A stretch of 36,538 bases of DNA from a virus: positions 1-36,538 of IMG/VR virus record IMGVR_UViG_3300046698_000387. One strand, written 5' to 3'. Positions within the stretch are counted from its first letter, which is position 1. Every line of letters starts with the position of its first letter. Shown here in pieces: positions 1 to 36,538 of the stretch. Both the position numbers and the translations under genes were made by a program. Below the pieces are notes generated by a model. That model was not told where the DNA came from, made no database searches, and saw only the letters and a program-made list of their open reading frames with translations.

Positions 1-30
1 AACGGGCTGAGACCACCATGTCTATTTCCT
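1..30. repeat. Terminal redundancy, left copy
   Basis: These 30 bases are identical to 36509-36538. The copy at the right end runs straight on into the start of the next gene (ATG at 36527 equals ATG at 18). This is the signature of a circular molecule cut open with a short assembly overlap, although a very short genuine terminal repeat cannot be excluded from sequence alone. Confidence 0.95.
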
Positions 31-935
31 TGCTTTCCCACGTGGCGGCGGCTTCGGCGGCCGGCGGAAATATCACAACTGGGGCAATCAACACGTCCGG
101 GGCCTTTCTGATTGCGGCGCATGTCGTTTGGCAATCGACTGCGACAAGCCCGGTGTTTGCCGATTCTCTTGGGAATACGTGGTTGCAGGTTCCCTCCCAA
201 ACCGAAAACGGCGTGGGGACGCTGTTCTATTCGATCTTCCCGAAAACCGGGGCGGGGCATACCTTCTCTATTTCCGCCTCAAACCTGTCCTATGGTGCTC
301 TCTGCGTGGCGGCTTTCTCGGAAGCCGGCTATACGGCTTCGCTCGATCAGTCGAGCGGGGCGGGCTCATCTGGTTCGGTTGCAACTTTTCAGCCTGGTAG
401 CGTGACTCCTACGGTAAACGGGGAAGTGCTCATCACGGGAATCGCCTTTGGGGGTTCTGCCTCCGCGATGAGCATAGATTCGGGCTTTGCCATTACCGAT
501 TTCAGGCCAAATGTCCCGGGGGATTCCTATGGTTGCTCGTTGGCCTACATGGTACAGCCCGCGGCGGCGGCGGTTAACCCGACCTGGACGGCAACGAGCG
601 GGAGCATGGCGCTTCCGGTTTCAAGCATTGCCACTTTTAAGGTGTTCCTGAACATTGCGAATGCGCGCGTTTACCAGTCGGCCTTTGAAATCGTGGCGTT
701 GGGAAACCCCTATGCGCAGGTTTCGCAATCGGCCTTTGAAATCGTGGCGTTGGGAAACCCCTATGCGCAGGTTTCGCAATCGGCGCTCGAATTGGTTGTG
801 ATACCGGGGCCGACTCCGGTTATTCCGCTCATCGGCGTGCAAATCATCTTCCGGGGCGTGAAGCGATCGCCGGATAGTACCTCTGAACCCCTCGAAGAGG
901 TTCAAGAGGCTCCGCACGTCCAAAAAGCGGTATAG
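18..935 (+). CDS. Phage adhesin/fibre-like structural protein with 17-residue tandem repeat
   Basis: A 305-residue protein rich in Gly, Ser, Ala and Thr with beta-strand character over residues 1-210, as in phage fibre or surface proteins. Residues about 214-256 carry the repeating pattern 'QVSQSAFEIVALGNPYA', whose two perfect copies are also identical at DNA level. This 'ARVxQSAxEIV' signature is known from C-terminal parts of phage receptor-binding proteins. The C-terminal 'GVQIIFRGVKRSP' resembles the last strand of the jelly-roll proteins elsewhere in this genome. It starts 8 nt after the stop of the adhesin-like gene at 35508-36518 across the circular join, so the two probably share an mRNA. 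The exact role is inferred. Confidence 0.75.
   Translation: MSISLLSHVAAASAAGGNITTGAINTSGAFLIAAHVVWQSTATSPVFADSLGNTWLQVPSQTENGVGTLFYSIFPKTGAGHTFSISASNLSYGALCVAAFSEAGYTASLDQSSGAGSSGSVATFQPGSVTPTVNGEVLITGIAFGGSASAMSIDSGFAITDFRPNVPGDSYGCSLAYMVQPAAAAVNPTWTATSGSMALPVSSIATFKVFLNIANARVYQSAFEIVALGNPYAQVSQSAFEIVALGNPYAQVSQSALELVVIPGPTPVIPLIGVQIIFRGVKRSPDSTSEPLEEVQEAPHVQKAV
678..779 (+). repeat. Perfect 51-bp tandem duplication
   Basis: Bases 678-728 and 729-779 are identical 51-mers, equal to 17 codons and in frame inside the fibre-like gene. The lack of any silent difference points to a recent duplication by slippage or unequal crossover, which would lengthen the repeat domain. Confidence 0.95.
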
Positions 936-942
936 TCGGTTC
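931..942 (+). promoter_or_regulatory. -10 box TATAGT, leaderless spacing
   Basis: TATAGT (931-936) overlaps the stop codon of the preceding gene and is followed by 6 nt and an ATG at 943. This is the same geometry as the other leaderless promoters in the window. Confidence 0.5.
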
Positions 943-1209
943 ATGCGGTGTCCGACGTGGCCTAGTAAACCAGACGCGCTTCCGTTAGGTAACTCTACTT
1001 CCCTAGAACAGAAGCCTCCGCAACGCTCCTACAGTATGATCGAAGTGCGCTATCGGGACGGCCAAACTGAGACCTTCCCGCCCGATTACCGCTTTGCCTC
1101 AGACGGAGCGGACGCGCGTGTCCTATGGGTCTTAGACGCAGTAGGGCCGGTCTACAGGCGGCTTATGGGGCTGGTGGAAAGCATCAGCCTGAAAGAGGTC
1201 GCGGCGTAA
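943..1209 (+). CDS. Small protein of unknown function
   Basis: An 88-residue protein if started at ATG 943, which lies 6 nt after the TATAGT box. A second ATG at 1036 would give 57 residues, and the region after it looks more protein-like: a short beta-rich start (MIEVRYRDGQTETF) followed by a helix. The first 31 residues are Pro/Ser-rich and could be untranslated leader. The stop TAA overlaps the ATG of the L,D-transpeptidase-like gene, so the two are translationally coupled. No family recognised. Confidence 0.55.
   Translation: MRCPTWPSKPDALPLGNSTSLEQKPPQRSYSMIEVRYRDGQTETFPPDYRFASDGADARVLWVLDAVGPVYRRLMGLVESISLKEVAA
1109..1124 (-). repeat. Dispersed 16-bp motif (minus orientation)
   Basis: CGGACGCGCGTGTCCT is the reverse complement of AGGACACGCGCGTCCG. 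It lies inside a coding region in a reading frame unlike most other copies. Confidence 0.7.
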
Positions 1210-1598
1210 TGTGGACCTATGAGCAATCGACGGGTAAGCTCTACCACTTCAATGAACTGGTGGGTATGGGCTATTCGGGGCACCTGGACGGCAAGAACAA
1301 TCCGGCGGCGCAAAATGAGCCTGACACGGGGCCGCTTCCCGAAGGAACCTACACGATAGGGCCGTCCTTCGATTCCCCGACGCATGGGCCGGTTGCAATG
1401 CGGCTGACTCCAGACCCGGAAAACCAGATGTTTGGGCGCGCTGGCTTCCTGATGCACGGGGATTCGATCATTCATCCCGGTATGGCGTCCCTCGGCTGCA
1501 TAATCCAAATGCGGGCGGTACGTGAGGCGGTATCCGCTTCAATGGATAAGTCCCTGGTGGTTGTGGCTGCTATAGCGGCGGCAAGGGGGCAAGCGTGA
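1209..1598 (+). CDS. L,D-transpeptidase-like (DUF2778-type) cell-wall enzyme
   Basis: A 129-residue protein with the layout of the DUF2778/Tlde1-like branch of the YkuD fold. 'GPLPEGTYTIG' occurs near residues 39-49, then 'GFLMHGDS' near residue 77 and 'ASLGCIIQ' near residue 91. The His and Cys of the last two motifs fit the catalytic pair of L,D-transpeptidases. Such enzymes act on peptidoglycan cross-bridges, so a role in entry or lysis is plausible. ATG 1209 was chosen because it overlaps the previous stop (TAATG) and removes an upstream extension without similarity. The family assignment is from motif memory. Confidence 0.75.
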   Translation: MWTYEQSTGKLYHFNELVGMGYSGHLDGKNNPAAQNEPDTGPLPEGTYTIGPSFDSPTHGPVAMRLTPDPENQMFGRAGFLMHGDSIIHPGMASLGCIIQMRAVREAVSASMDKSLVVVAAIAAARGQA

Positions 1599-1756
1599 GG
1601 TTGCCTGGTCATGTCGGTGGTACGCGCGTCTACAGCTTGAAGGCGAAAGCGGCGGTTGTACGTGGCGCTCGGCGCGGCGGGCAGGTTGCGAACACGAAAC
1701 GGAAGGTCAAGTACGGTGTGGTGTCGTTTCTAGCGGCGGCAAGAAGGCAAGGTTGA
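1595..1756 (+). CDS. Small basic protein, unknown
   Basis: A 53-residue Arg/Lys-rich protein starting at GTG 1595, which overlaps the previous stop as GTGA. Its stop (1754-1756) directly abuts the ATG of the next gene. It keeps an open frame exactly between two clear genes, which supports translation. It could bind nucleic acid or membrane. The motif-like stretch near 1620-1633 ('tacgcgcgtcta') is too degenerate to count as a dispersed-motif copy. Confidence 0.6.
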   Translation: MRLPGHVGGTRVYSLKAKAAVVRGARRGGQVANTKRKVKYGVVSFLAAARRQG

Positions 1757-2299
1757 ATGTACCAGTGGCGCGGTAACGGCTTAGGCGATCTCGTTTCCTC
1801 CATTGCGGCCGCAATCACGCAAATGGAAAATGCGAATCCGGCGCTGAACAATCCGGGGAATCTGACCGTACCGGGCACGGGGAAGCTCGCCAGCTATCCC
1901 GATCTCGCGACGGGGGAAGCGGCGCTCGACAACCAAATTCAATTGAACATCAATCGAGGGCTGAACCTGGAACAGTTCTTCGGTGGTGAGCCGGGGGTGT
2001 ATGCGGGGTACGCTCCGGCGCCGTCTGCGGCTTGCGGCGGCGGCTGCACGGGCAACAATCCAAGCAACTACGCCAATTTCGTAGCGGGGCAGATTGGGGC
2101 GGACACGTCAACTCCGCTTTCGCAACTTCAAGCGGGGGCATCCGGGGCATCTACGGACTTCTCAGGGGCGCTTGCGGACCTCTCTGGCGATTCAACCGAT
2201 ACCAGCGTCTCCGATTCCTCCGGCGGCATTTCCTCCACTGTTCTCATTGCTCTTGCGGCGGCGGCGGTGGGGCTGGCAGTGTGGGCGGCGGCGGCTTAG
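1757..2299 (+). CDS. Membrane-anchored lysozyme-like virion protein (P5-like)
   Basis: A 180-residue protein with three parts. Residues 1-10 are the tag MYQWRGNGLG seen on several proteins here. Residues about 25-125 match the small phage peptidoglycan-hydrolase-like family: 'NNPGNLT', then 'YPDLATGEAALDNQI', 'RGLNLEQFF', 'YAGYAP', 'NNPSNYANFVAGQ' and 'TPLSQL'. That family is often annotated as structural protein P5 or a lysozyme-like virion protein. Residues 160-180 form a hydrophobic C-terminal anchor rich in Ala, Leu and Val. The position beside an L,D-transpeptidase-like gene supports wall penetration. Its stop overlaps the stop of the convergent minus-strand gene. Confidence 0.75.
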   Translation: MYQWRGNGLGDLVSSIAAAITQMENANPALNNPGNLTVPGTGKLASYPDLATGEAALDNQIQLNINRGLNLEQFFGGEPGVYAGYAPAPSAACGGGCTGNNPSNYANFVAGQIGADTSTPLSQLQAGASGASTDFSGALADLSGDSTDTSVSDSSGGISSTVLIALAAAAVGLAVWAAAA

Positions 2300-2760
2300 G
2301 CGTCGATCAGTATCACTTCCCGCACGGTGACGCCGGGGTCTTTGCGGGCTTTCATCTTGCGAAGTAGGGCGCGGGCTTCCTCTAACTTTGCATCATTCTT
2401 GACGCGGGCGGCGGCGGCTTTTCCAAGCATCCAGCAATAAGTACGCACGCTGCTGATATTCGCATCCAGCAACTTAACCCTTTTGCCTTTGTATCCCGTG
2501 ATGATTACGGGTAGATGCTCGAATCCTGGTAGCAGGAATTGGGCGCGCTGCTCGGCGGCTTGCTTGCGGCGCTCTGCCACGATGCCATGACGATAGAAGT
2601 CTTTCAAGAGGATCGCGCTTAGGGCTTCGGCAAATTCGTCCCGGTCCTGGTACATCGTTTCCGCTATCTGAATCGCGGGCGTTTTCGGGTAAAGGATTAG
2701 GGCCGTTTGGATCGCTTCGCGGGCCTCTTTTAAGGTGTCAGAATGGAGTGGCCGCTCCAT
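2296..2760 (-). CDS. Conserved small helical protein, paralogue of 34935-35384
   Basis: A 154-residue mostly helical, basic protein. Its centre 'QFLLPGFEHLP' matches 'QLALPGFENLP' of the minus-strand protein at 34935-35240, and the upstream 'AIQIAETMYQDRDEFAE' matches 'VRKIAESIYESEAEMLE' at 35241-35384, so the two loci are paralogues. The paralogue begins at the position equivalent to ATG 2760, so I prefer that start; an in-frame ATG at 2802 would add 14 residues. The stop TAA (2296-2298) overlaps the TAG of the convergent gene (2297-2299). It is alone on this strand inside a plus-strand block, like a separately acquired gene. Function unknown; a DNA-binding regulator is possible. Confidence 0.7.
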   Translation of the reverse strand: MERPLHSDTLKEAREAIQTALILYPKTPAIQIAETMYQDRDEFAEALSAILLKDFYRHGIVAERRKQAAEQRAQFLLPGFEHLPVIITGYKGKRVKLLDANISSVRTYCWMLGKAAAARVKNDAKLEEARALLRKMKARKDPGVTVREVILIDA

Positions 2761-2889
2761 TGTGTAGCTTTTTCGCAACGGTCTGCTATCATCGGTTTGC
2801 ATCTTGAGAAACCATCCTTTCTCGGTGCCGGGGTCCGTGCCGTTTCAGCGGTGCGGACTCCATTATTGTAACCCTCTCCCCTCTTGCGG

Positions 2890-2898
2890 TGCTACTAT
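2890..2898 (+). promoter_or_regulatory. Extended -10 promoter TGCTACTAT
   Basis: TG-C-TACTAT lies 19 nt before the ATG at 2918, leaving a short leader that includes 'cgaggt', a weak ribosome site. It is the first promoter for plus-strand transcription after the minus-strand gene. Confidence 0.45.
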
Positions 2899-2917
2899 CG
2901 AAATCGAGGTATCACAC

Positions 2918-3328
2918 ATGAACATCGGTAGTCTTTTCAGCTCCATCGGCCACAAGATCGCTACGCTTTTCGGCTCTCATCAAGCCGTGATTCAAGCCGT
3001 GCTTTTGGACGCGCAAGAGGCGGTTGGCGCCGCCAAGTCGGTAGCCGCGGCGTTGAACGAACCCGCGAGCTTTCAGACGGTGCTTGGCGGCGTCTCGGAC
3101 GGTTTGAGTAAGGTCTCGGCTACTGTCACGGCGGAAGCATCGGCGGAAACGCTGACGCAACACGCTTCGGATATCACGGCCCTGGTCGCGGGCCTGTTCC
3201 AGACCACAACTGATGTGGGCGTGAAAAGCGCGATCACGAAAACGGCCATTGGTACGGCTCTCATCAAGGTCAACGCGGTAGTTGGCGCCCTTGAGACGGC
3301 GGCAACGGCGGCAAGCCCCACGGCATAA
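2918..3328 (+). CDS. Ala-rich helical protein, unknown
   Basis: A 136-residue protein almost entirely predicted as amphipathic helix (Ala, Val, Thr and Leu rich, no Cys). ATG 2918 is preferred because it follows the TGCTACTAT promoter and a purine-rich leader; upstream in-frame sequence lies across the promoter. It leads a run of four small plus-strand genes (2918-4025). Composition suggests a coiled-coil or scaffold-like virion protein, but no family is recognised. Confidence 0.65.
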   Translation: MNIGSLFSSIGHKIATLFGSHQAVIQAVLLDAQEAVGAAKSVAAALNEPASFQTVLGGVSDGLSKVSATVTAEASAETLTQHASDITALVAGLFQTTTDVGVKSAITKTAIGTALIKVNAVVGALETAATAASPTA

Positions 3329-3334
3329 CCTCCC

Positions 3335-3514
3335 ATGGCGGTTCAACTTCAACTTCCGGCAGTGGTGGAACCTGTACCGCTGCCGGAATACGTCAAGGGC
3401 AAACTGGAGGGGCTGGAGTACCGCATAATCGCCCGCAATGCCAAGAGGGCCTGGCGGAATGCGAGACGCCGTATCCGGCTCCAGTCAAAGCAGGGGAAGG
3501 CGGCAACGGAGTGA
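3335..3514 (+). CDS. Small protein with basic helix
   Basis: A 59-residue ORF starting at ATG 3335, 6 nt after the previous stop. Residues 1-20 are Pro/Val rich; residues 28-52 form a strongly basic helix with many Arg and Lys. The stop overlaps the GTG start of the next gene (GTGA), indicating coupling. Possibly nucleic-acid or capsid-interior binding; inferred from charge only. Confidence 0.6.
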   Translation: MAVQLQLPAVVEPVPLPEYVKGKLEGLEYRIIARNAKRAWRNARRRIRLQSKQGKAATE

Positions 3515-3708
3515 AGCGGGCTTGGCTCGGCCTTTGTTTCCTTGTGATCCCTGCGCCGGCCAAAATCACTTGGACTACGGCGGCGGCGGTTTCGACCATC
3601 GCCGTCAACGTCCTGGATATCAAAACGACTGCCACAAAGGCGGTGAAGGCTGCTAAGGCAGTCAAAAAGGGTACGGTAAAAGCGGCTCGAAAAGTCGCGG
3701 GGAAGTAG
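3511..3708 (+). CDS. Small membrane-targeted basic protein
   Basis: A 65-residue protein starting at GTG 3511. An N-terminal hydrophobic stretch (AWLGLCFLVIPAPA) looks like a signal or membrane segment. A Lys/Ala-rich tail follows with repeated KAVKAAK-type helix, similar in style to histone-like tails. It overlaps the preceding gene by 4 nt. Function unknown. Confidence 0.6.
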   Translation: MKRAWLGLCFLVIPAPAKITWTTAAAVSTIAVNVLDIKTTATKAVKAAKAVKKGTVKAARKVAGK

Positions 3709-3716
3709 GACAGAAA

Positions 3717-4025
3717 ATGGACGTAACGGGCGGTTTGGCTGATGCGGTAAACAAGATCAAGGCGGCGCTTCCGGGGCTGGTGGCGTCGGGGAATGCGGAC
3801 GCGGCGGCGCTTCTGAGTCAGGCGCAAGCGGCGATTCAATCGGAAATTGACCGAATGGAAGCGGACGGCGAAAAACTGGTTACGGCGATTTCTGTGGCGC
3901 TCGATCGGGCAACGGCGCAACTCGCAAACGAATTTCAGATGGCCCTGAACCGATTGGACGGTGCCACTGTGACGGCTACCATCAAACTGGCTTCGGATCA
4001 TTCCGAGCCCAAAACCTCCGCTTGA
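3717..4025 (+). CDS. Coiled-coil protein, unknown
   Basis: A 102-residue Ala-rich protein with a continuous predicted amphipathic helix from about residue 5 to 85. The ribosome site 'aggacag' lies upstream of ATG 3717. It is the last gene of the plus-strand block before a convergent intergenic region. Similar helical proteins serve as scaffolds or minor virion proteins in phages; this is inference only. Confidence 0.6.
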   Translation: MDVTGGLADAVNKIKAALPGLVASGNADAAALLSQAQAAIQSEIDRMEADGEKLVTAISVALDRATAQLANEFQMALNRLDGATVTATIKLASDHSEPKTSA

Positions 4026-4111
4026 CGCCTTCTGTGAGCGGTGGTAGAGTCTTCTTCAAGCGATTGCATGAATTCCTCTGACTTAATGGACGCGCGGTTA
4101 GACATCGAGGG

Positions 4112-4127
4112 AGGACACGCGCGTCCG
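4112..4127 (+). repeat. Dispersed 16-bp motif
   Basis: AGGACACGCGCGTCCG, matching the consensus at 15 of 16 positions, in the non-coding convergent region. Confidence 0.75.
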
Positions 4128-4151
4128 CCTTCTTCCTAAACCTCTACAGGT

Positions 4152-4165
4152 AGGACATGTGTCCG
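4152..4165 (+). repeat. Shortened variant of the dispersed motif
   Basis: AGGACATGTGTCCG keeps both arms (GGACA and TGTCC) but has a centre 2 bp shorter. It lies 24 bp after the full copy at 4112. Confidence 0.5.
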
Positions 4166-4364
4166 CCTATACCACTTAAGTCCTTTTATCTTAATACGCC
4201 TTTCTCTATCTCTTCACTTTTGTTTCGCTTCACTTTCGCCCCTATTTCGCCTTTTCGCAAATTTCCCCGCTCGAGTCCCTCCAGCGGGCCTCCAGCGTCA
4301 CAACAGGCAGTTTTCCCCTCCGGTGTCTTCTAAAAGTGAATCTAGGGCCGTTTCCGCCTCAAGG

Positions 4365-4535
4365 CTATAGGCTGTAGACGGTATCGCCCCACTCGTTTTG
4401 GACTAACGCGCGGCCTTTGGGGGAATTGGGCTTGACGATCTGGGCTTGACGGATAGCGGTTTCGAGCGAAGGGGTTGAGCCGGCGGGGAGCCAATCTGGG
4501 GAGATAGCAGGGCAAAAGTACCAGACCCAGTACAT
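4365..4535 (-). CDS. Small protein, unknown
   Basis: A 56-residue protein starting MYWVWYFCPA; it contains an aromatic N-terminus, 'ETAIRQAQIVKPN' and a C-terminal 'EWGDTVYSL'. Its ATG overlaps the stop of the preceding minus-strand gene (TAATG), so it is coupled to it. It is the last gene of the long minus-strand block. No family recognised. Confidence 0.6.
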   Translation of the reverse strand: MYWVWYFCPAISPDWLPAGSTPSLETAIRQAQIVKPNSPKGRALVQNEWGDTVYSL

Positions 4536-4705
4536 TACTGGACCTCGGCGGCTAGGATTGCATCGGCTCTAGCTCTCAGGAACGCAAGGCGGTCCTTGCT
4601 CCATTTTTGAAAGTGCTGGGAACCGGTATCGTTCGGCCAGCGGTTCAGGCGGGGGTTATTTTGGTGCTGCACTTCTGGGCGCACACGTGGTCTACCTGGC
4701 TTCAT
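4535..4705 (-). CDS. Small basic protein, unknown
   Basis: A 56-residue Arg/Gln/Asn-rich protein (starting MKPGRPRVRP) with a helical C-terminal half ending 'ADAILAAEVQ'. It begins 4 nt after the stop of the exported-protein gene and overlaps the following gene by one base. Probably nucleic-acid-associated given its charge, but nothing diagnostic is seen. Confidence 0.55.
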   Translation of the reverse strand: MKPGRPRVRPEVQHQNNPRLNRWPNDTGSQHFQKWSKDRLAFLRARADAILAAEVQ

Positions 4706-4708
4706 GGC

Positions 4709-5107
4709 TCAGTAACACTCTTCCTGTCCACCAGAGAGCGCCCATCCCGATGTGGCACCACTGGAACTTAAACGAAAATACCATCCTGGTGGAACGATGA
4801 AAGTGACAGGCCAGTAAGTGGCTAATCCAACAAAGGTTCCCGGCCCGGTGCCTGCCGAATTCCAGGGCGCGCCTTCGATCTGAATGGATACGGCAGTCAT
4901 ATCGATGGCGTCATAGGTTAGGCGGAAGGCTACGCAGGGGACTCCCAGCGATGTATTGGCGTGCGTGGGGCCGGTCGCGGCGCTCGTGTACGGGTCTGTC
5001 CACTGGCAGTCCGGTGGGCCTTGCCCAAAGCACGGCGCCGCTAGGAGAAGAATCGTTGCGAGAAGGCAGATCTTTGTGAAAAGGGAAAGGGCTGTTGAGA
5101 GCTTCAT
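4709..5107 (-). CDS. Exported protein with signal peptide, unknown
   Basis: A 132-residue protein with a clear N-terminal signal peptide: a Lys near the start, the hydrophobic core 'LATILLLAAP' and a likely signal-peptidase site after 'CFG' near residue 28. The mature part is beta-rich with Cys near both ends (DCQW near residue 33, EECY at the C-terminus), which could form a disulphide. A TATAAT box lies exactly 6 nt upstream of the ATG, so the mRNA should be leaderless and independent of the block before it. Possibly a cell-surface or exclusion protein; that is a guess. Confidence 0.7.
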   Translation of the reverse strand: MKLSTALSLFTKICLLATILLLAAPCFGQGPPDCQWTDPYTSAATGPTHANTSLGVPCVAFRLTYDAIDMTAVSIQIEGAPWNSAGTGPGTFVGLATYWPVTFIVPPGWYFRLSSSGATSGWALSGGQEECY

Positions 5108-5119
5108 GGAGCCATTATA
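5108..5119 (-). promoter_or_regulatory. Leaderless promoter, TATAAT + 6 nt
   Basis: On the minus strand a perfect TATAAT (5114-5119) is followed by 6 nt and the ATG at 5107. No -35 element is visible. It lies just after the stop of the preceding gene at 5126. Confidence 0.7.
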
Positions 5120-5125
5120 GGCCCG

Positions 5126-5317
5126 CTAGAGTTCTTGGAGGGCGCGGCGGCGGGCGGATTCGATGTTTCCCGATTGCATAGTAGCAATGACCGTAAGGGC
5201 CGCATAAAGGCGTTTGATTGTTCCCGCATCCCGGTCGGCTCCGGTTCGCCAGTGAGCAAGCGCCTTCTCTTGGGCTTCGATCACGCGCGATAGGCGGCAC
5301 TCTTCATCTGTCGGCAT
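5126..5317 (-). CDS. Small helical protein, unknown
   Basis: A 63-residue, mostly helical protein (MPTDEECRLS start). It begins inside the last codons of the zinc-ribbon gene (14-nt overlap), typical of this compact block. No domain recognised. Confidence 0.6.
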   Translation of the reverse strand: MPTDEECRLSRVIEAQEKALAHWRTGADRDAGTIKRLYAALTVIATMQSGNIESARRRALQEL

Positions 5318-5450
5318 TTTGCACCTTCTCTTCGAGGTGTCCGCAATCCGAGCACGCGCGGGCGGTTTCAGCGGTCTGTGGATCGGGGCTCCATGCCGGC
5401 ATGGCTTTCTTGCCGCATTTGGGGCAGAGGGCGGGAAGGCGTTCAGGCAT
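5304..5450 (-). CDS. Small zinc-ribbon protein
   Basis: A 48-residue protein with two CxxC knuckles: 'CPKCGKK' at residues 9-15 and 'CSDCGH' at about 33-38. This is the usual pattern of a small phage zinc ribbon. It overlaps the genes on both sides by 8 and 14 nt. Zinc binding is inferred from the motif; the partner is unknown. Confidence 0.65.
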   Translation of the reverse strand: MPERLPALCPKCGKKAMPAWSPDPQTAETARACSDCGHLEEKVQNADR

Positions 5451-5742
5451 TGTCGCGTTCCCATTCTTCGGAGCTTTGGCGCTTGCGAATGAGCTTGGCG
5501 GCTTCCCGTCCTATGTTCTTGTCTCCGCGCTTGGTGAAGCGGTCGCAGATTTGGGCGCACGCTTCCCGCTCGTCTTCCCTGGTGGCGATAGACGGCTTGG
5601 CGATGGCTTCCAAGGCGGCGGCAATGCGCTTCATGGCGTTCAATTGGTCTATTGCCAGCGCCTTTATCTCGGCCACTACGGGGGATTCTAAGGGCGGGAC
5701 ATAATGCAATCGCCGCGCCTTTGCGGTTTTTTTGTCTGTCAT
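5443..5742 (-). CDS. Helical protein, unknown
   Basis: A 99-residue charged helical protein with a central coiled-coil-like segment (IDQLNAMKRIAAALEAIA) and a basic C-terminus. ATG 5742 overlaps the previous stop as ATGA and is preceded by 'GGGAG'. Function unknown; its position in the minus-strand block suggests an early role. Confidence 0.65.
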   Translation of the reverse strand: MTDKKTAKARRLHYVPPLESPVVAEIKALAIDQLNAMKRIAAALEAIAKPSIATREDEREACAQICDRFTKRGDKNIGREAAKLIRKRQSSEEWERDNA

Positions 5743-6359
5743 TGTTGGCGCTCCCAAGGCCCAATCCAGCCACGCTGCAAGGCTCCGATCAGAAGGGTAG
5801 AAGTTGCGTCCTGCTGTGGCCCATCTCCCCACTGTACCCCTGCTTCTTTCAAACCGTCTCGAACGATCTTGACGACTTCGACGAAGGCTTGGTTGAAGGG
5901 AATTGGCTGAGCGGGGCGCGTGGCCGGCGCGGGCTGCGTTCGGGGCATCGGGCCGTATGTGCCGGTTCCCTTCTGGTCAAAAAGGCGGGGCTGGGCGGCG
6001 GGTTGCGTGGAGGGCATCTCTCGCACCCTCGTGGCGCGCTTACGTCCTGGTACGGCAAGGGGCGCAACGGGGACGGCCTCGGCTTCTTTGGTGGCTCGTT
6101 CTTTTTCAGTTGCGGGCGATAGCGTCATTTCGATATAGGGCAGTCCTCCTTCGGATCCTACGCGCTTGGTAATCCAAAGCGTTTCGCCTGGTTGCAAGTC
6201 GAGGAGGTTTAGCCGGGTTGCGTCTGAGGTATTCAGAACGAGGTCGCGGCCGTCCGTGGTCAAGTAATGGACCTGTCCGGCGTCGGGGTTGTAGTCGCCC
6301 TGGGAGTCCTGGAGGGCTACCAGTTGCGGGATGTTTGGTGCAAACTGAAACTTCATCAT
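5739..6359 (-). CDS. Possible OB-fold-like DNA-binding protein with Pro-rich linker
   Basis: A 206-residue protein with three regions. Residues 1-95 are beta-rich ('GQVHYLTTDGRDLVLN', 'LQPGETLWITKR') and look like a small OB-like or beta-barrel domain. Residues about 100-150 form a Pro/Ala/Arg-rich linker. Residues 155-206 form a helical C-terminal domain ending 'GWIGPWERQQ'. This layout is seen in phage single-strand-binding-like proteins, but no diagnostic motif is present. The start follows a repeated junction (6357-6378) supplying GGAGG 8 nt upstream; an adjacent in-frame ATG at 6356 would remove one residue. Confidence 0.6.
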   Translation of the reverse strand: MMKFQFAPNIPQLVALQDSQGDYNPDAGQVHYLTTDGRDLVLNTSDATRLNLLDLQPGETLWITKRVGSEGGLPYIEMTLSPATEKERATKEAEAVPVAPLAVPGRKRATRVREMPSTQPAAQPRLFDQKGTGTYGPMPRTQPAPATRPAQPIPFNQAFVEVVKIVRDGLKEAGVQWGDGPQQDATSTLLIGALQRGWIGPWERQQ

Positions 6360-6378
6360 CTCCATATCCTCCATGCCA
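6357..6378 (-). repeat. Start-associated junction repeat, type M, copy 1
   Basis: On the minus strand TGGCATGGAGGATATGGAGATG supplies a GGAGG ribosome site 8 nt before the third ATG. The same 22 bases occur at 6608-6629 and 6839-6860. Confidence 0.85.
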
Positions 6379-6379
6379 G

Positions 6380-6610
6380 TCAGGGCTTGTCTGTTGTCGC
6401 CCCAAGGGCGTCCATGACTTCATCCATCGAAACGGTCGCGGTGCGGCTTTTGTAGTGCATCTTGAAGGCTTTGATATTCTCCCCAATCACGATAAACTCC
6501 AGCACGGTCGTATCGGCTGCGCTATCTGGAATGGTCAAGCCAAAAGTTTGGCCGATTGTCTCGCGTGCGGCGATACAAAGTGCGGCCAGAATTGCCGTTC
6601 TGCGTTTCAT
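6380..6610 (-). CDS. Small protein with hydrophobic N-terminus, unknown
   Basis: A 76-residue protein; residues 3-17 (RRTAILAALCIAARE) could be a weak membrane or signal segment, followed by a mixed alpha/beta region. The start was placed at the ATG that sits 8 nt after GGAGG in the junction repeat; an earlier ATG in the same frame would add MEDME. No family recognised. Confidence 0.55.
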   Translation of the reverse strand: MKRRTAILAALCIAARETIGQTFGLTIPDSAADTTVLEFIVIGENIKAFKMHYKSRTATVSMDEVMDALGATTDKP

Positions 6611-6629
6611 CTCCATATCCTCCATGCCA
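6608..6629 (-). repeat. Start-associated junction repeat, type M, copy 2
   Basis: Identical to the 22 bases at 6357-6378. Similarity with copy 1 extends a further ~10 bases into the preceding gene's 3' end (shared 'agggcttgt'). Confidence 0.85.
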
Positions 6630-6631
6630 CT

Positions 6632-6841
6632 CTAGGGCTTGTATGCCTCTGCCTTCAACGCCTCGAATGCTTTGGCTTTGGCTTCGTAGGCGGCTGAAAC
6701 GGCTCCGCCTGCTTGGCTGAGGGCATCGCAAGCCGCTTTGTAGATCTCAAATAATTCAGTTTGCCGGGCACTGTAAATCATCTTCGTTTGAGGGCTTTCG
6801 TTCATCACGTAAAGCGCTACCCGCTCTTCCTCTTCCGTCAT
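6632..6841 (-). CDS. Small helical protein, unknown
   Basis: A 69-residue Ala/Glu-rich, highly helical protein ('KAACDALSQAGGAVSAAYEAKAKAFEALKAEA'-type heptads, residues about 35-66). It starts at ATG 6841 behind the third junction repeat and overlaps the previous gene by 4 nt. It probably forms a coiled coil; role unknown. Confidence 0.6.
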   Translation of the reverse strand: MTEEEERVALYVMNESPQTKMIYSARQTELFEIYKAACDALSQAGGAVSAAYEAKAKAFEALKAEAYKP

Positions 6842-7074
6842 CTCCATATCCTCCATGCCACTCCAACAAGAGAAGCGCCAATGATTAGGCCGTACCAGAA
6901 GCCGCGGCGTCGTGCTGCCTGGTAGGGGTTGCCGCTTCGTTCCCTCCGTCGAGCTTCCCGGCGGTGGCTCCATTTCAGGATGCCTAACCAGTGCGTAGTG
7001 GCCCACCCTCCGATAAGCCAAAGGGCTAAGAGGCAGAGCACGGCGATTGTTCCAAGGGCTTCCGGGCGGGTCAT
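6838..7074 (-). CDS. Small membrane protein with two transmembrane segments
   Basis: A 78-residue protein with hydrophobic segments at about residues 8-25 (IAVLCLLALWLIGGW) and 59-75 (GFWYGLIIGASLVGVAW), separated by a basic loop (REARRRERSGNPYQAARRR). Its C-terminus 'AWRIWR' is encoded by the type-M junction repeat. It starts behind the type-A junction repeat at 7072. Possibly holin-like or membrane-remodelling; inferred from topology. Confidence 0.65.
   Translation of the reverse strand: MTRPEALGTIAVLCLLALWLIGGWATTHWLGILKWSHRREARRRERSGNPYQAARRRGFWYGLIIGASLVGVAWRIWR
6839..6860 (-). repeat. Start-associated junction repeat, type M, copy 3
   Basis: Identical 22 bases to copies 1 and 2, but here translated as the C-terminus of the preceding membrane protein, whose stop overlaps the next start (ATGA). 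Confidence 0.85.
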
Positions 7075-7244
7075 GTGGTGGGGCCTCCAGCGGGCGCGGG
7101 CTTGATTGCAAATCTGACGGTCTGGTATTTGATGTAAGCGTCGCGCTCGGCGTCTAAGGCGCGGTAGTACGCTTCGCGGGCCTTCTCAGACAGTTCCAGA
7201 AATTGGAGGTAGCGCTCCCATGCTCGATTGACCTCGGCGGTCAT
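7071..7244 (-). CDS. Small helical protein with APAGGPTT tail
   Basis: A 57-residue protein, strongly helical and aromatic ('ERYLQFLELSEKAREAYYRAL'). The last residues PAPAGGPTT are encoded by the type-A junction repeat, which also holds the ribosome site of the next gene. ATG and stop both overlap neighbours (ATGA). Function unknown. Confidence 0.65.
   Translation of the reverse strand: MTAEVNRAWERYLQFLELSEKAREAYYRALDAERDAYIKYQTVRFAIKPAPAGGPTT
7072..7098 (-). repeat. Junction repeat, type A, copy 1
   Basis: On the minus strand CGCGCCCGCTGGAGG is followed by CCCCACCACATG. It encodes the 'APAGGPTT' tail and gives GGAGG 9 nt before ATG 7074. It differs from copies 2 and 3 by one base. Confidence 0.85.
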
Positions 7245-7468
7245 GTGGTGGGGCCTCCAGTGGGCGCGCTCGTATTGCGGGCCTTGCGGGCCTTGCGGTA
7301 TAGATACTCAGATAAGGGCGTTTCGGCAAATCCAAGCGCCCACCGAAGCGCATCGTGGGCCCCTACAGCTATGCAGGTATCCGTGGTTTGATTCGCTGTA
7401 TCGAAATCAGGGCCGTACTCTGCAAGCGCGACAATTTCTTCAAGGATGATGGCTTCGGTTAGGATCAT
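7241..7468 (-). CDS. Small protein with APTGGPTT tail, unknown
   Basis: A 75-residue acidic, helical protein ('MILTEAIILEEIVALAEYG' start) with a basic segment (YLYRKARKARN) and the C-terminal tail APTGGPTT from the junction repeat. Four-base overlaps at both ends. No family recognised. Confidence 0.65.
   Translation of the reverse strand: MILTEAIILEEIVALAEYGPDFDTANQTTDTCIAVGAHDALRWALGFAETPLSEYLYRKARKARNTSAPTGGPTT
7242..7268 (-). repeat. Junction repeat, type A, copy 2
   Basis: Same 27-base unit as at 7466-7492, joining the 75-residue gene to the 57-residue gene. Confidence 0.85.
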
Positions 7469-7722
7469 GTGGTGGGGCCTCCAGTGGGCGCGGGAGTCGG
7501 AATTATGCTCGAATCGCCATATAGGTTACAGCGGGGGCAGATCCATCCCCATGCGCGAGTACGCGTCCATCGCAGGGATTCGAGGATCTGGCGCGCTGCC
7601 GTCTTGGTTTGGGCACTTCCGCCGCCGCGACTGTCGGTGATGGTTTCGATGCGATGGCGTTTGCACATGCCGCACTCGATATTGAAGGTCGGCTCAAGTT
7701 GGCCGGGGAAGATTCTTTTCAT
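7465..7722 (-). CDS. Zinc-binding protein with APTGGPTT tail
   Basis: An 85-residue protein with a split zinc ribbon: 'CGMCKRH' near residues 18-24 and 'CPRCN' near 65-69. It again ends in APTGGPTT. ATG 7722 lies behind the fourth junction repeat. Zinc binding is inferred; such ribbons are common in phage early regions. Confidence 0.7.
   Translation of the reverse strand: MKRIFPGQLEPTFNIECGMCKRHRIETITDSRGGGSAQTKTAARQILESLRWTRTRAWGWICPRCNLYGDSSIIPTPAPTGGPTT
7466..7492 (-). repeat. Junction repeat, type A, copy 3
   Basis: Identical to copy 2 over 27 bases; carries the stop/start overlap ATGA and GGAGG. Confidence 0.85.
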
Positions 7723-8210
7723 GTGTTGGGGCCTCCAGTGGGCGCGGGCGTCCATTCCCACATCCATTCCCACAATCCAAGCGCGCCTTTGGCTGGTATC
7801 GGTTCGGGGAATTGCCGCACGTCTTCCAGAATCCAAGCGTAGCGGCCCGGTTTGTAGTCTCCCAATGAAAACTCCGGTTCGGGTGGCGGTAGCATTCTCC
7901 ACGCATCGGCGCACAAGCCAAGCGCCTCCGGCGATTCCACAATGAGTTTGACGGCGACAAGGCGGCATGTTGCAAGTACGGTGCCGGTCGGGTAACCGGA
8001 GTCTTCTAAGGGATGCGGGCCGCTGTGTGCTTTTATCGCCTCATAGCAAATCGGATCAGTGGTGAATTTCCGCGCCCACTTTGGGAAGCCTTTAGCGGCG
8101 TGAATCGCAAGCGGGCCGCTGTAGGACGTACCCCATGAGCGCGTCTCGATCCGCTTGGCTCCGATGGATACCAAGGTCGCCCACGGCTGGGTAAGGGTAA
8201 GGGCTTTCAT
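7719..8210 (-). CDS. ASCH-domain protein
   Basis: A 163-residue protein that matches the ASCH fold near its N-terminus: 'LTLTQPWATLVSIGAKRIETRSW' followed by 'GPLAIHAAKG' (residues about 4-42), and 'GTVLATCRLV' near 77. ASCH domains are beta-barrels that bind RNA or modified nucleosides. Phage versions are common but their role is unsettled. The C-terminus 'APTGGPNT' comes from junction repeat copy 4, showing that the repeated tail has been joined to an unrelated enzyme family. ATG 8210 follows a purine-rich 'GAGGAAGG' site. Confidence 0.88.
   Translation of the reverse strand: MKALTLTQPWATLVSIGAKRIETRSWGTSYSGPLAIHAAKGFPKWARKFTTDPICYEAIKAHSGPHPLEDSGYPTGTVLATCRLVAVKLIVESPEALGLCADAWRMLPPPEPEFSLGDYKPGRYAWILEDVRQFPEPIPAKGALGLWEWMWEWTPAPTGGPNT
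7720..7746 (-). repeat. Junction repeat, type A, copy 4
   Basis: One mismatch to copies 2 and 3 (encodes GGPNT rather than GGPTT). It joins the ASCH gene to the zinc gene. Confidence 0.85.
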
Positions 8211-8563
8211 GCTGCCTTCCTCTCCGCTTCCCTCTCCACAAGGGGCGCACTTTCGATTTCCTTGCGGCGTACTGGATTGCACATCGGGCAGTACTCCCGG
8301 TGCGCCTTGCACGCTTCTACGATCTCCCCGACGTTCCTGGCTCGAAGGATGGGGCCTTCAAGGGCGGGGCACATGGGCTCACTCGGTTCGGTGATACAGA
8401 CGCAATCGACGCCGATCAGTAAGCCGGAGCCCGCGTCAAGTGTTCGCGTTTCCGCCGGCCTTCCGCACGATTCGCAGGGCAGGGCTTCGGTGAAGAAGGG
8501 GGCCGGTTGACGCCGGGGCGCTCGGAAGGGTTCGGATTGGAAGCGGTTGGTAATGTCGTTCAT
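8207..8563 (-). CDS. Zinc-binding protein, unknown
   Basis: A 118-residue protein with Cys pairs: 'CESCGR' (about residue 30), 'CVCI' and 'CPALEG' in the middle, and 'HREYCPMC' near residue 93, so up to two zinc sites. It starts at ATG 8563 behind 'GGGGGAAAA', overlapping the stop of a 37-residue membrane peptide. No catalytic motif seen. Confidence 0.65.
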   Translation of the reverse strand: MNDITNRFQSEPFRAPRRQPAPFFTEALPCESCGRPAETRTLDAGSGLLIGVDCVCITEPSEPMCPALEGPILRARNVGEIVEACKAHREYCPMCNPVRRKEIESAPLVEREAERKAA

Positions 8564-8673
8564 TTTTCCCCCAACAAGCCCAGAACCCATCCAGTTGCAA
8601 GGCCGAAAAGCCAACCAACCACAAAACCGATCACCATCACGGGCGTATCGCAGTACCAGCAGTTACCAGCCAT
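8560..8673 (-). CDS. 37-residue membrane peptide
   Basis: MAGNCWYCDT at the N-terminus gives a CxxC-type pair, and residues about 13-34 form one hydrophobic segment (VMVIGFVVGWLFGLATGWVLGLL) with a Gly-zipper pattern. It overlaps both neighbours (11 and 4 nt), which supports translation. Possibly an antiholin-like or membrane-regulating peptide; unproven. Confidence 0.6.
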   Translation of the reverse strand: MAGNCWYCDTPVMVIGFVVGWLFGLATGWVLGLLGEK

Positions 8674-9283
8674 ACGCGGCCTCCAGTACTTCTTTCGCTT
8701 GGGTTAGCAGGTGAAACAGGTGCGGATTGCCGGTTTCGGAATTGTCGGGATGCAATCGCTTGGCGGCGGCTCGATAGGCGTCTTTGAAGTTGGCGGCGCC
8801 GATTCCGGCAAAGCCCGAATTTAGCGATATGAAAACTACGGCGTCATGGGCGCTCATTTTGTCCGGGGCCGGCGGCAACTTCGCCCATCCCTTGTACTGC
8901 TCGGAATGCCGGGTTACGCCGTAGCGTTCGACGGCGCGGAGAGCTTCAAGGCTCAAGGCGATTGCCCGCAGATTGTCCGTGTAGCGCGTGTAGGTGTCGC
9001 ACGGGAATGATAGATTCGGCGCGTCTTTCTTGGGCGTCTTGAACGAAAGGATTACTCCGGGTTCTGACGGGAAAACGCCAGAGCGGGGCCAACCGTCGTT
9101 TCTGATATCCGACTGCCGAAAATAGCCTTGGATCAAAACATCGCGGGCGTCCAAGTGAAACAGTTCGCGGTCAAGGTCGTCGAGCGTTCGGCTCCATGGC
9201 GCTTTGAATCGGCTTTCCGCGCGGGCTCCCGGCGGCGTCTTCTTTCCGGGCCATACTTCGACGGGAACAAAACGGGCGTTCAT
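8663..9283 (-). CDS. Phage protein with C-terminal J domain
   Basis: A 206-residue protein. The last ~45 residues read 'FKDAYRAAAKRLHPDNSETG' and end in a helix (AKEVLEAAYGW), which is the HPD-containing core of a DnaJ-type J domain placed at the C-terminus. The first ~140 residues are an uncharacterised alpha/beta region ('DARDVLIQGYF', 'VERYGVTRHSEQY'). J domains stimulate Hsp70 ATPase, so recruitment of host DnaK is plausible. It starts at ATG 9283 behind the type-S junction repeat. Confidence 0.75.
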   Translation of the reverse strand: MNARFVPVEVWPGKKTPPGARAESRFKAPWSRTLDDLDRELFHLDARDVLIQGYFRQSDIRNDGWPRSGVFPSEPGVILSFKTPKKDAPNLSFPCDTYTRYTDNLRAIALSLEALRAVERYGVTRHSEQYKGWAKLPPAPDKMSAHDAVVFISLNSGFAGIGAANFKDAYRAAAKRLHPDNSETGNPHLFHLLTQAKEVLEAAYGW

Positions 9284-9588
9284 GCCTTGGGGGCCTCCGT
9301 GCTCTTTGAGGGGAACGATTCATCCGTGAGGGCGTCAAGGGCTACGCATCCTCGAAAGCCGTCTAACCAAACCACGGCGGTATGCCCGCTAAGGACGGTT
9401 GCCAGTGTCGAAGTCTGCCACTTGGCGCATTGCGGCTCACCGATAACGGGGTGATACCACACGTCCGAACCTACCGCGTGGGTGGCGTTGAAGGCGTCAA
9501 CCTGAGCCTGTAGCGCGGTGGCGTCGGGGTACTGGAGCCTTCTGAGCTTCTGCCCCTTGCGCCATACGGGGATACGGGGGCGGCTCAT
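9280..9588 (-). CDS. Small beta-rich protein with STEAPKA tail
   Basis: A 102-residue protein with a basic N-terminus and beta-rich centre ('VGSDVWYHPVIG', 'TAVVWLDGFRGCVAL'). The C-terminus 'KSTEAPKA' is encoded by the type-S junction repeat and closely matches the tail of the next gene upstream. No family recognised. Confidence 0.6.
   Translation of the reverse strand: MSRPRIPVWRKGQKLRRLQYPDATALQAQVDAFNATHAVGSDVWYHPVIGEPQCAKWQTSTLATVLSGHTAVVWLDGFRGCVALDALTDESFPSKSTEAPKA
9281..9304 (-). repeat. Junction repeat, type S, copy 1
   Basis: On the minus strand GAGCACGGAGGCCCCCAAGG is followed by CATG. It encodes the STEAPK tail and supplies GGAGG to the J-domain gene. Confidence 0.75.
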
Positions 9589-9707
9589 TCCTTGGGTGCC
9601 TCCGTGCTCTCAGCCTTGCGGCTCAGAATAGCGTGGTAGATCCCTATGCCGGCTGATGCTCCACAAAGGAAGCCGCATAGCCATAGGAGTTGAAGTAGGG
9701 CGTTCAT
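9585..9707 (-). CDS. 40-residue membrane peptide with STEAPKE tail
   Basis: Residues about 3-28 (ALLQLLWLCGFLCGASAGIGI) form one membrane segment; the tail ESTEAPKE is shared with the neighbouring gene through the type-S repeat. It is coupled on both sides by ATGA overlaps. Role unknown. Confidence 0.6.
   Translation of the reverse strand: MNALLQLLWLCGFLCGASAGIGIYHAILSRKAESTEAPKE
9586..9609 (-). repeat. Junction repeat, type S, copy 2
   Basis: GAGCACGGAGGCACCCAAGG followed by AATG; two mismatches to copy 1 over 24 bases. Confidence 0.75.
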
Positions 9708-10030
9708 GCTGTTGTCCTCCGGCGTTTCGTCGCCTTTGCCTTGGCGGGCTTTGTGGCGAGTTTCGCAATCTCATTCGCGCGCGTGGCTGCTTTGTCCTCG
9801 CACGGCCTACAGGTTAGACGGCCTCCGCAACCGAGACATTTGCGGTCGCAGTAGAGGCAGTATTTGTATTCGCTCCCGCAATGTGGACAGGTCTGGTAAG
9901 CCGATTGAACGGCATCGGTGGCGCGCTGCCATGCCTCGCGTTCGCATTGGGTGAGGCGTTCCCATGCCGGGGCGTCGGCGCTTCCTGAAATGAAAGCGGA
10001 GTAGGCGCGCTTGGGCGTAAACTCGTTCAT
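9704..10030 (-). CDS. Multi-zinc-ribbon protein
   Basis: A 108-residue protein with a dense Cys cluster at about residues 48-78: CPHCG, CLYC, CLGCGG and CRPC, enough for two zinc sites. A Lys/Arg-rich C-terminus (KPAKAKATKRRR) follows. Starts at ATG 10030 after 'CCGGAGGGCAGC'. Likely nucleic-acid-binding; inferred from charge and zinc pattern. Confidence 0.7.
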   Translation of the reverse strand: MNEFTPKRAYSAFISGSADAPAWERLTQCEREAWQRATDAVQSAYQTCPHCGSEYKYCLYCDRKCLGCGGRLTCRPCEDKAATRANEIAKLATKPAKAKATKRRRTTA

Positions 10031-10368
10031 GCTGCCCTCCGGCGTTGTTTCTCGGCCCACAACTCATTGAACTGCTCTATCAGGTTTGGAATGTCCAACT
10101 GGTGCCGGTCTGCGAACGTGGCGGCGCTGGCGTGGTAGGAATCGGGGCCGGTGCGGTGGCATCGTTCGCAGAGGGGTAGGCACTTCATGGAATCGGAATT
10201 CTGGCCTAACCCGTGAGCGCCGGTGTGGGCGGCTTCGATGCGCCTTGCTGAATTGCAGACGACGCAGGGGAACGTCCGTATCCATGCCCGGTATCGCGGA
10301 TCGTCTACCGGGGCCGCTTCCTGGCGGGTGATGGGCTTGGGACGGATAGCGAACGCCTGAATGCTCAT
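10027..10368 (-). CDS. HNH-like nuclease (DUF968-type)
   Basis: A 113-residue protein with 'RAWIRTFPCVVCNS' near residue 28, 'IEAAHTGAHGLGQ' near 46 and 'CLPLCERCHRTG' near 65. This is the zinc-HNH-like pattern of DUF968-type phage proteins, often found near recombination or replication genes. It overlaps the membrane-protein gene upstream by 4 nt; an upstream in-frame ATG would add three residues. Nuclease activity is expected for the family but not shown. Confidence 0.75.
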   Translation of the reverse strand: MSIQAFAIRPKPITRQEAAPVDDPRYRAWIRTFPCVVCNSARRIEAAHTGAHGLGQNSDSMKCLPLCERCHRTGPDSYHASAATFADRHQLDIPNLIEQFNELWAEKQRRRAA

Positions 10369-10691
10369 CGCGTCCATGCCCCCTCTGCAATGCACCAAAG
10401 GGCGAAGGCACCAAAGAACAGGCCGATGATGGTTCCCCAGATCAAAACCTGTATCTGCATCCGGCGCCGGTCTAAGTTCTCGATTTTCATGGTGATCTTC
10501 GGGGCGCACTGTAACGCACCGTCGATGATTTTGAGGGCTTCGACCTGGTCGCGGGCGTAGAACTGAAAGGACACGCGGTACAGGTGGGATTCTTCGAGTG
10601 AGCGGCTCGGCACTGTCCGTTCACTTATGGATGCTATCGCTTGCGATTGGATATGTAGGTCGCTCACAAATCCATCGTGGACCCGTTTCAA
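10365..10691 (-). CDS. Membrane protein, first gene of the minus-strand block
   Basis: A 108-residue protein with a soluble N-terminal half and one C-terminal transmembrane segment at about residues 84-104 (IWGTIIGLFFGAFALWCIA). The longest start is TTG 10691; a GTG further in would shorten it by 8 residues. The sequence TATTGC lies 7 nt before the TTG, a weak version of the leaderless geometry. It heads a run of about 20 overlapping genes, so its promoter probably drives the early block. Confidence 0.6.
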   Translation of the reverse strand: MKRVHDGFVSDLHIQSQAIASISERTVPSRSLEESHLYRVSFQFYARDQVEALKIIDGALQCAPKITMKIENLDRRRMQIQVLIWGTIIGLFFGAFALWCIAEGAWTR

Positions 10692-10704
10692 CGTGCTTGC
10701 AATA

Positions 10705-10742
10705 CCCGCAAATGGGGGTTTCTTGATACCCTCATTTGCGGG
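10705..10742. promoter_or_regulatory. Long palindrome, operator or terminator candidate
   Basis: Arms CCCGCAAATG (10705-10714) and CATTTGCGGG (10733-10742) pair perfectly over 10 bp, and GGG/CCC pairing continues inward. It sits 14 bp upstream of the early-block start, a typical operator position; as RNA it would form a strong hairpin in either direction. Confidence 0.65.
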
Positions 10743-11052
10743 GATTGACGTAGTTTTGAAATGGCCGCATGATGAAACGGTGACTCAAGATCCCCTGCTC
10801 GGCCCTGGTCAACATTGGGTTCCGTGGCCTCTTAGATCGCTCCTTCCGAAGTCCGCTACGGCTGGTACATCTTGTGCGCGCGGAGTGCCGTATAAAGAGA
10901 CGGGCGCTCCAGTGGCTGCTGGTACGAAGGGCGTGAGGCGTAATATCAGTTCAGGCCGGAAGGCGCGGGGTTCGGCGTCCGATGATTTTGAGCGGGCTGA
11001 ACGTCGGCGCCGCGAAGGGGTTTAGAATACTCTCTGTACTTCAAAAAGAAAG

Positions 11053-11085
11053 GCCGCCCGCTTGGTGACTGTTCAAGCGGACGGC
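11053..11085. promoter_or_regulatory. Hairpin overlapping the ribosome-binding region of the replication gene
   Basis: CCGCTTG (11058-11064) pairs with CAAGCGG (11074-11080), and GCCG (11053-11056) with CGGC (11082-11085), leaving one mismatch. It ends 2 nt before the GTG start at 11088 and could mask translation initiation. Confidence 0.55.
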
Positions 11086-11087
11086 TG

Positions 11088-12236
11088 GTGGGAACTGCGT
11101 TGACCAATCCAAATCTATCACAACCATCTCAAAAAAAACAACCACGCTCAGAGGGGAATGGCGTTCCGCAATGGCTCCTGGACCTCGGCATAGGGCCGGG
11201 GGAGTTCTACCTGGACGCGAAGCCGCGGCCTCGGGCTGCGATGAAGTGCGCGGGGTGGACTGGGGAAATGGGGCGCGTGTATTCGTGTCTTTCCTTGCAC
11301 TGCATGGCTTTCGGATCTGAGTTGGCGATCAGGTTGGAACGCGGTAAGCAAGTCCCTTTGACGCCGAAAGATATCTCGCATGAAACGGGCATGGATCGGC
11401 GCCAAGTCCGGCGGGCGCTCGCGGCACTTGAAGCCGGGGGATTCTTGGATCGGGGTGGCGAAAACATTCACTGCTGGGTTTCGCCGCGGCCTGGGTTGGA
11501 ACTTGCGCCGGTTGAGAATGAGAAGTCTTCGACGGTGGAGTATCCCTCAGACCTGCCGGATTATCTTCTCCACTACTTGCGGCGGTTCAGGCCGGCGAAT
11601 CTACCGGACGCGGCACAGCTCGAAGAATTGAAGCCGCTATGCTCGGCCGGGGTAGAAATTGACACGAAGATCCGGCGCATTATGAAGCCTCAAACGGACT
11701 CTGAAAGTAGGACACGTACGCCGGGGCAAAAGTCAGGCGCAAGCGGACACGCAGGGTCGTTGCATAGGACACGCGGGTCCGCTTTGTCTGTTGGTGGAAA
11801 AGTCTCTTATAACGAACGTAACGAATTCACACGAAACGAGATAGAGACATTGGAAGAAAACATGCTCTTAAGAGAAAGAACTGAAAGAAAGAAGAATTTA
11901 TCATCATCATCAAGTGCGAACGGCAAGGGAAAACCGATGATGATGACGGCTGAAATACAACAGGTCTCCGAAGCCGTCAGGAGGTTCTGTCTGCCGGAGT
12001 TGAGCGCGGTGGATCTCATGATCCGGAGCTGCCACGTGAAGTATCCGAACGTTACGCCGGCCATGATTTGTGAAGCGGTCGCAATGAAAGGCCCGCTGGC
12101 TATCGGGAAAAAGAATCCCATTGGGTTTTTGGCGGTCGCAGTTCCGAACGTACTTACAGGCGTAAGCGTGGCGGCGGGGCCGCGTGAATGTACTTGCGGG
12201 CATCGCGGGCAATGTGATTACTGCCACACGATTTAA
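11088..12236 (+). CDS. Replication-initiator-like protein (winged HTH, C-terminal zinc knuckle)
   Basis: A 382-residue protein. Residues about 60-130 look like a winged helix-turn-helix ('VPLTPKDISHETGMDRRQVRRALAALEAGGFLD'), as in phage O-like and plasmid Rep proteins. Residues 200-270 are polar and Ser/Arg-rich. Residues 285-350 form a helical domain, and the C-terminus carries 'CTCGHRGQCDYC', a probable zinc site. It starts at GTG 11088 beneath a hairpin. Three copies of the dispersed 16-bp motif lie within its codons 208-232, the arrangement known from replicons whose origin lies inside the initiator gene. No polymerase or helicase motif is present. The initiator role is inferred. Confidence 0.6.
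   Translation: MGTALTNPNLSQPSQKKQPRSEGNGVPQWLLDLGIGPGEFYLDAKPRPRAAMKCAGWTGEMGRVYSCLSLHCMAFGSELAIRLERGKQVPLTPKDISHETGMDRRQVRRALAALEAGGFLDRGGENIHCWVSPRPGLELAPVENEKSSTVEYPSDLPDYLLHYLRRFRPANLPDAAQLEELKPLCSAGVEIDTKIRRIMKPQTDSESRTRTPGQKSGASGHAGSLHRTRGSALSVGGKVSYNERNEFTRNEIETLEENMLLRERTERKKNLSSSSSANGKGKPMMMTAEIQQVSEAVRRFCLPELSAVDLMIRSCHVKYPNVTPAMICEAVAMKGPLAIGKKNPIGFLAVAVPNVLTGVSVAAGPRECTCGHRGQCDYCHTI
11709..11724 (+). repeat. Dispersed motif, variant
   Basis: AGGACACGTACGCCGG; left half intact, right half degenerate. First of three within 73 bp of the replication gene. Confidence 0.5.
11744..11759 (+). repeat. Dispersed motif, variant
   Basis: CGGACACGCAGGGTCG; the left 10 bases match, the right arm is altered. 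Confidence 0.45.
11766..11781 (+). repeat. Dispersed motif
   Basis: AGGACACGCGGGTCCG, two differences from AGGACACGCGCGTCCT; both arms intact. Confidence 0.65.
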
Positions 12237-12240
12237 AGGA

Positions 12241-12257
12241 CGCTACAGTTTGTAGCG
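12241..12257 (+). terminator. Hairpin after the replication gene
   Basis: CGCTACA-gtt-TGTAGCG is a perfect 7-bp stem with a 3-nt loop, starting 4 nt after the stop codon. No run of T follows, so it may end transcription only weakly or protect the mRNA end. Confidence 0.5.
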
Positions 12258-12310
12258 CAGTTTCCTATTGACCATTGAATCCGCAAGGTGTAGTGTTTGT
12301 GATGTACTGA

Positions 12311-12508
12311 ATGATTTCCAGCCAAGCCTATCTCGTCAAAGCAGCCCCCCGAACCGGAGAAGAAATAACGAAAGAGTACCAAAGTACTACCACGTCCTAT
12401 CTAAGTGTCTCAAAACAAAAGCAAAGTCTTCGCATAGAAACCTCTAAGTCGTTGGAAATAAACGATTCACTTACGGCGCATTTACGGGTTATTGCGAAAA
12501 ACGCTTGA
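12311..12508 (+). CDS. Doubtful small ORF
   Basis: A 65-residue frame, Ser/Thr/Lys-rich, in the AT-richer region. No good ribosome site; TAGTGT occurs 18 nt upstream. Codon use differs from neighbours. It may be a real recently acquired gene or chance. Confidence 0.3.
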   Translation: MISSQAYLVKAAPRTGEEITKEYQSTTTSYLSVSKQKQSLRIETSKSLEINDSLTAHLRVIAKNA

Positions 12509-12648
12509 ACCTCACGAAGCCCGAAATATCCGCCGTTGAGTTAGTCGCGTAACCTCCCCTATAAGCCCCTCGCCGGTCCCCACGTCCAATCCCTCGGCTT
12601 TTTAGTCCGATCCACGTTGCAATGCGTTTACCTGCATGGCATCGGTAT

Positions 12649-12665
12649 GCTACAATCGGCGCACG
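12649..12665 (+). promoter_or_regulatory. Extended -10 promoter TGCTACAAT
   Basis: TG-C-TACAAT (12649-12656 region, hexamer 12651-12656) followed by cgg and the ATG 9 nt after the box, giving a leader of about 3 nt at most. Confidence 0.65.
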
Positions 12666-13001
12666 ATGGCCGAAAACACCCACGAATTGAAAACCTGCCG
12701 CTTGGAATCCTGCGGTAAGCATTTTCAGCCCACGGTATCGTGGCAAGACTTCTGTACGGCGGAACATCGGCAACTTTGGAACGCGAAACACTACTGCGGG
12801 CATCGGCGCCCAATAGCGGAGTGTAACGTTGAGGGATGCGAAGCGCGGGCGCTTTTTGAAAAGGTCAAGATGTTTGAGACTCGATTCTCTCAATGCCACT
12901 GCAAGCGGTGGTTTGAAAAGAAGCCAGGGCAGGTGCATTGCTCGAAGGAGTGCCGGTACGTTGCGAAGCATGAAGCGGAGAAGAAACGACGCACTGCATG
13001 A
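12666..13001 (+). CDS. Zinc-finger protein with repeated Cys knuckles
   Basis: A 111-residue protein with treble-clef-like knuckles: 'CRLESCGKHF' plus 'FCTAEH' near residues 11-39, 'HYCGHRRP' and 'CNVEGC' near 45-59, and 'CHCKRWF' plus 'HCSKECR' near 78-99. ATG 12666 is chosen because it follows TGCTACAAT by 9 nt. The gene overlaps the methyltransferase remnant (ATGA), so they form an operon. Probably a DNA- or RNA-binding accessory protein. Confidence 0.7.
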   Translation: MAENTHELKTCRLESCGKHFQPTVSWQDFCTAEHRQLWNAKHYCGHRRPIAECNVEGCEARALFEKVKMFETRFSQCHCKRWFEKKPGQVHCSKECRYVAKHEAEKKRRTA

Positions 13002-13336
13002 AGCCTCTTGCCATTGATCTCTATTGCGGGCTCGGAGGGTGGACAGAAGGGCTCCTTGCCGAAGGGTACGAGGTTGTAGGCTTCGATATTGAGCGGCATG
13101 TGTACCCCGTCCCTGAGATGCCGGAAGGGGCCTTAGATGAACGGCGGAAAGCGGCAAGCGGTACGAAGGCGGGCGGCGATTGGTTTGGAACGTATGTGGA
13201 GGAAAAGGCGCGCGGTACGATATCACCTACGCGCCTCACGGGGAAGGGGACGACGGCCCGGAAAGCGGCCTCGGCTCAGATAGCGAAAATCCCCTTTGAA
13301 CTGGCCCGGTACATCGCTGCCACGTTCAAGCCGTAA
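12998..13336 (+). pseudogene. C5-cytosine methyltransferase with internal deletion of the catalytic core
   Basis: A 112-residue frame. Residues 1-35 are the methyltransferase motif I/II region ('AIDLYCGLGGWTEG', 'VVGFDIERH'). Residues about 58-112 match the C-terminal part of phage C5 methyltransferases ('GGDWFGTYVEEKARG', 'RLTGKGTTARKAASAQIAKIPFELARYIA'). The PCQ catalytic loop and target-recognition region are missing; full-length relatives have roughly 250-300 residues. The frame is intact from ATG to TAA across the deletion and coupled to the gene before it. It cannot methylate DNA alone. It is either a dying gene or a cofactor-binding remnant kept for another role. Confidence 0.8.
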
Positions 13337-13826
13337 CCTTCTCTGGCGCCGATTCCCTTGCCTGTCGGACTACAGGGTGCTCATACTCTCCTTGCTCGGA
13401 TAGAAAGTCTCGGATCTTCCTTGCAAGGGGCATAGCGGCGTTCTCAAGGGATTTTGCAAAGGGGCTCGCGGGAATCGTGTTTGCAACCATCCTCTGCAAT
13501 TCCTCATTGGTCAGCGTGTTTTTCCGCGTGGCTGCATGGATCGGCGCCCTGGTTATTTCGGACGCCGCTAAGAGGGCGGCATCTCCAACGTGGTAGGACT
13601 GTATGAGCTTCAACCCCATCATGCCGGCATAGAAGCCCGTGGCCTCTCGGATGATCTCTTTGAAGTGCTGCAAATGGTATTTCTCCAGATGCCGGTGTAG
13701 GGACGCCATCATGCGAAGCGTACGCGCCTGTTCGGTCTCTCCGATGATGGGGACTCCGAAATTGATTGCGTGGTGGCAGAGTTTGCAGACGGTCAAACTG
13801 TCGATGGTCTGGGGGTTGGCGCTCAC
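13326..13826 (-). CDS. Zinc-finger helical protein, unknown
   Basis: A 166-residue protein with a classical-looking C-x2-C ... H-x4-H pattern at residues 14-51 (VCKLCHH, then RHLEKYHLQHF). A helical region with 'FYAGMMGLKLIQSY' and a charged C-terminus follow. It starts at GTG 13826, overlapping the stop of the 502-residue gene (GTGA). Its 3' end overlaps the convergent methyltransferase remnant by 11 bp. Function unknown; linked to the large gene upstream. Confidence 0.65.
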   Translation of the reverse strand: MSANPQTIDSLTVCKLCHHAINFGVPIIGETEQARTLRMMASLHRHLEKYHLQHFKEIIREATGFYAGMMGLKLIQSYHVGDAALLAASEITRAPIHAATRKNTLTNEELQRMVANTIPASPFAKSLENAAMPLARKIRDFLSEQGEYEHPVVRQARESAPEKVTA

Positions 13827-15331
13827 GGTTGAACCTCCTCAACTTCTTCCTGCTCTTCAAGGTCTACAACCGCTTGCGCGGCTTCCGGCTGCCACTCCAC
13901 AAAGCTCTTGATGAATTCCGCGAACTTGTCTCCCGCGGCGGCGATTTCCGGCCAGAATGGGGAAGTCTGGAAGAGGCTAACGATGTTCTCGGCTCCGGCG
14001 GCTTGTTTCAGGTGCATCCACTTCAAGCCTTTCCAATCGGCGCCATATCCGTCGAAGATCCACGACGCGAAGTCGCCTCCGTCTCCCTTCCCTTCCTTAA
14101 ACCACTGAATCAGGGCAGGGCCGAATTCAGAAAAGAAGGCTTGCGCCAACTGCGGGTCTACGGGCGGGGCTTCGGTTGCAGCCGGCGGCGCGCCATTGCT
14201 GGGCGGCGGGGCGGCTCCATTTGGCGCGGGCTGCTGTCCTTGAGGCAGGGCGGCGGCTCCTGGTTGCTGCTGCTGTTGCTGCGGTCGCGGCGCGGCCTGC
14301 GCGATGCGGGCTACCACCATCGGAAGGACGGGCTTTATCGAGTCGAGCAAGCCCGTCACGATGGGCTGCCAGAATTCCTCGCTGCCTGACATGCGGGAGC
14401 GGGTAACGGCCTGGAGCGCATCTTTCGCGCCTCCCCATAGACCTTTCAACCCGCCCTCGGGAATCAGCCCCAGCTTCTGGGCCTCCGCAACCAGTTCGGT
14501 GAGGTTCCCAAGTCCGGACTTGGCGGGTTGGCTTTCCTTGCGGAGTTCTGCGGCAAGGCGTTCGGAACGTTCCCGCTCTACGGTCAGCTCCAAACGCTGG
14601 TGTTCTAGCATCGTTTTCATCACTTCCACCATTGGGTTATCGGCCTTCATCGACATGAACTTTTCAGCAATGGCGAGTCCGGTCATGATTGGATCGGCGG
14701 CGGGCGTCAGGGGCGCGGCGACGGGCTGCTGTGCTTTCGCCTCTTGTTTGAAATCGTTTGCCATGTCGCGGAAGAGCCGGAACTTCTCTACCGTGTCGTC
14801 AATCGGGCGCTGTGCTTGTTCCTGCTGCTGCTGGGCGGCGGTCTTCGGCAACATCGGGGCGGCCCATGCCCACTTTTTGTTGCGCGAGTCGTTCACCCAT
14901 TCGCCCGGTGGAACCTTCGGCGGAAAGTTCGGGTTGAGCATTTCGAAAATCGCGGAGTCCACCTGGTCACCGGTATTCTCCCCCGGCTTGCGGAAAGTCA
15001 GAATGGCCCGATATTTCCCGCTGCCGTGGTCAACGAGTATTTTGTCCTGGTCCACCGGCTCGTCGTACTTCATGACGAAGACGGTGCTGTTTCCGCCTTT
15101 CAATCGGTCGGTGATAGGCTCCAAACGGTAGAGGTAGACGTTAGCGCGAGTGCCCCAATCTTCCGATTGGATGCGCTTTTGGCCCTCGAAAAATGAAAGG
15201 GTTCTCATGGGCTTGTTTGGCTGGGCCTCGGCGGGTTGAGGGTCGGTTTGAACCGCTGGCGGCTCGAAGGCTTCAGGTATCTCGACCTCTACGGCTGGGA
15301 CGGGGCGGGCTTTTTTGGCTATTCTGGGCAT
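13823..15331 (-). CDS. Large conserved phage/MGE protein, unknown function
   Basis: A 502-residue protein, the largest in the genome. Residues about 40-150 form a compact alpha/beta domain ('NVYLYRLEPITDR', 'STVFVMKYDEPVDQDKILVDHGSGKYRAILTF', 'NPNFPPKVPPGEW'). I recall this from uncharacterised proteins of metagenomic phages and plasmids. Residues 160-290 are helical and coiled-coil-like. Residues 335-400 are a Gln/Pro/Ala-rich linker with poly-Gln, and 400-502 a helical domain with an acidic tail. No P-loop or polymerase motif is present. It is transcribed divergently from the virion operon. Scaffold, adaptor or DNA-handling roles are possible. Confidence 0.65.
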   Translation of the reverse strand: MPRIAKKARPVPAVEVEIPEAFEPPAVQTDPQPAEAQPNKPMRTLSFFEGQKRIQSEDWGTRANVYLYRLEPITDRLKGGNSTVFVMKYDEPVDQDKILVDHGSGKYRAILTFRKPGENTGDQVDSAIFEMLNPNFPPKVPPGEWVNDSRNKKWAWAAPMLPKTAAQQQQEQAQRPIDDTVEKFRLFRDMANDFKQEAKAQQPVAAPLTPAADPIMTGLAIAEKFMSMKADNPMVEVMKTMLEHQRLELTVERERSERLAAELRKESQPAKSGLGNLTELVAEAQKLGLIPEGGLKGLWGGAKDALQAVTRSRMSGSEEFWQPIVTGLLDSIKPVLPMVVARIAQAAPRPQQQQQQPGAAALPQGQQPAPNGAAPPPSNGAPPAATEAPPVDPQLAQAFFSEFGPALIQWFKEGKGDGGDFASWIFDGYGADWKGLKWMHLKQAAGAENIVSLFQTSPFWPEIAAAGDKFAEFIKSFVEWQPEAAQAVVDLEEQEEVEEVQP

Positions 15332-15470
15332 CTTTTTTGACCTTTTCTCGTGTATCCGGCTTGCACGGGCTTCGTACGGGGTCTGTAGCGCCTGTACTGT
15401 AACGTAATGTATTCCAAAGGAGATAGCGAACGCAACGGCCTCGGGAAAAGCTGTTCTACCATCTTGGTTG
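15332..15470. promoter_or_regulatory. Divergent promoter region of the virion operon
   Basis: A 139-bp spacer between the 502-residue minus-strand gene and the plus-strand virion operon. It contains 'ctgtactgtaacgtaatg', and TACCAT at 15457-15462 lies 8 nt before ATG 15471, a weaker form of the leaderless arrangement. No clear -35 box. Confidence 0.4.
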
Positions 15471-16661
15471 ATGGCGCCTCAATCAGCCTCGACCTTCGGC
15501 TACTTCCAACCTTCCCCGATTCCCGATGTGGCGACGGCTGAGACTATCCTCTTTATGTGCGGCTGCATCGACGGCTCGGCGCGCAATGCCCTGGTGCAAC
15601 AAGCGGCGCGGGATGCGGTAGCGGGGTTCGGTTCGCTCGGGGCCTTCGACGTTGCGGCCGGCGTGGTTGTTCCCTCGGTAGCGCAAACCAATGCGGATCT
15701 GGCGCGGGCCGTCTACTGGTACGCACGCTACAACATCGGCCGGCTGCACCATGGCGAGTTCAAAGCGCTGGTCGAAGCGTTCCCTGAAAAAAAGCAACTG
15801 CTCATCTCGCCCGATCTGCTACTCACGTCCTACCCGCAAGGCGATTGCTCGGCGTTCACAATGGCGATCTGCGCGCTGCTCAAGTGCTTGGGCATCGGTT
15901 ACGAGCTGGTGGCAGTCGCTGCGGACGGGCGCGATCCGTCGATCTTCTCACACGTCTACCCGCGGGCGATCGTGGAAGGCGGGGCGCGCCTGGTGCTCGA
16001 TGCGCATGCGGGCCCGTACCCGGGCTGGGAAGTACCGGCGGAAGATGTGTTCCGTAAACAGGTCTACGATTCGCAGGGGACTCCAGTGTCCGATCAGCCT
16101 TCTGGCTTTAAGGGGTTGCACATGTACCAATGGCGCGGCGGTATGGGGGATGTGGTTTGCGATTCGGAAGGGAACTGCGCGGACGATGGCAGTTCGATCG
16201 ATAGCAGCGGGGCATCGGTTGATTCTTCCGGCACGGAATGCGCGTTCGGTGCGCCGGTAGGCGGCGTGTGTCCCTCCGCTACGCCTTCGGTTGGCACTGG
16301 CATTACTGGATCATCCTGCCCCAACGGTTTTCAACTGAATGCGGCAGGCGGGCAGACGGGCCTGTGCAATTCCTATCCGGCGGGTTCTCTGACGGCTCCC
16401 TCACAAAGCGACTCCGCGGCTTGGGCTAACTTTGCAACCACGTTAACGAAGTCGGGCATGACCCTTGCGGAAATCAACGCCATTCAGCCGGGTACGGTGG
16501 TAAGCGCGAATGGATCGATCCTCCGGCAATCAACCGGCCTTGCGGTGCCAGTGGGAAGCGGTAGCAGCCTTACGGCGGCGCTTGGTTCGGGCAGCGGTTC
16601 AATGCTTGTTCTGCTTGCAGTCGGACTCGGCGCATTCCTGTTATTGAAGGGCAAGGGCTGA
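15471..16661 (+). CDS. Transglutaminase-like cysteine peptidase fused to a MYQW membrane module
   Basis: A 396-residue protein. Residues about 65-190 fit the transglutaminase-like fold: Cys in 'YPQGDCSAFTMAICALLK', His in 'IFSHVYPRA' and Asp in 'LVLDAHAGPYPGW' form the likely triad. Family members in phages are probably peptidases or amidases of wall or virion proteins. Near residue 218 the sequence MYQWRGGMGD appears, identical in style to the N-terminus of the protein at 1757. A Cys/Ser/Gly-rich region follows and a final membrane anchor (SMLVLLAVGLGAFLLL). An internal ATG at that motif (about 16123) has 'AAGGGG' before it, so a short product may also be made. It opens the virion operon. 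Confidence 0.7.
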   Translation: MAPQSASTFGYFQPSPIPDVATAETILFMCGCIDGSARNALVQQAARDAVAGFGSLGAFDVAAGVVVPSVAQTNADLARAVYWYARYNIGRLHHGEFKALVEAFPEKKQLLISPDLLLTSYPQGDCSAFTMAICALLKCLGIGYELVAVAADGRDPSIFSHVYPRAIVEGGARLVLDAHAGPYPGWEVPAEDVFRKQVYDSQGTPVSDQPSGFKGLHMYQWRGGMGDVVCDSEGNCADDGSSIDSSGASVDSSGTECAFGAPVGGVCPSATPSVGTGITGSSCPNGFQLNAAGGQTGLCNSYPAGSLTAPSQSDSAAWANFATTLTKSGMTLAEINAIQPGTVVSANGSILRQSTGLAVPVGSGSSLTAALGSGSGSMLVLLAVGLGAFLLLKGKG

Positions 16662-16664
16662 TGA

Positions 16665-17354
16665 ATGTACCAATGGCAAGGTTTAGGGAGCAGCGAAGCA
16701 ACGGGCCTGATAGAATCGGGGGCGGGCGCGGCTACAACGCTCCTGGCGGCTACGGGTACATCGGCCTCAATCGGCGGGGCGGTGGGTCTAAGCGCAGCGG
16801 TTGCGGTCCCCGTCGTTGGCGTGGCTATCGCCGCGGTCGCCCTGCTGGCCGAATACCTTATCGCCAACTCAGGGTGTGGCGTTACTTGCGTGGAAACGTC
16901 AAGCTGGGCGAATCAGGCGGCTACGCTTCTCGCTCAGAATATCGCGGCGTACTTCGATCTGCCCATTCCCCGGTCGGCATCGTCTCAAGCGGCCGCGCTT
17001 GCAACCTTCGATCAGATTTGGGCGGCCTTGGAACAGCAATGCGGGCAAGCGGGCACGGGCAACGCCGGGGTTCGGTGCATTACGGACAGGCAGGCCGGGG
17101 CGTGTACGTGGAAGCAGACGGCGGACAAAGTACCAGCCTGGGGTACGCCGGCGGCGGGGGAATGCTGGAACTGGTTCAACGGATACCGAGATCCTATCGC
17201 GAACGATCCAAACGTAGCGGACGATGCGACCGCGACGGCAACGAATCCAGCGGCGTATGTGTCCTCCGCTTTGAGTTCCGTAGCGGGCGGCTCCTCAACG
17301 GGCCTGCTGCTCTTGGCGGCGGCGGGGCTGGCAATCTATCTGATGGTGAAGTGA
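16665..17354 (+). CDS. MYQW membrane protein, unknown
   Basis: A 229-residue protein beginning MYQWQGLGSSE. Residues 20-65 are hydrophobic and Gly/Ala-rich (two possible membrane segments, 'GGAVGLSAAVAVPVVGVAIAAVALLAEYLI'). A Cys-containing soluble region covers residues 65-200 (CGVTC, QQCGQAG, CITD), and a C-terminal membrane anchor ends it (TGLLLLAAAGLAIYLMV). It starts 4 nt after the previous stop. Likely a virion membrane or entry-apparatus protein, inferred from the shared tag and anchor. Confidence 0.6.
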   Translation: MYQWQGLGSSEATGLIESGAGAATTLLAATGTSASIGGAVGLSAAVAVPVVGVAIAAVALLAEYLIANSGCGVTCVETSSWANQAATLLAQNIAAYFDLPIPRSASSQAAALATFDQIWAALEQQCGQAGTGNAGVRCITDRQAGACTWKQTADKVPAWGTPAAGECWNWFNGYRDPIANDPNVADDATATATNPAAYVSSALSSVAGGSSTGLLLLAAAGLAIYLMVK

Positions 17355-17364
17355 GGTCATAAAT

Positions 17365-18192
17365 ATGGATGCGCTCGTAAAGGTCTTGATCGGCGCGGCG
17401 GTGGCGTACGCCGGCTACGAGATGTTTTTCGCAGTTCCGGCCTCATGGACTGCAGTAGGGGGAACGTCGGCGCAGTGGGCGGCTCTTTCGTCTGCCAATC
17501 AAACGGTGTGGAATGGCTTGACGGCGGCCGAGCAGACGGCGGCGAACGCCAATCAACTCTTAGCGGCGACAAGTACTGCGACGGCTTCAACTACGGCGGC
17601 CGCTTCGACTACAGCGGCTCCGCCGTCGCCCCCGGCTACATCTCCGAATTACGGGTCACAGACGGGGCAAGCTATCCAATCGGGTTCGTGTCTTCCTGGG
17701 TTCGTTTTCAGTCCTGCGGCGGCCGGATGCGTTCAAGCTGGAGGTTCGGACGGCACTATGCCGGTCGCGCCCATAACCGCTGCGGCTCCCGTTTCTGCCT
17801 TCCCTGGTTATCCGGACGTCACGAGCCTCGCTTCCTTGGCCTTGAGGATACAGAGCATGGCGGCGCCCGATACCAACATGGTCAACGGGCAGATGCCGGG
17901 AGACCACTGGAACTATTACGCGAACGAAATCACGGGGAAGACGTTTTCGCCAGCCTACGGATCCGGTCCTATGACTTTCGCAACGTACTGGGCCGCTCAA
18001 TCGCCAGTGATCGCCGCTCAAACCGGCCTGGGATCGTTGATGGCGGGCCTTGGTGCGCTGGTGAACAGGCAACGGGCAGGGATGGGCGCTTACGTTCAGC
18101 AAACCCAGCAATACGCCTTCAATAGCGATGCGCAAGCGCGAACGACGCCGTTCTTTTTCGACGCGGATACGGATGGACGTTCCTGGAACTGA
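17365..18192 (+). CDS. N-anchored virion-type protein, unknown
   Basis: A 275-residue protein with an N-terminal membrane segment (LVKVLIGAAVAYAGYEMFFAV, residues 4-24), an Ala/Thr/Pro-rich linker at about 65-95 and a soluble helical C-terminal domain ('GDHWNYYANEITGK', 'YGSGPMTFATYWAAQ') ending 'FFFDADTDGRSWN'. The ribosome site 'gaggtcataaat' precedes ATG 17365. Probably a membrane-linked virion component. Confidence 0.6.
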   Translation: MDALVKVLIGAAVAYAGYEMFFAVPASWTAVGGTSAQWAALSSANQTVWNGLTAAEQTAANANQLLAATSTATASTTAAASTTAAPPSPPATSPNYGSQTGQAIQSGSCLPGFVFSPAAAGCVQAGGSDGTMPVAPITAAAPVSAFPGYPDVTSLASLALRIQSMAAPDTNMVNGQMPGDHWNYYANEITGKTFSPAYGSGPMTFATYWAAQSPVIAAQTGLGSLMAGLGALVNRQRAGMGAYVQQTQQYAFNSDAQARTTPFFFDADTDGRSWN

Positions 18193-18193
18193 T

Positions 18194-18460
18194 ATGTACG
18201 CTTGGCAACCACAATACGGGATTGGGGACTACACGGATGCCGATGGCAATCTGGTGGCGTCGAACATCGACACGCCGGAGGGCTCCCCAAGCCCCATACC
18301 GATTGTTTCGCAAGGGCCGGTTGTGAACGCTCCGGCGAATGCTGCCTCTGCCGCCGCCGGGTCGCTTTCGGCCTGGCTGAATGCGAACGCCATGACCGTA
18401 GCAATTGGATGCTCCATGTTTGTGGGCCTCCTGGTGATTGGAGCGGGAAAGAGACGATGA
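18194..18460 (+). CDS. MYAW small membrane protein
   Basis: An 88-residue protein starting MYAWQPQYGIGD, a variant of the MYQW tag. It has a polar middle and a C-terminal membrane segment (AMTVAIGCSMFVGLLVIGAG) followed by KRR. Starts one base after the previous stop and overlaps the next gene by 4 nt. Confidence 0.65.
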   Translation: MYAWQPQYGIGDYTDADGNLVASNIDTPEGSPSPIPIVSQGPVVNAPANAASAAAGSLSAWLNANAMTVAIGCSMFVGLLVIGAGKRR

Positions 18461-18708
18461 CGCGGAATCCCAAAGGCCGGGTTGACGTGCTGGCGCTGGC
18501 GCTTGCGGAGCGCCTGACGCATGAACGACTCGAGCCGCGCATCGGAAATGTGCCGGTGTGGGATGTGCTCAAGCCCATCGCAGAACAGGGAATCAAGGCG
18601 GGCATGAAGTCGCTGGGCGTGCCTTGCAAAAACCTGCTCAATTCAGGGTTTGGCAAGGCGCTTGAAGCGGCTCTCGATAGGACGCGCGTGTCCGGGGGGT
18701 GCGCCTGA
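18457..18708 (+). CDS. Small soluble protein, unknown
   Basis: An 83-residue protein without a membrane segment, helical ('RVDVLALALAERL', 'VLKPIAEQGIKAGMKSLG'). ATGA overlap with the gene before it and TGATG overlap with the gene after it show tight coupling. A dispersed-motif copy lies in its last codons (18679-18694). Function unknown. Confidence 0.6.
   Translation: MTRNPKGRVDVLALALAERLTHERLEPRIGNVPVWDVLKPIAEQGIKAGMKSLGVPCKNLLNSGFGKALEAALDRTRVSGGCA
18679..18694 (-). repeat. Dispersed 16-bp motif (minus orientation)
   Basis: AGGACGCGCGTGTCCG, reverse complement CGGACACGCGCGTCCT. Confidence 0.75.
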
Positions 18709-19103
18709 TGTACCAGGGACTCGGAGCGCCTTACGTGACCGGAAGTAGCGGCGCAATCATCGACTGCGGGCAATGGGGCAACCTGTTCCAGTCCGCATGC
18801 TGGAACCCGTTTGCTCAGACGTACTCCATGCTCGACTTCACCACGCAATCGGGTCTCGGCCCGGCGGCGAGTCCCGCTACTGTGGCGGCGGTGGCGGCGG
18901 ATACACAGACGGTGATTCAACAGCAATGCGCGGCGAATCCCGCCGATTGCGCCATTGCGAGTTCAAGCGATCCATACGCGGCGTCGGCGGCGGCGGGTGT
19001 TGCTGATGCGGTTTCGAGCGTGACCGGCGCTATTCCAACTTGGCTTTGGGCGGTCCTTATCGGCGGCGGGGCGCTGCTGGTCTATACGGCGGTGTCGAGG
19101 TAA
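18708..19103 (+). CDS. MYQ-type membrane protein
   Basis: A 131-residue protein beginning MYQGLGAPYVTG. Residues 20-100 are soluble with four Cys (DCGQWG, SACWNPF, QQCAANPADCA). A C-terminal membrane segment (IPTWLWAVLIGGGALLVYT) follows. It shares the tag-soluble-anchor plan of its neighbours. Cys pairs suggest an extracytoplasmic domain, consistent with a virion membrane. Confidence 0.65.
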   Translation: MYQGLGAPYVTGSSGAIIDCGQWGNLFQSACWNPFAQTYSMLDFTTQSGLGPAASPATVAAVAADTQTVIQQQCAANPADCAIASSSDPYAASAAAGVADAVSSVTGAIPTWLWAVLIGGGALLVYTAVSR

Positions 19104-19107
19104 ACCC

Positions 19108-19491
19108 ATGTACGAACTTTCTCAACCTCTCAATCCGGAGCTCTACGGCGTGCGGCCCGATGGCGTTCGTTTCCTCGAGCGTCAAGGGATGGGATGCAGC
19201 GGCCTCGGCTGCAATGGCATGGGCGGATTGACCATGGACGGATCCGGCATCTTCGGTACTGGCATCTTCGGCACTGGGGTAACCTTGACGGACTTCTCAA
19301 CCTGGAGCATCGGGGAATACGCGGCGATCGCTGTCGGGCTCTTCGTGCTGTTCTCTGTGGCCTCCACGGGTCAGAGTGCCGCGTCTTCGGTGGGGCGCAA
19401 GGTCAAGTCGATATCGAAGATTGGGCAAAAGCGGCGGGCAACGAAGGCGGCGCGGCTTCGTAGTGAAGCGGCGCAACTGGAGGCGGCATGA
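19108..19491 (+). CDS. Single-pass membrane protein with basic coiled-coil tail
   Basis: A 127-residue protein starting MYELSQPLNPEL. The middle holds a Gly-rich repeat (GSGIFGTGIFGTGV), then a membrane segment (EYAAIAVGLFVLFSVAS) and a Lys/Arg-rich helical tail (KVKSISKIGQKRRATKAARL). 'gaggtaaaccc' provides the ribosome site. The basic tail could contact DNA inside the particle; inferred. Confidence 0.6.
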   Translation: MYELSQPLNPELYGVRPDGVRFLERQGMGCSGLGCNGMGGLTMDGSGIFGTGIFGTGVTLTDFSTWSIGEYAAIAVGLFVLFSVASTGQSAASSVGRKVKSISKIGQKRRATKAARLRSEAAQLEAA

Positions 19492-19757
19492 CGAATCGCC
19501 CCTTGACCTGGCCTTTCAAAATCGACAAGACCCAGCTCCTGAACGGGATTTTCGGCATCGTGTGCGCGGTCGCCTCGCTCGCTGCGGAAACCGATACCAT
19601 GCCCTTCCTGCCCGATAAGTGGAAGCACTACGTTTCCGGGGCCGCGGTAGTCGCCTTGTGGATCAAAGGGCACTGGAATTACTGGATCAACCCGAACGGG
19701 ACTCCAGCAACCACGGCGTATGTGGCGCAAAAGCCCAATCCGGCGGTGTCGCAATGA
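19488..19757 (+). CDS. Holin-like or small membrane protein
   Basis: An 89-residue protein with two hydrophobic segments (LLNGIFGIVCAVASLAA, residues 17-33; HYVSGAAVVALWIKGHW, residues 46-62) and a short soluble tail (NPNGTPATTAYV). Size and topology fit small phage holins, and similar proteins end in 'xGTPATxAYV'. It overlaps the next gene by 4 nt (ATGA). Holin role is a hypothesis. Confidence 0.5.
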   Translation: MTNRPLTWPFKIDKTQLLNGIFGIVCAVASLAAETDTMPFLPDKWKHYVSGAAVVALWIKGHWNYWINPNGTPATTAYVAQKPNPAVSQ

Positions 19758-20959
19758 AAACTCGGCGTAACATGTGGCCTTTCGGCACGAATCAGCCGCT
19801 CGGGCCGGTTGTGTCCTACGGCAAGCGGCGGCCGGCTCCGGTAGGTAGGTCACGCGCGTCCTCCCCTGCACAAGAGAAAGCGGCGGCGGCGGCAAAGCGG
19901 GCGGCGAAACTCGACGATCCGGCCTTGGAACGCAAGTTGAAAGCCCACTATGCCAAAGGAGGGAACCTTAACGAGTTCCTACAAGCGAATCCGGGGGCGG
20001 TCCCGAAGTGCCACCTTTGCCACAAGCCTTTGAAGGTTGAACAGACGTTGCATCGTGAGCCGGATGGCGGCATCGTGCATGATCTCTGCTGGCGGCGCCG
20101 CAACCCATCGAAGGCAACGGCAGAGGATAGGGAGCGGCGGGCGCAAGAAAAACATCAAGAGTGGGTGAGCGCGCAGCAAAAAAAGATGGTTGCGAAATGG
20201 AACGCTGAATTTGCGCGGCAGGCGGCGGCGAAGAAGCGAAGCAACGCGGCGCGCAATGCAGGTCGCGGCATGTTCCTTGATTCTCGCGTCATTGATAGGG
20301 CCGTTAAATCGCGGTATCCGTCGGCAACCGGGTGGACAAACCACAACGGCAAAATAATCGTGGATACGCCATCGGGAGAAGTGGTATTGACCTTGCGCCA
20401 GTTGGGCATCAGGCAACCCGATGATGACTATTACACCAATCCGGCAAAGGGCAAGCGTAACCCCTCTGCTGCTGCTGCCGATGTATACGAAGAGTTCCAC
20501 GGTATGCCCTCGGCTGAAATCGTGGAAGTGACGAAGCGGGTTCACTTCCATGAGCATCTTGCGGCCTTGGGGAAGCTCGAAGCTCTGGTAGTGCAGCGCA
20601 ACGGCAACGAACATCGTCTGGTGGGCTTCAAGGGCGCAAAGCTCTGCTGCAACGAGCGGAAGAATCAGTTGTTCGTTGAAGGCGGCGATCAGGCGCTTGA
20701 CGCTTCCGACTTCGGCTTCAAGGGCGATTGGCCGCATGAGAAGAACACGCTGGGGCCGGTCACGCGCTTGGAGTACTTCACAACCAAAAAGCATTTGGGC
20801 AGTGAAGGCGGCACGGCGATCTACTTCCACCTTCCGGCAGAGCCGGAGCGCGGGCGGTCTGCCGGCACGGGGCCGGATCTGATTTACGACGCGGTAAACG
20901 AGTCCCTGGAGTTCGCCGGGGGAACGTACGAGATTTTAGCGGAGGGCATCTCAAGATGA
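19754..20959 (+). CDS. RRNP-type zinc/basic protein with conserved C-terminal domain
   Basis: A 401-residue protein. The N-terminus is basic. Residues about 88-126 form a zinc site ('CHLCHKPLKVEQTLH', 'HDLCWRRRNPS'). Residues 127-240 are charged. Residues 237-401 are a domain I recall as conserved in uncultured phage genomes: 'YEEFHGMPSAEIVEV', 'HEHLAALGKLEAL', 'QLFVEGGDQALD', 'YFTTKKHLGSEGGTAIYFHLPAE', 'DLIYDAVNESLEFAGGTYEI'. Function unknown; such genes usually sit beside the HNH and lysozyme-like genes also present here. ATG 19754 overlaps the previous stop. Confidence 0.7.
   Translation: MKTRRNMWPFGTNQPLGPVVSYGKRRPAPVGRSRASSPAQEKAAAAAKRAAKLDDPALERKLKAHYAKGGNLNEFLQANPGAVPKCHLCHKPLKVEQTLHREPDGGIVHDLCWRRRNPSKATAEDRERRAQEKHQEWVSAQQKKMVAKWNAEFARQAAAKKRSNAARNAGRGMFLDSRVIDRAVKSRYPSATGWTNHNGKIIVDTPSGEVVLTLRQLGIRQPDDDYYTNPAKGKRNPSAAAADVYEEFHGMPSAEIVEVTKRVHFHEHLAALGKLEALVVQRNGNEHRLVGFKGAKLCCNERKNQLFVEGGDQALDASDFGFKGDWPHEKNTLGPVTRLEYFTTKKHLGSEGGTAIYFHLPAEPERGRSAGTGPDLIYDAVNESLEFAGGTYEILAEGISR
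19847..19862 (+). repeat. Dispersed 16-bp motif
   Basis: AGGTCACGCGCGTCCT, one mismatch to AGGACACGCGCGTCCT. Confidence 0.7.
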
Positions 20960-20999
20960 AACCCGCCCAAACGAGAACGCAACTTGAGGAGGTTGCATC

Positions 21000-21302
21000 A
21001 TGGCAATAGTAGCAACGCCGGTTGAAGCGACGAATAATTACAGGTCGTTCAACATCACGGCTCTCGACGCGGATACCACCCTGACATTCGCCCACGGCTT
21101 TGGGGCGGCGCCGCCGGACTTTTTCGCGGTCACTCCGGCGCTGTCGGAAGGGGTGACCAATACCAGCACCTGGGGCTTGACGGCCTCCGGCGCAAACTTC
21201 ATCCTGACCAAACAGAACGCTACGGGCAGTGGCGGGGCATCGGGCGGGGTTTCGGTTGTAGCCAAGGTCTGGGGCTGGCTCCCTCACACGGCGGCCCGGT
21301 AG
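21000..21302 (+). CDS. Small beta-rich virion-type protein, paralogue of the next gene
   Basis: A 100-residue protein with no signal or membrane segment. 'AIVATPVEATNNYRSFNI' at the N-terminus and 'FILTKQNATGSGGASGGVSVVAKVWGWLPH' at the C-terminus are repeated in the next gene. A strong ribosome site (GAGGAGG) lies 7 nt upstream of ATG 21000. The short beta-rich body could be a small jelly-roll or decoration protein. The stop is followed directly by a perfect dispersed-motif copy. Confidence 0.65.
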   Translation: MAIVATPVEATNNYRSFNITALDADTTLTFAHGFGAAPPDFFAVTPALSEGVTNTSTWGLTASGANFILTKQNATGSGGASGGVSVVAKVWGWLPHTAAR

Positions 21303-21316
21303 GACACGCGCGTCCT
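21301..21316 (+). repeat. Dispersed 16-bp motif, intergenic consensus copy
   Basis: AGGACACGCGCGTCCT, the reference form; it overlaps the stop codon and lies 19 bp before the next ATG. Confidence 0.85.
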
Positions 21317-21335
21317 CAGTGGAAAGGTGAATCCG

Positions 21336-22400
21336 ATGATAAAACGTATCTTGAGTTTGTTGGCTTTGATGGCCGCGGCGCTCGCGGTCGCGGTTCCCCT
21401 GGGCCTCTGTCATGGTCATTCCTTGCTGTGGCTGTTCGGCGGTGGCATGGGTCTTGCCGGTGCAATCGTGGCGACTCCAGTCGAAACCCTCAACAACTGG
21501 AAGGACTGGAACATCGCGTGCCTTGACGCCGATACGGCCGGCCAGTTCGCGCATGGCATGGGGCTCGCGCCCGACTTCTACACGATCACGCCGGGGCTAT
21601 CGTTTGGCGGCTCCGGGGCCGCGGGGTTGTCGCTTGGGACTGCCGGCGCTTACGGCGTCCTCGCGGGTACCACGATCACGAATACCGGGGCGACCCTCAT
21701 CACGGGCAACCTCGGCCTATCGCCTGGGAGCGCAGTAACGGGCGCGCCTGTAGTGACGGGCGCAACCAACATCGACAATCCCGCCGCGGTGACCGCTCAA
21801 GCCGATCTCACTACGGCGTATTTGGCCGCCGCGGCGCTCTCGCCTTCGACCATCGCCACGGCGCTTGGCGGGCAAACGCTCAATGCAGGTACCTACTCGG
21901 CGCTGTCGGGTACGTTCACCCTTGCCGCGGCGGGGGTTCTGATTCTCGACGGGCAAGGGAACCCGAACGCTCTTTTCGTCTTTCAGATGGCTACCACGCT
22001 GACAACTGGGGCGGGCTCAAGCATCTCGCTCATCAACGGCGCTCAGGCTCAGAACGTGATTTGGCAGGTGGGAAGCTCGGCAACCATCGGTACTACCACG
22101 GCGTTTTTCGGCTCCATCCTAGCCTTGACCTCGATCACGGTTAGCACGGGGGCCACGGTCAACGGTCGCATGCTGGCGCAGAATGGTGCCGTCACGTTGG
22201 CGGCCAACACAATCACCGTTCCGGGCTCCGGTGGAGGCGGCGGTGGATTCGGCGGCGCCCTCTCCCAGTGGGGCATGACGGTGGACGCCACGAACGTCTA
22301 CCTCACCAAACAGAACAGCGCGGGCAGTGGCGGGCCGGCCTCTGGCGTCTCGGTAGTCGCCAAGGCGTTCTGCTGGCGTCCGCATACGAGTAGGCGGTAG
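21336..22400 (+). CDS. Virion-type protein with inserted DUF3494 ice-binding-like domain
   Basis: A 354-residue protein. Residues 1-45 hold two hydrophobic stretches (ILSLLALMAAALAVAVPLGL; LLWLFGGGMGLAGA), so it is exported or membrane-anchored. Residues about 46-95 and 310-354 align with the start and end of the 100-residue protein upstream ('IVATPVETLNNWKDWNI', 'LTKQNSAGSGGPASGVSVVAK'). Between them lies a near-complete DUF3494 domain: 'AYGVLAGTTITNTGATLITGNLG', 'AQADLTTAYLAAA', 'GNPNALFVFQMATTLTTGAGS', 'NVIWQVGSSATIGT', 'FFGSILALTSITVSTGATV', 'GRMLAQNGAVTL'. DUF3494 is a discontinuous beta-solenoid found in ice-binding proteins and bacterial adhesins. A Gly-rich hinge (GSGGGGGGFGG) closes it. 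A GTG at 21327 would add three residues. Confidence 0.88.
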   Translation: MIKRILSLLALMAAALAVAVPLGLCHGHSLLWLFGGGMGLAGAIVATPVETLNNWKDWNIACLDADTAGQFAHGMGLAPDFYTITPGLSFGGSGAAGLSLGTAGAYGVLAGTTITNTGATLITGNLGLSPGSAVTGAPVVTGATNIDNPAAVTAQADLTTAYLAAAALSPSTIATALGGQTLNAGTYSALSGTFTLAAAGVLILDGQGNPNALFVFQMATTLTTGAGSSISLINGAQAQNVIWQVGSSATIGTTTAFFGSILALTSITVSTGATVNGRMLAQNGAVTLAANTITVPGSGGGGGGFGGALSQWGMTVDATNVYLTKQNSAGSGGPASGVSVVAKAFCWRPHTSRR

Positions 22401-22403
22401 CCC

Positions 22404-23291
22404 ATGGCCTACGTGGAACAAGTCACGCATATCGCAAACCCGGCAACCGGCCGGAGAAAGAGGCGCAATGTGGCAAAACGCATGACGCTGAAACAGAAGC
22501 TGCACTTCGGGACTTCGCGCCAACGCGCGGCTGCAAAGGCGGGCCTCTCGAAGAAACGACATTCCAAGGCGAAGCGGCGCAATACGGCCGCCCCTCGCAA
22601 ACGAGTTACCAGGCCGCGTACTCAAGCCGTGGCCCGGCGCCGGAACATTGGCGAAGTGGTGTACCTGCTTGGGGCAAATCCAGCACGTAAAAAAAGGAGC
22701 AATATGGCAACGAAAACCAGGCGCAAGGCTGGAAGCCACAAGCAAACCAGCAACCCGCGCCGCAAGCAGAATCGCCGGAGGAATCCGGTCATGGTCACGC
22801 GGAGACGCCACGCGCGCCGCAATCCGGGCAACGTGAACATCATGGAGTACGTGAAGATGGGCGGGGCCGTCGTGGCCGGCGCGGTGGGGTCCAAAGCCCT
22901 TACGCAGCTCGTCCTTTCGACTTCGAACGCGGGCATCATGGGGTACTTCGGTAACCTCGTGGCAACCATCGCCCTCGCATACGGCTCGAAGATGGCGTTC
23001 AAAGACGACAAGATCGCTCAGGGCGTCGTTGGCGGCGGTCTCGCTCAGATCATCGTCCGGGCGTTGACCGATTACACGCCGTACGGGTCGGTCCTCGCCA
23101 ACGCGGGCGTGGGCGACTACCAGACGAATTGGAACTTCGTCTGGCCGCAACGCGTGCAACCCGGCTATCCGCCGCGGTTCATCCAGGCGGCGGCAATCGG
23201 CGGCGGGCCCGCGGTCGGCGTGCCGGTGGTGACTCACGCGGCGCCCACGGGAGCGAAGGCGGGCGTCGGCTCCATGCAGAGGTGGAATTAG
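22404..23291 (+). CDS. Basic histone-like N-terminus plus membrane domain; nested start at 22704
   Basis: A 295-residue protein. Residues 1-150 are extremely Lys/Arg-rich with repeated RRN/RRNP words (KRRNV, ARRRNIG, RRRNPVM, ARRNPGN), as in DNA-binding proteins. Residues 150-225 are hydrophobic with two or three membrane segments ('GGAVVAGAVGSKALTQLVL', 'GYFGNLVATIALAYGSKMAF'). The tail is Pro/Gly-rich. At 22704 an in-frame ATG follows AAAAAAAGGAG by a 6-nt spacer, far better than the start at 22404, so a 195-residue product is likely made too. It could tether packaged DNA to an internal membrane; that role is inferred from composition and its place next to the capsid gene. Confidence 0.65.
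   Translation: MAYVEQVTHIANPATGRRKRRNVAKRMTLKQKLHFGTSRQRAAAKAGLSKKRHSKAKRRNTAAPRKRVTRPRTQAVARRRNIGEVVYLLGANPARKKRSNMATKTRRKAGSHKQTSNPRRKQNRRRNPVMVTRRRHARRNPGNVNIMEYVKMGGAVVAGAVGSKALTQLVLSTSNAGIMGYFGNLVATIALAYGSKMAFKDDKIAQGVVGGGLAQIIVRALTDYTPYGSVLANAGVGDYQTNWNFVWPQRVQPGYPPRFIQAAAIGGGPAVGVPVVTHAAPTGAKAGVGSMQRWN
22690..22706 (+). promoter_or_regulatory. Strong internal ribosome-binding site and start
   Basis: AAAAAAAGGAGCAATATG lies inside the 22404-23291 frame; AGGAG is 5-6 nt before ATG 22704, which begins MATKTRRKAG in the same frame. Confidence 0.7.
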
Positions 23292-23333
23292 CGCCTGAGG
23301 CGCTGAACGGGGCGCGGGATCGTCTCGCGCCCC
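23291..23333 (+). terminator. Double hairpin before the capsid gene
   Basis: Two stems follow the stop codon: GCGCC-tga-GGCGC (23291-23303) and GGGGCGCG (23309-23316) with CGCGCCCC (23326-23333), the latter a perfect 8-bp stem followed by AAAA rather than T. They may be a partial terminator or an mRNA-stabilising 5' structure for the capsid transcript. Confidence 0.6.
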
Positions 23334-23361
23334 AAAACAGACGAAAAGGAGAATTTCAACA

Positions 23362-24132
23362 ATGACACCATCAGCGAATCAGGGCATTATCGGCCAGCGC
23401 GCCGCCGCCGCGGGAGTCAGCCTGACTCCCGGCGGGAACGTTTCCCAGGCAGACATGAACGCCTTCATGGGCGGCATCAAGGACGTTGTGACGGGCTTCT
23501 ACTACTCCACCATCAAGTTGGCGGCGGGGCAGGCTCTGAGCAACATCTACAACTTCTTCAACGCGGGCCTGGGGCAACCCGACCCGTATCCGCTCTCGAC
23601 CGTGACCGGCCCGGTGCCGATCCTCTCCAAAGTGGAAACCAACATCCTCGTGGCCTCGAACTTCGGTTTGACGCCTCCCTACGACATCATCATCGACTCC
23701 ATCGGGCTGTACGTGGACCCGATGACGGTGAAACGCGACCTCGACGTGCTGCGGCTCTACAGCTACTTCGAGTTCCAGATCCTCGGCAAGGTTCAGTGGG
23801 ACGGCAAGATCGAGTTCTACCCCGCGGGGCAGGGCGTCTCCGGCTTCTCGACTCAGAGCAACGAGTCCGGCTGGCAGAACGGTATCAGTGATCCCAACGC
23901 CAAGAAGCGCTTCGGGGAATACGGCAAGTACCTGCCTCCGAACCTCTCGTTCTCGTGGCCGCTGTACTTCCCGCCCACTTCCGGCCCGGTCGGCGGAACT
24001 TTCCCGCCCACTGCCGCGACGGGCATTCCGTCTCAGGTTTCCTTGCTGGCCTATGCCGCGACCCCGACGCCGGGGTTGGGTACCCAGTTGCGCGCCATCA
24101 TGAGCGGCATCCTGGGCCGGCCGGTCACGTAG
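23362..24132 (+). CDS. Probable major capsid protein
   Basis: A 256-residue protein. The N-terminal 45 residues are helical and Gly/Ala-rich. The rest alternates short strands and loops ('YDIIIDSIGLYVDP', 'YSYFEFQILGKVQWDGKIEFYP', 'LSFSWPLYFPP', 'SQVSLLAYAA'), compatible with a jelly-roll-type capsid. Evidence for high expression: a consensus AAAGGAG site, hairpins on both sides making its own message, and codon choice strongly biased to C-ending codons (ttc, atc, aac, gac), more than in neighbouring genes. No match to the HK97 capsid plan is visible. The major-capsid role is inferred from this context. Confidence 0.6.
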   Translation: MTPSANQGIIGQRAAAAGVSLTPGGNVSQADMNAFMGGIKDVVTGFYYSTIKLAAGQALSNIYNFFNAGLGQPDPYPLSTVTGPVPILSKVETNILVASNFGLTPPYDIIIDSIGLYVDPMTVKRDLDVLRLYSYFEFQILGKVQWDGKIEFYPAGQGVSGFSTQSNESGWQNGISDPNAKKRFGEYGKYLPPNLSFSWPLYFPPTSGPVGGTFPPTAATGIPSQVSLLAYAATPTPGLGTQLRAIMSGILGRPVT

Positions 24133-24151
24133 TCGGTTCTCGGTTCGGATG

Positions 24152-24175
24152 GGGCGGGGCTTGCGAGTCCCGCCC
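24152..24175 (+). terminator. Hairpin terminator after the capsid gene
   Basis: GGGCGGG (24152-24158) pairs with CCCGCCC (24169-24175), loop 10 nt, followed by 'ttccgggcctgttttgtt'. It lies 20 nt after the capsid stop. The T-run is displaced, so efficiency is uncertain. Confidence 0.65.
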
Positions 24176-24208
24176 TTCCGGGCCTGTTTTGTTGACGAAA
24201 GGGAAGCC

Positions 24209-24370
24209 ATGGACCCAAATAACATACTCGCCCCCTGGGGGGATGCCTATCAGACGCCGTGTTCGTGCGGCGGTAACCCTGTGTCGGCGTGGATACAGGC
24301 GAATCCATGGCTTGCCCTCGCCATTGCAGCGGGGGCGCTGTACGTGGTCAGTCACGGGGGTAAACCGTGA
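24209..24370 (+). CDS. 53-residue single-pass membrane protein
   Basis: A 53-residue protein with a soluble N-terminus containing CSC (PWGDAYQTPCSCGG) and a membrane segment at about residues 32-48 (PWLALAIAAGALYVVSHGG). 'GAAAGGGA' precedes ATG 24209. It overlaps the next gene by 4 nt (GTGA). Likely a virion membrane protein. Confidence 0.6.
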   Translation: MDPNNILAPWGDAYQTPCSCGGNPVSAWIQANPWLALAIAAGALYVVSHGGKP

Positions 24371-24723
24371 ATGGAAAACTCCCATGTGGTGAGGTTGGTT
24401 GCCCCTTAAACCGCCGGGCCGCCGCGAAAATCTCGCGCTGGCGCAAGGCTTTGGTGGGCATCTACGGAGTAGCTTGCTTGGTTTTCTTCCTGCTACCGCA
24501 CGGCGGGGTGAATGCTAAAGTGTCGCCTCCAGAGACGTTTAATCAGTCTCAGCAAATGGACGATCAACGTTTGGGCGTGCTCGAAGCAGTAGGGTCGGAG
24601 CACCGTTTGAGCGTGTTGGAAGCTGAAGTAGCTAGCTTGGGGTGGGAGCTTCGGAGTATGCTAGTTGGCATGGCGTTGCTTTTGGTAGAGGCGGGCTTCC
24701 GGGTGGGAAAGCGGGCGGCATGA
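24367..24723 (+). CDS. Membrane protein with coiled-coil middle
   Basis: A 118-residue protein from GTG 24367: a short Cys-containing start (CGEVGCPL), a basic stretch, a membrane segment (VGIYGVACLVFFLLP, residues 30-44), a coiled-coil-like region (LGVLEAVGSEHRLSVLEAEVASL) and a second hydrophobic helix near the end. Overlaps on both sides. Topology suggests a membrane-spanning virion or lysis component. Confidence 0.6.
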   Translation: MNGKLPCGEVGCPLNRRAAAKISRWRKALVGIYGVACLVFFLLPHGGVNAKVSPPETFNQSQQMDDQRLGVLEAVGSEHRLSVLEAEVASLGWELRSMLVGMALLLVEAGFRVGKRAA

Positions 24724-25673
24724 CGGGCGAATCCCTCCGGCAACACGATATTGCGCTCTCCAAGTGCGGGCGTCCGCTGCCTCCGTTCCCTGGTGTGCGG
24801 GTCGTTCCGATCTCGAAGTCCTGGAAAGCCTGGGCCACGTTCAACGCGCCGCCGGCCACTCTCGTTTCGACGGTTCCCACAACGATCAGCGGCGATACAA
24901 CCTGGATGCTGCGGGCTATTTCGTCCTACGTCACCGTCCCGGTGGGCATCTCGCTTCAATTCCAGTTCCCGGACGGCAAATTCCTCTTTCACGACGTTTC
25001 GGACATTCGCGCGATCGGCGGCTTTGGATCTTGGCGCTATCCGTTGACGAAAGAACGCGCGTGTCCTCCTGGCACGAAGATCATCGCGACGTTCAACGAT
25101 ACGACTCCGGCAACGCCGCAAGCGGTCCCCCTGCTCTTAGAAGGGGCGTACTACTATCACGTGCCGGACACGGGCGGTTCGCGAACGCTGGCTCTCGTTT
25201 CTGCCCTGCCCCGATATGCCCCTCAGGTGAATCAAAACATTCTGGCGCCGTGCTGGGCGTTTGGGGAAGGGCCGCAACCTCCAACGGGCTTCAAGGACGA
25301 TGCGGGCGGCTTCACTTACGTCTCCCAGATTCAACCGATCGACGTTGGCGCCACGACGGCGAAAAACCAGTTGATCTCGATCCAAACAGAGGGCGGCTCG
25401 GACATGGTTGTCCGCAACGTCTATTTCAAGGTGACGCAAGATGCCGGGGTGACAGGCGCAAACGTCATGGTGAAGCTGCGGGACTCCAGCGGCTACGCCT
25501 TTACCGACGATTACATGCTGTACGGGCTGCTCAACGGCGTTCCGTTCCTGAAAGACTGGATTGTCCGGGCGACGAATACCGTCTTCGTCGATCTGAGCCT
25601 GGTAGACTACTCCGGCGCGGGCAATGTGTACGTGCAAGTCTTCTTGTCGGGTACGAAGCGGAGGCGGGCATGA
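24720..25673 (+). CDS. Tandem jelly-roll-like structural protein
   Basis: A 317-residue beta-rich protein in two similar halves. The first (about residues 30-165) has 'TTWMLRAISSYVTVPVGISLQFQFPDGKFLF' and 'CPPGTKIIATFNDTT'. The second (about 200-317) has 'DMVVRNVYFKVTQDAG', 'VMVKLRDSSGYAFTDDYMLYG' and a final strand 'GNVYVQVFLSGTKRRR'. The ending parallels 'FFGVKRY' and 'FMRGVKV' in neighbouring proteins. Two jelly-rolls in one chain is the double-jelly-roll plan, but the fold is judged by eye. ATG 24720 overlaps the previous stop. Confidence 0.6.
   Translation: MTGESLRQHDIALSKCGRPLPPFPGVRVVPISKSWKAWATFNAPPATLVSTVPTTISGDTTWMLRAISSYVTVPVGISLQFQFPDGKFLFHDVSDIRAIGGFGSWRYPLTKERACPPGTKIIATFNDTTPATPQAVPLLLEGAYYYHVPDTGGSRTLALVSALPRYAPQVNQNILAPCWAFGEGPQPPTGFKDDAGGFTYVSQIQPIDVGATTAKNQLISIQTEGGSDMVVRNVYFKVTQDAGVTGANVMVKLRDSSGYAFTDDYMLYGLLNGVPFLKDWIVRATNTVFVDLSLVDYSGAGNVYVQVFLSGTKRRRA
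25052..25067 (-). repeat. Dispersed motif (minus orientation)
   Basis: AGAACGCGCGTGTCCT, reverse complement AGGACACGCGCGTTCT; one mismatch to the consensus. Confidence 0.65.
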
Positions 25674-25753
25674 AGCGGAAGCGGACACGCGCGTCCTACC
25701 TGTCGCCGGCCTGCAAGCGGACACGCGCGTCCTACCTGTGGGGTGCTCTCTAA
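25670..25753 (+). CDS. Possible 27-residue peptide made of two motif copies
   Basis: ATG 25670 opens a frame that reads two 'KRTRASYL' units and ends exactly where the next gene starts (TAATG). The repeat comes from two dispersed-motif copies. It may be a leader peptide for translational coupling or simply an open frame through a DNA element. Confidence 0.3.
   Translation: MKRKRTRASYLSPACKRTRASYLWGAL
25682..25697 (+). repeat. Dispersed motif, tandem pair copy 1
   Basis: CGGACACGCGCGTCCT, inside a 25-base direct repeat (starting aagcggacacg, ending cctacctgt) with the copy 36 bp downstream. Confidence 0.85.
25718..25733 (+). repeat. Dispersed motif, tandem pair copy 2
   Basis: CGGACACGCGCGTCCT, 36 bp after copy 1 in the same orientation, 20 bp before the next start codon. 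Confidence 0.85.
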
Positions 25754-26472
25754 TGTGGGGCATGGGCGAAATGTTCGCGGTTTACGGCGGGGATAACTTC
25801 GTCGGGCCTATCCCGGTCGCACAACCCGCTACGGTGCAAGCCCTGCTGAACATGCTCCCACTGGAGCCGGGGCAAAGCGCGGCGCAACGGCTGGCGGCGG
25901 CCACGGCGGCTGCTCTCGACTACGCACAGACGATGATGCAGCGCGGGCAGGCTCCGGCCCTGGTAGACCCGGGCGTCTATTACCGGCCGCAATTCGTTCC
26001 AGCGCCGACGCCGCAAGGCTTCCACGATGTAGACTTTATCGCCTACTTCGATGCGATCTCCACTCCGGTGCTTGGGATCACGCTACAGGCTGGCGCCGAA
26101 CAGTTGGACGTTCCCTTGCAACTGGAAAACGATGCGGACTTCATCTTCCGGGGAATCCGAATCCTTGCGACCCTCGCGTCAGAAAGAGGCGGGGGGCTGC
26201 CGCCGCGGTTCCAGTTCAAAACGCCTGATGGTACGCCGCTGTCTTCCAAGTTTCCCGCGCTGCCTCCCCGCTTGGATCAGTCCTATCGGGCCGGTGGTTT
26301 GAACCTTGGGCCCACAGGCACATACGAGCTTCCCACGGTGCCAACGGACGCGGAAGTCCTCTGTCCCGCCAGCAGTGCCTTCCTGATGAACGTCTACAAC
26401 CCGAATGCGGTACCCGCCACTCTCAGCGGATTCATCGCTTTCTTTGGAGTAAAGAGGTACGCCAATGGCTAG
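25753..26472 (+). CDS. Jelly-roll-like structural protein
   Basis: A 239-residue protein. Residues 1-75 are mostly helical (PATVQALLNMLPLEPGQ; AAALDYAQTMMQRG). Residues 78-239 form a beta-rich domain: 'YYRPQFVPAPTPQGFHDVDFI', 'EQLDVPLQLENDADFIFRGIRI', 'RFQFKTPDGTPLSS', 'CPASSAFLMNVYNPN' and a closing 'GFIAFFGVKRY'. The protein at 33615-33989 is a truncated relative of this domain. ATG 25753 overlaps the upstream stop. A minor capsid or vertex role is likely but inferred. Confidence 0.65.
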   Translation: MWGMGEMFAVYGGDNFVGPIPVAQPATVQALLNMLPLEPGQSAAQRLAAATAAALDYAQTMMQRGQAPALVDPGVYYRPQFVPAPTPQGFHDVDFIAYFDAISTPVLGITLQAGAEQLDVPLQLENDADFIFRGIRILATLASERGGGLPPRFQFKTPDGTPLSSKFPALPPRLDQSYRAGGLNLGPTGTYELPTVPTDAEVLCPASSAFLMNVYNPNAVPATLSGFIAFFGVKRYANG

Positions 26473-26788
26473 GCTGACGAAAAAGGCTCGGCGCAATGCG
26501 GCGCTCAAGGGATGGCGGCGCCGGACGCGCAATGCTCCGAAGCGGCGCAACGCCGGTAGCTCTCAGAGCGGTAGTGGCAATTCGCCTACGGCTACCCGGA
26601 CGGCAACCTCCACGAAGGCAACCACCACGGGCAACAAAACCGGAACGTCTACGGGCGGCGCGGTATCGGGTGGCGGGGGGAATATCACCGTGAACGTGAA
26701 GCGCAACCCTCCGAAGGGCTTTATCCGCTGCTCTGGGGTCAAGATCACCCGGAAAAACGGTAGGACAGAGGTACGAATCAGGAAATGA
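26465..26788 (+). CDS. Small basic RRNA/KRNP-type protein
   Basis: A 107-residue protein: a Lys/Arg-rich start (ARLTKKARRNAALKGWRRRTRN), a Ser/Thr/Gly-rich linker (residues 30-75) and a basic beta-rich end (VKRNPPKGFIRCSGVKITRKNGRTEVRIRK). It shares composition with the 22404 protein. Overlaps both neighbours (8 and 4 nt). Probably binds nucleic acid in the particle. Confidence 0.6.
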   Translation: MARLTKKARRNAALKGWRRRTRNAPKRRNAGSSQSGSGNSPTATRTATSTKATTTGNKTGTSTGGAVSGGGGNITVNVKRNPPKGFIRCSGVKITRKNGRTEVRIRK

Positions 26789-27774
26789 CGCCTCAACCCC
26801 AAATCGAGCAATGGCGGCATCACGATTACGTATTCTCGGTGCCACCGCTGGTCTCTGGTCAACTGATTCAAGCGTTCCCGTTCCAGTTCGATGCGGACTA
26901 CCCCTTTGAAATGCGCTCCATGGCGGCGCGCGTGCCGTACTCTTCGACTGCGGGGCCCACGTTCGGGACGCAAGCGGGGCTGAACCTCATCTCAATGCGC
27001 TGGTCGGGTCCGAACAACGACTATCGGCAAGCGGCCGGCACGAACGCGACCAATACCAGCCTGGTCCCCTTGAACCTGCTGCTCGGTCCCTACTTCGGCC
27101 AACTCGGAAACCCAAAGCCGGTCTATCCTCCAATCCGTTACCCGCGTTCGGGCTTTATGATGTTCGACATTCGGAACGACGGGCCGAACACGATCACGGG
27201 ATTGCAGATCTTCATGCGGGGTGTGAAGGTCGGGCCGTGGGGGTCATGGGACACCTACACATACCCGGCGCAGATGGGGCGGCAACCGCTGCCGTTCTGG
27301 TATCCCTCGCAGCTCGTTTCGACGGCCGTACCGAATCCGGCGCTTCAAACCCAGACGCTGGCGGTCAATCAGGTCCCGATCCTCAATAATCCCTTCGTGC
27401 CGGATATCGACTCGGACTTCGTGTTCCGCTTCGGGCAAGCGGGACTTGAGGGAGCCTACGAGGTCTTCATCACCTTGCGCGATGAGGGGTGGAAGCCCTA
27501 CAGCACGGACGGCACGGGGCATCCGGCGCCGGTGCATGCGGATATCCTCTTCGGGCGCTCCGGCTTCCCGGCGGTGTTTCCTTGCGGCCCTGCGAATTTT
27601 GTGGCTCCGGTCGGGCCGGGGGCGTCCCAGCCTGGCTTGATCGTCCCTGAAATCTACCTCCCGAAGAACCATCGGATGTACTACGACATCCAGCGGGACG
27701 ATAAAGCTTATGCGGGGGCGGCTCCTGTCGATTATCCGATGACTTGGGGGGGAATGAAGGTGTACCCAGCATGA
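26785..27774 (+). CDS. Tandem jelly-roll-like structural protein
   Basis: A 329-residue protein with two beta-rich repeats. The first (about 25-155) contains 'IQAFPFQFDADYPFEMRSMAARV' and ends 'MMFDIRNDGPNTITGLQIFMRGVKVG'. The second (about 195-329) contains 'PDIDSDFVFRFGQAGLEG', 'VFITLRDEGWKPY' and ends 'MYYDIQRDDKAYAG...MTWGGMKVYP'. The matching order of a DxDFxFR strand, a loop and a final GVKV/GMKV strand in both halves supports an internal duplication, as in double-jelly-roll capsid proteins. It is an alternative major-capsid candidate. Confidence 0.6.
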   Translation: MTPQPQIEQWRHHDYVFSVPPLVSGQLIQAFPFQFDADYPFEMRSMAARVPYSSTAGPTFGTQAGLNLISMRWSGPNNDYRQAAGTNATNTSLVPLNLLLGPYFGQLGNPKPVYPPIRYPRSGFMMFDIRNDGPNTITGLQIFMRGVKVGPWGSWDTYTYPAQMGRQPLPFWYPSQLVSTAVPNPALQTQTLAVNQVPILNNPFVPDIDSDFVFRFGQAGLEGAYEVFITLRDEGWKPYSTDGTGHPAPVHADILFGRSGFPAVFPCGPANFVAPVGPGASQPGLIVPEIYLPKNHRMYYDIQRDDKAYAGAAPVDYPMTWGGMKVYPA

Positions 27775-28097
27775 GCAAGATTATCGGCGGTCCAGTGACG
27801 CAAGAGGAACGCTCGGCAGTCCCCGCAAAGGATCTCTGGAAGGGGACGGACTGTGGACGGTTCGACCCGGAAAAGAGCGATCATATCCACGGGCGGGGCG
27901 GGGCGGCTCCGCTGCTGTTCTCGGCGGGCCGCGGGTTCGATGCCTCGAAATTCTGCCAAGTCTGCGGGATGCGGTGGGCGTGGTGCATGTGCGGTGAGGC
28001 GGCTTTGCGTGAAGGTATGACGGAACAGATGAAAGAATCCCGCGATCACATGCTTGACCAAATACCGGGCGGGCGTACCTCGGAGGCATCATGCTAA
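27771..28097 (+). CDS. Small Cys-rich protein, unknown
   Basis: A 108-residue protein with a probable zinc site near residues 62-76 (FCQVCGMRWAWCMCGEA) and an acidic/helical tail. ATGA overlap upstream and a 7-nt overlap downstream. Sits between jelly-roll-like genes, so probably a virion or assembly protein. Confidence 0.6.
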   Translation: MSKIIGGPVTQEERSAVPAKDLWKGTDCGRFDPEKSDHIHGRGGAAPLLFSAGRGFDASKFCQVCGMRWAWCMCGEAALREGMTEQMKESRDHMLDQIPGGRTSEASC

Positions 28098-28609
28098 GTG
28101 CTCTCTGGCTCGATCCTCTCATCCGTGCAACCTGGGGGAGCTACAACCCCTTGGTGTTGGCGCAACTGGACTCGCTGGTCAATGAGGACTGCTACACGCC
28201 GAAGATTTACCGGATACCGGACCCTCAGACGGAAGTGATTGCAGCGGGGAAGTATTGCGAGTTCGGCTTGGAAATCACGCCGGGGAGTCTCCTGTACGGC
28301 TTCCTACTGCCCTGCGATCCAATCACGGGCATCCCTCAGCCGTTCACCTTCCAGTTGAAGGACATGAGCACAGGTCACACCTTCTTCGATGAGCCGATAC
28401 CCTCGGTTTTGCTGGCGAATTATCACACGGAGGTCTTGGACGCTCGTGTGCCGGCGCAATCGTGCTTCTGGAACCTGCTGAACGCGGTCTATCCGGTGGT
28501 GGGAACCGGCCTCTTCCGGGCGCAGATTCAAAGTACGGCCGCTATCGGTACGCAGCCGGCGCGGATTGAGATTGGCGTGGGAGCCTTGGAGGTGTCGCCG
28601 TGCAACTGA
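28091..28609 (+). CDS. Beta-rich structural protein
   Basis: A 172-residue protein with strand-loop alternation: 'TEVIAAGKYCEFGLEITPGSLLYGFLLPC', 'FTFQLKDMSTGHTFFDEPI', 'GLFRAQIQST', 'ARIEIGVGALEV'. This resembles a single jelly-roll and follows four similar genes. No membrane segment. Role as minor capsid or spike base is inferred. Confidence 0.55.
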   Translation: MLSALWLDPLIRATWGSYNPLVLAQLDSLVNEDCYTPKIYRIPDPQTEVIAAGKYCEFGLEITPGSLLYGFLLPCDPITGIPQPFTFQLKDMSTGHTFFDEPIPSVLLANYHTEVLDARVPAQSCFWNLLNAVYPVVGTGLFRAQIQSTAAIGTQPARIEIGVGALEVSPCN

Positions 28610-29184
28610 ACGCCCGTCAACCTCGCCTGGTATATGGGCCGGAAGCAACGAAGCAGGTGCACGCGATGAATCAGGAGCAATCGCGGCGGGATGCGTGGCC
28701 CTATCCCTGGCTTTGTCCTGCGGAAGATGCGGAGCCGCGGTCTCCGTCAAATTCGATTTTGGCTCCGGCGCTCAATACTTTGGCGGAAGTTCTCGCCTTC
28801 GTCGTGCCCACGGGCTTCCAGTTCGCTTTGACGGGCATTGTGCAAGTCTTCGCCGGGGCAGGCTACATCCCCGGCGATCAGGATATCTTTTGGGTGGTGG
28901 ACCTCGATTCACCGATCGGTGTGGCCTCGGTTGAAGGCGATCCCTTGCCCGATCTGAACAACATCGCCATCCCCCTGGGCGGCTTCATGGGCGCGGCCTC
29001 GCTGGGCGGCATCACGGCGCCGTGGCGGTTCCCGAAACCGCATATCTTGAAACCGAATCAGGTGCTCCGGTCTAAAGTCTTCCTTCCGACGCTGAACCCT
29101 TTGACTGGCGCGTTGAATGGAATCACGCCGGGGACTCCCAACCTCTTCATCTCGGTATTCGAGGGCTTCACCTGGCCGGCGTAG
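28600..29184 (+). CDS. Beta-rich structural protein
   Basis: A 194-residue protein starting at GTG 28600, with GGAGG 9 nt upstream and a 10-nt overlap with the previous gene. After a polar N-terminus (1-55) comes 'VPTGFQFALTGIVQVFAGAGY', 'DIFWVVDLDSPIGV', 'ILKPNQVLRSKVFLP' and 'NLFISVFEGFTWP'. Single jelly-roll-like by eye and partner of the preceding gene. Confidence 0.55.
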   Translation: MQLNARQPRLVYGPEATKQVHAMNQEQSRRDAWPYPWLCPAEDAEPRSPSNSILAPALNTLAEVLAFVVPTGFQFALTGIVQVFAGAGYIPGDQDIFWVVDLDSPIGVASVEGDPLPDLNNIAIPLGGFMGAASLGGITAPWRFPKPHILKPNQVLRSKVFLPTLNPLTGALNGITPGTPNLFISVFEGFTWPA

Positions 29185-29189
29185 GCTCT

Positions 29190-29891
29190 ATGCCTAAGAT
29201 CGTCGTCAACTTCTGCAAGAACCCCTCAGACGAATCGGAAGACCTTATCCGGCAAGCGGAAACCTCCCGGAACGTGATTGAACTGGCGCGGCTGTACCAG
29301 TGGGGTCGGTCGCATTACCATCCCGAAGTTTCAGCAGCGGCGGAGAAACGGGCGGCGCAGTTGCGATTTCAGCACTCAGCCTTGGAATTAGAGCAGCGGG
29401 GCGCGCTACGCCGCAACCTGACAGATCGCGCCCATCGCTACAGAGCGAACGCGGAGCCTCCAGACGGTCCGAAAGTATGCCTTTTCTGCGGTACTCACTC
29501 AAAGCTCATGGTGGGGCATCTCGACGGGCACGAAGGGCACAACCAGGCGGATAACCTGCATTGGACGTGTCGGTCGTGCAATGCCCTCCATGCGAACGCT
29601 TTGAAGCGGGCAAGAATGGGGCGGCGAACGGCTCAGTTCAATCCTACGAAGTCCGGTGGAGCTTTCAACGTTGGGGAATGGGCGAACGCTGTAGGGGCAA
29701 TCACGGCGCACCAATCTCCAGACCTGAGGGGTAAGGCGGGTGCCCTGGGGGCTGCTTCCACGATGAGCGTTTCGGACGCTGTAGCAATGATCCGGGCCAC
29801 TCCAGCGCATAAGCGGTCTGAGTTTGCGGCTCAACTTGGAAAGCACAAGAGCGGGCGGCGCGGCGGCGGTTCCTCCGATATCCCCTTCTAA
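29190..29891 (+). CDS. HNH endonuclease-like protein
   Basis: A 233-residue protein with an HNH/zinc core at about residues 94-135: 'CLFCGTHSKLMVGHLDGHEGHN', then 'NLHWTCRSCNALHAN'. After it come 'RRTAQFNP', 'VGEWANAVGAITAHQS' and the tail 'AVAMIRATPAHKRSEFA...SSDIPF', features I recall from a widespread phage HNH family that accompanies RRNP-type proteins. Residues 1-85 are helical. HNH nucleases often help genome cutting during packaging, which is notable because no terminase is found here. Confidence 0.85.
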   Translation: MPKIVVNFCKNPSDESEDLIRQAETSRNVIELARLYQWGRSHYHPEVSAAAEKRAAQLRFQHSALELEQRGALRRNLTDRAHRYRANAEPPDGPKVCLFCGTHSKLMVGHLDGHEGHNQADNLHWTCRSCNALHANALKRARMGRRTAQFNPTKSGGAFNVGEWANAVGAITAHQSPDLRGKAGALGAASTMSVSDAVAMIRATPAHKRSEFAAQLGKHKSGRRGGGSSDIPF

Positions 29892-29899
29892 CTGCCGGT

Positions 29900-29913
29900 G
29901 CTACAATCGGGTC
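29900..29913 (+). promoter_or_regulatory. Leaderless promoter TGCTACAAT + 6 nt
   Basis: TACAAT (29902-29907) with an upstream TG (extended -10), then cgggtc and ATG 29914. No -35. Confidence 0.75.
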
Positions 29914-30093
29914 ATGCCTTTTTGCGCTGTTCTCTCGCTGCTGCTGCTGTTCATCGCGGCGCTCGGACAATCCTGGTTCTGGCGTGTCGGTCAACCTGGC
30001 CTTGCGTGGTACGGCGGCGCCGCCTTCTACTGGGGCGTCTTCTTCCTGGCCTTGTACCTGGAATGGCCGACATTGAAAGCTCTGGGGATGTAA
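29914..30093 (+). CDS. 59-residue two-pass membrane protein
   Basis: Two hydrophobic helices (CAVLSLLLLFIAALGQSWFW; AFYWGVFFLALYLEW) joined by a short loop. The ATG is exactly 6 nt after TACAAT. It opens the array of leaderless single genes. Holin-like size, role unknown. Confidence 0.65.
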   Translation: MPFCAVLSLLLLFIAALGQSWFWRVGQPGLAWYGGAAFYWGVFFLALYLEWPTLKALGM

Positions 30094-30095
30094 GC

Positions 30096-30101
30096 TATGC
30101 T
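30096..30101 (+). promoter_or_regulatory. Weak -10 box TATGCT
   Basis: TATGCT 13 nt before ATG 30115, with 'taggggt' between as a possible ribosome site. Weak compared with its neighbours. Confidence 0.35.
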
Positions 30102-30114
30102 TGTAGGGGTCTAA

Positions 30115-30444
30115 ATGAGACTTGACGTATACGTTCACGAAGCCCCAAGCGGTCTCGAAGATAAAATCGATGCCGTGTTAGCTAACCAAAGGAGCCTTAT
30201 GTTGAAAATAACCGATTGGGCCGCGCAGGAACAGGCGGACCTTACCCAGATCAGCACCACTCTCGATAACGTCGTGGCCGGCATAGCCGCGCTCGACGTT
30301 CTCATTACCAACTTTCAAAATTCGCCGGGCGCATTTTCGGCGGCGGATCAGGCCGCGCTCGACGGCATTCAGGCTGCGAGCCAAGCTCTCGTGACCAAAA
30401 GCGCCGCGATCAGCGTGGCGGCACCGGCTCCTCCGGCCGCGTAG
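30115..30444 (+). CDS. Coiled-coil protein
   Basis: A 109-residue protein, helical throughout: 'GLEDKIDAVLANQRSLMLKI', 'DLTQISTTLDNVVAGIAALDVLI' and an Ala/Pro-rich end. Resembles small phage coiled-coil proteins often next to holins, but carries no signal or anchor. A clear hairpin terminator follows. Confidence 0.6.
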   Translation: MRLDVYVHEAPSGLEDKIDAVLANQRSLMLKITDWAAQEQADLTQISTTLDNVVAGIAALDVLITNFQNSPGAFSAADQAALDGIQAASQALVTKSAAISVAAPAPPAA

Positions 30445-30455
30445 TCGTTAATGGG

Positions 30456-30480
30456 AAGCGGGGCCTCGGCCCCGCTTTCT
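30456..30480 (+). terminator. Intrinsic terminator
   Basis: AAGCGGGGCC (30456-30465), loop TC, GGCCCCGCTT (30468-30477): a perfect 10-bp stem followed by TCTATTT, 12 nt after the stop codon. Confidence 0.8.
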
Positions 30481-30497
30481 ATTTAAGGAGATACGAT

Positions 30498-30680
30498 ATG
30501 CTATTCCTGCTACTTTTCTTCCTCTTTTTCGGCGGCTTTGGTGGATGGTACGGCGGCAATCGCTGGTTACCGGGCTCCGGTCCTGGAATCAGCCTTGGAA
30601 CTATCGTCGTTATCTGCCTCGTCATCTGGTTGCTTGGCGGATTCGGCGGCGGCTTCGGGTACATGCACAGAGCCTGGTAG
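30498..30680 (+). CDS. 60-residue DUF3309-like membrane protein
   Basis: Two hydrophobic segments (LFLLLFFLFFGGFGG; LGTIVVICLVIWLLGGFGGGFG) around 'YGGNRWLPGSGPG', similar to the short DUF3309-type proteins. A good ribosome site (AAGGAG, 7-8 nt) means it is not leaderless. It is transcribed through or past the terminator at 30456. Confidence 0.65.
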   Translation: MLFLLLFFLFFGGFGGWYGGNRWLPGSGPGISLGTIVVICLVIWLLGGFGGGFGYMHRAW

Positions 30681-30692
30681 TACAATCGGTGC
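30681..30692 (+). promoter_or_regulatory. Leaderless promoter TACAAT + 6 nt
   Basis: TACAAT (30681-30686), cggtgc, ATG 30693. The box touches the previous stop codon. Confidence 0.75.
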
Positions 30693-30974
30693 ATGGATCA
30701 GCCTGATATCTTTGTTGCGGCCCTGGCAACGGCTCCATTCGCGGCGCGCGGGTCTTCGTTCGATAAATTCTGCGGCGCGTGTGGCAAGCGGGTGATGGTG
30801 GCTCCTAGCGGGCAACTGTTTCTGAAAAAGCACCCCGACATCCCAATCTGGTGTTTGCCCTGCGTCATGGAACGCTTGCCGGCGGGCATCACGTTCGCGC
30901 GCTCTGCGCATGCGGAAACTCTGGACGCTGAAACGAAAACGTCGGTTCCAAATCTCTTCAACGAGCGGAACTGA
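30693..30974 (+). CDS. Small zinc-ribbon protein
   Basis: A 93-residue protein with 'FCGACGKRVMVAPSGQLFLKKH' and 'WCLPCVMERLP' (CxxC pairs at about residues 28-31 and 54-57). Leaderless ATG 30693. Repeat element R1 begins at its stop codon. Function unknown. Confidence 0.65.
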   Translation: MDQPDIFVAALATAPFAARGSSFDKFCGACGKRVMVAPSGQLFLKKHPDIPIWCLPCVMERLPAGITFARSAHAETLDAETKTSVPNLFNERN

Positions 30975-30997
30975 CTTTGTGGGAGCCTCTAGGACGC
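30974..30997 (+). repeat. 3' element R, copy 1 (short)
   Basis: A 24-base core (actttgtgggagcc, then tctaggacgc) shared with copies at 31250 and 32248. Here it is followed by 'gttttaggccctggtgctacaat', a shortened version of the downstream part of copy 2. Confidence 0.8.
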
Positions 30998-31021
30998 GGA
31001 AGTGCCGTTTTAGGCCCTGGT

Positions 31022-31036
31022 GCTACAATCGCTCCG
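31022..31036 (+). promoter_or_regulatory. Leaderless promoter TGCTACAAT + 7 nt
   Basis: TACAAT (31024-31029) with upstream TG, then 7 nt and GTG 31037. Confidence 0.7.
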
Positions 31037-31312
31037 GTGGCTGCTCAACCGTTCCTCTTCGGGCCTACGTGGATTCCGGTTAAAGACGGCGACTTTACCG
31101 GCATGGCCTTGTTTCTGCGCCATTACACGGCGCGGGCCTCTCGCAAGCAGTTCCAATTCGTCGGCCCTGGCGGAAAGATGGTCATGCTTACGCCGGATGC
31201 GCGGGCGCTGTTCGTGTGGCGCAAGTTCATCAGCGATGCGGGCGAAATGTCTTTGTGGGAGCCTCTAGGACGCATCGCCGGGGGCTTCCGAATGGTATCC
31301 ATTCTGTTTTAA
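31037..31312 (+). CDS. C-terminally truncated phage protein
   Basis: A 91-residue protein starting at GTG 31037. Residues 6-70 ('FGPTWIPVKDGDFTGMALFLRHYTARAS', 'FVGPGGKMVMLTPDARALFVWRKF') match the N-terminal part of a phage family that I remember as roughly twice this length. From residue 72 the frame runs into repeat element R2 (SLWEPLGRIAGG...), so the natural C-terminal half is gone. The fragment may be inactive or retain a partial role. Confidence 0.6.
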   Translation: MAAQPFLFGPTWIPVKDGDFTGMALFLRHYTARASRKQFQFVGPGGKMVMLTPDARALFVWRKFISDAGEMSLWEPLGRIAGGFRMVSILF

Positions 31313-31321
31313 GGCTACAAT
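31250..31321 (+). repeat. 3' element R, copy 2, with promoter
   Basis: About 60 bp shared with copy 3 (from 'tctttg' and 'gggagcctctaggacgcatc' to 'ctgtttt') with about six differences, ending in a TACAAT promoter. It truncates the preceding gene. Confidence 0.85.
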
Positions 31322-31328
31322 CGGACGC
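31316..31328 (+). promoter_or_regulatory. Leaderless promoter TACAAT + 7 nt
   Basis: TACAAT (31316-31321), cggacgc, ATG 31329. Confidence 0.75.
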
Positions 31329-32018
31329 ATGGGTCGTATCGTCTGTCATTTCTCTTGCGGGGCGGCGTCGGCGGTCGCTACAAAACTCGCTTTTACCCAG
31401 TATGGGCACGCGCAGATAGTGATTTATAACGCCTTCCTGCTCGAAGAACATGCCGACAATCGGCGTTTTCTTGCGGACTGTGAGCGATGGTTTGAGCATC
31501 CCGTAACCGTTTTGCAGGATCAGAAGTACGGCGCATCGGCTCATGAGGTTTGGCGGCGCAAGCGATTCATGAATTCCGCTTTTGGCGCTCCCTGCTCGAT
31601 GCTTTTGAAGCGGGAATTGCTCGATGCCGCTTGCCTTCCTGAAGACACCCACGTTTTCGGTTTCACAGCCGACTTTGAAGAGATACGGCGGGCGCGTCCG
31701 TTTCTTGAGAACGGCGCATTGTGCCCGTTGATAGATAGGGGCTTGTCTAAAGCCGATTGCCTTGCGATTGTGGAGCGGGCTGGGCTTGAACTTCCGGTCA
31801 TGTATCGCCTCGGCTACCAGAACGCAAACTGTATCGGCTGCTGCAAAGGTGGCATGGGGTACTGGAACAAGATCCGGCGCGACTTCCCCGATACCTTTGT
31901 GGCCGTCGCTGACATTCAAGAGGCGATTGGGCCGGGGGCGTTCATGTTTCGGGACCGCTCTACTGGCGTGCGGTTTTCGTTGCGCGATTTGCCCCCCCGA
32001 TGCTGGGCGGGCCGATGA
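31329..32018 (+). CDS. PAPS-reductase/PP-loop ATPase family protein
   Basis: A 229-residue protein. 'VCHFSCGAASAVATKLAF' at residues 5-22 is the PP-loop (S-GG-S-type with altered residues) of the PAPS reductase/N-type ATP-pyrophosphatase family. 'GAPCSMLLKREL' near 80 and 'NANCIGCCKGGMGYWNKIRRDFPDTF' near 171-196 are the Cys-bearing parts typical of phage members. These proteins may act on sulphur metabolism or nucleic-acid sulphur modification; phage roles are mostly unproven. It is a lone leaderless gene. Confidence 0.8.
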   Translation: MGRIVCHFSCGAASAVATKLAFTQYGHAQIVIYNAFLLEEHADNRRFLADCERWFEHPVTVLQDQKYGASAHEVWRRKRFMNSAFGAPCSMLLKRELLDAACLPEDTHVFGFTADFEEIRRARPFLENGALCPLIDRGLSKADCLAIVERAGLELPVMYRLGYQNANCIGCCKGGMGYWNKIRRDFPDTFVAVADIQEAIGPGAFMFRDRSTGVRFSLRDLPPRCWAGR

Positions 32019-32058
32019 AACCGTGCCGGAGTGCTCTTTCTTTTGCCAGATGGCAGAA

Positions 32059-32077
32059 CAGGACATGCTCTGTCCTG
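32059..32077 (+). promoter_or_regulatory. Hairpin/palindrome CAGGACA-tgctc-TGTCCTG
   Basis: A perfect 7-bp inverted repeat 6 bp before TAGAAT. Its arms AGGACA/TGTCCT match the arms of the dispersed motif, suggesting an operator for the same factor. Confidence 0.55.
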
Positions 32078-32247
32078 CGGGTGTAGAATGATCCCTCTCC
32101 CATCTCCCGGTGGTTGCTGGTACAACCCGACTCGGCGCGGGCAAACAAGGGGATTGCGTTGCTATTGGGAGCGGCGAAACCTCTGGCGCGTTTTGCAAGC
32201 GGCGTATAACCTATGCTGGCTTGCGCTTCATGGCCGGTGGTAGTTTC

Positions 32248-32309
32248 CTCTTTGCGGGAGCCTCTAGGACGCATCGCCGGGGGCTCGGTAATGGTATCCA
32301 TCCTGTTTT
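32248..32309 (+). repeat. 3' element R, copy 3
   Basis: Matches 31250-31310 apart from a few substitutions; followed by TATGAT rather than TACAAT. Confidence 0.85.
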
Positions 32310-32316
32310 TTGGGCG

Positions 32317-32330
32317 TATGATGGGCTTGT
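32317..32330 (+). promoter_or_regulatory. Promoter TATGAT + 8 nt
   Basis: TATGAT (32317-32322) then 8 nt to ATG 32331; leader at most 2-3 nt. Confidence 0.6.
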
Positions 32331-33584
32331 ATGCTCGTCTCCCCGGATTCCTCCATCCACACGATACCGGCTCTTGCACAACCGGGAGTCGGCCAGTCTT
32401 ACGTTGATCCGGTTTTTGGCTCCACCATCACGCGGCTAACGGATTCGGCGCACTCTCCCGATAATGCGCGTGGTTCCGGCTTCCTGAACACGATCCGGCC
32501 AGAGTACCCTACAGTCTGCCCCTGGTCGCTCGGTAACGCATGGTTGATCCTTCAACACAATTCGTACTTCGGCCTCTATACCGGGCCCGGGGCTTACGTC
32601 TCAGACCTCCCATTCTCAATCGCGGCATCATCGGAGCCTCGCTGGTCGCGGTCAGACCCGAACATCCTGTACTTTCACGTTGCCGGGGGTAACGCCCTGC
32701 TCTACTACAACGTGGCAACGGGTGCCACGCGGACGCTTCGGGTGTTCTCGGAATACTCCGCAATTTCAGGCGGCGGGGAAATGGACACGGCGGGTATGGG
32801 TGACTTCCTAGTCCTGGCCGGCGACGGGAAAGAGGCATTCGTCTACAACGTGGCGGCGGATATCCAGTCTCCAGTCGTTCCCATCGGCGCGGCCTGGGAC
32901 TCCCTCTACATCGCGCCGGATGCCTCCCGGTTCACCATTACCGAAACGGGCGGCATCAATGAGTACCTGACGGCGACGGGCGCGGCGCTCGCGCTTCCGC
33001 TGGCTCAATCGGGCTCGCACATGGACGTGGCGGCGCTGGCGGGCGGTCAGTTCCTGGTTCGCACCAACTCGAACGACGCAAGGCCGTTGGCAGGCTTCCC
33101 CAACGCTATCGAGCTCGTGAACCTCGCCGGTGGAGCGGAAACCGGGTTGCTTTCCTTGCCTTGGTCTTTGGCTGTTCACGTCTCGGCCTCGGATGCGGGG
33201 CTGGCGGCTGTCGAAACCTACGCGGCGCTTGGGGCGCAATGGGACGTTTTCACAAACGAGATTCTGGCGATCGCGCTTGACGGCTCCACCACAAGGCGGC
33301 TGGCACACCATCGTAGCGCGGTCGCGGACTACAGCTCAATGCCGTTGACGACGGTACGGCGGGATGGAGCCTTCGCGGTTTTTGGCTCCAACTGGGGCAA
33401 CGCTTCGGGAGCCATGGACACGTACCTACTTTCGTTGGGTACTCCCGCGGCGTCTGGGCCTCCGCTGCCTTCTACGCCCGCGACGGTGCCGGTACCTCCC
33501 AGTAAGGCGCCGCGACGTCCGGTCCCAGTAATTGTTCCGGTTCGTGGACCTTCTCCCGTGGGTCCAGTACATCGAATGGTTTAG
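32331..33584 (+). CDS. Predicted beta-propeller surface protein
   Basis: A 417-residue protein. From about residue 20 to 365 it shows repeated blades of about 45 residues with a W/R-D-P pattern ('EPRWSRSDPNILYFHVAGGNALLYYNVATG', 'WDSLYIAPDASRFTITETGG', 'HRSAVADYSSMPLTTVRRDGAFAVFGSNWG'), like TolB or oligogalacturonate-lyase-type propellers. A Pro-rich tail follows (residues 370-417). No signal peptide. Phage propellers of this type may bind or cleave surface polysaccharide; no catalytic residues identified. Confidence 0.65.
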   Translation: MLVSPDSSIHTIPALAQPGVGQSYVDPVFGSTITRLTDSAHSPDNARGSGFLNTIRPEYPTVCPWSLGNAWLILQHNSYFGLYTGPGAYVSDLPFSIAASSEPRWSRSDPNILYFHVAGGNALLYYNVATGATRTLRVFSEYSAISGGGEMDTAGMGDFLVLAGDGKEAFVYNVAADIQSPVVPIGAAWDSLYIAPDASRFTITETGGINEYLTATGAALALPLAQSGSHMDVAALAGGQFLVRTNSNDARPLAGFPNAIELVNLAGGAETGLLSLPWSLAVHVSASDAGLAAVETYAALGAQWDVFTNEILAIALDGSTTRRLAHHRSAVADYSSMPLTTVRRDGAFAVFGSNWGNASGAMDTYLLSLGTPAASGPPLPSTPATVPVPPSKAPRRPVPVIVPVRGPSPVGPVHRMV

Positions 33585-33598
33585 GTCCTGGAAAGGCG

Positions 33599-33614
33599 TA
33601 CAATGGGCCTTGTA
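33599..33614 (+). promoter_or_regulatory. Promoter TACAAT + 10 nt
   Basis: TACAAT (33599-33604). An ATG at 33603 lies inside the box and would be upstream of the transcript start, so ATG 33615 is preferred. Confidence 0.6.
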
Positions 33615-33989
33615 ATGCCCTTCCGTCCTCAATTCGCCTATCCTCCTCCCCCCGATGGCTTTGCAGATGACGACTTCAACTACGTCTACTCGGCTCAGAA
33701 CACGCCAGCATTGGTTCAAGGGATAGCACCAGGTCAAACGGTGCTCGACGTGTCCCTGTCCCTGGAACTGGGCGCGGAGTACCACATCCGATCCATCGAA
33801 GTAATCGACCCATCGGGATTGGGCGGCTTTCGGTTCCGTGATGCCTCTGGAACGCTCCTCGTGGAAAATGGGGCTTTCGTGCCGTCCTCTCTGGGCTTCA
33901 ACCCGTCGCCGGGGTGCATTGCCCTCGAGCCGGAATTGGTCTGTCCTGCTGGATCGGCGTTAACGGTTGACATCGCAAACCTCTCGTAG
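33615..33989 (+). CDS. Truncated jelly-roll-like protein
   Basis: A 124-residue relative of residues 78-225 of the 25753 protein: 'RPQFAYPPPPDGFADDDFNYVY', 'TVLDVSLSLELGAEYHIRSIEV', 'FRFRDASGTLL', 'CPAGSALTVDIANLS'. It stops where the relative continues into its last strand (AFFGVKRY), so the closing strands are missing. Its final codons begin repeat element V1. It may be a partner or decoy subunit, or decaying. Confidence 0.65.
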   Translation: MPFRPQFAYPPPPDGFADDDFNYVYSAQNTPALVQGIAPGQTVLDVSLSLELGAEYHIRSIEVIDPSGLGGFRFRDASGTLLVENGAFVPSSLGFNPSPGCIALEPELVCPAGSALTVDIANLS

Positions 33990-34083
33990 CAGAATGGATT
34001 TGCGGCCTTTGTGGGGCGCCGCCTTGGCTGAGTCTTCCTCGCGGAACTTTTCGGCCTCTTACAAGTTGCCCCACTTAAACCCC
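33965..34083 (+). repeat. 3' element V, copy 1
   Basis: About 119 bp, roughly 85% identical to copy 3 at 34819-34935. It begins with codons for VDIANLS-stop and contains GTGGGGC (34011-34017) pairing with GCCCCAC (34068-34074). Confidence 0.85.
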
Positions 34084-34097
34084 TTCCCTTTCAGGCG

Positions 34098-34109
34098 TAT
34101 ACTTGGCTT
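34098..34109 (+). promoter_or_regulatory. Leaderless promoter TATACT + 6 nt
   Basis: TATACT (34098-34103), tggctt, GTG 34110. Confidence 0.7.
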
Positions 34110-34391
34110 GTGGCGTCCTTTTCAAGCCGAGAGAACGGGATAGCGGCTTCTCGTGTGGCATACGGGAACTCACCGCCGTCTGGCGTGCGTCCACTTGCTC
34201 CTGGCGAAGATGCGCCGGTGCGTAAGTTAGGGCAGGGATTTGGGTATAGCTTTCGAGCGCACACGGCGCTTTATCTTTCGCCGCTGATACAGTTTAGCGT
34301 GAGGCTGTATATCCCAAACCCGCCAGTACTGACGACCCCGCTTGACTTCTACGTCATACTGGACGGCTTGCGCGGCTATCCGGTCCAGTAG
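34110..34391 (+). CDS. Small jelly-roll-like protein; VDIANLS follows its amber stop
   Basis: A 93-residue protein from leaderless GTG 34110. The C-terminal half is beta-rich ('FGYSFRAHTALYLSPLIQFSVRLYI', 'LDFYVILDGLRGYPVQ') and resembles the end of the other jelly-roll-like proteins. After the TAG stop the same frame reads VDIANLS and then TAA, the ending of the 33615 protein. Simple read-through would add seven residues, but a leftover of recombination is likelier. Confidence 0.6.
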   Translation: MASFSSRENGIAASRVAYGNSPPSGVRPLAPGEDAPVRKLGQGFGYSFRAHTALYLSPLIQFSVRLYIPNPPVLTTPLDFYVILDGLRGYPVQ

Positions 34392-34409
34392 GTTGACATA
34401 GCGAACCTG
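34391..34409 (+). repeat. 3' element V, copy 2 (fragment)
   Basis: GGTTGACATAGCGAACCTG matches only the first ~18 bases of V copies 1 and 3. Confidence 0.7.
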
Positions 34410-34414
34410 AGCTA

Positions 34415-34813
34415 ATGCCAGACAAGCGGGAAAAACGGTTCAGGCGTGAACATCGGCCCAAAAACAGCCTCCCTTCCGGCGTTCGTCTGGTGTACCGTCC
34501 AAAGACGCAAGAAGAGGTTGAGCGGGTCTGTGCGCGTGCCGATGAGTGCTTGGGGTCGCCGTTCATGCAGTTGCCCGGTGAGCCTCCGCAAGATCAGATT
34601 GTTTTCAGCACCACTGACGGAACGCCGATTCCCGTTAAGGCCGTGGAAATGGTCTTCAATGATGCCTGTTTGCTCGACTACGCTTATGGCGCGGGCCACT
34701 ACTGGGATACCTCGCTTTTGCGTGAGCGCGAAGTCTTGGAGGTCGCACGGCGTCTCTACGGGATGTTGGAAAGCGCCTGGAAGCCCTCAAGGGCGGTTCA
34801 AAAACCAAATTGA
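34415..34813 (+). CDS. Conserved helical protein, unknown
   Basis: A 132-residue protein: basic start (PDKREKRFRREHRPKN), 'LVYRPKTQEEVERVCARADECLGSPF', 'DQIVFSTTDGTPIPVKAVEMVFNDACLLDYAYG' and a helical end. ATG 34415 lies just after V fragment 2. Its stop TGA is followed in the same frame by LLVDIANLS-stop (V copy 3). No family recognised. Confidence 0.6.
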   Translation: MPDKREKRFRREHRPKNSLPSGVRLVYRPKTQEEVERVCARADECLGSPFMQLPGEPPQDQIVFSTTDGTPIPVKAVEMVFNDACLLDYAYGAGHYWDTSLLREREVLEVARRLYGMLESAWKPSRAVQKPN

Positions 34814-34818
34814 CTTTT

Positions 34819-34935
34819 GGTTGACATAGCGAACCTCTCGTAGCAGAATGGGTTTGCGCCCTTTGTGGGGCGGCGCCTTGCTGGATTATCCTCGCGGAAC
34901 TATCCGGCTCTTACAAGTTGCCCCACTTAAACCCC
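34819..34935 (+). repeat. 3' element V, copy 3
   Basis: Same element as 33965-34083, with arms GTGGGGC (34865-34871) and GCCCCAC (34920-34926) conserved while the loop between them differs. It ends at the stop codon of the convergent minus-strand gene. Confidence 0.85.
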
Positions 34936-35240
34936 TAGAAGCTGCGGCGCTTCGCTTCCATCTCCATCGCTTCCTGCGCTCGGATGTTGGGATTCTCGAC
35001 TGCATAGGACGCCACCAGCTCTATCAGCCGGTCAAGGGTCTTCACGCGCTTGTCTTCTTGTTTCCAGAGGATAGCGCGGTATTCTTTCAGTTCGCGGAGC
35101 GTGGCGAATCTCAGGGCGGCGCGGTGTCTCCCTTTGATCGTGATGCGGCGGGGCAGGTTTTCGAAGCCGGGTAGCGCGAGCTGGTTCTGGGCGATTTTGC
35201 TTTGGCGGCGCTTGAGCATCCAGACTATTCGGTCCACCAT
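34935..35240 (-). CDS. C-terminal half of a split paralogue of 2296-2760
   Basis: A 101-residue basic helical protein with 'QLALPGFENLP' matching 'QFLLPGFEHLP' in the 2296-2760 protein. Its ATG (35240) follows immediately after the TAG of the small gene upstream, in the same frame. The two together equal the single-chain paralogue. Restart at TAGATG or occasional read-through could both make the second part. Confidence 0.65.
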   Translation of the reverse strand: MVDRIVWMLKRRQSKIAQNQLALPGFENLPRRITIKGRHRAALRFATLRELKEYRAILWKQEDKRVKTLDRLIELVASYAVENPNIRAQEAMEMEAKRRSF

Positions 35241-35384
35241 CTACGGGTGTCGGAACTGCTCAAGCATTTCGGCCTCGGATTCGTAGATGCTCTCGGCTAT
35301 CTTTCGAACAGAGGACTTCCCCTCTGAAAGCATGAGGGCGGTTTCGAGCGTGATATCGAGGTCGCGGGCAATGTCGGTTTCCAT
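35241..35384 (-). CDS. N-terminal half of the split paralogue
   Basis: A 47-residue protein ('METDIARDLDITLETALML', 'VRKIAESIYESEAEMLEQFRHP') aligning with the start of the 2296-2760 protein. It ends in TAG directly before the next ATG. The ATG at 35384 is 7 nt after a TACTAT box, so it should be leaderless. A helical regulator is possible. Confidence 0.6.
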   Translation of the reverse strand: METDIARDLDITLETALMLSEGKSSVRKIAESIYESEAEMLEQFRHP

Positions 35385-35397
35385 GGCCCTGATAGTA
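35385..35397 (-). promoter_or_regulatory. Leaderless promoter TACTAT + 7 nt (minus strand)
   Basis: On the minus strand TACTAT (35392-35397) then cagggcc and ATG 35384. Diverges from the 35496 promoter. Confidence 0.65.
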
Positions 35398-35495
35398 ACA
35401 GGAATGACGCGGGAATTGAGCTTGTGTGGTCATAGTACTATCGTGGCAGGGGCGGCATTCCTGTTTTATCCCTAGGTGGCGTCGCACACGGGGCG

Positions 35496-35507
35496 TATAA
35501 TTGATTC
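35496..35507 (+). promoter_or_regulatory. Leaderless promoter TATAAT + 6 nt
   Basis: Perfect TATAAT (35496-35501), tgattc, GTG 35508. No -35 hexamer 16-18 bp upstream. Confidence 0.8.
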
Positions 35508-36518
35508 GTGAGCCTTCTTTTCTGCGATTCCTTCGATCACTACACCACGGCCTCTCAGAAGTGGACGGTGGTAACAGGCTCTGAAAGCATAGGGCCTGGT
35601 GGCATCGGGCCACGCACCGGCGTCAATTCGCTTCAGTTGGCTGGGTTCTTTGGGCCTAGCTGGCTCTTCGCGGGACGGACGGCTCTTGTCGCGGGAACGG
35701 CCTTTGTCCCGACTACCATCGCATCCGAAATCGGCGTCTTCCGGTTTACCAACACTGGGCAGTACAATATCATGATCGCCCTGCAAAGCGATCTCAGCAT
35801 TGCCATTTATCGGTACGACTACATCGATAATCGGATAGCGCAGTCGGCGGCGGGCGCGTGCATTCAGAACGGGTACAACTACATCGAAGCGTCGGTGGTT
35901 TTCGCCGTTGGGACCGGGTCTGTGATTGTGCGCGTCAACGGCGTCCAAGTGCTCACGTTCACCGGAACTACGGTGGGCGGCGCTGGCAGCAATCCGCCGG
36001 CGGTCACGGGGTTTCAGCTTTTGGGCGCTTCGGGGGCGGCCGGTTCTCAGCATGACGACGTCTACCTGCTCGATCCCGCGGTGTCTCCGAACACCTCTTT
36101 CCTCGGGGCCGTCCGTGTCTATGCGGAGGTCCCGAACGCGGACAGTGCGGATATCGCATGGACCCCGCTGGTAGCTGGGGCGCATTTCCCGATGGTCGAT
36201 TCCGTCCCGGTCAATCCGGCGGATTATGTTTTCAGCAACACGGTAGGGCAGGTCGACGAGTACCTGTCTCCAATCGTGGGTATCCCTGCATCGTCTTCGG
36301 TGCTTGCGGCACAACACGTCCTTATGGCGGGCCTCGACGTGGCGGGGAGTCGCGTTGTAGCCTCCTCGGTGAATGAGATCACGGGGGCGGTCGCCGTGTC
36401 GCTTTCCACCACGGCGCACATGATAACGCAGCCCTACGATGTGGACCCGGTAACCGGGCTCGCCTGGGTACTGGCAAGTATTCCGGCCCGGCGGATTGGG
36501 CCTGTTGTAACGGGCTGA
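35508..36518 (+). CDS. LamG/concanavalin-like phage adhesin
   Basis: A 336-residue protein from leaderless GTG 35508. Residues 1-190 have the concanavalin-like pattern common in phage surface proteins: 'LLFCDSFDHYTTASQKWTVV' at the start, 'RTGVNSLQL', 'GSVIVRVNGVQVLTF' and 'DDVYLLD' near 187. Residues 195-336 form a second, Val/Ser-rich beta region ('VRVYAEVPNADSADIAWTPL') found after LamG in many phage proteins. Probably binds a host glycan. It runs into the fibre-like gene at 18 across the circular join. Confidence 0.75.
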   Translation: MSLLFCDSFDHYTTASQKWTVVTGSESIGPGGIGPRTGVNSLQLAGFFGPSWLFAGRTALVAGTAFVPTTIASEIGVFRFTNTGQYNIMIALQSDLSIAIYRYDYIDNRIAQSAAGACIQNGYNYIEASVVFAVGTGSVIVRVNGVQVLTFTGTTVGGAGSNPPAVTGFQLLGASGAAGSQHDDVYLLDPAVSPNTSFLGAVRVYAEVPNADSADIAWTPLVAGAHFPMVDSVPVNPADYVFSNTVGQVDEYLSPIVGIPASSSVLAAQHVLMAGLDVAGSRVVASSVNEITGAVAVSLSTTAHMITQPYDVDPVTGLAWVLASIPARRIGPVVTG

Positions 36519-36538
36519 GACCACCATGTCTATTTCCT
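36509..36538. repeat. Terminal redundancy, right copy
   Basis: Identical to bases 1-30. It includes the last codons of the adhesin gene, its stop, and the first codons of the gene at 18. Confidence 0.95.

Follow-up and report, generated by a model that had tools for sequence, protein, structure and literature searches.

The best-known examples of exchangeable decoration on phage particles are Ig-like domains. In phage tail sheaths, these and other extra domains are optional, horizontally exchanged and proposed to mediate weak adhesion (PMC9230969), and Hoc is presented as an Ig-like decoration of a phage structural protein (PMC10385173). Ice-binding proteins (IBPs) of the DUF3494 family (Ice_binding, PF11999) are known as secreted proteins or as fusions to cellular adhesin repeats, and the solved type 1 IBPs AnpIBP (7bwx), EfcIBP (6eio) and FfIBP (4nu2) share a triangular beta-solenoid with a long alpha-helix. 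The B-face substitutions S153Y and T156Y cut the thermal hysteresis activity of AnpIBP to 17% (PMC7277481), and the ice sites of the family share no conserved sequence motif (PMC7966756). An IBP-like solenoid is also inserted into ComZ, a competence pilin of Thermus thermophilus (6qvi); it is closest to FfIBP, lacks conserved ice residues, binds DNA, and has been proposed to act as a receptor at the pilus tip (PMC6561018). Viral PF11999 genes have been reported in Arctic vOTUs, where they were called auxiliary metabolic genes and read as host cryoprotection; no insertion into a structural protein is mentioned in the passages concerned (PMC11515562).

The DNA analysed here (the window, the whole stretch of 36,538 nucleotides) encodes a DUF3494 domain in a different setting, as a loop insert in a viral protein. 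The 354-aa protein at 21336..22400 (+) consists of an N-terminal hydrophobic segment with two short hydrophobic stretches (21336..21461, +), the first half of a small domain (AIVATPVE...TPGLSFGG; 21462..21614, +), DUF3494 flanked on both sides by glycine-rich linkers (21657..22217, +), and then the second half of that domain (SQWG...RPHTSRR; 22263..22397, +). ATG 21336 is the likelier start, since it is preceded by GGAAAGG ca. 8 nt upstream and aligns with the starts of the orthologues; in the 357-aa frame opening at GTG 21327, PF11999 occupies residues 111-297. The domain had been recognised by a sequence-only reading from its hallmark words, and a PF11999 profile search confirmed it at full length (21657-22217, +), covering positions 1-208 of the 208-position model at E 2.1e-58 and with 191.8 bits (cut-off 28.7). 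An AlphaFold2 model of this part (pLDDT mostly >85, helix at 149-166) is predicted to adopt the triangular solenoid and long helix of the solved IBPs. It superposed on AnpIBP with Z 31.8 and an rmsd of 1.4 A over 198 aligned residues (46% identity), and on EfcIBP with Z 31.2 (45% identity). The match to ComZ was lower (Z 12.9): both proteins carry a solenoid inserted into another fold of a surface structure, a putative one in the window protein, but ComZ is a non-viral, DNA-binding pilin with a longer solenoid and about 10% identity.

Directly upstream, at 21000..21302 (+), lies a 100-aa protein that matches the small-domain profile (E 5e-49) and has neither the N-terminal anchor nor DUF3494. 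The N-terminal flank of the 354-aa protein is 48-51% identical to it (E 9e-17) and the C-terminal flank 58% (E 3e-13), with alignment scores of 161 and 142, where 1000 shuffles reached 60-64 at most. The duplication is also visible at the DNA level, as a direct repeat (D1) of 120 nt with 70% identity between 21171-21290 and 22269-22388. The proposed paralogy of the two proteins therefore held, as did the placement of the insert in a single loop, as judged from alignments on both sides of the domain. In the sequence of the 100-aa protein, the insertion point falls after LSEG and before STWG, and the length of this loop varies among small-domain homologues. As AlphaFold2 gave the flanks a pLDDT <50, the match between flanks and 100-aa protein rests on sequence alignment, and no fold is claimed for the small domain. 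Words shared by the insertion boundaries were considered as a possible target-site duplication and rejected: the longest was 8 nt, and about 13-14% of random pairs share a word at least as long. Scanning 19400-23500 for promoters and terminators yielded nothing informative.

Single-sequence scans with the window proteins at 21000, 26785 and 23362 recovered no relatives. The protein encoded at 22404..23291 (+), whose N-terminus is strongly basic and bears RRNP motifs and whose C-terminal half is hydrophobic, led to one (L007, a 40.0 kb record), and an aligned capsid candidate led to three more (L008, L010 and L011). Gene order is common to the window and its relatives across most of the structural module, in which the small gene keeps its position between homologues of a conserved gene upstream of the array (19754..20959, +) and the RRNP gene; the latter directly follows the small gene or array in every relative covering the locus. 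PF11999 was absent from all four records, that of L011 being short and ending before the locus. In the three related viruses L007, L008 and L020 (G003), the orthologue is 140-150 aa long, starts with a hydrophobic segment and carries no insert; the maximum hydrophobicity of this segment (KD19) was 2.4-2.6 in all four proteins, that of the window included. The segment had been read as an addition to the inserted copy; its presence in the un-inserted orthologues of three relatives makes it ancestral instead, and DUF3494 was most likely gained in the window's lineage. By the same comparison, the 100-aa copy is a duplicate that lost its N-terminal segment. G003 retains 22 residues of a second small-domain copy (L020 3900-3965, -), which indicates that the small gene was duplicated more than once at this locus.

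In all three relatives the small gene is immediately preceded by a glycosyltransferase gene of about 480 aa, with a PF00535 match in L008. These glycosyltransferase-2-type genes are found at L007:8070-9521, at L008:1950-3395 and, in L020, upstream of 4408 (-). The L007 and L008 proteins end in QLEEVA, and the window retains a relic of this 3' end (QLEEVAS; 20980..21000, +), the rest of the gene being gone.

In a more distant relative, L048 (a 56.0 kb record), the locus holds a tandem array of three small-gene copies, all detected by a small-domain profile built without L048 (E 1e-25, 8e-15 and 6e-14). The order there is a homologue of the gene at 19754, two other genes, a small protein (129 aa), a fusion of DUF3494 and small domain (326 aa), another small protein (116 aa) and the RRNP gene; in the fusion, DUF3494 is joined at the N-terminal side of the small domain. 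A tree of 39 DUF3494 domains grouped that of the window with viral domains of ~1,350-1,480-aa proteins (support 96/85) and with L044 (95/94), and the L048 domain fell outside this viral clade. Common descent of the two acquisitions, imposed by constraining them to one clade, was rejected (p-AU 0.003), so the window virus and L048, although related, appear to have taken up DUF3494 independently. Among cellular sequences, the group closest in the tree has acidobacterial members, some from bog and palsa MAGs; this gives no more than a hint of the host or habitat.

DUF3494 was also found in other phage proteins. It lies close to the C-terminus of 1,354-1,476-aa proteins in L002-L004, and these ~1,350-aa proteins gave no PHROG match. 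In seven homologues (L028-L031, L033-L035) the sequences before and after the domain align, with zero residues at its position, and one of them, L035, carries DUF3494 at a different place near its N-terminus. Further copies occur in neighbouring or other proteins of these records. In three cases the carrier was identified by PHROGs as a contractile tail sheath with DUF3494 in its N-terminal part: L058:3536-6397, L060:3782-6124 and L061:3782-6109 (phrog_279 at E 1.7e-25; phrog_2839 at E 2e-27 and 5.5e-30); the L060 sheath also matched PF17482 above the cut-off. The domain is thus present in unrelated structural proteins and missing from close relatives of its carriers, the pattern expected of a decoration domain. 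Phage Ig-like domains likewise occur in unrelated structural proteins, but they are beta-sandwiches, in contrast to the DUF3494 beta-solenoid, and the term 'ice' is absent from the account of sheath decorations (PMC9230969).

The viral-contig census comprised 26 loci, collected with the patterns GATNIDN and NV[FI]WQVG, which bias the copies that are found. At least 30 aa stood on both sides of the domain in 20 of the 27 viral DUF3494 proteins, some loci being truncated; among cellular DUF3494 proteins the domain was C-terminal in 11 of 15. By a crude hydrophobicity measure, none of the 27 viral proteins had a hydrophobic N-terminus, and the window protein is atypical of this set. A tblastn search of 50,697 phage records with DUF3494 variants gave no match and therefore did not recover S-SKS1, which is named in PMC11515562. 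A text search of the open-access literature found no paper joining DUF3494 and phage; a description elsewhere is possible. In two 110-kb phages a second DUF3494 protein of 383-388 aa was seen, at L023:6718-7884 (-) and L024:5448-6599; the latter is a few kb from genes that, judged by eye, resemble glycosyltransferases.

In our preferred explanation, to which we assign a probability of roughly 0.55, the 354-aa protein belongs to the particle, where it is membrane-anchored and displays DUF3494 as an accessory adhesin and exchangeable decoration module. The small, putatively beta-rich domain would be the ancestral part, and the solenoid would have entered its length-variable loop in the window's lineage, with the glycine-rich linkers allowing both domains to fold. 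Shown on the particle surface, the flat Ser/Thr-rich face of the solenoid could bind weakly to ice, mineral or cell-surface polysaccharide, and such binding might increase adsorption or retention in the habitat; the plain 100-aa duplicate may co-assemble with the inserted protein. We infer the location in the virion from the gene neighbourhood and from the use of the domain in tail sheaths, and we infer likewise surface display and adhesion. That DUF3494 sits in particle or tail proteins of other phages suggests that phages trade it as a surface attachment module, and its repeated uptake by different virion-type proteins argues that it behaves as an exchangeable decoration. The occurrence in sheaths and in other large virion-type proteins also strengthens the earlier idea of a particle adhesin or spike. 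A wider claim, that DUF3494 is a traded virion module in general (acquired separately by the window virus and L048, and present in tailed-phage sheaths and large virion-type proteins) by which particles stick to ice or surfaces as sites of adsorption, is put forward tentatively. If DUF3494 plays the part of Ig-like domains, phages would have a second decoration fold, an ice-binding-type beta-solenoid, and a connection would be made between their particles and adhesion to ice and surfaces; the paired plain and inserted copies, together with the un-inserted orthologues, offer clean controls for its function.

Other explanations can be weighed against the same data. One scenario is ice binding proper, in which the displayed domain protects virions or lysates during freeze-thaw in a cold habitat or gathers virions at ice; we regard it as doubtful. 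It agrees with the close match to AnpIBP and EfcIBP, with the presence of acidobacterial MAGs of bog and palsa samples among the nearest cellular relatives, and with the conservation in the window domain of both AnpIBP ice-site residues, S153 and T156. The same two positions are kept in nearly all copies, however, and a pair that is almost family-wide does not discriminate function. Given that a motif diagnostic of the ice site is missing from this family (PMC7966756) and that the related ComZ solenoid binds DNA with no conserved ice residues (PMC6561018), S153 and T156 are not proof of ice binding. Ice is a possible ligand of the window domain, and an adhesion or decoration module is the safest functional reading of it. 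The solenoid might instead act as a passive rigid spacer that lengthens, stiffens or shields a spike and binds no ligand. Beta-solenoids are rigid, and insertions at many unrelated hosts and sites would suit such a role; the flat-face S/T residues are conserved across the viral copies, which argues against it, though this conservation may be structural, and we consider the spacer improbable.

The hydrophobic N-terminus would also fit a protein of the infected-cell envelope. Such a protein would be anchored in the host membrane with DUF3494 outside, serving cryoprotection, cell-cell adhesion or exclusion as the product of an auxiliary gene, in line with the reading of viral PF11999 as auxiliary metabolic genes (PMC11515562). 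The gene stands, however, within a conserved block of structural-type genes, and most census copies are found inside larger virion-type proteins, tail sheaths included; we therefore judge this scenario unlikely. Should DUF3494 serve phages as Ig-like domains do, viral PF11999 matches would have to be re-read as structural modules rather than as auxiliary metabolic genes. Finally, a chimeric contig could have fused a DUF3494 gene to a phage gene, and the search brought up no other record arranged identically. Against such an assembly artefact, which we hold to be very improbable indeed, both insert junctions are in frame with glycine-rich linkers, the insert agrees in GC and GC3 with the flanks and the window genome and not with the 110-kb contigs, whose GC is different, and a related virus (L048) combines the two domains in a different way at this locus.

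As to the virus itself, PHROGs and Pfam searches of the window revealed no structural hallmark, that is, no recognised capsid, portal or terminase gene. The capsid candidate at 26785-27774, considered as a possible double jelly-roll major capsid protein of a tailless virus, gave a poor model (pLDDT 48) of two all-beta halves, with weak matches (Z 6.5-7.3) that included PBCV-1 and FLiP among unrelated beta proteins; its profile had no match among PDB chains or in a host search of genome contigs. The genes at the window ends (36518 to 18) are adjacent in L008 (14850-16731, the homologue of w35508 followed by that of w18), and the window therefore probably represents a whole genome in circularly permuted form. 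A paralogous family of structural-type proteins with a common domain of about 130 aa was noted at 24642-25673, 25624-26472 and 33603-33989. The protein at 1125-1598 matches a Tlde1 domain (PF10908) and phrog_24118, with a weak match to L,D-transpeptidase, and may possibly serve in lysis or entry. The proteins at 15468-16661 and 1757-2299 share a MYQWRG-type motif and hydrophobic C-terminal segments, and the latter resembles a small lysozyme-type protein (NNPGN motif).
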